44,723 nt of DNA from Helicobacteraceae bacterium (GTDB lineage: Bacteria > Campylobacterota > Campylobacteria > Campylobacterales > SZUA-545): assembly GCA_031258155.1 (NCBI GenBank), contig JAIRNH010000026.1, positions 1 to 44,723 of the forward strand. Reading direction: 5' to 3'. The notes below the pieces were generated by a model. That model was not told where the DNA came from. It searched no databases and worked only from the letters and a program-made list of their open reading frames with translations. Position 1 is the first letter of the stretch, and each line of letters starts with the position of its first letter. Position numbers and translations under genes: made by a program. Positions 1 through 44,723 of the stretch are shown here, one piece after another.

Positions 1-600
1 ATCAAACGGATAGATTACGACTCCTTTGGAAATATCCTATCTCAAAGTAATCCAACTCCTTCGGTTACCGCCCTAGACAATCTGGATATTCCTATAGGCT
101 TTGGAGGAGGACTATACGATAGGGATACAAACTTAATAAGGTTTGGATACAGAGACTACGATCCCTTTATAGGACGATGGACGGCTAAAGACCCGATTGA
201 CTTTATGGGAGGACAAGGTAATCTCTATGTTTATGTAGGGAATGATCCGATAAACTATGTTGATCCGACTGGGGAGTTTTGGCAGGTTATAATTGGAGGT
301 ATTATCGCATACTATCTGGTAGACGTTATCCTTGATACATATGAATATTTAATACAAGCAAAAATAAAGATCGATAATCCACAGGGCATTGGCTCGCCAG
401 AACATCGCGATCAATTACGCGGCGCATTGGATGACACTGCGGGGTTCTGTCGGGAAAATGCGCCTATATCACCAATTGGCAATCCAGTGCGGTTAATACC
501 GCTTCCAAAAAATGAGCATAACAAGCTATTTGATATTGGATATGAATTTGGTAACGATCTAATGAGAAACAATCAAAGTCAAGGCAATGGTAAACAATAA
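1..600 (+). CDS. Rhs repeat-associated core protein, C-terminal part (5' end outside window)
   Basis: The frame is open from base 1, so the gene begins upstream and only its last 199 codons are seen. The peptide carries the hallmark end of Rhs/YD-repeat proteins: a YDSFGN-type YD repeat, then [19 protein letters not shown] and [20 protein letters not shown]. In this family that motif closes the shell, and the variable C-terminal toxin follows. Here about 105 residues follow, starting with a hydrophobic stretch (WQVIIGGIIAYYLV) and then a charged region. I recognise no nuclease, deaminase or ADP-ribosyltransferase motif in it. The next gene encodes a small membrane protein, the expected place for an immunity protein. 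Polymorphic-toxin identity is solid for the core; toxicity of the tip is inference. Confidence 0.85.
   Translation: MKRIDYDSFGNILSQSNPTPSVTALDNLDIPIGFGGGLYDRDTNLIRFGYRDYDPFIGRWTAKDPIDFMGGQGNLYVYVGNDPINYVDPTGEFWQVIIGGIIAYYLVDVILDTYEYLIQAKIKIDNPQGIGSPEHRDQLRGALDDTAGFCRENAPISPIGNPVRLIPLPKNEHNKLFDIGYEFGNDLMRNNQSQGNGKQ
85..291 (+). repeat. Direct repeat copy A of the Rhs core tip
   Basis: This 207-base segment matches positions 1297-1503 with 7 differences by my count, 5 of them synonymous. Both copies are in frame and encode the GFGGGLYD...[10 protein letters not shown] block. Homology ends abruptly after the tip, where the two variable C-termini begin. That is the pattern left by recombination between Rhs cores that swaps toxin tips. 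Confidence 0.85.
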
Positions 601-653
601 CTGTAGATAATATGCGAGCTTGTCGGTTATGTATACCAAATTGACTTAATAAA

Positions 654-1241
654 ATGGAGAAAACCAAAGCAATGAAGCGGTTAAGCACATATAAAACGCC
701 GTTGATATTATTTTTGTTCCTTTCGATATTATGGATCGCTAATAATATTTATCATGTGCTTCCGCTCAAAATATATTACTATTTTGTTAACGGACAAACA
801 ATTACGCTTGAACGTTATAAAGTAAATCTGCCGTTCCCGCAATGGGTTTATGTTGGCAAAAACGAGCTTTTATTTGTCATAAGCTCCGATAAAAACAATT
901 TTGCCGAGATAGCAATAGATTATAGAAATGTAGATATTGACCATCTATTAACTACATGCGATCAAATACAAAAAGAGCAGAAAACATATAAAAATATAAG
1001 CGGAACAGAATATCTATGCTATCAAGCCGATATTGGCGTAACGTTATATTTTCTATCAAGCGATAATTTTTTCTTTTTAAGAACCGCAAACTATCAAAAT
1101 GATACTCTCTTGTATAAAATGTTATTTGACTCTATTACAGTTGCTGAATACAAAGATACGACAACAGATCATAACCTAACGTCAAATAACAATAGTAAGA
1201 TTTCAAACAAGCAGGCAAGCTATGTCCAAAAGCCCCTCTAA
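654..1241 (+). CDS. Membrane-anchored putative immunity protein 1
   Basis: A 195-residue protein of no family I can name. The N-terminus is basic and followed by one strongly hydrophobic segment (about residues 15-35), then a soluble region containing [20 protein letters not shown]. The same pattern (TM segment, then ...[11 protein letters not shown]...) occurs in the protein at 1809-2369, so the two are paralogues. It lies directly after an Rhs tip, where cognate immunity genes normally sit. An inner-membrane anchored immunity protein would fit a toxin acting at the membrane or in the periplasm, but this is inferred from position only. The start could instead be the ATG at 672, which has GGAG upstream; the last bases overlap the next Rhs tip at 1222. 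Confidence 0.6.
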
Positions 1242-1812
1242 TCTAACCGCTCAATTCTCAAACGCAACTACTCCCAATCTCTCTTTAGAGGAAGTTGATA
1301 TTCCGCTAGGCTTTGGAGGAGGACTATACGATAGGGATACAAACTTAATAAGGTTTGGCTATAGAGACTACGATCCCTTTATAGGACGATGGACGGCTAA
1401 AGACCCGATTGACTTTATGGGAGGACAGGGTAATCTCTATGTTTATGTAGGGAGTGATCCAATAAACTATGTTGATCCGACTGGGGAGTTTTGGCAGGTT
1501 ATAGTTATAGTGGCTATAGCTGCTCCTATTGCTTATAATATTTATAAGTTTATCGCAAATACAATGGACAACATAAAGGAACCAACGCCAATTCGTGGTA
1601 AAAGTTGGGGGGAATTGCAAGGGATAGATAAAGGACACAAAGACGATCTAAAAAATGCGTGCGATGAAGCCGCAGATTTAGGACGCGCTTTAACGGGAAC
1701 ACTACCAACTTTGGGCATTCCAGTATCTGGCGCAGCTTCACTCGGTCTGACCGCTACCGATAGCGCATATCAGTATTTACGAGATCGAGAACGGCAAAAA
1801 GAACAAAAATGA
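1222..1812 (+). CDS. Orphan Rhs tip (core end plus variable C-terminus)
   Basis: A 196-residue protein made of about 25 leader residues, the Rhs core end ([20 protein letters not shown] through [11 protein letters not shown]) and a roughly 100-residue C-terminus. It lacks the large YD-repeat shell, so it is an orphan or displaced rhs-CT module as known from Rhs and contact-dependent inhibition loci. Its C-terminus has a hydrophobic run ([16 protein letters not shown]) and then ...[18 protein letters not shown]..., which aligns with ...EHRDQLRGALDDTAGFC... of the upstream Rhs tip, so both tips belong to one diverged family. The start ATG overlaps the end of immunity gene 1 and the stop overlaps the ATG of the next gene by four bases (ATGA). 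It could be silent, expressed only after recombination into a full Rhs gene. Confidence 0.7.
1297..1503 (+). repeat. Direct repeat copy B of the Rhs core tip
   Basis: Second copy of the 207-base segment at 85-291 (7 mismatches, no gaps). The two copies are in the same orientation about 1.2 kb apart, so homologous recombination between them would delete immunity gene 1 and exchange the C-terminal tip. Confidence 0.85.
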
Positions 1813-2369
1813 AGACATTAGCGCAAACGTTAAGAGATGGGAAAAAAGCTTATATTATATTATTTATAATAAGTTGCTCTATATCAGTTATAATACATTA
1901 TTTTGGTTTTTTCTTTATTCAATTGTGTTTTTATCTGAAAAATGGCAATCTCATCGACCTTAAATATTATTATGTTGAACTGCCATTTCCCAAGTGGGTT
2001 ATTTCAGGTAACGATAATTTTGGCTATGCCGTATCTGCAAAAAATGATTTTAGTTATGCAATATCTACAGCAGAAAACGAATCTATCGACATTGCAATTT
2101 CAAGGCGCGTTGGGCAGCCGAACGATCCAGATTCTGAAATGGTATCTACAATATTACGCTGGAAAGCGTTAGCAATAACTTTTGTTAGTTATAAGGAAGT
2201 TGAAGGAACAAAGTATCTTTATAAGGGATTAGAAGGAAAATACGTTATGCTTTTTCTTTCAGACGATAGACGTTTTTATTTAATTGTTACTTCATACGAT
2301 CCTACCGAAGAAAACGAAAAATATTTAGATTTACTACTTAATTCCGTTAAAAAGAAGCCCGATGTCTAA
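1809..2369 (+). CDS. Membrane-anchored putative immunity protein 2
   Basis: A 186-residue paralogue of the protein at 654-1241. It has a basic start, a hydrophobic segment at about residues 17-42, then [22 protein letters not shown] and a soluble region ending in a lysine-rich tail. It is translationally coupled to the orphan Rhs tip (ATGA overlap at 1809-1812), the usual toxin-immunity order. Its end overlaps the start of another Rhs fragment at 2362. Function is inferred from this repeated cassette structure. No catalytic motif is visible and no family name can be given. Confidence 0.6.
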
Positions 2370-2505
2370 AATTGTTTCATTAGCTAAACTTTACGATAAG
2401 AAAGGTAACTTCGCTAGATTTACCTACGCTACCGATAGAACGCCTATTCAAATGGATTACAAGGAGAAGTCCGAGACAATAAATAGATACAATCGGGAGG
2501 CATAA
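2362..2505 (+). pseudogene. Rhs YD-repeat remnant
   Basis: A 47-codon open frame beginning [39 protein letters not shown] is a recognisable YD-repeat unit (YDxxGNxxRFxY). It starts inside the end of immunity gene 2, as the orphan tip at 1222 starts inside the end of immunity gene 1, and both begin MSK. It has no core end and no toxin tip, so I read it as the decayed start of a third Rhs-tip cassette. Confidence 0.55.
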
Positions 2506-2552
2506 GGCAATGGTATTTCCAGATATTCATACGCAACGTACGATAAGAATAA

Positions 2553-3081
2553 ATGCTTTTGATTGAGTTGATCGCATTTTTTTTAATCGATACTCCTTAT
2601 GAAGGACATTATGGAGTAGAATATGCCACAGTTTATTATCTAAATTTATTTAACGAAACTCATATAGAAACCGAAAAATTTGTTATAGAAACGCCAAAAT
2701 TTACTTGGCGTAAGCGCTCTAAAGATCAAAATTATTTCATAGGACTATTTGAAGAGGTGAATAATTCAAGAGATTTTCCGTCAATAGGACATGTTGACCT
2801 ATCGGACAGTAATTGTAGTTTGGAGATAGTATTCCCTGTTTTTTTGCAAAACTCGTCCAAAATATTTTACAGAAACGATAAACGACTGGGAAGCGGAAAT
2901 ATACGAATGCGAGGATAAAGAAGACAATAATAACATGAAAAGGTTTATTAAATATGAATGCGAGTCTTTTTGGTTGTTTTCATATCGCGATATTTTCAAG
3001 CCTCAATTTGATAAATTCTTTCAAGGCGTTCGTCTTAAAGACCAAAACGCTTCAAACTTCAATTCCGCCGTCTTTCTATAA
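2553..3081 (+). pseudogene. Putative immunity protein 3, broken by a frameshift in a T7 tract
   Basis: The first frame (2553-2918) has a hydrophobic start (MLLIELIAFFLIDT) and then YYLNLFNETHIETEKFVIETPKFTW, resembling the TM plus xxYxVxLPFPKWV pattern of the two upstream putative immunity proteins. Around the T7 run at 2839-2845 the sensible reading moves to another frame, which continues ...YFTETINDWEAEIYECED... to the TAA at 3079-3081. Removing one T would join the two parts into one protein of about 175 residues. The run may be a decayed end, a phase-variable switch or a base-calling error. A T8 run at 2577-2584 lies in the membrane segment. An alternative is two unrelated short genes. 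Confidence 0.5.
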
Positions 3082-3162
3082 ACAAGTTTCATGCGTCGCG
3101 CAAGAGCGATCTTTGCGGATTTTGGCTCTTTTTGGCACAATCAGGGTTAAAAACGGGGTCAA

Positions 3163-5352
3163 ATGAAAACGGAGCGCAAACGCTACGAGGTTGTCGGCAC
3201 GGTTCAAGGGGTCGGTTTTCGCCCTTTTGTTTATCGGCTGGCAAACGAGCTAAAACTATGCGGCAAGGTCTATAACGACGGCTTTGGCGTAATAATAGAA
3301 GCGCAAGGTAAAAGCGAGGCGCTCGCCACGTTTGAAAAACGGCTAACGGCGGAAAAACCGTCTATGGCGGTTATTTTTCGCGTCGCGGGTCAATCGATCG
3401 CGCTTCAAAACGATTCGGCGTTCGCGATTGAGCAAAGCCAAAGCGCAGAAACGATCGCGGCGTATATTCCGCCCGATACCGCCATCTGCGCGGAGTGCGA
3501 GCGAGAGCTTTTTGATCCAAGCGATCGACGCTATCTGCACCCGTTTATCTCCTGTTCTCATTGCGGCGCAAGATACACGATCGTGGAAAATCTGCCCTAC
3601 GATCGCGCCGCTACCTCTATGAACCGCTTTACAATGTGCGAAAAGTGCCAAAAGGAGTATAAAAATCCGAATGATCGCCGCTTTCACGCGCAGCCGATCG
3701 CGTGTAACGATTGCGGCTCGGTTTTGACGCTGTTAAACGCGGCGGGCGATACGATCGCGCAAAGAAACGAGGCGATCGAGAAAGCCGCCGAAGCGATCGA
3801 AAACGGAGCTATCGTCGCGATAAAAGCGTTAGGCGGCTATCAACTCTGCTTAGACGCAAAAAACGACGAGGCGTTGAAAGCTATCAGGGCGCGCAAAAAC
3901 CGCCCGCTTAAACCGTTCGCCGTTATGTTCGCGTCGATCGACGAGATCGAAAAACAAGCGATTGTAACCGACGCGGATCGAAAGCTGTTAATGTCAAATC
4001 GCCGCCCGATCGTCCTGCTAAACAAAAGCGAAGCGTATAATCTTAGCGCGCTCGTCGCGCCGCAAATAGATCGCGTCGGCGCGGCGCTGCCAAGCTCGCC
4101 CATTCAGTATCTGCTTTTGAAGCGGCTAGAACGCGCGCTAATCGCCACGAGCGCCAACATTTCTGACGCGCCTATCATTATCGACGAAAAGAGGCTTTTC
4201 GCCGCGCTAGGCGGCGTTTTTGATCTCGCGCTCACGCATAATCGCGCGATTATCAACGCGTGCGACGACAGCGTAACGCAAACAATCGCCGATCAAACGA
4301 TTATGATTCGGCGCGCTAGAGGCTTTGCGCCCGAAGCGTGCGTTCTGCCGCGCAAACTTGATCGTCCCGCGCTCGCGTTGGGCGCGCAACAAAAAAATAC
4401 GATTGCGATCGGTTTTAATAGAAGCGCGATCGTAAGCCCGCATATAGGCGATCTCTTTTCGGTCGAAGCGACGGATTACTTTGAGCGGGCGATAACGACG
4501 CTAAAACGGCTATATCGTTTTGAGCCGCAACGCGTGATTTGCGATTTACATCCGCGCTATTTTACGACCGAATTCGCCAAAACGCTAAATCTGCCGATCG
4601 CGCGAGTTCAACACCACCACGCGCACGCGCTCGCGGTTATGGCGGAGTATCGATTGACGTCTAGCGTTCTGGCTATCGCGTGGGACGGTTCGGGATACGG
4701 AACGGACAATACGATCTGGGGCGGCGAATTTTTGATAGCCGATTATGGCGGTTTCAAGCGAACGGCGCATATAAAGCCGTTTGGGTTAATCGGCGGCGAA
4801 GCGGCGATCAAAGAACCAAGTCGCATTGCCGCGTCGCTTTTATACGAGGCGAAAATCGATAGCCCGATTCTCTCTTGCAACTATAAAACAATGCTTTCAA
4901 AACGGCTTAATTCGCCGCTTACAAGCTCGATCGGACGACTTTTTGACGGCGTTGCGTATCTCGCGGGCGTTCAAACGCGATACGGTTTTGACGGACAAAG
5001 CGGACTAATGCTGGAATCGCTTTTCGACGCGAAAGAAAAACGGGGCTATCCGTTCGAGGAAAAAAATGGCGTTATAGATTGTTCGTATATGATACGCGAG
5101 ATAACAAAAAGCGCTAACGCGCGCGAGATCGCCAGCCGTTTTTTCAATACGCTTTGCGCGATCGCGGCGCAAATCGCGGCGCCTTACGATCTGCCAATCG
5201 TTTTATGCGGCGGGGTATTCCAAAATAAAACGCTTGCTAATATGCTGTTGAATAAACTACGCGCAAGCGGAAAAATGGTCTATTTATCTGAAAAATTTCC
5301 GCCAAACGACGGCGTGATCGCGCTTGGGCAATTGGCGTATGATAAGGAGTAA
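3163..5352 (+). CDS. hypF: Carbamoyltransferase HypF, [NiFe]-hydrogenase maturation
   Basis: HypF converts carbamoyl phosphate and ATP to a carbamoyl adenylate and passes the carbamoyl group to HypE; it becomes the cyanide ligand of the NiFe active site. All domains are present in 729 residues. There is an N-terminal acylphosphatase domain (VQGVGFRPFVYRLA, residues 14-27). Two zinc fingers have Cys pairs at 109/112, 131/134, 159/162 and 181/184. A YrdC-like domain spans roughly 200-385. The Kae1-like carbamoyltransferase part contains HHHAH at 484-488 and DGSGYGTDN at about 509. Length is normal for the family. The stop is three bases before the nikR ATG, so the two genes are probably co-transcribed. 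No other hyp or hydrogenase gene lies in the window. Confidence 0.97.
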   Translation: MKTERKRYEVVGTVQGVGFRPFVYRLANELKLCGKVYNDGFGVIIEAQGKSEALATFEKRLTAEKPSMAVIFRVAGQSIALQNDSAFAIEQSQSAETIAAYIPPDTAICAECERELFDPSDRRYLHPFISCSHCGARYTIVENLPYDRAATSMNRFTMCEKCQKEYKNPNDRRFHAQPIACNDCGSVLTLLNAAGDTIAQRNEAIEKAAEAIENGAIVAIKALGGYQLCLDAKNDEALKAIRARKNRPLKPFAVMFASIDEIEKQAIVTDADRKLLMSNRRPIVLLNKSEAYNLSALVAPQIDRVGAALPSSPIQYLLLKRLERALIATSANISDAPIIIDEKRLFAALGGVFDLALTHNRAIINACDDSVTQTIADQTIMIRRARGFAPEACVLPRKLDRPALALGAQQKNTIAIGFNRSAIVSPHIGDLFSVEATDYFERAITTLKRLYRFEPQRVICDLHPRYFTTEFAKTLNLPIARVQHHHAHALAVMAEYRLTSSVLAIAWDGSGYGTDNTIWGGEFLIADYGGFKRTAHIKPFGLIGGEAAIKEPSRIAASLLYEAKIDSPILSCNYKTMLSKRLNSPLTSSIGRLFDGVAYLAGVQTRYGFDGQSGLMLESLFDAKEKRGYPFEEKNGVIDCSYMIREITKSANAREIASRFFNTLCAIAAQIAAPYDLPIVLCGGVFQNKTLANMLLNKLRASGKMVYLSEKFPPNDGVIALGQLAYDKE

Positions 5353-5355
5353 CAC

Positions 5356-5769
5356 ATGGACGAGACAATCAGGTTTAGCGTATCGCTTCCAAAGGCGTTA
5401 TTAGACGCGCTCGATCAAAAAATTATCGCTAAAGGCTACGATTCGAGAAGCGAGTTTGTGCGCGATCTTATCCGCGAGCAGATCGCCGCCGAGCGATGGG
5501 AAGACGAAACGGCGGAGGTTTTTGGCAACCTAACGCTTATCTACGATCACCACCAGCGAGAGCTAAGCGCGAAGATGATCGATCTCGCGCACCACTCGAC
5601 GACGAACGTGCTATGCTCTACTCACGTTCATCTCGATCATTGCAACTGCATGGAATCGATTATTCTCAAAGGCAAACCAAGCGAAGTTGAAGCGGTCGCG
5701 ACGCAAATAGGCGGTTTGCGCGGCGTGAGGCTTGCCAAATTAACCCGCGTCAGCCGTTTAGAACACTAG
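5356..5769 (+). CDS. nikR: Nickel-responsive transcriptional regulator NikR
   Basis: NikR is a tetrameric ribbon-helix-helix repressor or activator that binds Ni(II) and controls nickel uptake and nickel enzymes. Residues 1-45 form the ribbon-helix-helix ([16 protein letters not shown], then [11 protein letters not shown]). The C-terminal ACT-like domain holds the nickel ligands: His79, His90, His92 and Cys98, each offset by exactly three from E. coli His76, His87, His89 and Cys95. At 137 residues it is of usual length. A good Shine-Dalgarno (AAGGAG) lies across the hypF stop, so nikR is read with hypF, whose product makes a nickel enzyme. Confidence 0.96.
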
Positions 5770-5928
5770 CGATCGGCGCATTAAGCGACTATAACCGCGT
5801 CAAAAAGCTGTCGGTAGGCGTTTTCGGCGGTTAAAAGCGAGCTAAAAGTCGGCTAATTGACGGGGCAAACGCTATTAACGCCCCCATCTTCCTCGCGAAA
5901 CAAGCAACGTATAATCGGCGAAGGAATT

Positions 5929-6804
5929 CTAGGCTTTTGGCAATTTGTCCAATCGCTTTTTCGCGCCCTCTATCGTATTGTGATCGGGATAGAGCTTGAT
6001 TAACGTTTCGTAGAACTTGCGCGCGTCGGCGTTATTTTTTAACCGTTCGTGGCAAATGCCGGAATAGTATAACAGCACGGGCATATACTTCGCTTTGTTG
6101 TCGGCTCCAGCGCTGGCTTTGAACGCCTCTAACGCCTTTTCGTTATTCTCTTGAAAGTAATAGACCGTCCCAAGATAAAACGAGGTTTCGGCGCTCTTAT
6201 ACTGCTTGCCGAGCAGATAGCTTAGGCGGTTATAAGCCGCGTCGTATTCTCTCGCGTCGATCTGTTTTCTAGCCTCGCTTAAAACCGCTTCGGGTTGTTG
6301 CCCTTCAAATTCGCTTACGCCTCCCAAAGCCCTGACGGTCTTTTCGAGTTGCGATTTAGTAACGGTGTTTTCAAGCGCTTTAGCCAGCTTTTCCTGATTT
6401 TTCGCCTGATCGCTAAGCGATTTATTAACCTGTTTCTCCAGCGAGTCTTGGCGCGAGCTAAGCGCGTCTAACTGCTTTTTGTTTTTCGCCTCGCTATCGA
6501 CGGCAAACTTTACCTGTTCTTCGTATGTTTTTGAATCGCGCCTAAGCGTAGCAAACGCCTCGGCGTTGGCTTTGTTTATCGCGCTCATTCCCTCTACGAG
6601 TTCGGATAGCTTATCGACCTGTTGCTCAAGCGTAAGAACGCGCTTTTCCAGACGCTCAATAGTCTGCCTATTCGCGCGAATAGTCTTTTCGTTTTCGGTC
6701 AATCCGTACGGCGTAGCGCTATTGGCGTTCCCCGCGCGAAAAGCCGAAGGTTCGGCGGCGAGCGCGACGCTCGCCGTCAAAATAAATGCAATTGTTCGAC
6801 GCAT
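5929..6804 (-). CDS. cpoB: Tol-Pal system protein CpoB/YbgF (TPR, periplasmic)
   Basis: CpoB coordinates peptidoglycan synthesis with Tol-driven outer-membrane constriction in the periplasm. The 291 residues begin with a signal peptide (MRRTIAFILTASVALAAE), followed by a coiled coil (about 45-150, heptad-rich TIERLEKRVLTLEQQVDKL) and C-terminal TPR repeats (about 170-285, e.g. AETSFYLGTVYYFQENNEKA and HNTIEGAKKRLDKL). This is the CpoB layout. It is the last gene of the tolQRAB-pal series and starts 6 bases after the pal stop. No neighbour follows for about 160 bases, so the operon may end here. Confidence 0.9.
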   Translation of the reverse strand: MRRTIAFILTASVALAAEPSAFRAGNANSATPYGLTENEKTIRANRQTIERLEKRVLTLEQQVDKLSELVEGMSAINKANAEAFATLRRDSKTYEEQVKFAVDSEAKNKKQLDALSSRQDSLEKQVNKSLSDQAKNQEKLAKALENTVTKSQLEKTVRALGGVSEFEGQQPEAVLSEARKQIDAREYDAAYNRLSYLLGKQYKSAETSFYLGTVYYFQENNEKALEAFKASAGADNKAKYMPVLLYYSGICHERLKNNADARKFYETLIKLYPDHNTIEGAKKRLDKLPKA

Positions 6805-6810
6805 TCGCCG

Positions 6811-7338
6811 TTATTGAAGAGTGGTTACTTCAACGCGACGATTTTGCCGCCAACAACTAGAGTTGCTTTGCGTGCAAACCGGATTGGATTCGCCGTAGCT
6901 AATCAACGTTATCTGATCGACGTTTACGCCAGCTTTGACAAGCGCGTCTTGAACGCTTTTCGCTCTGCGAAGACCCAAAGCGTAGTTATACTCTTCGGTG
7001 CCCCATTCGTCGCAGTTGCCTTCGATCCTGAAGGTAACGTCGCCGTTGGACGAGATTGCGCTTCCGATGTCGCCGATTGCGCCGTCTTGATCGGCGCGAA
7101 TTTCGTATTTGTCGAAGTCGAAATACACAACCGGCAGTTTTTCTCCGCTATACGAAACCGTCTCTTCGGTTTCCTCTACGCCTTCTTCCGTCGTAACCTC
7201 AATGGTTTCGTCAACGGTTTCGTCCGTTACGACCTCTTCCGTTTGCTCGTCCGCAGGTTCAACGTTCTGCTTGTCGCCGCAGCCGGTAAAAGCAACCAAA
7301 GTCGCCGCCAAAATGCTCGTGAAGATGAGCTTCTTCAT
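6811..7338 (-). CDS. pal: Peptidoglycan-associated lipoprotein Pal
   Basis: Pal anchors the outer membrane to peptidoglycan and is pulled by TolA/TolB. Residues 1-20 form a lipoprotein signal with lipobox LVAFTGC (lipidated Cys20). An acidic Glu/Thr-rich linker follows (about 25-65), then an OmpA-like domain (about 68-175) with VVYFDFDKYEIRADQD and the peptidoglycan-binding GNCDEWGTEEYNYALGLRRA. Length 175 is typical. A strong AGGAG precedes the ATG. It is separated from tolB by about 375 bases, unlike the other tightly packed genes here, so pal-cpoB may have its own promoter. Confidence 0.96.
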   Translation of the reverse strand: MKKLIFTSILAATLVAFTGCGDKQNVEPADEQTEEVVTDETVDETIEVTTEEGVEETEETVSYSGEKLPVVYFDFDKYEIRADQDGAIGDIGSAISSNGDVTFRIEGNCDEWGTEEYNYALGLRRAKSVQDALVKAGVNVDQITLISYGESNPVCTQSNSSCWRQNRRVEVTTLQ

Positions 7339-7714
7339 CTCCTTACTCCTTTTTTGATTTAAACGCTACTATCATATCCTAGCGATAGTTAAAAATAGGT
7401 TAAAAAACCGCGCGAATTGCGATTAATTGTTCAATATAGCCGCTTTTTACCGACCTAAATTAGAGATTACGGGCATTTAGCGAAACTCGCCGTCCAAACG
7501 GCGACGCAACCGAACCTTATATATTGCCGCGCGCGTAACTACCGCAGATCGCCCGCCTTCAATTGGTCGAGTTATAAACGCGTGATCGCCCCGCCCCACG
7601 CGCCCTCTTTCGCGCTTATACCCGCGCGAGAGAACGCGACAGAGCCGGGCAAACCGAGCTTTTAGCGCCTCCGCGAGGGGGGGGGAGCTTCCGTTCCCCC
7701 TTAAAAACGAGCGG
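7339..7714. other. 376-base gap between tolB and pal, with G9 tract
   Basis: No convincing gene or tRNA is visible. The side near tolB holds a run of nine G (7677-7685), then AGCTTCCGT and a C5 run. GGGGGA and TCCCCC can pair into a short hairpin just beyond the tolB stop, so it may act as a weak terminator. The pal-proximal part is AT-rich and could hold a promoter for pal-cpoB, but I see no clear -10/-35 pair. Confidence 0.4.
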
Positions 7715-8980
7715 TTACCAGTCGATCGCCTGAATCGAGCCTTCTAAAGGAAAAAGAAAGCTCTTGTTGTAGGGCAAACGAATAATAGCCAACGCGCTTT
7801 CCTTGCCGCGTCTGATCTCTTTGGTGTGCAAGATCGTATCGCCGGAATTTGAAAATCGCGGAAAATTATTCTTACCCGTAGTAGTTAGCTGCCTAATGTA
7901 GTTGCTTTTCGTCGATACAAGATAGAGATTGAAGGTGTTTTGCGCAAACTCGCTATCCGTATCGCGGCTAACAAAAACCGCGTAGTGCTTCCACGTGGTA
8001 ACGTAGTTGTTATTGCGCCCTTTGAATACATACTGCATCGCCGCTTCGGGATTTTTCATCGACGCGTAGAAAATTTCGGGATAGCCCAACCGATCGGTTA
8101 CAAACACAAACGCGCCCTCGTCGTCGATATAGTGCCCGTTGACGTCGATACCCCTGAAATTGGTTAGCCTTCGTAGTTTTTTGGCGCTTACGTCAAACTC
8201 AAACACGTCCGGCTGATCGTCTCGCGCCATCGTTAGCAACAGCTTTTTGCCGTCTTTGCTCACATCGGAGCAAACAAGCATGCCCTCGCTGTCGATAATC
8301 TTGGTTTTCGCGCCCGTTTTCAGATCGACCTTGTAAAGCGTGGGTTTTTTGTCGTAGTGCGTGTAATAATAAGAGGTTTGTTTGCTATCCGCCCATTTAG
8401 GAAACACGTTAAAGCCGCCGCGAACGATCGTTTGGCGGTATGTCAAAGAGTAGTCGGCGATCATAATCTCCGTCTGCTTAGGCGAGGTTTGGCGCGACAA
8501 AAGCACGAAACGATTCATCCACTCCAAGCCGCCTACGCCCATCTTGTTGGCTAAATCCATAACGAAATGGTGCGATAAAAAGACGTAGCGATCCTCTCTT
8601 GAAACCTTATAAGGTTGCGAAAACAGCAGTTTTTTGGATTTAATATCATAAACCTGAACGCGAATGCCTACTTGCGTTCCCTCGTAAAACAGTTCGTAAC
8701 GAATTAGCTGATGCAAACCGGCGTTTTGATAGATCGGACTATCAAAAGCCACGTTTGCTCCGGCTCCTTCCGGCGAAGGCAACACGTTGTAAAAACCAGC
8801 CGTCTTTAGATCGGCTTCGATCATCTTGCCGATCTTAACGTCCATCTGCGATCTGGTTCGGCTTTTAGACTCCACCGCTACGTTCAGCGACGATCTAGCC
8901 TCCTTGATAATCTCCAGCGTAGCGTCGGCGGCAAAAAGCCGAGTCGATACTAACAATAGACACGCTATTAGCAATCGCAT
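7715..8980 (-). CDS. tolB: Tol-Pal system beta-propeller protein TolB
   Basis: TolB is the periplasmic partner that binds Pal and is released by TolA. The 421-residue protein has a signal peptide (MRLLIACLLLVSTRLFAADA), an N-terminal alpha/beta domain (about 20-160) and a WD40-like beta-propeller (about 165-415). The propeller shows the repeated signature ...SKDGKKLLLTMARDDQPDVF..., ...FVFVTDRLGYPEIFYA... and ...FPRFSNSGDTILHT.... The ATG overlaps the stop of tolA (TAATG), so translation is coupled. Confidence 0.95.
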   Translation of the reverse strand: MRLLIACLLLVSTRLFAADATLEIIKEARSSLNVAVESKSRTRSQMDVKIGKMIEADLKTAGFYNVLPSPEGAGANVAFDSPIYQNAGLHQLIRYELFYEGTQVGIRVQVYDIKSKKLLFSQPYKVSREDRYVFLSHHFVMDLANKMGVGGLEWMNRFVLLSRQTSPKQTEIMIADYSLTYRQTIVRGGFNVFPKWADSKQTSYYYTHYDKKPTLYKVDLKTGAKTKIIDSEGMLVCSDVSKDGKKLLLTMARDDQPDVFEFDVSAKKLRRLTNFRGIDVNGHYIDDEGAFVFVTDRLGYPEIFYASMKNPEAAMQYVFKGRNNNYVTTWKHYAVFVSRDTDSEFAQNTFNLYLVSTKSNYIRQLTTTGKNNFPRFSNSGDTILHTKEIRRGKESALAIIRLPYNKSFLFPLEGSIQAIDW

Positions 8981-9732
8981 TATTTCTCCTCCCTAACCTG
9001 AAAGTCGATGTTTATCGTCAGAGCCCTTGGCGGCGGCTCCAATTTAGATTGACGAGCCTGCTCCAAAGCCGCTATCAACCTATCTCTAAAGAACGGATCG
9101 TCCGGCGCGCCTACTATACGATAGGTAAAATCGCCGCCTCGATCTACGCGCAACTCAATTCTCGCGATCTTACCCAAATCGCTATTTCTTATCTGCCACG
9201 CGTTATATATCCGTTTATACAGCTCTTTGTAGTATTGCGCCTCAAGCGGCTTTTGCGCGGCGACCTCTCGTTGCGCGGATCTAGCGGAGTTAATCGCGCT
9301 AAAGGCGGAAAGCTCCGGTCTGTTAGTCTTTGTCTGCGTTCCGTCTTTATCTAAATCGTCAAGACTAAAATTTGGCAAAGCTACTCTGCCCGCGTTAGCC
9401 GTAGGATTTGGCGGCAACAAATCCTCCGGTTTGACAGTGGCGTTAGAATCGCCAAACAGCTCCTTAATAGCGTCGGCTACGCTTTTTTCCTGAGCGACGG
9501 ACGCGTCGTAAGGCATTTCGATCTCCTCAATCAACTCGATCGATTGCGACGTTAAGGACTTCAACCATTCCTCGTCTATCTCAAAATCTTCCATAAGTTC
9601 GGCGGGAGAAAAAGAGATAACGGGAACGCGGTAGAGCATAAAAGTCATCAAAGCCGCAAAAAAAACCGAGCAGAACGCGACGGAGATTGTTCCGCTTAAA
9701 CAAAACCAGCCCGCATGGCTATTGCTATCCAT
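8980..9732 (-). CDS. tolA: TolA/TonB-like energy transducer of the Tol system
   Basis: Links the TolQ/TolR proton motor to TolB/Pal across the periplasm. The 250 residues show a single N-terminal membrane helix (about 13-38), an extended acidic and charged linker (about 45-160) and a TonB/TolA C-terminal domain (about 165-250) with YYKELYKRIYNAWQIRNSD and a closing TINIDFQV strand. It is shorter than E. coli TolA because the long helical domain is reduced, which is common outside Gammaproteobacteria. It overlaps tolR by eight bases. Whether to call it TolA or TonB rests on its position in front of tolB-pal. Confidence 0.85.
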   Translation of the reverse strand: MDSNSHAGWFCLSGTISVAFCSVFFAALMTFMLYRVPVISFSPAELMEDFEIDEEWLKSLTSQSIELIEEIEMPYDASVAQEKSVADAIKELFGDSNATVKPEDLLPPNPTANAGRVALPNFSLDDLDKDGTQTKTNRPELSAFSAINSARSAQREVAAQKPLEAQYYKELYKRIYNAWQIRNSDLGKIARIELRVDRGGDFTYRIVGAPDDPFFRDRLIAALEQARQSKLEPPPRALTINIDFQVREEK

Positions 9733-10114
9733 CAGTTATCAGCGCGATCTGCGTAAATCTCGCCGCTTTTACGCTTTTAAGAATATAGATAATCTCTTTG
9801 TAGTTCAGATCGCCGTCAGCGGCGATCAGTATTTTGTGGTTGCGATCGGGAAATTGATTGGCATATAGCACAAAACTGTCGGGAAAGGAGTCGTATTCAA
9901 ACTTCTGCTTGCCCACCCACACGTCTTTTTTCGCGTCGATACGAATAACGATCGAGGCGGTTTCGCCGATCGGCGTCTGCTTGCTGCCTTTTGGCAACGC
10001 GATGCGTTCCTCAAAAAGCAACATGGGCATAGTCAGCATCAAGATTGCCACTAACACCAACATTACGTCCACAAGAGGCGTAATGTTTATCTCAGGTTTT
10101 TCTTCCCAGTCCAT
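9725..10114 (-). CDS. tolR: TolR/ExbD-family proton-motor subunit
   Basis: Inner-membrane subunit of the Tol motor with one transmembrane helix and a periplasmic domain. The 129-residue sequence starts MDWEEKPEINITPLVDVMLV, the classic ExbD/TolR entry (xINITPLVDVxLVLLxxFMxT), and includes the conserved membrane Asp of the proton path (LVDVML). The C-terminal domain contains DGDLNYKEIIYILKS. It sits between tolQ (2 bases upstream) and tolA (8-base overlap), so the Tol assignment is preferred to ExbD. Confidence 0.92.
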   Translation of the reverse strand: MDWEEKPEINITPLVDVMLVLVAILMLTMPMLLFEERIALPKGSKQTPIGETASIVIRIDAKKDVWVGKQKFEYDSFPDSFVLYANQFPDRNHKILIAADGDLNYKEIIYILKSVKAARFTQIALITDG

Positions 10115-10116
10115 AA

Positions 10117-10659
10117 TTAAGAGCGCGAGACCAAAATGTCTATTTGGACTTTGATTGCGTTCGTTACTTCGTATGCCTTGCGTTTAAGCAACAAATGCGT
10201 CCAATACGCCGGTATCGCTACGATAATCCCCATCGCGGTGATAACCAGCGCTTCGCTAATAGCGGGCGCGACAATCGAGAGCGTTACCCCCTCTTTGAAA
10301 CCCGCGAAAGCCTGCAAAATACTTACGATCGTTCCAAAAAGCCCCACAAACGGCGCGGTCGAAGCCACCGCCGAAAGCGGCGTAAGCAACGAGGTGGCGT
10401 CTTTCGTCGCCGATTCGTATGCCGCTTTCATCAGTTGCGGACCGAAACTCTGACGCGAGCATGGAAACAACGAAGAGTCGAAATTAGGTCTTTCCGCGCC
10501 GCTAAGCAAAGCCTGCATCGAGCTGTTCTCGCGTTTAAGCCAGCCTCTTAGAACAAAATAGCGATACAGAAAAACCCAAACCACTATTATCGAATACAAA
10601 AACAGCCAAGCGGCGACGATTATGGCGACCGTTCCGGCGGAATCAAACCAAGCGAGCAA
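10117..10659 (-). CDS. tolQ: TolQ/ExbB-family proton channel protein
   Basis: Polytopic motor subunit; with TolR it converts proton flow into movement of TolA. The 180 residues have a first membrane helix at about 8-32 and two more near 105-130 and 138-165, with family motifs STAPFVGLFGTIVSILQAF and AISEALVITAMGIIVAIPAYW. The first codon is TTG, supported by AAGGAG at proper spacing. It lies 14 bases after atpC and probably belongs to the same transcript. Confidence 0.92.
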   Translation of the reverse strand: MLAWFDSAGTVAIIVAAWLFLYSIIVVWVFLYRYFVLRGWLKRENSSMQALLSGAERPNFDSSLFPCSRQSFGPQLMKAAYESATKDATSLLTPLSAVASTAPFVGLFGTIVSILQAFAGFKEGVTLSIVAPAISEALVITAMGIIVAIPAYWTHLLLKRKAYEVTNAIKVQIDILVSRS

Positions 10660-10673
10660 TTTTCACTCCTTAA

Positions 10674-11066
10674 TTATAGTTGAGAGCGCGCCGAAGTCTC
10701 AATTTTGGACTCGACCGCCGATAAAAGCAAGCGCGAATCATGCGCCTCGCGCAAAAGTTGTTTAGCCGCGTCCAGCGCTTTGGCGACTTCGCTTTCGTTT
10801 TCGCCCATAATCGGCACCGCGCCGTCCACCAACACAATCATGTTATCCGCGGCGATCTCGGCGTAGCCGGCGTTGATTGCGACGCTCTCTACGCTATCGT
10901 CCTCTTTCTGTATGTCGATCACGCCCGCCGCAAGCAACGAGACAAGCGAGGCGTGATGCGGCAGAACGCCAAACTCGCCGTCGGCGCCGGGCAGAGTTAC
11001 GCTTTTAACGTTTCCTGCGAAAACCTTGCCTAACGGCGTGATTACTTCAAGATGTAAAACGCCCAT
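10674..11066 (-). CDS. atpC: ATP synthase F1 epsilon subunit
   Basis: Central-stalk subunit that couples rotation and inhibits ATP hydrolysis. The N-terminal beta-sandwich is clear: MGVLHLEVITPLGKVFAGNV, LPGADGEFGVLPHHASLVSLL and INAGYAEIAADNMIVLVDGA. The C-terminal helical part (about 88-130) is present. At 130 residues it has normal length. It is the last gene of the atp series, and Tol genes follow at once. Confidence 0.95.
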   Translation of the reverse strand: MGVLHLEVITPLGKVFAGNVKSVTLPGADGEFGVLPHHASLVSLLAAGVIDIQKEDDSVESVAINAGYAEIAADNMIVLVDGAVPIMGENESEVAKALDAAKQLLREAHDSRLLLSAVESKIETSARSQL

Positions 11067-11077
11067 CGCGTCTCCTT

Positions 11078-13391
<2,314 letters not shown>

Positions 13392-13400
13392 ATCTTAACC

Positions 13401-14912
13401 CTAATTCGCGTTAAATACGCTTAGGAAATCCTCCAAAGCCTTTTTTAGTTCCGCTTCGGCGTCCTTATCAAGCTGCTTTTTGGAGCGAATGCTCTCTAGA
13501 ATATGCGGATATTTCGCTTCTAAGAACGGATAGAGTTCCGACTCAAAACGACCGACCGCGCTAACGGGAACGTTGTCTAAATAGCCCCTAGAGGCGGCGA
13601 AGATAACCGCGACCTGCTTTTCTACCGCGAGCGGCGAATAGGGCGGCTGTTTAAGCGCCTCGACCATCTTTTGCCCGCGCTCTAGCTGTTTGCGGCTCAC
13701 CTCGTCAAGATCGCTGGCAAATTGGCTAAAGGCTTGTAGCTCTCTAAACTGCGCCAAATCGCCTTTAAGCGATCCCGCGACCTGCTTCATCGCCTTGACT
13801 TGAGCCGCGCCGCCGACGCGCGAAACGGAAATACCTACGTTAATGGCGGGTCTAACGCCGGAGTTAAACAGATCGGTTTCTAGGAATATCTGTCCGTCCG
13901 TGATAGAGATAACGTTCGTTGGGATATACGCCGAAACGTCGCCCGCCTGCGTTTCCACGATCGGAAGCGCCGTTAAACTCCCCGCCCCTTTCGCGTCGCT
14001 CATCTTCGCGGAGCGTTCCAAGAGACGCGAATGCAGATAGAACACGTCGCCGGGATACGCTTCGCGTCCGGGAGGGCGGCGCAATAGTAGCGACATCTCG
14101 CGATAGGCGACGGCGTGTTTAGATAGATCGTCGTAGATAATCAGCGCGTGGCGCGAACTATCGCGGAAATACTCGCCCATCGTAACGCCCGCGTATGGCG
14201 CGAGATACTGCATAGCCGCCGATTCGCTCGCCGCCGCGCTTACGATAATCGCGTAATCCATAGCGCCGTGTTCTTCCAGCCTACGGACGACTTGAGCCAC
14301 CGTGCTTTGTTTTTGACCAATAGCGACATAGATACAGACGACGTCCTGCCCCTTCTGGCTGATAATCGTATCCACCGCGACCGTCGTTTTACCCGTCTGG
14401 CGATCGCCGATAATTAGCTCGCGCTGTCCGCGACCGATCGGCACAAGCGCGTCGATCGCCTTAATACCCGTTTGCAACGGCTCGTGAACAGACTTCCTCG
14501 CCATAATACCGGGCGCTTTCTCCTCTACGAAACGTATTTTCGCCGCCTCGATCGGACCTTTACCGTCGATTGGCTCTCCCAGCGCATTGACCACGCGACC
14601 GATCATACCGTCGCCGACGGGAGCCGATAGCAGTTTGCCCGTGCGTTTAACCGCCGTTCCCTCTACAATCGCCGTCGCCTTGCCAAGCACGACGACGCCC
14701 ACGCTGTCCTCGTCGAGGTTTAGCGCGAGACCTTTTTCGCCGCCCTCAAACTCGACGATCTCTTCCGCCATAATATTTTTTAGCCCGTAAACCCTTGCGA
14801 TGCCGTCGGCAATCGATACGACTTTGCCGACCTCTTGAATATCGAGTTTCAGTTCAAAGTTTTCGATTCGATCGCGAATGATCGCGCTAATCTCTTCCGT
14901 TTTAAGCGCCAC
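13401..14912 (-). CDS. atpA: ATP synthase F1 alpha subunit
   Basis: Regulatory nucleotide-binding subunit, 503 residues. It carries the P-loop GDRQTGKT, the [17 protein letters not shown] segment, [20 protein letters not shown] (Walker B) and [25 protein letters not shown]. The first codon is GTG with AAAGGGG at proper distance. The complement F1 alpha, beta, gamma, delta, epsilon is complete in this window. Confidence 0.98.
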
Positions 14913-14938
14913 AATTACCCCTTTCTTAGTATTGTTGA

Positions 14939-15538
14939 TTATAGTCCGCGCAGAATATGCCCCAAAATCTGGGAGCTAATTCGCGTTTTTGAAAAATCGA
15001 CCTCTACGCCGAGATCGTCGATCGCCGCCCTTACTCCGTCGTATCGGCGGTTAGACTGCGTTAGTTTGATCTCCGCGCCAAGCCGTTTGGTTAGAGATTT
15101 AGCTAGAGCGTCTAACTTCGCCTTGTCGATCGGAGTTTGCGCGTCCACGATCCCCTCGTAAGACGAACGTTTGCCCGCAAGCGCGATCTTAACCTCTTTA
15201 ACGATATGCGGCAAAGCGCATAAACGATTTTTTTCGGCAAGCAGGGCGATTAGATTGCTCAGCTTAGTTAAGGACGGCGAAACGCTCGCCTCTTGCTTGC
15301 TCGTTTTTTGCGAGCCGCTATTTGATTCGCGTCTTGGCGCGGCGCCAAACGCCGAGACGATCGCGTTTACTTTCTCGGCGTTTGGCATAAGAGGAGATTT
15401 AATCTTCTCCGTAAATTTTTTGTTTGAAAATAGCGAAGCGACGGCGTCTAGGGACGATAAAATCTCGGCAAGCTCCTTTTCTTTCGCGGCGGCGACCAGC
15501 GCGGCGGCGTATCGCTTCGCGGCTAGTTTATCGTTCAT
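14939..15538 (-). CDS. atpH: ATP synthase F1 delta subunit
   Basis: Peripheral-stalk connector between F1 and the b subunits. I place the start at the ATG giving [20 protein letters not shown] (199 residues), because it is the conserved beginning and lies one base after the atpF stop; a start ten codons further upstream would run into atpF. The C-terminal part contains [20 protein letters not shown] and [17 protein letters not shown]. The protein is a little longer than usual because of a polar insert at about residues 72-88. Confidence 0.9.
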
Positions 15539-15539
15539 A

Positions 15540-16040
15540 TTAAAGCGCTCGCTTTCTAAGGTTTTCAACTATCGCGTCTTGATCGTTTAAAATATCGTCG
15601 GCGCTTAATATCTCGCCCATCGTGGCGGCGACGACGGCGCGAACCATTTTATTCTCCGCCACGATTTTGCTTTCGTCTTTAAGTTTATGAAGTATTTTTA
15701 TCTCCTCGTCCGTTTTGACGGCTACGCGATCCGAGATAGCTATCGCCTCGTCGTTGGCGAATTTAATAATCGACTCGGCGTTGGCTTTCGCCTCCTCTAA
15801 AGCCAGCGCGGCTTTTTCGCGGCTTGATCGCGCCTCTTTGGCTTTATCTTGCGCTTTTTCAAACGCCAACACGATCGATCGCGTTCGATCGCCAAAAAAC
15901 TTTTTAATAAAACCGGCGAACAGATAGTAAACCAAGCCGGCGAAAACGACGAAGTTAATCGTCCGCCATACAATGTCCAGCTCCGCCTCGCTCGCAAAAG
16001 CGGCGGCGGCGGCAAAAATAAACAGTGCAAAAACTTTCAC
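15540..16040 (-). CDS. atpF: ATP synthase Fo b subunit
   Basis: Peripheral stalk. The 166 residues begin with a hydrophobic segment that looks like a signal peptide (MKVFALFIFAAAAAFASEAEL), then a membrane helix (IVWRTINFVVFAGLVYYLFAGFIKKFF) and a long charged coiled coil. The extra N-terminal segment before the anchor fits b subunits of Campylobacterota as I know them. The GTG start is supported by a GGGGG-type Shine-Dalgarno. It is paired with the shorter b' gene directly upstream. Confidence 0.9.
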   Translation of the reverse strand: MKVFALFIFAAAAAFASEAELDIVWRTINFVVFAGLVYYLFAGFIKKFFGDRTRSIVLAFEKAQDKAKEARSSREKAALALEEAKANAESIIKFANDEAIAISDRVAVKTDEEIKILHKLKDESKIVAENKMVRAVVAATMGEILSADDILNDQDAIVENLRKRAL

Positions 16041-16050
16041 CGATCCCCCT

Positions 16051-16473
16051 TTACGCCGCTATAAACTTGGTTTTGATTCGTTCTTTAAAGAGCGGCGCCT
16101 CGCCAAGCAACGCGCTTTTTAGGTTGGTTTCGTCCGTTTGCAACGTTTTTTCAAACTCGGCAAGCTCTTTTACGATTTTCTCGCGCTCGCCGTTTAGCCG
16201 TTCTTCGGCTTGAAGTTTGGCTTTCATAAGCGCTTCCTCTTTGATCTTTCCCGCTTCTTTCTTCGCCGTCAAAAGCGTCTCTTCGGCTTGCGTTTTCAAT
16301 GCGAGAGCCTCCGCCGTATCGTCTTCCGCGCCGCCCTGCTCGTTTTGCAGATGCGCCTTTCTAGCTTCAATATGAGACAGCAACGGCTGAAAGAGCGTCG
16401 CGTTCAAAAAAACGAGCAAAGTTATAAAGAGCGCGAAAAATCCTCCCATTAGAATCGCGTTAAATTCAATCAT
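16051..16473 (-). CDS. atpF': ATP synthase Fo b' subunit
   Basis: Second, diverged b-type stalk subunit (140 residues). A single membrane helix (MGGFFALFITLLVFLNATLF, about 10-29) is followed by a coiled coil rich in Ala, Glu and Lys (e.g. LKTQAEETLLTAKKEAGKIKE). Occurrence of b and b' together is known in photosynthetic bacteria and Campylobacterota, where the stalk is a heterodimer. It opens the atp part of the cluster, 72 bases after parB. The Fo genes for a and c (atpB, atpE) are not in the window. Confidence 0.88.
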   Translation of the reverse strand: MIEFNAILMGGFFALFITLLVFLNATLFQPLLSHIEARKAHLQNEQGGAEDDTAEALALKTQAEETLLTAKKEAGKIKEEALMKAKLQAEERLNGEREKIVKELAEFEKTLQTDETNLKSALLGEAPLFKERIKTKFIAA

Positions 16474-16545
16474 TTATCACCTCTTACCGAATATCTAATG
16501 CTAACACAGCAAAACTAAGCGACCAAAAAAACGGTCATAAACCGG

Positions 16546-17400
16546 TTACTTTTCAATAAGCCGCGCGAAACGATCGCGCCCCTCTTGAGCGTCGAACGAA
16601 ACGATCAGGCTGTTTTTTTTGCTCCGCGCCTCGAACCCCCGCGCTTTAAGGTTCGCGATCAGATCGCTAAGATCCAAACGCGGCGCGGAGCTTTTTGATT
16701 TCGGCGCGGCGCTTTGATTTTCGCGTTTGATCGATTGAAGCAATCTCTCCGTTTCGCGGACGCTGAGCTTTTGGTTGACTATGCTATCAACCAGCTTGCG
16801 CTCCTCGCGCTCGCTTAAACCCACCAGCGCCCTCGCGTGTCCGTAGCTAATTTTTTCGCTTCTGATCGCCTCTTTTGCGTAATCGCCAAGCTGTAACAGA
16901 CGCAACATATTGGTTATATAAACGCGGCTTTTGCCTATTAGCTCCGCTAACGTCTCATGCGTCAAGCTATGTTCGCCAATCAACTCGTTGAACGACTCGG
17001 CAAGTTCCAGCGGGTTAAGGTCTTGACGCTGAATATTTTCAATTAAGGCAAGCTCGCGTAGTTTGGAGTAGTTAATATCGGCGACGATAGCGCGTATGGC
17101 GGTTAGCCCCGCTAATTTGGAGGCTCTTAAACGCCGCTCTCCGGCGATCATAACAAACTTGCCGTTTCTTTCAAAAACGACGATCGGTTGTAAAAGCCCG
17201 TGCTGTTTTATGGAGGCGGACAGATCGGCTAACGCCTCGTCGTCAAAACGTTTTCTTGGTTGAAACGGGTTTGGCTCGATCTCGTCTATATCTAAGATTA
17301 GTATTGCTTCGGTATTGCCGCGAATATCCGCCGCATACGCCTCTTCGACTTCGCCTAAGATCGCGCCAATTCCGCGCCCTAAAGTAGCCCGCTTAGCCAA
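16546..17400 (-). CDS. parB: Chromosome-partitioning protein ParB
   Basis: CTP-dependent clamp that loads at parS sites near the origin. The 284 residues contain the ParB N-terminal domain (IEPNPFQPRKRFDDEALADL; GERRLRASKLAGL) with the CTP-binding region, then the helix-turn-helix domain (LTHETLAELIGKSRVYITNMLRLLQL; ISYGHARALVGL) and a C-terminal dimerisation region. The start appears to be TTG within the last codons of parA, giving an eight-base overlap. I found no complete parS palindrome in the window. Confidence 0.95.
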   Translation of the reverse strand: MAKRATLGRGIGAILGEVEEAYAADIRGNTEAILILDIDEIEPNPFQPRKRFDDEALADLSASIKQHGLLQPIVVFERNGKFVMIAGERRLRASKLAGLTAIRAIVADINYSKLRELALIENIQRQDLNPLELAESFNELIGEHSLTHETLAELIGKSRVYITNMLRLLQLGDYAKEAIRSEKISYGHARALVGLSEREERKLVDSIVNQKLSVRETERLLQSIKRENQSAAPKSKSSAPRLDLSDLIANLKARGFEARSKKNSLIVSFDAQEGRDRFARLIEK

Positions 17401-18199
17401 CTCTCGCCCCTAAGATCGCGCCGGCTAGATTCTGATACGCCGACGATCCGACGGATTTTACGTCGTAAAGAATCACGGGCTTGCCAAAGCTAGGCGATTC
17501 GGCAAGTTTGACGTTACGCGGGATATAGATGTAATTCTCGCCCTCCTCGTCCTCGCTAAAAGCGGGGAAAAGTTGCGTAGGATAATGCTCTTTAAGCTCG
17601 CTGAATACCTGCTTGGACAGATTGTTGTTGGAGCTATACATCGTAGGCAGAAACCCGCGGACGCGCAAAGAGGGATTGATCGTTTTTTTAATCATCTTCA
17701 CCGTGTTAAACAGTTGCGCCAAACCTTCCATCGCAAAGTATTCGCACTGAATAGGAATGATCACGCTGTCCGCCGCGCACAAAGCGTTTATCGTGATCAG
17801 CCCAAGCGTCGGCGGCGTGTCGATAATCAGATAGTCGTAATCGGCGCGCGCCGGTTTGATCTTCTCTTTGAGCGCCAACTCTTTTTGCCCGTATTCTTTG
17901 GAATACAGCTCCTTTTCAAGCCCCACCAAACCGATATTTGACGGAGCGAGATCGAGGTTGTTTAGCTGCGTTTTGAGGATAATATCCCGCAACTCTTTCG
18001 CGCCGCGCAACACGTGGTAAATATTATATTCGTAGGCGTTTCTACGAAATCCGTAGTGGCTTGTGGCGTTGGCTTGCGGATCGGCGTCGATCAGCAATAC
18101 CCTCTTTTCCGCTACCGCGAGAGACGCGGCTAGATTGACGGCGGTTGTGGTTTTGCCCACTCCGCCCTTTTGGTTGGCTATAGCTATTACTTCGCTCAT
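17393..18199 (-). CDS. parA: Chromosome-partitioning ATPase ParA/Soj
   Basis: Deviant Walker-type ATPase that moves ParB-bound origins. The 268 residues begin MSEVIAIANQKGGVGKTTTAVNLAASLA with the deviant P-loop (KGGVGKTT, including the signature Lys). Further motifs are LLIDADPQANAT and YLIIDTPPTLGLITINAL. It overlaps birA by four bases (ATGA) and parB by eight, so all three are co-translated. Confidence 0.97.
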   Translation of the reverse strand: MSEVIAIANQKGGVGKTTTAVNLAASLAVAEKRVLLIDADPQANATSHYGFRRNAYEYNIYHVLRGAKELRDIILKTQLNNLDLAPSNIGLVGLEKELYSKEYGQKELALKEKIKPARADYDYLIIDTPPTLGLITINALCAADSVIIPIQCEYFAMEGLAQLFNTVKMIKKTINPSLRVRGFLPTMYSSNNNLSKQVFSELKEHYPTQLFPAFSEDEEGENYIYIPRNVKLAESPSFGKPVILYDVKSVGSSAYQNLAGAILGARVG

Positions 18200-18831
18200 C
18201 GCTGGCTAAATACCCTTTCTTCCCCGACGCGAACCGATCCGTCGGCTTCTAACGCCGCGTCTTTAAGAGAAAAGACTCCCTTATCCAAATGGACTTGGTA
18301 GGCGCGACTGAGCGGATATTCTAGCTTGTATCCGCTAAAAACATCGTCCCATTTTGGAGCGCATTGCGCTTCTTGCAGAAATTTTTTGAGAGCCTCTCGC
18401 GGGTCAAAAACCGCGTCGATCGCCCCGAAAGCCTTGCTAGGGGCGATAAAGTTCAGTCCTACGCCGCATACGATCGCCTCTCCAAAACGTTTCGTGATCG
18501 CGCCGCCGATCTTTTTATCGTCCAGATAGAGATCGTTAGGCCATTTGAGCCATACTAGCGATCCGTAAGAGGCGAGCGTCTTTTTGAATAGATACCCAAA
18601 GTATAACGAGGCGCTTTGAATCGGCAGATCGCTAGGAAGCGCGCTTAGCTTCAAGGCGAAAGAAAACGCCAGATTGCCTTTTAAGCCCTGCCAGCTATTA
18701 CCTCTGCTACCTATGCCGTCGGTCTGATTTAGCGTCCAGACGCATATCGGCGCGTTTAGTCTGCCGTCTTTTAGCGCGTTTTCTAAAAAAAGCTGCGTCG
18801 AGGCTGTCGTTTCAAGATAGCAAATCTCCAA
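18196..18831 (-). CDS. birA: Biotin-[acetyl-CoA-carboxylase] ligase
   Basis: Attaches biotin to the carboxyl carrier protein. At 211 residues it is the monofunctional form without the DNA-binding domain of E. coli BirA. It contains GIGSRGNSWQGLKGNLAFSFAL (biotinyl-AMP loop, variant of GRGRxGRxW) and VWLKWPNDLYLDDKKIGG (the Lys-Trp-Pro-Asn-Asp signature). The first codon is TTG inside the end of fmt, supported by AAGGAGG seven bases upstream. The C-terminal domain is short. Confidence 0.93.
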   Translation of the reverse strand: MEICYLETTASTQLFLENALKDGRLNAPICVWTLNQTDGIGSRGNSWQGLKGNLAFSFALKLSALPSDLPIQSASLYFGYLFKKTLASYGSLVWLKWPNDLYLDDKKIGGAITKRFGEAIVCGVGLNFIAPSKAFGAIDAVFDPREALKKFLQEAQCAPKWDDVFSGYKLEYPLSRAYQVHLDKGVFSLKDAALEADGSVRVGEERVFSQR

Positions 18832-19714
18832 CTTTAAGCCTCCTTCCGTTTAGGTAATCCAACGCGTTCATCGCGTTTTTGCCGCTTGGACGTATTGTTG
18901 ATATTGTTACCGCGCCCTCTTTGCAGGCGATCGTAGCCGCGCCGCTCGCCCTATCGATCGCGACGATTTTTCCCGCCTCGCCGTTTGCGTCGATCGCTTG
19001 TAAATCCAGTAGCTGCAAGCCGCTTTCAACATATATATTTGGCCAACCGTAATACGCCCTAAAAGCGCGCTCGATCTCCCGCGCCGATCGATTGAAGTCG
19101 ATTAGCCCGTCCTCTTTTTTTACCTTTTTTACCAAACTAGCCTCGCACGCGTTTTGCGCGATCGGATTAAGCGCGTCGCCTTGCCTTAAAGCGCCTAGTA
19201 TCAATCTAGCGCCCGTTTTAGCCAGCGCGATCGTTAGCGTCTCCAGATTATGCGCGGCGGTTTTAATAAGCGAAAAACCAAGCGTTTCGCCGCTATCAAG
19301 CTCTTTGCGAATTTGCATTAGCGTAAGCCCCGTCAACGAGTCGCCGTTTAACAGCGCCGCTTGGATCGGCGAGGCGCCGCGATATTTTGGCAACAGCGAA
19401 GCGTGCAGGTTCCAGCACGGAGCGATCGACAAAATTTGATCGCTAATCATCTGCCCGTATGCCGCGACAATTATCAGATTTGGTTTGAGCGATCTAAGAT
19501 CGCCCGCTATATCGTCGAGTCTGCGCGGCTGCGCGATCGCTAGATTACGTTTTAGCGCCGTCTCTTTAACGCTCGGCGCGGTTAGCGTCCGATTTCGACC
19601 CGAAGGCTTATCCTCTTGCGTAACGACAAGCGCGACATTAACGCCGCTATCGACTAACTCCTCTAATATAAGCGCCGCGTATTTGGGCGCGCCCATAAAC
19701 ACTACTCTGCGCAA
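18812..19714 (-). CDS. fmt: Methionyl-tRNA formyltransferase
   Basis: Formylates initiator Met-tRNA with 10-formyl-THF. The 300-residue protein starts (TTG codon) with the RRVVFMGAPKYAALILEEL strand-loop, followed by the catalytic region WNLHASLLPKYRGASPIQAA (Asn-His of the N-H-D triad) and the C-terminal tRNA-binding domain (ERAFRAYYGWPNIYVE). The TTG is preferred to the internal ATG because it restores the first beta strand and has AAGGAA at the right distance. It overlaps birA and proB. Confidence 0.95.
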   Translation of the reverse strand: MRRVVFMGAPKYAALILEELVDSGVNVALVVTQEDKPSGRNRTLTAPSVKETALKRNLAIAQPRRLDDIAGDLRSLKPNLIIVAAYGQMISDQILSIAPCWNLHASLLPKYRGASPIQAALLNGDSLTGLTLMQIRKELDSGETLGFSLIKTAAHNLETLTIALAKTGARLILGALRQGDALNPIAQNACEASLVKKVKKEDGLIDFNRSAREIERAFRAYYGWPNIYVESGLQLLDLQAIDANGEAGKIVAIDRASGAATIACKEGAVTISTIRPSGKNAMNALDYLNGRRLKVGDLLS

Positions 19715-20463
19715 AATAACGTTCCTTTCTCGTAAGCGCCCGTTTTCAGAAAGTTTGCGGCGTGCGTCAGATCGAAGCCGCTGGCTAGAAACATACTCTT
19801 GCCGCGCTTTAGTAAAAAATCCGCCGCTTTCAGCTTGGTTACGATCCCGCCCGTGGCGAACTTATCGGCGGGCGTGGCGCCCTGCTCTAGCGCCTCCTCG
19901 GGAATAAAACCGACTTTCGCGAACATCTTGGCGTTTGGATCGGTTCTCGGATTGCCGTCGTAATAGCCGTCCACGTCCGTTAGCACGATTAGTATGTCCG
20001 CGCCGAAAAAAAACGCCGCTCTAGCCGAAAGCTGATCATTATCGCCTCGCAACAGCTCGTCGATCGCCACCGTGTCGTTTTCGTTGATAATGGGCAAAAT
20101 TTTATGAGCCAAAAGCGTATTAAGCGCGATCTTGGCGTTTTCCGATCGGCTGAAATTGTCGAAATCGTCCTTGGCGATCAGTATCTGCGCGACGTTTATG
20201 CCGCGCGGCTTAAACAGCTCCGCGTATATATTCATCAAAGCTACCTGACCAACCGCCGCCAAAGCCTGCCTTTCCGGAGTTTTCTTGTTCGATAGCGATG
20301 GAACCACGCTATGACCCGCGGCGATCGCGCCGCTTGAAACCAAAATCAACTCGTTGTCGTCGTAAAATTCGCTTAAAAAATTGACGAGCGCGCCTATTCT
20401 CTCGCGCGATAAAACGCCGTCGTCAAACAGCGTAGAGGTTCCGACTTTAACCGCGATTCGCAT
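19702..20463 (-). CDS. proB: Glutamate 5-kinase
   Basis: First step of proline synthesis (glutamate plus ATP to gamma-glutamyl phosphate). I take the ATG giving MRIAVKVGTSTLFDDGVLSR (253 residues), with GGGAGAA upstream; a longer frame to 20502 has no family support. Motifs: VSSGAIAAG, NENDTVA and GDNDQLSARAAFFFGADILIVLTDVDGYY, and the C-terminal GTGGI-type loop as FATGGIVTKLKAADFLLKRG. The PUA domain of the E. coli enzyme is absent, as in other short ProBs. It overlaps obgE by 17 bases. Confidence 0.95.
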   Translation of the reverse strand: MRIAVKVGTSTLFDDGVLSRERIGALVNFLSEFYDDNELILVSSGAIAAGHSVVPSLSNKKTPERQALAAVGQVALMNIYAELFKPRGINVAQILIAKDDFDNFSRSENAKIALNTLLAHKILPIINENDTVAIDELLRGDNDQLSARAAFFFGADILIVLTDVDGYYDGNPRTDPNAKMFAKVGFIPEEALEQGATPADKFATGGIVTKLKAADFLLKRGKSMFLASGFDLTHAANFLKTGAYEKGTLFCAE

Positions 20464-21505
20464 TTTTCTCCCGATTGATAAGTTTGTCCAGCTTAAAAAC
20501 AAGCTCTTTTAGGTTGTAGCCGCTAACCGCGCTTATAGGCAACGCGAAAGTCTCCTCGTTTTCATAAAAGCTAAAACCTTGCGCGTCGGTTTTAACGTCC
20601 ATTTTCCGCGCTCTGAAAAACTCGGCGATCTTATCTTTGGCTCCGATTGGATCGGCGTCGATTTTTGTAAATACGATCGCTTTGGATCGCCTAAAAAGCT
20701 CCTCGCTGTATTTTTGAAGCTCCGCTAAAAGTTTATCTTGTTGAGCCGACAGAGACAGATCGCTTTGCGTATCCAGCGCCAGCAGCAAAATCCGCGTCCG
20801 CTCGATATGGCGCAAAAACTCGATCCCAAGCCCCTTGCCGTCGCTTGCGCCCTCGATAATGCCCGGAATATCCGCTAAAACGAAACTCTTATATTCGTCC
20901 GTCTTCACCACGCCCAAATGCGGCGTAAGCGTGGTGAAAGCGTAGTCGGCGATCAGCGGTTTCGCGTGGCTAACCGCGCTAATCAACGTGGATTTGCCCG
21001 CGTTTGGAAAGCCGACCAATCCGGCGTCGGCGATCAGCTTAAGCTCCAGACGAATGTCGCGCGACTCGCCTTCTATGCCCGACTGCGCGTAGGTCGGACG
21101 TTGATTGATCGACGACTTGAAATGAATGTTGCCCCGCCCGCCTTTGCCGCCCGTTAAAAATACCGCGCGATCGCCGTCGTTAGTCAAATCCAAAAGCCTT
21201 TCGCCGCTCTCCTTATCGAAAACCTGCGTGCCGGGCGACACGATCAATACAAGGTCTTCGCCGCTCGCGCCCGTTTTATTGCGCGAACCGCCCGCCTCGC
21301 CGTTTTGCGCTCTATAAACGCGCTTGCCGCGATAGCGCGAAAGCGTGTCGGCGTTTGAATCGACCAAAAAAACCAGATCGCCGCCCTTGCCGCCGTCGCC
21401 GCCGTCGGGACCGCCCTGCGGAACAAACTTTTCGCGCCTGAAACTGACGCAACCGGCGCCGCCTTTACCTGAAGCTACCGTAATATCTACTCGATCAATA
21501 AACAT
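20447..21505 (-). CDS. obgE: GTPase ObgE/CgtA
   Basis: Essential ribosome-associated GTPase. The 352 residues contain the glycine-rich Obg fold (about 1-157; e.g. GPDGGDGGKGGDLVFLVD, GGKGGRGNIHFK) and the G domain with G1 GFPNAGKST, G3 DIPGIIEGASDGKGLG, and G4 FTKIDAD. A short C-terminal tail is present. It is the first gene of the long minus-strand series, so the operon promoter should lie in 21506-21678, where I see no unambiguous -10/-35. Confidence 0.96.
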   Translation of the reverse strand: MFIDRVDITVASGKGGAGCVSFRREKFVPQGGPDGGDGGKGGDLVFLVDSNADTLSRYRGKRVYRAQNGEAGGSRNKTGASGEDLVLIVSPGTQVFDKESGERLLDLTNDGDRAVFLTGGKGGRGNIHFKSSINQRPTYAQSGIEGESRDIRLELKLIADAGLVGFPNAGKSTLISAVSHAKPLIADYAFTTLTPHLGVVKTDEYKSFVLADIPGIIEGASDGKGLGIEFLRHIERTRILLLALDTQSDLSLSAQQDKLLAELQKYSEELFRRSKAIVFTKIDADPIGAKDKIAEFFRARKMDVKTDAQGFSFYENEETFALPISAVSGYNLKELVFKLDKLINREKNANRG

Positions 21506-21678
21506 TGCCCTATCGATTCGTTAAAAAAGTCGCGTATTTTATTCTCTGTTGGCTTGGCGCGCGCCTTTGGCGCTTCTACAAAACTATACGCTAAATAACG
21601 CAAGGCGCAATTTAGAAGCGTTTGTCGTTTTAGCTTCGCTGTAATATTATTCGCTCAATTTTGACTTAAGGAAAAGCT

Positions 21679-22086
21679 ATGAGAACGATAACGAAGGCGG
21701 CGCTAGGCGTATTTTTAGCGACTAGCTTTGCGTTTGCGACGGATAACGCTTTTGGTCGCGGAGTAAGCGCGTTTGGTCAAAGAGATTACCAAGAGGAGAT
21801 CAAACATTACTCGATCGCCGTTGAAGAAAATCCAAACGACGCTAAGGCTTACTATAGCCGCGCGGACGCTTATTATGAGCTAAAGGACTACGCTAAAGCG
21901 ATCGCCGACTACAGCCAAGCGCTCAAGATCGACCCAAACTACGTCGGAGCTTACTATGGTCGCGTTAGCGCCTACGTAATGTTGGACGAGCTTAAACAGG
22001 CGACTCAATACGCGCGCGAAGCGTGCGAACTGGGCTATTGCGACGCGCTAGAAGTTTTAAAAGAGGAATACTTGATAGACGATTAA
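21679..22086 (+). CDS. Secreted TPR-repeat protein
   Basis: A 135-residue protein with a signal peptide (MRTITKAALGVFLATSFAFATD) and about three tetratricopeptide units (AFGRGVSAFGQRDYQEEIKH; AKAYYSRADAYYELKDYAKAIADYSQAL; YVGAYYGRVSAYVMLDELKQA). The C-terminus has two Cys eight residues apart (ACELGYCDAL), as in Sel1-like or Cys-rich TPR proteins of Campylobacterota. Likely a periplasmic scaffold; the partner is unknown. It is monocistronic and divergent from obgE. An AT-rich TAATATTAT about 35 bases upstream may be a -10 region, and TAAGGA is the ribosome site. Confidence 0.8.
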   Translation: MRTITKAALGVFLATSFAFATDNAFGRGVSAFGQRDYQEEIKHYSIAVEENPNDAKAYYSRADAYYELKDYAKAIADYSQALKIDPNYVGAYYGRVSAYVMLDELKQATQYAREACELGYCDALEVLKEEYLIDD

Positions 22087-22422
22087 CTTCTAGGCGGCGC
22101 GTTAATTCGTTAGCTATCGCCGCCGCCTTAGCGAGTTATTGACGAAAGCAATAAAAAAACAAAATAAACGGCATACGCCGCCGCTTAAACTCGCCTCGCC
22201 GAAGGAAAGCGATTATCCCGTCGGCTTAATAACTAACGATATGCCGCCCTAGCAGACGTATAGCTTAATTTTATTAAGCGCAAACCGCCTTCTAGCTTCG
22301 CGCCGCCGCAACGCCAAAAAGTCGCTGCGATTAACTAAATCGTAGCAAACTCGAAAACAAGCCGATACGATACGCGCAAGCTAACGCGGCGAACAGATTC
22401 CGTCAAGAGAGTTTGCCAAGCG
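22087..22422. other. 336-base gap between two convergent genes
   Basis: No gene seen. Soon after the TPR-gene stop, GGCGGCG (22093-22099) can pair with CGCCGCC (22118-22124 or 22121-22127) to form a hairpin without a T-run, possibly a weak terminator. The rest is mixed composition with many stop codons in all frames. Confidence 0.35.
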
Positions 22423-23001
22423 CTAACGTTGAACGGCTTTTTCAAACTCCTCTTTCAATTGCTCTTGCGCCTTTTGACTTTGGAACTGCTGCCAGAGCGC
22501 GTTTTCGTTGCGAAGGCTTGTCATCATCGCGTTTTCGGTCTGATCTAATGGCGCCGCCATAAGAACAAAAAGCGTTCCGTTGGACGGGTGCTGCCATGTG
22601 TCGGCGACTTTTGAACCTTTTATGCTTAAAAACGCCGTTTGACGCGACACGTTTTCTTTGTTTTGCTCGAACACCGCGCTATCGCCAAGTCCCGTGTTTC
22701 TCTGCCAACTATCGATCGCCGCGCGAACGTTGGTTTCCACGCTTAGGGCAATCGCGTTGCGCCCTTCGGCTTGCGCTTGCGAAAATTGGAAGCCGTAGTC
22801 GTTAGCCGGATTTTTCTGCGCCGTGCCTAATCCAGCGATCGTCTGATCGTTAAGATAAGGGATACAAACCCACTTAGGCGCTTCCGCGCTATCGTTTAAG
22901 CATTTGCCCTCCGCCGCCGTATCAGGCTGTTTGCCGCCGCAACCGCCCAAAATAAGCGCCGCGACCGCAGTCGCTAACGCCAAACCCATCGCTTTATTCA
23001 T
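22423..23001 (-). CDS. LPP20-family outer-membrane lipoprotein
   Basis: A 192-residue lipoprotein with lipobox LILGGC (lipidated Cys21). The mature part begins with a short Cys-containing segment (EGKCLNDSAEAPKWVCIPYL), then AGLGTAQKN...FSQAQAEGRNAIALSVETNVRA, the arrangement of the LPP20 domain of Helicobacter and relatives (A-x-G-x-A, then the AxxxAR/AxxxL helix). The function of LPP20 proteins is not settled; they are surface or envelope lipoproteins. A clear GGGAG precedes the ATG. It ends in a Gln/Glu/Lys-rich helix. Confidence 0.75.
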   Translation of the reverse strand: MNKAMGLALATAVAALILGGCGGKQPDTAAEGKCLNDSAEAPKWVCIPYLNDQTIAGLGTAQKNPANDYGFQFSQAQAEGRNAIALSVETNVRAAIDSWQRNTGLGDSAVFEQNKENVSRQTAFLSIKGSKVADTWQHPSNGTLFVLMAAPLDQTENAMMTSLRNENALWQQFQSQKAQEQLKEEFEKAVQR

Positions 23002-23020
23002 CGTCTCTCCCTTAATAAAA

Positions 23021-24316
23021 TTATCGTTGCGATTGTAGCCTACTTTTCTCTAATTCATAGAAACGATCTACGAGCGGGTTTGCCTTTAGCGCCGACTTTA
23101 TAAGCCGTATCGGATCGAAGTCGCTCTGCAAATAAAGCCGTTTTGGATCGATCGCCCTGCTAACAGCCACGTAGAATTGCCCGAACTCAAATAAATGATT
23201 AAGATTGATCGCCAGATCTAAAATGCTCATTCCCTGCGATTTATGAATGGTGATCGCCCACGCTAGACGAAGCGGAAACTGCTTGACGCTAACTAGCTTT
23301 TTAGCGTTCTCCGCGCCCTGCTCCTCGTAATCGAAACTATATCGCGATACCGTCGCGATCGCGCCGTTTTCTTTTCTTACCGCGATTAGCGGCTCGCCAA
23401 ATTCGTCCTCGTCGATCCCGATAACCATGCCGCGCTCGCCGTTATAATACGATTCCGCTTCGTTGACCGTAAATAAAACGGGCGCGCCGACTTTTAGTCT
23501 CAAAGTTAACGGGGCGCTGATAGAGCGCAAAAAGCTCTCGACTTGTTTTTCGCTTGCGCCTTTTGCCGCGCTAATCTGCGCTTCAAACTGATATTCGCGC
23601 GATTCAATCCGCTTTAACCGCGCCTCGTTAAGCCTGTCGGCTTCCAAATTTCGCCCGAATAGATGCGTGGGATCGCTATTTAAGACCTCTTTTTGCGCGG
23701 CGTATTGACGCAGTTTAGCTTCGGCGTTTTGATTCAGCCTGCCAACGCGAAGCGCGTTAAGCAATTCGTAAAACTGAGCGTCGCTTGATCGCCTCGACGT
23801 CGTAAGCTCGATAAACTTAGGATCAAGCTCGCGCCAAGCGGCGCTTTCAAAGGCGTATAGCGCGTAAAAAAGATTTCGCCGCTCTTTATCTTTCGCCTTC
23901 TCGACGGGCGGCAACTGATAAAAATCGCCCGCGAGGATCACTCTGCCGCCAAAGCCGCCCTGACGCAAACGGTAGGCGATCATATCCATTAGATCGGCGC
24001 TTATCATGCTGATCTCGTCAATCATAATCAGATCGAGCTTGCCGATTGCCGCTAGGATTTTGCCGACGCGAGCTTTGGAGCGCTTGTCAAACGCGGCAAG
24101 CTCCTCGATCGAACCGCATAGCCCAAAGCCGAAAAAACTATGCGCCGTTTGCCCGCCGATATTGACCGCCGCAATCCCCGTGCTGCCGAGCGCGGCTACC
24201 CGCGATCCGCGTTTGCGCAGCGTAGCGCACAGCTCGCGGAGTAGTTCGCTTTTGCCCGTGCCGGCGCCGCCGGTGATAAATAGGTTATCTTTTTGCGAGA
24301 TTATTTCGTCAATCAC
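23021..24316 (-). CDS. PIF1-like superfamily 1 DNA helicase
   Basis: A 431-residue AAA/SF1 helicase: motif I GGAGTGKSELLRELC, Ia TGIAAVNIGGQTAHSFFGFG, motif II LIMIDEISMISADLMD, motif III GGRVILAGDFYQLPPV, and near the end AWAITIHKSQGMSILDLAINL and QFYVAVSRA (motifs V and VI). This matches the RecD/PIF1 group, probably 5'-3' unwinding of DNA. It starts with GTG overlapping the dedA stop by eight bases. Neighbours give no further hint. Confidence 0.9.
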   Translation of the reverse strand: MIDEIISQKDNLFITGGAGTGKSELLRELCATLRKRGSRVAALGSTGIAAVNIGGQTAHSFFGFGLCGSIEELAAFDKRSKARVGKILAAIGKLDLIMIDEISMISADLMDMIAYRLRQGGFGGRVILAGDFYQLPPVEKAKDKERRNLFYALYAFESAAWRELDPKFIELTTSRRSSDAQFYELLNALRVGRLNQNAEAKLRQYAAQKEVLNSDPTHLFGRNLEADRLNEARLKRIESREYQFEAQISAAKGASEKQVESFLRSISAPLTLRLKVGAPVLFTVNEAESYYNGERGMVIGIDEDEFGEPLIAVRKENGAIATVSRYSFDYEEQGAENAKKLVSVKQFPLRLAWAITIHKSQGMSILDLAINLNHLFEFGQFYVAVSRAIDPKRLYLQSDFDPIRLIKSALKANPLVDRFYELEKSRLQSQR

Positions 24317-24884
24317 GACGCTTTGTCTTTTTGCGCGAAAAATAGCCGATAAGCAGATACGAACCGCCTATAATCGTAACTAAAGCGATTGGCAAAATAT
24401 AGGGATAACCGCTCGCGTAATGCGCCATTTCGCGAAAAAATCCGCCGGCGAAGTAGCTGCCGGAGCCAAATATAAGAACGAATAAAAACGCGCCGATCAG
24501 ATTGAATAGGAAAAATTTTTTCGCGTCGTATTTCGTGAAACCCACCACGATCGGAACCAGCGTTTTTAATCCGTAGATGAACTTTTGAATAACCAGGATC
24601 CTATTGCCCTGTTTTTTGAGTAGCAGATGCGAAAGCGCCAGCTTGCGGCGGTGTCTTCGGAGGTAGGGTCTAATTTCGCGTTTGTTGAAACGGCTGAGAA
24701 AAAACAACGCTTGATCGCCGATAACGTTTGCGGCGAACACGACCGCAATCGATATAAAAATGTTCATATAGCCAAACCCCGAAAGCGCGCCCGCCGCGAC
24801 GATACCCACGAAACCGCCGCCAAGCGAGTAGATAAACAACGCCGCATAGCCGTAAGCCTCGATATTCTGCATGACAGTTTCCAT
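24309..24884 (-). CDS. DedA-family membrane protein
   Basis: A 191-residue polytopic membrane protein of the DedA/SNARE-associated (VTT) family. Recent work links such proteins to lipid (undecaprenyl phosphate) flipping. Features: YSLGGGFVGIVAAGALSGFG, FAANVIGDQALFFLSRFN, and the re-entrant region FIYGLKTLVPIVVGFTKYDAKKF. Four to five membrane segments, basic C-terminus (FSRKKTKRR). I choose the ATG with AAGGG six bases upstream over the TTG one codon earlier. Confidence 0.88.
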   Translation of the reverse strand: METVMQNIEAYGYAALFIYSLGGGFVGIVAAGALSGFGYMNIFISIAVVFAANVIGDQALFFLSRFNKREIRPYLRRHRRKLALSHLLLKKQGNRILVIQKFIYGLKTLVPIVVGFTKYDAKKFFLFNLIGAFLFVLIFGSGSYFAGGFFREMAHYASGYPYILPIALVTIIGGSYLLIGYFSRKKTKRRD

Positions 24885-25192
24885 CAACGCCCTTCTGTAA
24901 ACGCTTTTTTAATAACGTTTTTCAAATTTAAGGCGATATTATGGCTGAAAGTAGCAAAAATCACGGAAGACAAAGTTGGCAAAGGCTATGTTCAGCTTTG
25001 CGGGCGAAATACTTGGCGCGTTGCGATCGCGCCGTTGCGGCAACGCGCGCAGCCATTTCTGAGCTTGGTTTCTAGCGCGTCTTCAATAAAAACGGCGGCG
25101 AACGCGCGGATCGTTACCTATCCGTTCTTTCGGCTGCTTTTAGCGCGGTTACCCTGTCTTTAGCGCCGCTTTGCTAAACTAAAGCGAGTTAT
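24885..25192. other. 308-base gap between divergent dedA and ydcF-like genes
   Basis: No gene I can support. A 44-codon frame begins at the ATG at 24941 with AAGG upstream, but the composition gives no signal. An overlapping plus-strand frame reads GKGYVQLCGRNTWRVA, which faintly recalls an NfeD-type OB fold and could be a degenerate remnant; this is weak. Confidence 0.25.
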
Positions 25193-26020
25193 ATGAAACA
25201 AGAAATCAACGGAAAAAACATAACCAATGCGAGCAAAGGTCTAGCGGCGAAAAGCATGGAAGCCGTTATTATGCGTTTTAATCGGCTAGGCTTTTGCGGG
25301 AAAATCGGCGTTGTTTTCGGGATTTGCGTCGTAGTCGTTAATCTAGCGCTAGCGGCGATCTACGGCGTATCTATTAACGGCGCGATCGGAGTTATTTTTG
25401 GTCTATCGTTTGCCGTTTGCGGGTTTGCTTATCCGTTAGCGTCCAAGCTAATAAAAACATTGATTAAATCAGCGTTTGCGTTCGCCGCGTTGTTCTTGCT
25501 CTTAATAGCTTGCTTGATCGCTTCAGAAGGCATAAAAAATACGGCTACCTTTAACGAAGACGCGGTTATTATATTGGGCTGCGGCATTCGCGGCGAGGAG
25601 CTTTCTATTATGCTAAAAAGCAGAGTCGATAGCGCGATCGAGTATATCCGCCGCAATCCAAACGCTTTAATTATAGCGACTGGAGGACAGGGATACGGCG
25701 AGGATATTTCCGAAGCCGAAGCGATAAAACGTTATCTGATCCTAAACGGCGCGCGAGAGGAACGTATAATTATTGAAGATAGATCGAGAAACACTTACGA
25801 AAATTTTGCAAACGCTAAAGGTATATTAGATTCACATTTTAACGGCGATCGCTACGCCGTCGCGGTTGCAACAAGCGATTTTCATATGTTTAGAGCTTTA
25901 GCGATCGCCAAAAGATACGGCATTAACGCCGCGAGTTACAACGCGCCGCTTAAATGGTATTTGAAAGCGGCTAGTTTCTTGCGCGAAACGCTCTCCATTA
26001 TAAAGCTCTGGCTAATTTAG
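25193..26020 (+). CDS. YdcF/ElyC-like DUF218 membrane protein
   Basis: A 275-residue protein with two to three N-terminal hydrophobic segments (about 40-115) and a C-terminal DUF218 domain: AVIILGCGIRGEELSIMLKSRVDSA, NALIIATGGQGYGEDISEAEAIKRYL and DRSRNTYENFANAKGIL, then ATSDFHMFRALAIAKRYGI. These are the family's conserved acidic and Ser/Thr-Arg motifs. Relatives (ElyC, SanA) act in envelope or peptidoglycan precursor homeostasis; the exact reaction is not known. The ribosome site is weak. Confidence 0.88.
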   Translation: MKQEINGKNITNASKGLAAKSMEAVIMRFNRLGFCGKIGVVFGICVVVVNLALAAIYGVSINGAIGVIFGLSFAVCGFAYPLASKLIKTLIKSAFAFAALFLLLIACLIASEGIKNTATFNEDAVIILGCGIRGEELSIMLKSRVDSAIEYIRRNPNALIIATGGQGYGEDISEAEAIKRYLILNGAREERIIIEDRSRNTYENFANAKGILDSHFNGDRYAVAVATSDFHMFRALAIAKRYGINAASYNAPLKWYLKAASFLRETLSIIKLWLI

Positions 26021-26251
26021 CGTCAGATTTATATTATCAATAATCAAGCATTGTCGTATTTGTTTGCGAAACGTTTTTGCTTGATTGCGGCTATAACGCG
26101 CGAAGTTAAGCTAAAGCCATCAAAGATCGGACGGTAATTCAAAAATATGACAAAAACTTTTCACAGATTGATTTATTTATCGGGCAAATTGGTTTGAATA
26201 ATGTATCGCGATTGTTGATAACTCTTACGTATCGCATTCAAGCGTTTATGT

Positions 26252-27031
26252 TTAGTTATTGAATCGCGCAAAATATTCGTCGATTTCCGAGCGCAGCTCA
26301 ATACCCGCTTTTTCAAAACATTCAAGCAATTCTCCATACGCGCCATGACCTCCAAGAAAATCCCAAAACTCTTCTGCGACTTTAAGTTCGTGTTCAATGT
26401 CAAGCATACCTGCTAAAGTCCAAAACTGATATGGCTGCGGTTCGTATGGATTATATGGAATGGCTATTAAAGTATTAACCTTTGCATCTTGATTTTTTGT
26501 GTAAGCAATACCTGCCCATTCAAGCAGAGTTTGTTTATACTTTTGAAAGTCGCCCTTGTTTGGTTTTGCCGTTTTTAAGTCGAAAAGATATTGTTCGCCT
26601 GATTTTGTTTCAAGAAACAAATCTATTTTTGCAGGTTTTAGCGTATTTTTTATGCCCGATAATGATTGTCTTAATATTTCCAATTCTTGTAATTTATCTG
26701 GCCTTGGATTGACTGTTAAACTGTTTATGATTGCTTGCACATTTTGCTGACAGTCATTAAAAATTTGATTTCCGACCGAATATTGCGTTTCAACTTTGAT
26801 AAAACGAGTTTTTGCCAATTCTGCCGCTACAGGTTCAAAAATTGACGAACCAAAAGTAGTGAATAACGACTGCATAAAAGAATACAAAGCCAATCTATCC
26901 TTTCCCAATAATCTAAAATGGAATGGCATAAAATTGTCTTTTGCTTCGTAATTTTGAAACTTATTACGCAAGCAATTTGCAATAACTTGTTGAATATGTG
27001 ATTTTTGTTGGTTAGTTAGCGACATAGTCAT
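26252..27031 (-). CDS. TdeIII-family type II restriction endonuclease
   Basis: A 259-residue protein that I recognise as the TdeIII restriction endonuclease family: MSLTNQQKSHIQQVIANCLR, FQNYEAKDNFMPFHFRLLGK and VAEEFWDFLGG are typical. A PD-(D/E)xK-like core is visible: KIDLFLETKSGEQ-YLFDLKTAKPN, with the Asp and the D-L-K pair as probable metal ligands and catalytic Lys. TdeIII itself cuts GGNCC; whether this enzyme shares that site is inference. The start lies inside the last codons of the upstream ATPase gene (20-base overlap; alternative ATG six bases downstream), so translation is coupled. The gene is AT-rich and lacks the GATCGC words common in the flanks. Confidence 0.88.
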   Translation of the reverse strand: MTMSLTNQQKSHIQQVIANCLRNKFQNYEAKDNFMPFHFRLLGKDRLALYSFMQSLFTTFGSSIFEPVAAELAKTRFIKVETQYSVGNQIFNDCQQNVQAIINSLTVNPRPDKLQELEILRQSLSGIKNTLKPAKIDLFLETKSGEQYLFDLKTAKPNKGDFQKYKQTLLEWAGIAYTKNQDAKVNTLIAIPYNPYEPQPYQFWTLAGMLDIEHELKVAEEFWDFLGGHGAYGELLECFEKAGIELRSEIDEYFARFNN

Positions 27032-29258
27032 TTTCTTCGATTATATCTTCTATTCCCATCATCATATTATAATGTCCTACATGATTGGTCAAGGTAAAAA
27101 TGTCTTTGAATACCTTTTTATATTTATCAATAGCATTCTCTTGTAATTCCAAATATACATCATCGCCAATACCAGCATTGTGTGAACCATCATTCGTCCA
27201 ATGAAACAAAGATTTGCATATAACTTGTTCTTCTTTTGTCTGAAATTTCTTTATTAAATCATCATCGCCATATTTCCCAAGTAATTTAAAATAATTCTCA
27301 ATAATTCTCCTCATTACATTTTGTATTGTTATGCTTGACTTTGCATCATTACTTTTTAATTCTTGCCACAACAAACCATAAGAAGATTGTATAGGATTAT
27401 CCATTTTAAATACTTGTATGTTTGAAATTTTGTCATCTTTTCTCAATATCCAAAAGTGGGTATCCTTACTTTGCTTTGTTCTACCATCAACAAAAGAAAC
27501 TTCTTTATGAAAATATATATTATGCGTTAAAATAATAAGTTGTTTAATGTTTCCTTTGTCTGCTTTAACTTTTTTGATAATCTCTTTTATTAGAGAACTT
27601 ACAACAAATAGCACATTACTATCTAAACTTGAAATGGGGTCATCAATAACTAAAATTCGTTCAATATTAACAGTTTCTTCGGAAATTCCGCCTTTTGCTA
27701 ACTGTAAATAATACAAAAAAGTAATAAATGTAATTTCTCCTTCACTTAATGTTTTTTCAGCTATTGTTCCATTATCCCTTTGGATTTGATAAAAACCATT
27801 TTCGGTGGCAGACACTATTTTAAAATTCAAAAATCCAAATGATTCTAACAAACGGTTTATTTCATCTATAGTTGGCTGTATACTCGTTACATTTTTACTT
27901 AATTCTTTAGTTTCTATATCTAATTTTTTATATTTTTTCTCCAACTCTTCTTGTTGTTCTTGCAAATTTGTAATACCTGTTTGCAAACCATTTTTACTTT
28001 TATTGAATTCTGTAATCTCGGTTTTAAACTCTTCAACAAGATATCTCCAAACGGATTCAATCAAATTATATTTTTCTGTTTGAAAATTAGCAACTATCTT
28101 ATTGTGTTTCTGTATTGCCTTATTTGCATTTTCAATTAACGCCGTAATTAATGAAAATTGTTCTTTCGTTACAATCAACTCAAAACTTCGACTCGGTTCT
28201 TTTTCTTTGCTGTTTAGATATTCCTTGTTTGTGGTGCATTGACTTGTTAAAGTTTTCAAATAGGCGGAAAACTTGTCAATCTCTAATTTTGTATTCTTTA
28301 TCACTCTTTGATTGGCTTCGATTGTGCTTAATTCATTAATAGTATTTTGTATCAACGAATCGTATTCGCTTTTCAGGTCTTTCAATAATTTCAAATCATT
28401 CAAATAAGTTTCATCAAAAAAACTTTCGATTTGCTTTCTAAAATCATCTGTAATTGTTTGTTGCTGACAAAACGGACAAATATTATCATCTTGTACATAA
28501 CTCTTTCCCTGATTTACCCAATCGTTAATATTCAGTTTGTTTATCAATTTTGCAATATCTACATCTACTTTACCAACAATGATTTTCTTCCAAATCTGAT
28601 TATTTTCAATTTCAACTATTCTATCAAATAAAGGTGTTGCTATTGCGGTAATTTCAATTTGTTGCTCGCCAAAAATTATTTTTGCTTTTTCTTTCAGTTC
28701 ATCAAGAATTGGTAAGGCAGTTTTATTATTTGCAAATTCCGACAATAATTTTTCCTTAAAACTTTCTTTTTGCAAAGTACCTCGAAATGCTTCTTTGAAA
28801 TCGTTTTCGTATTTCTTGTAAATCTTTGTCCAAGAAGTTTCTTTGAATTGATTTTCTATATTTTCTTTCTCTTTTGTTTGGGCTTCTATGGTAGTCTTTT
28901 TTTGAATACATTCCTTTTGAATATTTCCCAATTGCTGCGTTTTTTCTTCAATTTCTTTTATCTGTTCTGCAGTCGCCTCGCCAATAGTAAAAACGCCTGT
29001 AATTTTCCCATTTCCAAAATTTCTTTCTCTAAAATCTTTATTATAAACCAGAGTCTGTAATTCCAAATTGTTTTTCCATTTTACAGAACAATCAGTATTT
29101 ACAAATTTTTCATCATTGGGATTATGTAATAGATTTGATATGGTTGTTTTACCAGAAGCATTTGCTCCATAAATGAAATTTACTTTTTTAAAATCATCAA
29201 TTTGAATACCTACGGTATCGAAAGTAGCAACATTTTTTATTGTAATTGATTCTATCAT
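27012..29258 (-). CDS. RloC/PrrC-like ABC-type ATPase with zinc hook and anticodon-nuclease-like C-terminus
   Basis: A 748-residue SMC/ABC-type ATPase of the AAA_13 group. Seen: Walker A GANASGKTT (31-39), coiled coil (about 95-140), CPFC (261-264) like a zinc hook, more coiled coil (about 285-460), ABC signature LSEGE (504-508), Walker B ILVIDDP (535-541), D-loop SSLD, and switch His579 (LTHN). The C-terminal 110 residues contain R650-x3-E654-x31-H686. The anticodon nuclease PrrC uses Arg320, Glu324 and His356, the same spacing. RloC, a larger PrrC relative, also has a zinc hook and cuts tRNA after DNA damage. Inferred role: a translation-stopping tRNase kept silent by, or responsive to, the flanking restriction-modification enzymes. 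Its GGGAGGAG ribosome site lies across the methyltransferase stop. It may instead be an ATPase without nuclease activity. Confidence 0.8.
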   Translation of the reverse strand: MIESITIKNVATFDTVGIQIDDFKKVNFIYGANASGKTTISNLLHNPNDEKFVNTDCSVKWKNNLELQTLVYNKDFRERNFGNGKITGVFTIGEATAEQIKEIEEKTQQLGNIQKECIQKKTTIEAQTKEKENIENQFKETSWTKIYKKYENDFKEAFRGTLQKESFKEKLLSEFANNKTALPILDELKEKAKIIFGEQQIEITAIATPLFDRIVEIENNQIWKKIIVGKVDVDIAKLINKLNINDWVNQGKSYVQDDNICPFCQQQTITDDFRKQIESFFDETYLNDLKLLKDLKSEYDSLIQNTINELSTIEANQRVIKNTKLEIDKFSAYLKTLTSQCTTNKEYLNSKEKEPSRSFELIVTKEQFSLITALIENANKAIQKHNKIVANFQTEKYNLIESVWRYLVEEFKTEITEFNKSKNGLQTGITNLQEQQEELEKKYKKLDIETKELSKNVTSIQPTIDEINRLLESFGFLNFKIVSATENGFYQIQRDNGTIAEKTLSEGEITFITFLYYLQLAKGGISEETVNIERILVIDDPISSLDSNVLFVVSSLIKEIIKKVKADKGNIKQLIILTHNIYFHKEVSFVDGRTKQSKDTHFWILRKDDKISNIQVFKMDNPIQSSYGLLWQELKSNDAKSSITIQNVMRRIIENYFKLLGKYGDDDLIKKFQTKEEQVICKSLFHWTNDGSHNAGIGDDVYLELQENAIDKYKKVFKDIFTLTNHVGHYNMMMGIEDIIEENDYVAN

Positions 29259-29262
29259 GATT

Positions 29263-30867
29263 CTACTCCTCCCTAAAATGAAATATCGTTTCCGAATATG
29301 CGGTTTTATCTTTTTCTGTTCTGTTTAATACCGGACGGTGAAATTGATTTACGATTTTCATTCCAGCGTTTTTGGCTATTGTCGGATACATATTGTATTT
29401 GTCGTTTGCCACAAGAAATACATTGTAATTATCCGCTAAAAAATGTTTGCAATTATTCAAAACGTCTGAAATACCTTGAATATAATTTTCTCTTGCCTCT
29501 TTAGTTTTGCCTTTGAAAAGCGGACCGATTTCCAATTCGTCTTTGCGCTCAAAACCAAATATATCGTAAGCGTAGGCGTGTTGCTCATGATAATCAATCA
29601 AACCGACATAAGGCGGCGAAGAGAAAATGCCCTTGATTTTTTGTTTTGTCAGCAGTTCGCCAAAATCGGCGTTTTTCTTTTTCATCTGTTCAAAAACATC
29701 TATGTTTCTGCTGTCTCCAGTCAAGCAATACTGAAACGTCTGAGTTCTTAATTTATCAAATTGCGCAAGGCGGTTGATCGTGTCCTTCGCGTAACTTTCC
29801 CACCACTTAAGAATTGAAAAGAGCGGTTTGCATATTTTGCCGTGTTTTGCGCAGTAGTAAGTTGTAGTAACAGGTTCCGCAAGCGTAGCAAGATCAGCAT
29901 GCGATGTGGCTCTGCAGCTGCGGATTGCGCGGCTTAAAATCACGCTGATTATATTCTTTGCATTTTGGTCTTTGATTTTTTTGATTTCATTAAATGTAAA
30001 CTCTATCTCGTCTCTTATGTGCTGCGAATACCATTTGTCAAGGAAGCTCACGCATTTTTCCTGCCGTAATTTAATGCGGTATTGTGCTATAAGACTATTA
30101 TATATTGGCAAAAACTCTTTTTCTTTTTCTGCGCCATATCGTTTTTCGTTTATTTCGCCTTGTCTTAAACGGTATTTATATTCGGGAACGGGAAAATATT
30201 TACTATTAAATTCATTAAGCGCTTGCGATAGTTTTTCCTCAAACTCTAAAACATGAGAGTTCGTTAAAAATATTTTCAACGCTTTTGTAATACGATTGGT
30301 TTGCGTTTGAATATCGGCGATATTGTATTTTGCCGTTTTGCAGTTGCTTATCAGCGCGTTAAAGGCTGAAATATCAATTCCGACCGCATGTATTCCAAGC
30401 TCGTTAGCCTCTGCCATTGTCGTTCCGCTTCCGGCAAATGGGTCAAGCGCTATATCGCCTCTGTTAAAATATATCTCTTTTTTGAAACTATCCGTATGGT
30501 CGTCCAAAAAATACTCTACAAGCTGAGGGATAAACTTGCCTTTATACGGATGCAGGCGGTGAATATGTTTTGTTGTTTCAGCCTCTTTGTATTGTTCAAA
30601 CGATAACGCCCAATTTAAGTCTTTACCTAAACGCTCTTTGAAATTCGTTTCACGCGAACCACTATATGCGTTGTAATAATTTTTAAGTTCCGATAGCGAA
30701 ATTTGCGTCGAGCCGTTTTCGCCGATTTTTCTTATGCGTCCGTATTGGACAAGATACGCGATATTAGACGGCGTTACGTTTTTGCCGATATATCCGCTTG
30801 CCCACTCGCTAGCCTCTTTAATGGTAAGTAGGCTAAGCGGCGTATCCGTTGAAAATAGACCTTGCAT
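29263..30867 (-). CDS. Type II DNA methyltransferase (amino-MTase) with N-terminal helix-turn-helix
   Basis: A 534-residue DNA methyltransferase. Residues about 12-65 form an excisionase/MerR-like helix-turn-helix (LLTIKEASEWASGYIGKNVT...NIAYLVQYGRI). Motif I (SAM binding) is LDPFAGSGTT (141-150) and motif IV is SSPPY (416-420). About 265 residues, probably target recognition, lie between them, an alpha-like motif order. SPPY is often found in N4-cytosine enzymes, which would suit a GGNCC-type target, but the product base cannot be settled by reading. It is the first gene of the three-gene operon. No Shine-Dalgarno precedes the ATG, whereas a TATAAT lies six bases upstream, so the mRNA may be leaderless. 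Confidence 0.9.
   Translation of the reverse strand: MQGLFSTDTPLSLLTIKEASEWASGYIGKNVTPSNIAYLVQYGRIRKIGENGSTQISLSELKNYYNAYSGSRETNFKERLGKDLNWALSFEQYKEAETTKHIHRLHPYKGKFIPQLVEYFLDDHTDSFKKEIYFNRGDIALDPFAGSGTTMAEANELGIHAVGIDISAFNALISNCKTAKYNIADIQTQTNRITKALKIFLTNSHVLEFEEKLSQALNEFNSKYFPVPEYKYRLRQGEINEKRYGAEKEKEFLPIYNSLIAQYRIKLRQEKCVSFLDKWYSQHIRDEIEFTFNEIKKIKDQNAKNIISVILSRAIRSCRATSHADLATLAEPVTTTYYCAKHGKICKPLFSILKWWESYAKDTINRLAQFDKLRTQTFQYCLTGDSRNIDVFEQMKKKNADFGELLTKQKIKGIFSSPPYVGLIDYHEQHAYAYDIFGFERKDELEIGPLFKGKTKEARENYIQGISDVLNNCKHFLADNYNVFLVANDKYNMYPTIAKNAGMKIVNQFHRPVLNRTEKDKTAYSETIFHFREE
29266..29273 (-). promoter_or_regulatory. Shine-Dalgarno spanning the methyltransferase 3' end
   Basis: On the minus strand GGGAGGAG runs directly into the methyltransferase stop TAG and is seven bases from the ATG of the RloC-like gene. 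Ribosomes ending the methyltransferase would sit on this site, a typical coupling device that ties the amount of the ATPase to that of the methyltransferase. Confidence 0.75.
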
Positions 30868-30873
30868 AGGCGA

Positions 30874-30879
30874 ATTATA
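30874..30879 (-). promoter_or_regulatory. Probable -10 element (TATAAT) for the restriction-modification operon
   Basis: A perfect TATAAT on the minus strand ends six bases before the methyltransferase ATG. A start of transcription 6-8 bases downstream would fall on or next to the ATG, giving a leaderless message. No good -35 is visible, which is normal in Campylobacterota. Confidence 0.5.
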
Positions 30880-30952
30880 GCGCCGCTTACGTAAAGATTA
30901 CGCGACGGTCGCAGTCGCGATCCAACGCGGGGCGGGCAAAATTACGCCACGA

Positions 30953-30973
30953 TTTGAAACGCGATCTAGCGGA
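30953..30973 (+). repeat. 21-base repeat, copy 1 (upstream of the methyltransferase gene)
   Basis: Matches 32261-32281 with one mismatch (20 of 21). Weaker similarity continues for some 30 bases. Copy 2 spans the 3' end of nifK and half of its hairpin, so copy 1 may be a fragment duplicated when the region was rearranged. It lies in a 251-base intergenic stretch (30868-31118) with no other feature I can support. Confidence 0.45.
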
Positions 30974-31118
30974 CGAAGCCGCGAAAGAAATCGGTTTCTG
31001 GTTGATTTGTCCGTCGATTGCGTATAGCCGCGTTTTAATACCGCCGCGCTTGCTTGCGGGGCGCCTTTTGGCGCGCCTTGTTAAAACGGATGTTTGCAAA
31101 ACGCCTTTCAAGACGCGG

Positions 31119-32192
31119 CTAACGTCGTTCGCGCGTAATATCAAAAGCGCCGCGTATGCCGATCGTAATAGCGTATTCGGAGGGCGGATTTAATTGTAAG
31201 TCTTGGGCTTTCTGGGTTTGCGCCGCGCTATTAACGCTGTTTGTTACAAGCGGATCGTAATCGCCGTATCTGTATTCTCCATAATCAATATCCATACTAA
31301 CGATCGCGAGATTGCTTGGAACGCCTATTGAATAGCCGCTGCCTCCGACCGCCCTTTCAGCTTTCTCTAACAATTTAGAAAACAGTTTGCTCTCATGCTC
31401 GCTAATGACTTTTTGCCTCTTTTCTTCCGATACGCTGTAGCGAAGATCGTTGTTAACGTTCATCTTTAACTCTTGCGCTTTCGTAAATATCTTGCCTATA
31501 TGATCAAAATCCGAAACTTTTATCTTAATTTTATTAAATACAAAATATTTTTTAACCTCCTTATCTATACGTTTTTGCGGTTTTGTTTCGTATTTTTTTA
31601 TATCGACGTCGGCGGCGTTTATATCGTCAAGCCGCGCTCTTATTTTCTCATAGAGGTTTTGGACGTTTTGCGCGGATAACTCCTCGCTCGCCCCCGCGCC
31701 TTCGATTGTAAAGTAATAATTTTTATTATAGTCGTCCTTCCCAAGATTCTTAACGCCGTTTTGATCAAGCAGTTTTATCGCCTCGTAAAACGCTTCGGCT
31801 TTCATATTAAAAGTAACCGTCAGTTCGGTTTTATACGGCGTCTTAGAATCGATCGACGTTGTTATCGTTCTCTCGTAATTTTTATAATCGATTGTTTCTA
31901 TATCGCTCTCGCTAACTCCGAACGTTTTCATATATTTTTTCAGTTCGCCCATATTTTTGATATTCTGATTGGACGCGGCGTTGGGGGTGTTGCCTTCCGT
32001 TACATAGGTTACGCTAAACTCGGCGCCGTCGGGTTTAAGCGTAACGTTTTCGCTATAAGTTACGCTGATAGAGCCTACGGCAATCTGTTTTTCGCCGTAT
32101 TTTAACTCGTTGAAGCGTTGCGCCCATTCGCCGCCGTCTTGCGCCGCGATCGCAACCGCCGCCGCTATCGCCCATACAAACGCGCCTTTCAT
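31119..32192 (-). CDS. SIMPL-domain (DUF541) periplasmic protein
   Basis: A 357-residue exported protein starting at the ATG with AAGGAG five bases upstream (MKGAFVWAIAAAVAIAAQDG signal peptide). The mature part has the SIMPL/DUF541 arrangement: VGSISVTYSENVTLKPDGAEFSVTYV, TFGVSESDIETIDY and later AISVTI-like strands near the end (PPSEYAITIGIRGAFDI). The middle is rich in Lys and Asp with repeated ...KNYYFTIEGAG... and ...FVFNKIKIKV... strands. The function of SIMPL proteins in bacteria is not established. It is downstream of nifK beyond a strong hairpin, so probably a separate unit. Confidence 0.7.
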   Translation of the reverse strand: MKGAFVWAIAAAVAIAAQDGGEWAQRFNELKYGEKQIAVGSISVTYSENVTLKPDGAEFSVTYVTEGNTPNAASNQNIKNMGELKKYMKTFGVSESDIETIDYKNYERTITTSIDSKTPYKTELTVTFNMKAEAFYEAIKLLDQNGVKNLGKDDYNKNYYFTIEGAGASEELSAQNVQNLYEKIRARLDDINAADVDIKKYETKPQKRIDKEVKKYFVFNKIKIKVSDFDHIGKIFTKAQELKMNVNNDLRYSVSEEKRQKVISEHESKLFSKLLEKAERAVGGSGYSIGVPSNLAIVSMDIDYGEYRYGDYDPLVTNSVNSAAQTQKAQDLQLNPPSEYAITIGIRGAFDITRERR

Positions 32193-32238
32193 ATCCGCTC
32201 CTTTTAGCAAAATCGTCGAGATTATAGCTCTTGACGAC

Positions 32239-32267
32239 TTTCAAACGGGGAACTACCCCGTTTGAAA
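32239..32267 (-). terminator. Perfect 12-bp hairpin after nifK
   Basis: TTTCAAACGGGG (32239-32250), a five-base loop, then CCCCGTTTGAAA (32256-32267). It begins seven bases beyond the nifK stop. No T-run follows on the minus strand, so it may act as an mRNA-stabilising end structure rather than as a classical Rho-independent terminator. Confidence 0.7.
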
Positions 32268-32281
32268 CGCAATCTAGCGGA
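32261..32281 (+). repeat. 21-base repeat, copy 2 (nifK 3' end)
   Basis: Matches 30953-30973 with one mismatch. It includes the nifK stop codon and the start of the right arm of the nifK hairpin. Confidence 0.45.
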
Positions 32282-33800
32282 CCAGATCGTAAGAGAAGTC
32301 GGTTTTGGCGATCTCTTTTGTTTGCGAGTCGATCGTGTCTAATATCTTATTGACGATCCAATTGAGCAGATTTAATCCGCCTTTGTAGCCGACAATGCTG
32401 TATCGGTGCAAGTGGTGGCGATCGAAGATCGGAAAACCGATCCTAATCAACGGAACGCCCGTATCGCGTTCAAGTTCCTTGCCGTAGCTGTTGCCGATAA
32501 GGTAATCTACGGGTTCGGTAAAGAGCAGACTGCGCAAATGCCACAGGTCTTTGCCCGCCCAAACGCGCGAGCTATCTTTAGCGGGCGATCGATCCAAAAC
32601 GGCGCGCGCGGCTTCCGCCCACCCTTCTGGCGCGTTGTTGCACAACAGATGCGTAACCTCGCCGCCCATCTCTATAACGAACGCCGCCAATCCAAGCGCG
32701 AAATCGGGATCGCCGTAGATCGCGAACTTTTTGTCGTGAACGTAGGAGTAGCTATCCTGCATCGCATCGACGAGCCGCGCGCGATCGCGCTTGATCGATT
32801 CGGGAACGTCCTTGCCCGAAAACTCTTTCAAGAACATAACAAGCTCGTCGGAGCCGCTAAGCCCGATCGGTCGCGCCTCGAAGGTCTGTTGCTTGAACTT
32901 ATTTTTACAGATTTTCAGCGTTTTTGGCGTGGTGAAGGGTTGCATGGTAACGATCGCTTTGGCGTTGCAAGCGCCCTTTATCTCTTCGATCGGCGTGCCG
33001 CCCGCGAACATCTTATATTCGCCCGCGCCGGTATTCCACTGCTCGCCGTGATCGGGAATCACCACCGCGTCTATGCCAAACGCTTCGGCAAGCTCTCTTT
33101 CCTCGTCGATACCGCCAAGATAGGTTTCAAAACCCGGGACGATATTAAGCCGCTCTTTTTTATCTTTGGAGATCGTTTTGCAAAGCTGCTTGAGCGTTTC
33201 GGAGAGCATATTGTCGTAGCCCGTTAAATGACTGCCGACAAAGCTAGGCGTATGCGCGAAAACCACCGGATAATCTTCGGGCAAATAACCTTCCGTTTTC
33301 GCCCCGTCCACAAAGGCGTTAAGATCGTCGCCGATCACCTCCGCCATGCAGGTCGTGGAAACGGCGATCATCTCGGGCTCGTAAAGCGCTTTGCAGTTTT
33401 GCAAGCCCTGCTTCATATTGTTAATGCCGCCGAACACAGCCGCGTCCTCCGTCATCGAGTCGCTAACGCACGGCGTCGGCTCTTTGAAGTGGCGGGTAAA
33501 ATAGGTGCGGAAATAGGCGACGCAACCATGACTTCCATGCACATACGGCATCGTGTTTTCAAAGCCTAGCGCCACCATAACCGCGCCGAGCGGCTGGCAG
33601 GCTTTAGCTTGGTTTATAGTGATCGCTTCGCGTTTGAAGTTCAGATCGCAATACTCTTTGCTCTTCGTCCATTCGGCGATCTCTTTGACCTTTTGAACCT
33701 CTGGCATATCCTCGAAGGCTTTTTTGTTTTTGAACGTCTCGTCGTATTCGGGTTGCAAAAACAGGTCTTTGCCAATTACTATTTTTTGCGGATTTTGCAT
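32274..33800 (-). CDS. nifK: Nitrogenase MoFe protein beta chain
   Basis: Beta subunit of the molybdenum-iron protein, 508 residues. The P-cluster cysteines Cys68 (KACQPLGAVM), Cys93 (HGSHGCVAYFR) and Cys151 (STTCMAEVIGDD) match A. vinelandii positions 70, 95 and 153. Ser/Phe-rich FRTYFTRHFKEP and AVFGGINNMKQGL are conserved. Its Mo-type length and motifs argue against a vanadium or iron-only enzyme. GGAGAAAGAG precedes the ATG. It follows nifD after 59 bases and ends the operon; no nifE, nifN, nifB or nifX lies in the window. Confidence 0.97.
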   Translation of the reverse strand: MQNPQKIVIGKDLFLQPEYDETFKNKKAFEDMPEVQKVKEIAEWTKSKEYCDLNFKREAITINQAKACQPLGAVMVALGFENTMPYVHGSHGCVAYFRTYFTRHFKEPTPCVSDSMTEDAAVFGGINNMKQGLQNCKALYEPEMIAVSTTCMAEVIGDDLNAFVDGAKTEGYLPEDYPVVFAHTPSFVGSHLTGYDNMLSETLKQLCKTISKDKKERLNIVPGFETYLGGIDEERELAEAFGIDAVVIPDHGEQWNTGAGEYKMFAGGTPIEEIKGACNAKAIVTMQPFTTPKTLKICKNKFKQQTFEARPIGLSGSDELVMFLKEFSGKDVPESIKRDRARLVDAMQDSYSYVHDKKFAIYGDPDFALGLAAFVIEMGGEVTHLLCNNAPEGWAEAARAVLDRSPAKDSSRVWAGKDLWHLRSLLFTEPVDYLIGNSYGKELERDTGVPLIRIGFPIFDRHHLHRYSIVGYKGGLNLLNWIVNKILDTIDSQTKEIAKTDFSYDLVR

Positions 33801-33859
33801 TTTCTCTTTCTCCTCTCAACTCATCTGTTTATTGAGGCTATTAACCCCGCGCCGCCAAA

Positions 33860-35311
33860 CTAGGCGGCGTCCCATGGCGCTTTGTTGTGTCCCCAAACGG
33901 GGCTGTTAATCGCCATATCCATATCGCGCGCGAAGATCGCAAAACCGTCAAAACCGTGATAGGGTCCCGAATAATCCCAACTGTGCATCTGCCTAAACGG
34001 CAACCCCATCTTCTGGAAGGTGTATTTTTCCTTCACGCCCGCCGCGACAATGTCCGGCTTAATCCGTTTGCAAAAGGCTTCAAGCTCGTATTCGTTGGCG
34101 TCGTCGTAGATCACGGTCGATCGCTGGATTTCATGCGTCGTGCGGCTGTAGTCGTCGTTGTGCGCGAATTCGTAGCCCGTGCCGATGATCTCCATACCTA
34201 AATCCTCGTAAGCGCCGATTACGTGGCGCGGACGCAAACCGCCGACATAGAGCATCACCTTTTTGCCTTCTAAACGCGGCTTGTATTTATCTAGCACGGC
34301 GTCCATTACGGGTTTATATTTGGCGATCACCTTTTCGGCGTTGTCCTGAACGCCCTGATCGAATTGGCTCGCGATCTTGCGAAGCGATTCGTAGGTTTTG
34401 CTGGGACCGAAGAAGTTATACTCTATCCAAGGGATATTAAACTCCTGCTCCATATGACGGCTGACGTAGTTCATCGATCGATAACAGTGAAGCAGGTTGA
34501 GCTTGGCTTTCGGTCCGTTGCGCAATTCGTTTAACGTCGCGTCGCCCGACCACTGCGCAATCACGCGCAAACCCATCTCCTCGAGCAAAATGCGGCTCGC
34601 CCAAGCGTCGCCGCCGATATTGTAATCGCCGATAATCGCTACGTCGTATGGCGTGGAGCCTACGTCGGAGCCTTTAGACGTAAATACGTGATCGCGGATC
34701 GCGTCGTTCGCGATATGGTGTCCTAACGACTGACTAACGCCGCGAAACCCTTCGCAACTGACGGGAATAACGGGCTTGTTGATTAACGCCGTAGTTTTTT
34801 TCGCCGTCGCTTGAATATCGTCTCCGATCAGACCGATCGGGCATTCGGATTGAACCGACACGCCTTTGACGAGCGGAAATAGCTCGTTGATCTCCTCGAT
34901 CGCTTTGGTCAGTTTCTTATCCCCGCCGAAAACGATGTCGCGCTCTTGAAAATCGGTGGTGAAATTCATCGTAACGAACGTATCCACGCCCGTAGAGCCG
35001 ATATAGTAGTTGCGCCGCCCCGATCTGGAGTATTGGCTACAACCTACGGGACCGTGGCTGATATGAACCATATCCTTCACCGGACCCCACACGACGCCCT
35101 TCGATCCCGCGTAAGCGCAACCGCGCTGGCTCATTACGCCCGGAACCGTTTTCTTGTTCGATTGAACGCCGCCGCACGTTTTTTGACTCTCGTCCGCGGG
35201 CAAACCTACGCCCAAATGTTTGGCGCGATCTTTCTGCGCTTTTTCGGGATACTTTTTTAGTATATCCTCTAAGGCGCTTTTTTGAATACTCTCTAGGCTC
35301 TCTGGACCCAT
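33860..35311 (-). CDS. nifD: Nitrogenase MoFe protein alpha chain
   Basis: Alpha subunit carrying FeMo-cofactor, 483 residues from the ATG with AAGGAAGG eight bases upstream; a start ten codons earlier has no ribosome site. P-cluster ligands Cys65 (QRGCAYAG), Cys91 ([10 protein letters not shown]) and Cys157 ([10 protein letters not shown]) are present, as are the cofactor ligands Cys276 ([14 protein letters not shown]) and His443 ([13 protein letters not shown]). These correspond closely to A. vinelandii Cys275 and His442. All catalytic residues appear intact. Confidence 0.97.
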
Positions 35312-35361
35312 CTGTCTTACCTTCCTTTTGAGACTATGCAATCGGTTTTGTCGATTGATCG

Positions 35362-35739
35362 TTAGTTAAAAACCACCTCTACGTTGATCGGCTCCATGTC
35401 TTGAAACTTCTTTGCGATCTCAAAACATTCCGCGTCCTTGTCAAGCTCCAAACTAAGCTCGGCGATCTGGTATTTGTTGGTGAAATACATATACTTCAAA
35501 CCGTCCTCTTTGGCGGTCTCCTGATTAAGGTAGAAGTGCGTCAACGCCTTAGCGAGAAAAGTGTCGTTTTTCGTAAGCGTCTTGTAAAGCTCCGTTTTGG
35601 TCGATTTGGTCGAGCCTTGATGGAGCTTGATCTCCTTAACCTTGCTCATATCGACGGCTTTATCGACCAGCGCCGCCACCTCGCTCGATGGAATAATGTT
35701 GCCGCGATCGGCGGGAAAATGCATGCCAAGAATAAACAT
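35362..35739 (-). CDS. Small unknown protein encoded between nifH and nifD
   Basis: A 125-residue soluble protein with a strong AAGGAG, 12 bases after the nifH stop and about 50 bases before nifD, so surely part of the nif operon. I do not recognise the family. It has no Cys pairs, no membrane helix and no PII signature (NifI1/NifI2, which occupy this place in archaea and some anaerobes). It is not VnfG/AnfG, which lies between D and K. Visible features: a hydrophobic start ([14 protein letters not shown]), [20 protein letters not shown], a long helix-rich middle and an acidic end. It could assist nitrogenase assembly, Fe-protein regulation or protection. Codon use is like its neighbours. Confidence 0.8.
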
Positions 35740-35751
35740 GTTCGCTCCTTT

Positions 35752-36654
<903 letters not shown>

Positions 36655-37248
36655 CTAAGCTCCTTGTCTTAATTTATGGATCAGCCGCGTCGCTTTTCCA
36701 GACAGATATTTTGCCCCGCTAATGGACATATGGGCGCCTTTTTTTTAATCATTACTCTATATTTTTACAAAATTCGCGTATTTTCTCGCGCCGCTACCTT
36801 TAGGTTTTAGATCAACTTGCGCCGATAGGCGCATTTTGTGCGATCGCTAACGGGCTATCGGGCGGAGATGGGGGGGGTCGCGCCGTTTTTAGCCGCAAAT
36901 TACTAGATTGCGGCGGTTTTGCGATCTCTTGGCGCCAATAGATTCGGGCGGTTTTATTTTATACGTTTATATTAATGTTTATCATTAGCGATCGCTCTCG
37001 CCGTAAGATGAAAATCACAATATATGAACGCGGCGCGCGCGTTAAAGCTATCGATCTATCGCTTATCAACGTCCGTTTTCGCAAAAGCGTTAAGCTAAAA
37101 CGATTATTAACGGCGGGTTATACGCGCAATTTTATAGAAACTTTTTTAAGCGCGTAATGTGCCCAAGAGAATAAACTATTTACTTCGCGATCGCGGCGTT
37201 TGCGATAGCGAGCCAAAGCGCCAAAAAGCTTCTCGCAAACTTAACGCT
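36655..37248. other. 594-base gap upstream of nifH, with G8 tract
   Basis: Probable promoter region of the nif operon, AT-rich at 36741-36780. It contains a run of eight G (36870-36877) and three GCGATCGC octamers (36840, 36988, 37187). A 60-codon plus-strand frame at 36975-37157 lacks a convincing ribosome site and I do not call it. No canonical sigma-54 promoter is seen. Confidence 0.4.
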
Positions 37249-38880
37249 CTAGGCTTGGAACTTGCTTAGCTCAATTCTTAGCAACTCGCTTTGGCGACTA
37301 AGATGCGAAGCCAGATCGGCGATCTCTTTGATACTAACGGAGCTTTCGTTGGTGCGCGAACTAATCTCGTCTACGCTCGCTAAAACTCCTCGCGTCGCTT
37401 GCACAATCTCGCGAGAGTCCTCCGCCGCTTTCGCGAGACGCTCTTTTGTTCGCGAAATCTCCTCCGCGCCGCTTTCAACCACGGAGCTTGCCGCCATAGC
37501 GCTTTCTAACAACAATCTAAATTCGTCCGCGTTCTGCTCCATAGAACTTGCCGCGTCGCCAATAGACTGGGTGATCGCAGTGATTGTCGCGCTGGTTTCA
37601 GACAGGCTCTTTTGCGTTCGTTCGGCAAGTTTTCGCACTTCGTCCGCCACCACCGCGAAACCGCGTCCGGCGTCGCCCGCCCGCGCAGCTTCGATCGCGG
37701 CGTTCAGCGCGAGCATATTGGTTTGATCGGCAATATCGCCTATTACTCCTAAGACCTTCTTAACCGAATCCGCCTCGTTAGCAAGCTGATTCAAACGTTC
37801 GCTTAATTGCGTTTGCGCCTCGCTTTCCCTTTGAACTAAACCGGCGACCTTTCCGATCTCTTCGCGCGAACTGTATAGCTTCTCGGCGGCGACGTTCATA
37901 CTTTCTTTCACATCCTCGATCTCGTCGCGCATCTGTTGAAGTAACTTATTGGTTTCGCTCCCGTTTGCGACAATTCTGACCATTTCGTCCAGATTGGCTT
38001 TCGCCTGTTTATGAATTAACGCTCCGCTTGCGTCTAATTGCGAGGAGATCGAAGCGTTTTCGTCCGCGCTATCGATCGCTTTTGTTATCGCCTTTTGAAC
38101 CTCGCCTAAAAGTAGGTTAAGATCGGCGCATAGCGCGCCGATCTCGTCCGGATTTTCGTTCAGCCGCGCCACAAAGTCAAGATCGCGAGCGATTGTTTTT
38201 ACAGCCGATCGCGCAAGCGAGATTGGATTAAGAAATTTCGCGATTGCGATCCAGCCCACAATAGCCGAAAGCGCGAAACCCGCCGCGCCGATAATCAACG
38301 CGCTATAAAGCGCGGCGGCAAGCGTCCTGTTAATACTTTCCAAAGGCATATCGGCGCCCGCCACAAACCTAACGCCGTTATCCGTTTCGATTGGAACAAA
38401 TATGCTTCTGTGGCTTCCCCATTCGTCTACATATTCGTCGAACTGTATTTCATTCGTCCGCAACGCTTCGGCGAGCTTGGGGCTTGCGTCCTCATATAGG
38501 TATAACGGCTCTTTTTCAAGCGCGCCTTGCTCCATTTCAGACTCTTCGGGCGTATCAACGACAAAATGAAAGCCCTTTTCCGACTCGACAAGGGTGTAAA
38601 TAAACTCGATGTTTGTGCTGGCGCAGAACTTATAGGCGCGTTCGTTGAGCGCCTTGAAAAGCTCTTGATCCATAACGCCGTTTATAGCCTTATCATACGT
38701 GTCTTCGGACGCAAAGCCGGCAGCGGCGTAAGCCGCCGCGAAAAGACGGCTGTTGACGCCCTCGTTGACGTCGCTCCTATGCCCCGTATAAATGTAAACG
38801 CCGTAACTAACAGCCGTAATGGCGTTAAGAAGCAGCACCGTTATCAAGAGTCGCCCGCGAATAGAAGACCAAAACGACAT
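37249..38880 (-). CDS. Methyl-accepting chemotaxis protein
   Basis: Transmembrane chemoreceptor, 543 residues from the ATG preceded by GGAAAG ([18 protein letters not shown]). First membrane helix about 10-30, periplasmic sensor domain about 31-195 (Cache-like, with VDTPEESE and [19 protein letters not shown]), second helix about 200-222, HAMP-like linker, then the signalling domain with the hairpin tip [42 protein letters not shown]. No C-terminal CheR-binding pentapeptide is seen. The ligand is unknown. A longer frame to 38952 would overlap the divergent murB start exactly and is less likely. Confidence 0.92.
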
Positions 38881-38951
38881 GGTTAAACTTTCCGACGCAA
38901 ATTTGCTTATAATATCACTATATCGGTTAATATAATGGATACTTTTTACCA

Positions 38952-39719
38952 ATGTTAATAGATTTTCAGCGTTACAGCTCCATTAAAATCGGCTCGCGGA
39001 TTGAGGCGGAAGTCGTCAAAGATCGCGGTTTTGACCCGCGCGGCTTCTTTATCGTCGGAAACGCTTGCAATCTGCTTATATCGCCAAATCCGCCGCCGAT
39101 CGCGATTTTGGATCGCTCGTTCGATTACCTTCGCGTAGAGGGCGAAACGCTAATCGCCGGAGGCAAAACGCCAAGCGGACGAATAACGTCGCTGTGCAAA
39201 AAAGAAAATCTGGGCGGCTTAGAATTTTTATCGGGGTTGCCCGGTAGCGTCGGAGGGCTGATAGCGATGAACGCGGGGTTGAAAAACGCAAGCGCGTTTG
39301 ATCGGCTGCTTTGGATCGACTTTGGCGGCGGCAAAATCTGCGCGAAGGAAGTAGAAAGCGGCTATCGGTTTGCCAATCTGCGAGGCGTCGTTTTTGAAGC
39401 GGCGTTTAAGCTCTCCAAAGGCTACGACCGAGCGCTTGAAGCCTATTATTTAAACATACGCGATTCGCAACCTAAAGAGCCTAGCGCGGGAAGCTGTTTT
39501 AAGAACCCAATCGGCGATTACGCGGGCAGGCTGATCGAAGCGGTCGGCTTGCGCGGCGCGCGGCGCGGCGGCGTTGGCTTTAGCCAAAAACACGCCAATT
39601 TTCTGGTTAATTTCGGCGGCGGCTCGTTCGACGACGCTATAAAGTTGATCGACGAGGCAAAACGCCGCGTTTTAGAGAGCTTTAATATCGCGCTGGAAAC
39701 CGAAATTAAAATTATATAA
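38952..39719 (+). CDS. murB: UDP-N-acetylenolpyruvoylglucosamine reductase
   Basis: Makes UDP-MurNAc from the enolpyruvyl intermediate, FAD and NADPH dependent. The 255-residue protein has the FAD-binding part ([48 protein letters not shown]) and the C-terminal [23 protein letters not shown] with the catalytic Ser region, then [16 protein letters not shown]. At 255 residues it is the short, type II form lacking the extra loop of E. coli MurB. It is divergent from the chemoreceptor with about 70 bases between starts. Confidence 0.95.
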
Positions 39720-39764
39720 GCGCGTCGAATGCGGGGGTTATTAAAGAAAGAGATTCGGCGCGCT
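39719..39764 (+). terminator. Hairpin after murB
   Basis: AGCGCGTCGAAT (39719-39730) pairs with ATTCGGCGCGCT (39753-39764), twelve pairs with one G-U, a 22-base loop, then CTTTTG. It could be a terminator for murB, though the T-run is short. Confidence 0.4.
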
Positions 39765-39883
39765 CTTTTGCGCTTGCCGCCTATAGCTTATCTTCATTGC
39801 AGAAAGTAGCGTTTTCTACGACGCGAAAGCCGCTTTCTTTGCGCCGCCATACACTCTCCGTAACTCTGCCGACGCGCCGCCTC

Positions 39884-39993
39884 CCGTCGTTCCCGCGCGG
39901 AACAAGCGAGAGCGCTTCGTAATCGCAAAAGAAGGCGGGAATCCATAACAACGACCGTCAAAAGATGGATACTCGCTTGCGCGGGAACGACGG
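39884..39993. repeat. 110-base palindromic element (REP/MITE-like)
   Basis: The outer arms CCGTCGTTCCCGC (39884-39896) and GCGGGAACGACGG (39981-39993) are perfect inverted repeats. The arms continue inwards (CAAGCGAG / CTCGCTTG) after a five-base insertion in the left arm. An inner pair AATCCAT / ATGGAT forms a second stem. The GTCGTTCCCGCG and GGGAATCCA words resemble intergenic dRS3-type repeats of other bacteria. Only one copy is in the window. No transposase is nearby. Confidence 0.65.
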
Positions 39994-40118
39994 AGAAGGT
40001 TGCCATTGCCGCGAAGCGCCCGCGCGGGGTAGGGAGCGCAAGGCGCGGAGGGGCGGAAATCTATCTCGGCGTAAATCTTGAGGAAACGATTAGCTTCCAT
40101 AAATGGTCGGCGGCGCTT

Positions 40119-41966
40119 TTAATAAGCCTCGCCTACGGGTCCCATCTCGGATTGGTATCGCACCACGCGGTTGCGCCCGCCGTCTTTTGCCTTATAGAGC
40201 GCTATATCGGCTAGTTTAATCGCTCGCCATATACCGTCGGCGTCTTGCGGATAAAGCGTTATGCCGACGCTGACGGTTTTTGATATGCTATCGCCGGCGC
40301 CCGTTTTGAAAGGGCGCGCCGCAAATTTTTCGCGTATCTTTTCCGCCACCGCCACCGCGCCCTCTTCGGAAGCGTTAAGCAGCATAATCAAAAACTCTTC
40401 GCCGCCCTGCCTGATCGCTATATCCGCCTCTCGTATAGAGCTTGTCATAGTGTCGGCTAAACCCTTGATCACAAGGTCGCCTATATCGTGTCCGTAGGTG
40501 TCGTTTACCATTTTGAAATGATCTATATCCAATGCAAGCAACGCGTAAGAGGAGCGCACGCGAGAGGCTTGGCGGGCGATATGATCGGTAAATTCGTTAA
40601 GAAATTTGCGGTTATACAGCCCCGTCAAACCGTCGCGCAAATTGGATTCTTGCAACACGTGCGTTAAATAGCGGCTTTCAAGCACGGGACGCGCCGCGTC
40701 AAAATAGTTGTTTAGCGTCGTGATTTCGACCTTGATTCGCTCTAAACCGACGGAATCTTCCGACGAAACCTGCAACAGCAACGAAACCTCGTCCGTTACG
40801 CGATAGGGCATACACATAAGAACGCGCCTCTCCTCGTTTTCCAAATCAAAATAAGCGCACACGCGGGAAAAATCGTCGCTGAACACGACGGTTTGACTTC
40901 TTAACGCGCGGCACTCCTCGCACAGCGTCTGCGCTTCGTGCGCGCGGCAGTAAAGTCGAGGGTTGACGGCGTATATAACCTCGCTTTTACCCTGCGCGAT
41001 CGAAACCTCGAAAAGCGCGAAATCGCCGTTCTCGCCGAGAATTTTGCGAACGACGTCGATCAAATGCTCGTATATTTCGTTTTTGTCCCGATCGATCTCT
41101 ATCGTCTTTTTGAACTTGTAAATATCGACGAGCGAATCGACGATTTCGCGCATGCGGATCAGCGGGTTTTCATTCGCGTTTTTTTGCGCCGTAGCGCCGA
41201 TTAAAATCACGATTCGCTTATCGATCTGCTCCACCATATCGCGCAGTTTGGAGTAGAGGCTGTTTAACTGCTCGGCTAACTTGCCGCCTTCGTCGGTAAG
41301 CGAGGTGGAAATCTGCGGCGAAAAGTCGCCTTCGTGTCCCTTTTTGATCGCTTTGGTCAGCGCTTCAAAAAGTTCCAAATATCGGTTAAGCCACTGATTT
41401 GTTATCAAAGCCGCGGCGATCGCCACTAGAAACGAGGCGATACAGATACGCGCCATAGTTTTTAACCCGCTCTCGCGCATATCGCTTATGTCCATAATCA
41501 TACTGATCGCGCCTAGCACTTCGCCGCGTCCGCCGACATGACACTGCAAACATTCCGGAGTGGCTATGTATGGAATGGTAACGCGCAAATGCGCCGACGA
41601 GCTTGTTTCGGTAACGCGATCGGCGCTTTTGCCGCTGCTTATCACTTCGGCGTCAATTTCGTCTTTTGACCTTTCGCCCTCGAAGCCTACTCCGTAATCT
41701 CGTATAACGCTGTCGGCGCGAATCACCCAAACCTGTTCCAAATCGCGCACCGCGCCGATTCGCTCCATAAAGTGATGGCGGTTTTCCATAACGTCGTTTA
41801 TCATATGCGCCGTCAAACCGTCGCGCACCAACGTCGCGGTCATTTTGGCTTTGTCGATAGAGCTTTGGATTGCAAACTCTCGAAAATTAAACCCCACGAT
41901 CAGCGTTACCGTCAACGTAAGCAGCACGAGAGTTAAAACTAGCAAAACCGATATGCGACGCTTCAT
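40119..41966 (-). CDS. Diguanylate cyclase with CxxCH-bearing periplasmic sensor
   Basis: A 615-residue membrane protein producing cyclic di-GMP. Helix 1 about 6-27; periplasmic domain about 28-170 containing ATPECLQCHVGGRGEV, with the haem c attachment motif CLQCH at 139-143; helix 2 about 172-189; HAMP-like linker about 190-255; a cytosolic GAF-like domain about 295-420 with several Cys (YCRAHEAQTLCEEC); then a GGDEF domain with active-site GGEEF (521-525) and an intact inhibitory RxxD (512-515) five residues before it. Active catalysis with product inhibition is expected. The sensor may respond to redox state or a gas if haem is attached. The DUF3365-like domain name is from memory. Confidence 0.9.
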   Translation of the reverse strand: MKRRISVLLVLTLVLLTLTVTLIVGFNFREFAIQSSIDKAKMTATLVRDGLTAHMINDVMENRHHFMERIGAVRDLEQVWVIRADSVIRDYGVGFEGERSKDEIDAEVISSGKSADRVTETSSSAHLRVTIPYIATPECLQCHVGGRGEVLGAISMIMDISDMRESGLKTMARICIASFLVAIAAALITNQWLNRYLELFEALTKAIKKGHEGDFSPQISTSLTDEGGKLAEQLNSLYSKLRDMVEQIDKRIVILIGATAQKNANENPLIRMREIVDSLVDIYKFKKTIEIDRDKNEIYEHLIDVVRKILGENGDFALFEVSIAQGKSEVIYAVNPRLYCRAHEAQTLCEECRALRSQTVVFSDDFSRVCAYFDLENEERRVLMCMPYRVTDEVSLLLQVSSEDSVGLERIKVEITTLNNYFDAARPVLESRYLTHVLQESNLRDGLTGLYNRKFLNEFTDHIARQASRVRSSYALLALDIDHFKMVNDTYGHDIGDLVIKGLADTMTSSIREADIAIRQGGEEFLIMLLNASEEGAVAVAEKIREKFAARPFKTGAGDSISKTVSVGITLYPQDADGIWRAIKLADIALYKAKDGGRNRVVRYQSEMGPVGEAY

Positions 41967-42017
41967 AGATCAACGCCTCCGAATTCTTTCTTAGCGTTAC
42001 ATTATACGTAATATCGG

Positions 42018-42479
42018 CTATTTCGCGCTTAAGAAAAACAGCTGCTTGCCCGTCCCCATCTTTACCGCGACGTCAAATTCCATTCCGAGCGCGGCGGCGG
42101 TCGAAAAAATATCGGTGAAATACTCGCACAAAATCGCCGCCGCGTCCGAAATCGCGGGGTTATGTCCGATAATAAGCGCGCTTTCGCATCTTAAAGCGAT
42201 CGAGTCGATAGCGCGGATATACTCCCGCGATTCGCCTTCGTATAGGCTTTCCTCCGTTTTTACGCGATCGAGCGCTCCTAAAATATCGGCGACGATCAGC
42301 GCCGTTTCTCTAGCTCTCCTAGCGTCGCTTACCAGCACAATATCCGGTTTACAGCCGTTTTCGGCGAGTTTTTCCGCGATTGCTATCGCCTCTTCTCTGC
42401 CCTCGTTGGTTAGCGCCCGCTCGCGATCGTTTTTTCCTTTTTCCGCCTTAGCGTGCCGCATTAACACTAACGTTTTCAT
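42018..42479 (-). CDS. sixA: Phosphohistidine phosphatase SixA
   Basis: Small histidine-phosphatase-family enzyme of 153 residues: MKTLVLMRHAKAEKG (catalytic RH in the RHx motif), ALTNEGREEAIAIAEKLAE, VLVSDARRARETALIVADIL and ALIIGHNPAISD (second catalytic His). It removes phosphate from phosphohistidine in phosphorelay or phosphotransfer proteins. It overlaps the end of the oligopeptidase gene upstream by about 30 bases and is probably co-transcribed with it. Confidence 0.9.
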   Translation of the reverse strand: MKTLVLMRHAKAEKGKNDRERALTNEGREEAIAIAEKLAENGCKPDIVLVSDARRARETALIVADILGALDRVKTEESLYEGESREYIRAIDSIALRCESALIIGHNPAISDAAAILCEYFTDIFSTAAALGMEFDVAVKMGTGKQLFFLSAK

Positions 42480-44430
42480 TTTTTACCTCGATTTTATTTA
42501 GACTTAACAGCGCGTCCGCGTTCGGGCGACGTCCCATAAATTCGGCGAAACTATCCATAGCCTTTCTCGATCCGCCGACGCTTAGAACCGAGTTTAGGAA
42601 ACGATCGGCTAACGCGCGGTCAAAAACGCCTTTTTCGGCAAACGCCAAATACGCGTCCGCGCTTAGAACCTCCGCCCATTTATAGCTGTAGTAGCCCGCC
42701 GAATAACCTCCGCCGAAGATATGGCTAAAGCCGTTTTGAAACTTATTATACTCCGGCGGTTTTATTAACGAGGTCGTTTTTCGTATTTCGTCCAAAATCG
42801 CCTGAACCTCGCCGGCGCTATGCGCGCCCAAATGAACCTTGAGATCGAACAGCGCAAACTCGCACTGGCGCAACATAGCCAGCGCCGACTGAAAATTTTT
42901 AGCGTCGATCAGCTTTTGAATCATCGCGCGCGGCAGTTTTTCGCCCGTTTGATAGTGCGACGCGAAAAGCTCCAGAACGCGCGATTCGTAAGCGAAGTTT
43001 TCAAGCCACTGACTAGGAAACTCCACCGCGTCCCACTCGACGCCGCCAATACCGCTAAGATCGCGCTCGTTTACGCGGCTAAATAGGTGGTGGATCGCGT
43101 GTCCGACCTCGTGAAAAAGCGTAACTACGTCGCTATGGCGCAGTAGCGACGGCGCGTTTTCGCTAGGGGCTGGAAAGTTGCAGCAGATATAGGCGCTCGC
43201 AAACTCTAGGCTATCGTCGGCGCGGCGCATTCGCGTTTGATAAGCGTCCATCCACGCGCCGCCGCGCTTACTTTTGCGCTCGTATAGATCGACGTAGAGC
43301 CGTCCGAAAACCTCGCTCTTAAACGCCAGATCATAGATCAAAACGCGATCATTCCAGACGGGGGCTTTCGCCTCTTGGAACGAAACGCCAAAAAGCCGCG
43401 TCAGAAAATCAAACAGCCCCAGCAACGCGCGGTTTGATTCAAAATATGGTTTATACAGCTCCTCGTTCAGATCAAATTTGGCTTTTTCTAGTTTTTTGCT
43501 CCAGAGGCTAAAATCGTAGCTTTGCAGTTCGTCTTTGAAGCCGTTCGCTTTGGCAAACGCCTTTAACTCGTCCAACTCCCGCTTCGCTTGCGGCGCGGAT
43601 TTCTCGATCAGCTCCGTTATAAAGTCGATCGCCGCCTCCGCGCTCGGCGCCATTTTGGTTTTGAGCGAGTAGTCGGCGTAATGGCGCATACCTAATAGGC
43701 GCGCCTTTTCATTTTTGAGCTTCAACATCTCTTCGATAATCGCCTCGTTTTGCGGCGCGCGCGCGGTATGGGCGCGGTAAAGCTCCTCTCTAAGCGCGCG
43801 GTTTTGCCCGTAGGTCATATAGGATATATAGGCGTGCGGCAGGAGCGTTAGCTTCCATTTGCCGCCTTCGGCTTTGAACGCTTCGAGATCGCTTGGCGCG
43901 ATACCCTCCAAATCCGCTTGATCGATCTCTTTTTCGTAGGCTTTCGTCGCCTCCAGCAGGTTTTGCGAAAAGAGGTTGTCTATATCCGCCAGCCTCGCGT
44001 TGATCGCGGCGATTTGCTCTTTAGCGCCGTCGTCAAGCTCCGCGCCCTCCAGAACAAACGCCAAAATCGCGTCTCCTAAGAGCTTTCTTTGCGTCGCGTC
44101 AATCGTATTGTCGTTTGATAAGATATCCCGATATGCCTTAAGTATCCTCGTATCTTGCGCCAAGCGCGTTTCGTAATCGCTAAGGAGCGGCAGCATAGCG
44201 CTATACGCCGCTTGCGTCTGTTCGCTATTTTCCGTATATTGAAGTATGCAAACGGGGGTTGTGAATATCGCTAATTTTTCGTCTAGTTCCGCTATTGGGC
44301 GAATAAACGACGTAAAACTTTTGTTTTCTTGAGCGATCAGCGTCTCTATAACCGCCTCGTTTTCGGCGAGCAGTTTTTTTAGCTCGTCTGGTTTCGCGGC
44401 TAGATCGCCCGCGTTAAATTGCTCGAACAT
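42448..44430 (-). CDS. M3-family oligopeptidase (oligopeptidase A / PrlC type)
   Basis: Cytosolic zinc metallopeptidase that cleaves short peptides, such as cleaved signal peptides. The 660-residue protein has a long helical N-terminal part (to about 430) and the catalytic motif TLFHEVGHAIHHLFSR (HExxH at about 440-450), followed by GIGGVEWDAVEFPSQWLENFAYE with the third zinc ligand Glu and HIFGGGYSAGYYSYKWAEVLSADAY near the C-terminus. AAGGAA lies ahead of the ATG. The length is that of PrlC/oligopeptidase A rather than PepF. Confidence 0.93.
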   Translation of the reverse strand: MFEQFNAGDLAAKPDELKKLLAENEAVIETLIAQENKSFTSFIRPIAELDEKLAIFTTPVCILQYTENSEQTQAAYSAMLPLLSDYETRLAQDTRILKAYRDILSNDNTIDATQRKLLGDAILAFVLEGAELDDGAKEQIAAINARLADIDNLFSQNLLEATKAYEKEIDQADLEGIAPSDLEAFKAEGGKWKLTLLPHAYISYMTYGQNRALREELYRAHTARAPQNEAIIEEMLKLKNEKARLLGMRHYADYSLKTKMAPSAEAAIDFITELIEKSAPQAKRELDELKAFAKANGFKDELQSYDFSLWSKKLEKAKFDLNEELYKPYFESNRALLGLFDFLTRLFGVSFQEAKAPVWNDRVLIYDLAFKSEVFGRLYVDLYERKSKRGGAWMDAYQTRMRRADDSLEFASAYICCNFPAPSENAPSLLRHSDVVTLFHEVGHAIHHLFSRVNERDLSGIGGVEWDAVEFPSQWLENFAYESRVLELFASHYQTGEKLPRAMIQKLIDAKNFQSALAMLRQCEFALFDLKVHLGAHSAGEVQAILDEIRKTTSLIKPPEYNKFQNGFSHIFGGGYSAGYYSYKWAEVLSADAYLAFAEKGVFDRALADRFLNSVLSVGGSRKAMDSFAEFMGRRPNADALLSLNKIEVKNENVSVNAAR

Positions 44431-44558
44431 CGCGTTCCTTTATAAATAAAGCCGCAATTATAGGGCGCGTATCATTTAGCGGCGCGCAAACGTTTTGCTC
44501 CTGAATCTGGTTAAAAATGGCATACTTACGGCTCAATTCTAAGTCGCGAAGGACAATA

Positions 44559-44714
44559 ATGGCAAATAAAACTCCCGCAAACGCTTCTGATAGCGTCAAT
44601 GAAACTACCGCGCCGCCTAAAAGCGCGGTCGTTGGGTCGCCCCCCCCCCCCCCCGAAGGCGAAAATTTTGGTTTCTGCCTACCAAAAGCCGTTTTATATC
44701 GTTTAGTCAAGTAA
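44559..44714 (+). CDS. Start of an unidentified gene with a C15 tract (possibly phase-variable)
   Basis: AAGGA precedes the ATG. The first 27 residues (MANKTPANASDSVNETTAPP...) are low complexity, then a run of 15 C encodes five Pro. In the frame as read, the ORF stops at 44712-44714 after 51 residues. With one C more the frame stays open to the window end; with one C fewer it stops slightly earlier. The gene may thus be switched off in this copy, or the tract length may be miscalled. Product unknown. Confidence 0.5.
   Translation: MANKTPANASDSVNETTAPPKSAVVGSPPPPPEGENFGFCLPKAVLYRLVK
44640..44654 (+). repeat. Poly-C tract, 15 bases
   Basis: Homopolymer within the coding start of the gene at 44559. 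Poly-G/C tracts of this length are the classical phase-variation hotspots of Campylobacter and Helicobacter, often in surface-structure genes. Confidence 0.8.
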
Positions 44715-44723
44715 GAGAGGATT

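Follow-up and report, generated by a model that had tools for sequence, protein, structure and literature searches.

We asked what a large ATPase gene may be doing between the methyltransferase (M) and the endonuclease (R) of a simple type II restriction-modification (R-M) system. The locus belongs to a Helicobacteraceae bacterium and lies in what we call the window, the whole stretch of 44,723 nucleotides that was analysed (contig JAIRNH010000026.1). When restriction is disabled, the cell can be killed or stalled by guards, which have been described both for type I systems (PrrC) and for anti-restriction proteins (PARIS). In our reading, the middle gene of this TdeIII operon probably encodes an anticodon nuclease of the RloC type, gated by ATP and bearing a zinc hook, that has a general second-line role behind type II restriction; from the comparisons reported below we infer its activity as a nuclease, its tRNA target and whatever coupling it may have to R-M.

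An RloC-type gene lies between M and R of a TdeIII operon

The three genes follow each other closely (Table 1), M being directly upstream of the RloC-type gene with a gap of 4 bp and R overlapping the end of the latter by 20 bp. R is a TdeIII-family nuclease beside a methyltransferase of its usual partner family, which identifies the pair as a type II TdeIII R-M system. The initial annotation had given the correct extent of the middle gene, as a frame of 748 aa fills the full span, but this frame is read on the minus strand only, the plus strand being full of stops.

Table 1. Position of the three genes of the operon and of the main elements of the RloC-type protein in the window.
Feature	Position	Strand	Evidence
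Type II DNA methyltransferase (M gene), 534 aa	29263..30867	-	PF01555 E=2.2e-15; PADLOC MTase_II E=3.5e-247
RloC-type ABC ATPase with C-terminal nuclease-like domain, 748 aa	27012..29258	-	ORF translation, PF13166, PADLOC
TdeIII-family restriction endonuclease (R gene), 259 aa	26252..27031	-	PF09520 E=4e-77
Walker A GANASGKT, residues 31-38	29145..29168	-	conserved in homologue alignment
CPFC zinc-hook-like CxxC, residues 261-264, between predicted helical arms	28467..28478	-	alignment and model
C-terminal nuclease-like region, residues 612-748, mostly helical	27015..27425	-	models; aligned to PrrC C-domain
R650, proposed catalytic Arg	27309..27311	-	87/87 homologues; 21/21 viral set; pairs with PrrC Arg
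E654, proposed catalytic Glu	27297..27299	-	87/87 homologues; 21/21 viral set; pairs with PrrC Glu
S692-H693, proposed catalytic His and preceding Ser	27180..27185	-	87/87; pairs with PrrC Ser-His
H686, His of the initial annotation, not conserved	27201..27203	-	His 2/87, Ser 63/87; viral set 4/21

Two congeners allow a close comparison of the junction. In G005, M and R overlap directly by 14 bp with nothing between them; its M frame ends ...TATGGCGCTGACTAA over the start of R, and the RloC-type frame of the window ends in the corresponding ...TATGTCGCTAACTAA over the start of R. The RloC-type gene therefore stops where M stops in the empty locus, which suggests, as far as can be read from the two sequences, that translational coupling is preserved in the window operon. 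In G004, both the nif block and M align collinearly with those of the window (82% and 81% DNA identity), and the gene after M, near nifK, is AriA-like, whereas it is RloC-type in the window. M of the window is closer to that of G004 (83% identity) than to that of G005 (71%), while R of the window is closer to that of G005 (79%) than to that of G004 (60%), the R genes of G004 and G006 sharing 82%. These discordant identities suggest a history such as recombination in or near the junction would give.

The nif genes of the window (nifK, nifD and nifH by sequence) are found at 32265-36747, just upstream of the R-M operon. Between M and nifK, an ORF of 363 aa (31119-32210) is an extra gene of the window, since M directly adjoins nifK in G004.

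The protein combines a Rad50-like head, a CxxC hook and a C-terminal nuclease-like region

The AAA_13 family (PF13166, E=1.2e-180) and the top PADLOC model, PDC-S06 (E=9.8e-268), both cover the whole protein, and the PADLOC model of PrrC matches residues 441-720 (E=3.6e-13). Homologues from relatives and from the genome collection were aligned as 87 full-length sequences, query included, and a viral-contig set was made of 20 homologues plus the query. In the 87 sequences G31, G36 and K37 of Walker A are invariant and T38 is either T or S; an LSEGE signature was also found in the protein. In the viral-contig set too, the ATPase residues, like S692, are kept in all or almost all sequences. Both cysteines of the hook, C261 and C264, are present in every homologue (87/87) and in the entire viral-contig set (21/21).

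In the full-length AlphaFold2 model (mean pLDDT 83, pTM 0.54), long helices lie around the hook (residues 97-158, 283-318, 327-353, 365-390, 392-410 and 412-457), and Foldseek matches the head of the model to Rad50 (E=1e-7). Searching by sequence for solved relatives found none. The C-terminal domain is modelled less well, at a pLDDT of 73.5, with residues 689-706, including the loop of H693, below 50. Foldseek of this weak model against the PDB gave no significant match, HEPN included (best E=1.6). As a consequence, the putative membership of the protein in HEPN, to which PrrC and RloC have been assigned, is taken from the literature (PMC3710099). The canonical HEPN motif R-x4-6-H is absent from its expected place in the family: an R-x6-H would have its His at residue 686, which is His in the window protein, Ser in most homologues and Arg in 5 of the 87. 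We also noticed H729 and a run of methionines (MMM) within residues 729-734 (27057-27074), invariant or nearly so in the RloC-type family and missing from the five PrrC sequences compared.

The conserved triad ends at H693

The initial annotation had proposed a triad R650-E654-H686 with exactly the spacing of PrrC and had mentioned H693 as an alternative partner of the first two residues. All four residues, as well as the CPFC hook, are at the positions it gave, and it had named free variation in an alignment as what would speak against the triad. Such variation is seen for H686, which is His in 2 of the 87 sequences, and not for R650 or E654, which are invariant. H693, on the contrary, is present in all 87, always after a Ser, and in 20 of the 21 sequences of the viral set. 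The gap between the Glu and this His is 34-39 residues across the RloC-type family, and a His exactly at E+32 was found in 2 of the 87 homologues.

The spacing was not diagnostic either. PrrC was compared through five proteins of relatives, whose triads all end in Ser-His and whose Glu-to-His gaps are x31, x32, x34, x34 and x35; x31 is therefore not fixed even within PrrC. R650-x3-E654-x31-H686 is the sole pattern of its kind in the protein, and in composition-preserving shuffles R-x3-E-x31-H arose in 0.4% of the C-termini and 1.45% of the complete proteins, and a pattern with the Glu-His spacing relaxed to 20-45 residues in 9.8%. Given a genuine R-x3-E pair, a His at one named position would be expected about 1 time in 20 from the frequency of His, and exact spacing is thus weak evidence.

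Aligning the profile of the RloC-type family with that of PrrC by hhalign gave a probability of 96.5% (E=1e-9) over a stretch running from the ABC signature and Walker B through the triad, pairing R650 with the Arg, E654 with the Glu and S692-H693 with the Ser-His of PrrC. The C-terminal profile alone gave the same pairing with a probability of just 7%, so that confidence in the pairing comes from the anchoring by the ATPase. As R650, E654 and Ser692-His693 are invariant and the Ser-His of PrrC falls on S692-H693, the triad read from these alignments is R650-E654-H693, i.e. R-x3-E-x38-(S)H. A PrrC-spaced site particular to the window protein, made of R650, E654 and H686, is hardly tenable: H686 does stand exactly at E+32, but most homologues have Ser at this position and the invariant His aligned with the Ser-His of PrrC is H693. 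Conservation (2/87; 4/21 in the viral set) and the PrrC profile alignment rule out H686 as the catalytic His, and its match to the PrrC spacing is a coincidence. The residue to mutate is consequently H693 and not H686.

This triad, together with the other features, corresponds to what has been published for RloC, that is an ABC ATPase split by an insert with a CxxC hook, 658-897 aa in size, with the signature R-x3-E-x36-52-H in which a Ser often precedes the His (PMC2610378). The window protein has x38, Ser-His, CxxC and 748 aa; its ABC ATPase with a coiled-coil insert and hook is recognised from AAA_13, a CPFC motif whose cysteines are kept in 87/87, the long helices and the Rad50-like head. 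In Geobacillus RloC, mutation of any residue of the triad abolished activity (PMC2610378). The reading of the protein as a probable RloC-like nuclease, already made in the initial annotation, is therefore retained from the combination of AAA_13, the PrrC model (E 4e-13), the invariant CxxC and R-E-H triad and the Rad50-like head.

The M-R junction holds different genes in relatives

The census covered 397 genomes of one phylum, in which TdeIII was found in 40; 38 loci were read besides that of the window, with ORFs called mechanically and longest-ORF filtering. An M of the same family and TdeIII stand in the same order at 34 loci, the window counted (33 further ones), and the junction between them is empty in 21/34 and occupied in 13/34. 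The occupants are the RloC-type gene in the window, an AriA/OLD-like gene (G004), a fused AriAB, i.e. PARIS (G006), GmrSD (G180), AIPR/AbiU (G076, G212, G304 and G190), an N6-methylase with HSDR_N (G404), a BsaWI nuclease with a methylase (G119, G297 and G272) and a DpnII/BanI-like nuclease with a methylase (G178). In this phylum, the M-R junction of TdeIII pairs is thus a slot whose content differs between relatives and is mostly antiviral. G404 is a weaker case because its inserted genes are set off by wide gaps, of 340 and 271 bp; in G178 both M and R seem to be truncated, and M is split into two ORFs in G190.

Other loci depart from the usual arrangement. In G004, the region of the R start (L142, near 2190-2330) contains an in-frame stop, with M and the AriA-like gene open, and the restriction function of this R may be lost. 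In G122 (L175:1129-2868), a gene for a DUF7897 protein stands 3 bp before TdeIII in place of the usual methyltransferase, and on an IMG/VR contig (L183:5198-6831) two TdeIII-family ORFs stand in tandem after M.

TdeIII together with an RloC-type gene in this order was found neither among the other genome homologues, some of them read with 1.5 kb of flank, nor at the dozen viral loci listed, and the three-gene order has therefore been seen once. Plasmids gave one distant Vibrio match for TdeIII and partial matches only for M. Among open-licence papers, we found none on TdeIII and recognised none on such a type II M-R slot.

RloC-type homologues are often, and not always, linked to R-M genes

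We also looked at the immediate same-strand neighbours of the homologues, 66 of them at 51 loci. R-M genes are frequent among them, with type I specificity (5), ResIII (5) and Eco57I-type (5) proteins, as well as N6/N4 methylases, MmeI, type ISP and AlwI; homologues sit beside type I S, M and R genes and type III res genes. The neighbours also include SbcD-like phosphoesterases, DUF2130, nSTAND3 and transporters, and linkage to R-M is thus common without being a rule. In many close relatives none of the adjoining genes is recognised as R-M, and the same holds for several copies on viral contigs, where the probes were TdeIII, M and the slot proteins only; coupling to R-M is therefore not obligatory. 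At three loci (L020:4666-5802, L033:9271-10518 and L034:9274-10521), an SbcD-like phosphoesterase gene lies downstream of the RloC-type homologue with an overlap of 4 bp, which suggests a pair resembling SbcCD in which the C-terminus is nuclease-like.

A proposed second line behind type II restriction and its alternatives

By the mechanism that we propose, the Rad50-like head and the hook would keep the C-terminal nuclease silent. Failure of restriction, or DNA damage related to phages, would lead to a rearrangement of the head, driven by DNA and ATP, that frees the nuclease; once freed, it would cut host tRNA, perhaps excising the wobble base, and translation and phage growth would stop. The RloC-type protein would in this way form a second line behind the restriction enzyme, as PrrC does behind the type I system.

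The position of the gene can also be explained by an independent defence passenger, that is an RloC-type nuclease with a trigger of its own (such as DNA ends) for which the M-R junction offers no more than a transcribed site where landing is safe, with no functional link to TdeIII. We consider this rather unlikely, given that the inserted genes lie exactly at the junction of M and R, leaving short gaps or overlaps, and that the AriAB, AriA-like, GmrSD and RloC-like occupants are of the kinds described as acting once restriction has been evaded. A passenger would nevertheless account equally well for the mixed contents of the slot, which include nested R-M pairs, which are not guards, and an N6-methylase, and it agrees with the close relatives, on viral contigs too, that lack recognised R-M neighbours. 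Moreover, RloC genes are reported to be seldom linked to R-M, and then to type I or III systems (PMC2610378), and the RloC of A. baylyi to respond to DNA breaks (PMC2610378, PMC12707154). A different question is the substrate. In triad spacing and in its Ser-His the protein agrees with RloC, a demonstrated tRNase (PMC2610378), and we find it improbable that the C-terminal domain acts as a nuclease on other RNA (mRNA, rRNA or phage RNA) instead of the tRNA anticodon, even if the shared evidence consists of the triad only and the invariant H729 and conserved MMM are absent from the five PrrCs.

The second-line reading of the RloC-type protein, which we prefer, could be extended to the whole set of loci. 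The TdeIII M-R junction would then be, in this phylum, a dedicated exchange slot in which unrelated tRNA-cutting guards (RloC-type in the window, AriAB in a congener) are swapped, each of them silenced by the resident type II enzymes and monitoring them, so that type II restriction would have its counterpart of the PrrC arrangement; we regard this extension as possible but doubtful. If a type II slot holds RloC-type, AriAB, GmrSD and AbiU-like genes, the guarding of simple type II enzymes becomes testable, and one genus offers matched loci that are empty, RloC-type and AriAB.

Comparison with known systems

The nearest label is PDC-S06 of PADLOC, a candidate single-gene defence with AAA_13 that resembles the window protein over its whole length; it is a candidate label without a mechanism, and its definition does not include an R-M slot. 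PrrC, the guard of the type I EcoprrI system, is homologous over the ABC core and the triad and also sits in a restriction operon. It differs by its size (about 340-420 aa without a hook insert, against 748 aa with the CPFC insert), by its Glu-to-His gap (x31-x35 in five proteins, against x38) and by its partners, which are type I hsd genes where the window has a type II methyltransferase and the TdeIII nuclease. PARIS has been described as a guard of restriction that cuts tRNA-Lys, the guard concept covering both PrrC and PARIS (PMC12707154).

The RloC proteins of Geobacillus kaustophilus and Acinetobacter baylyi, compared by their published description, share with the window protein the hook-split ABC ATPase, the triad and the size. 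Their reported linkage, if any, is to type I or III systems, whereas the window gene occupies the M-R junction of TdeIII, which is a type II system. The type I hsd loci of C. jejuni carry variable extra rlo genes, rloC among them (PMC2610378), and resemble the present locus in having variable genes, including rloC, inside a restriction locus; the C. jejuni locus is of type I, whereas ours is of type II with its own set of interchangeable genes. With the rlo genes of C. jejuni and the PrrC and PARIS guards as precedents, the protein adds a member to a known kind, and the variation lies in its setting, a type II slot whose genes are exchangeable and for the most part antiviral.
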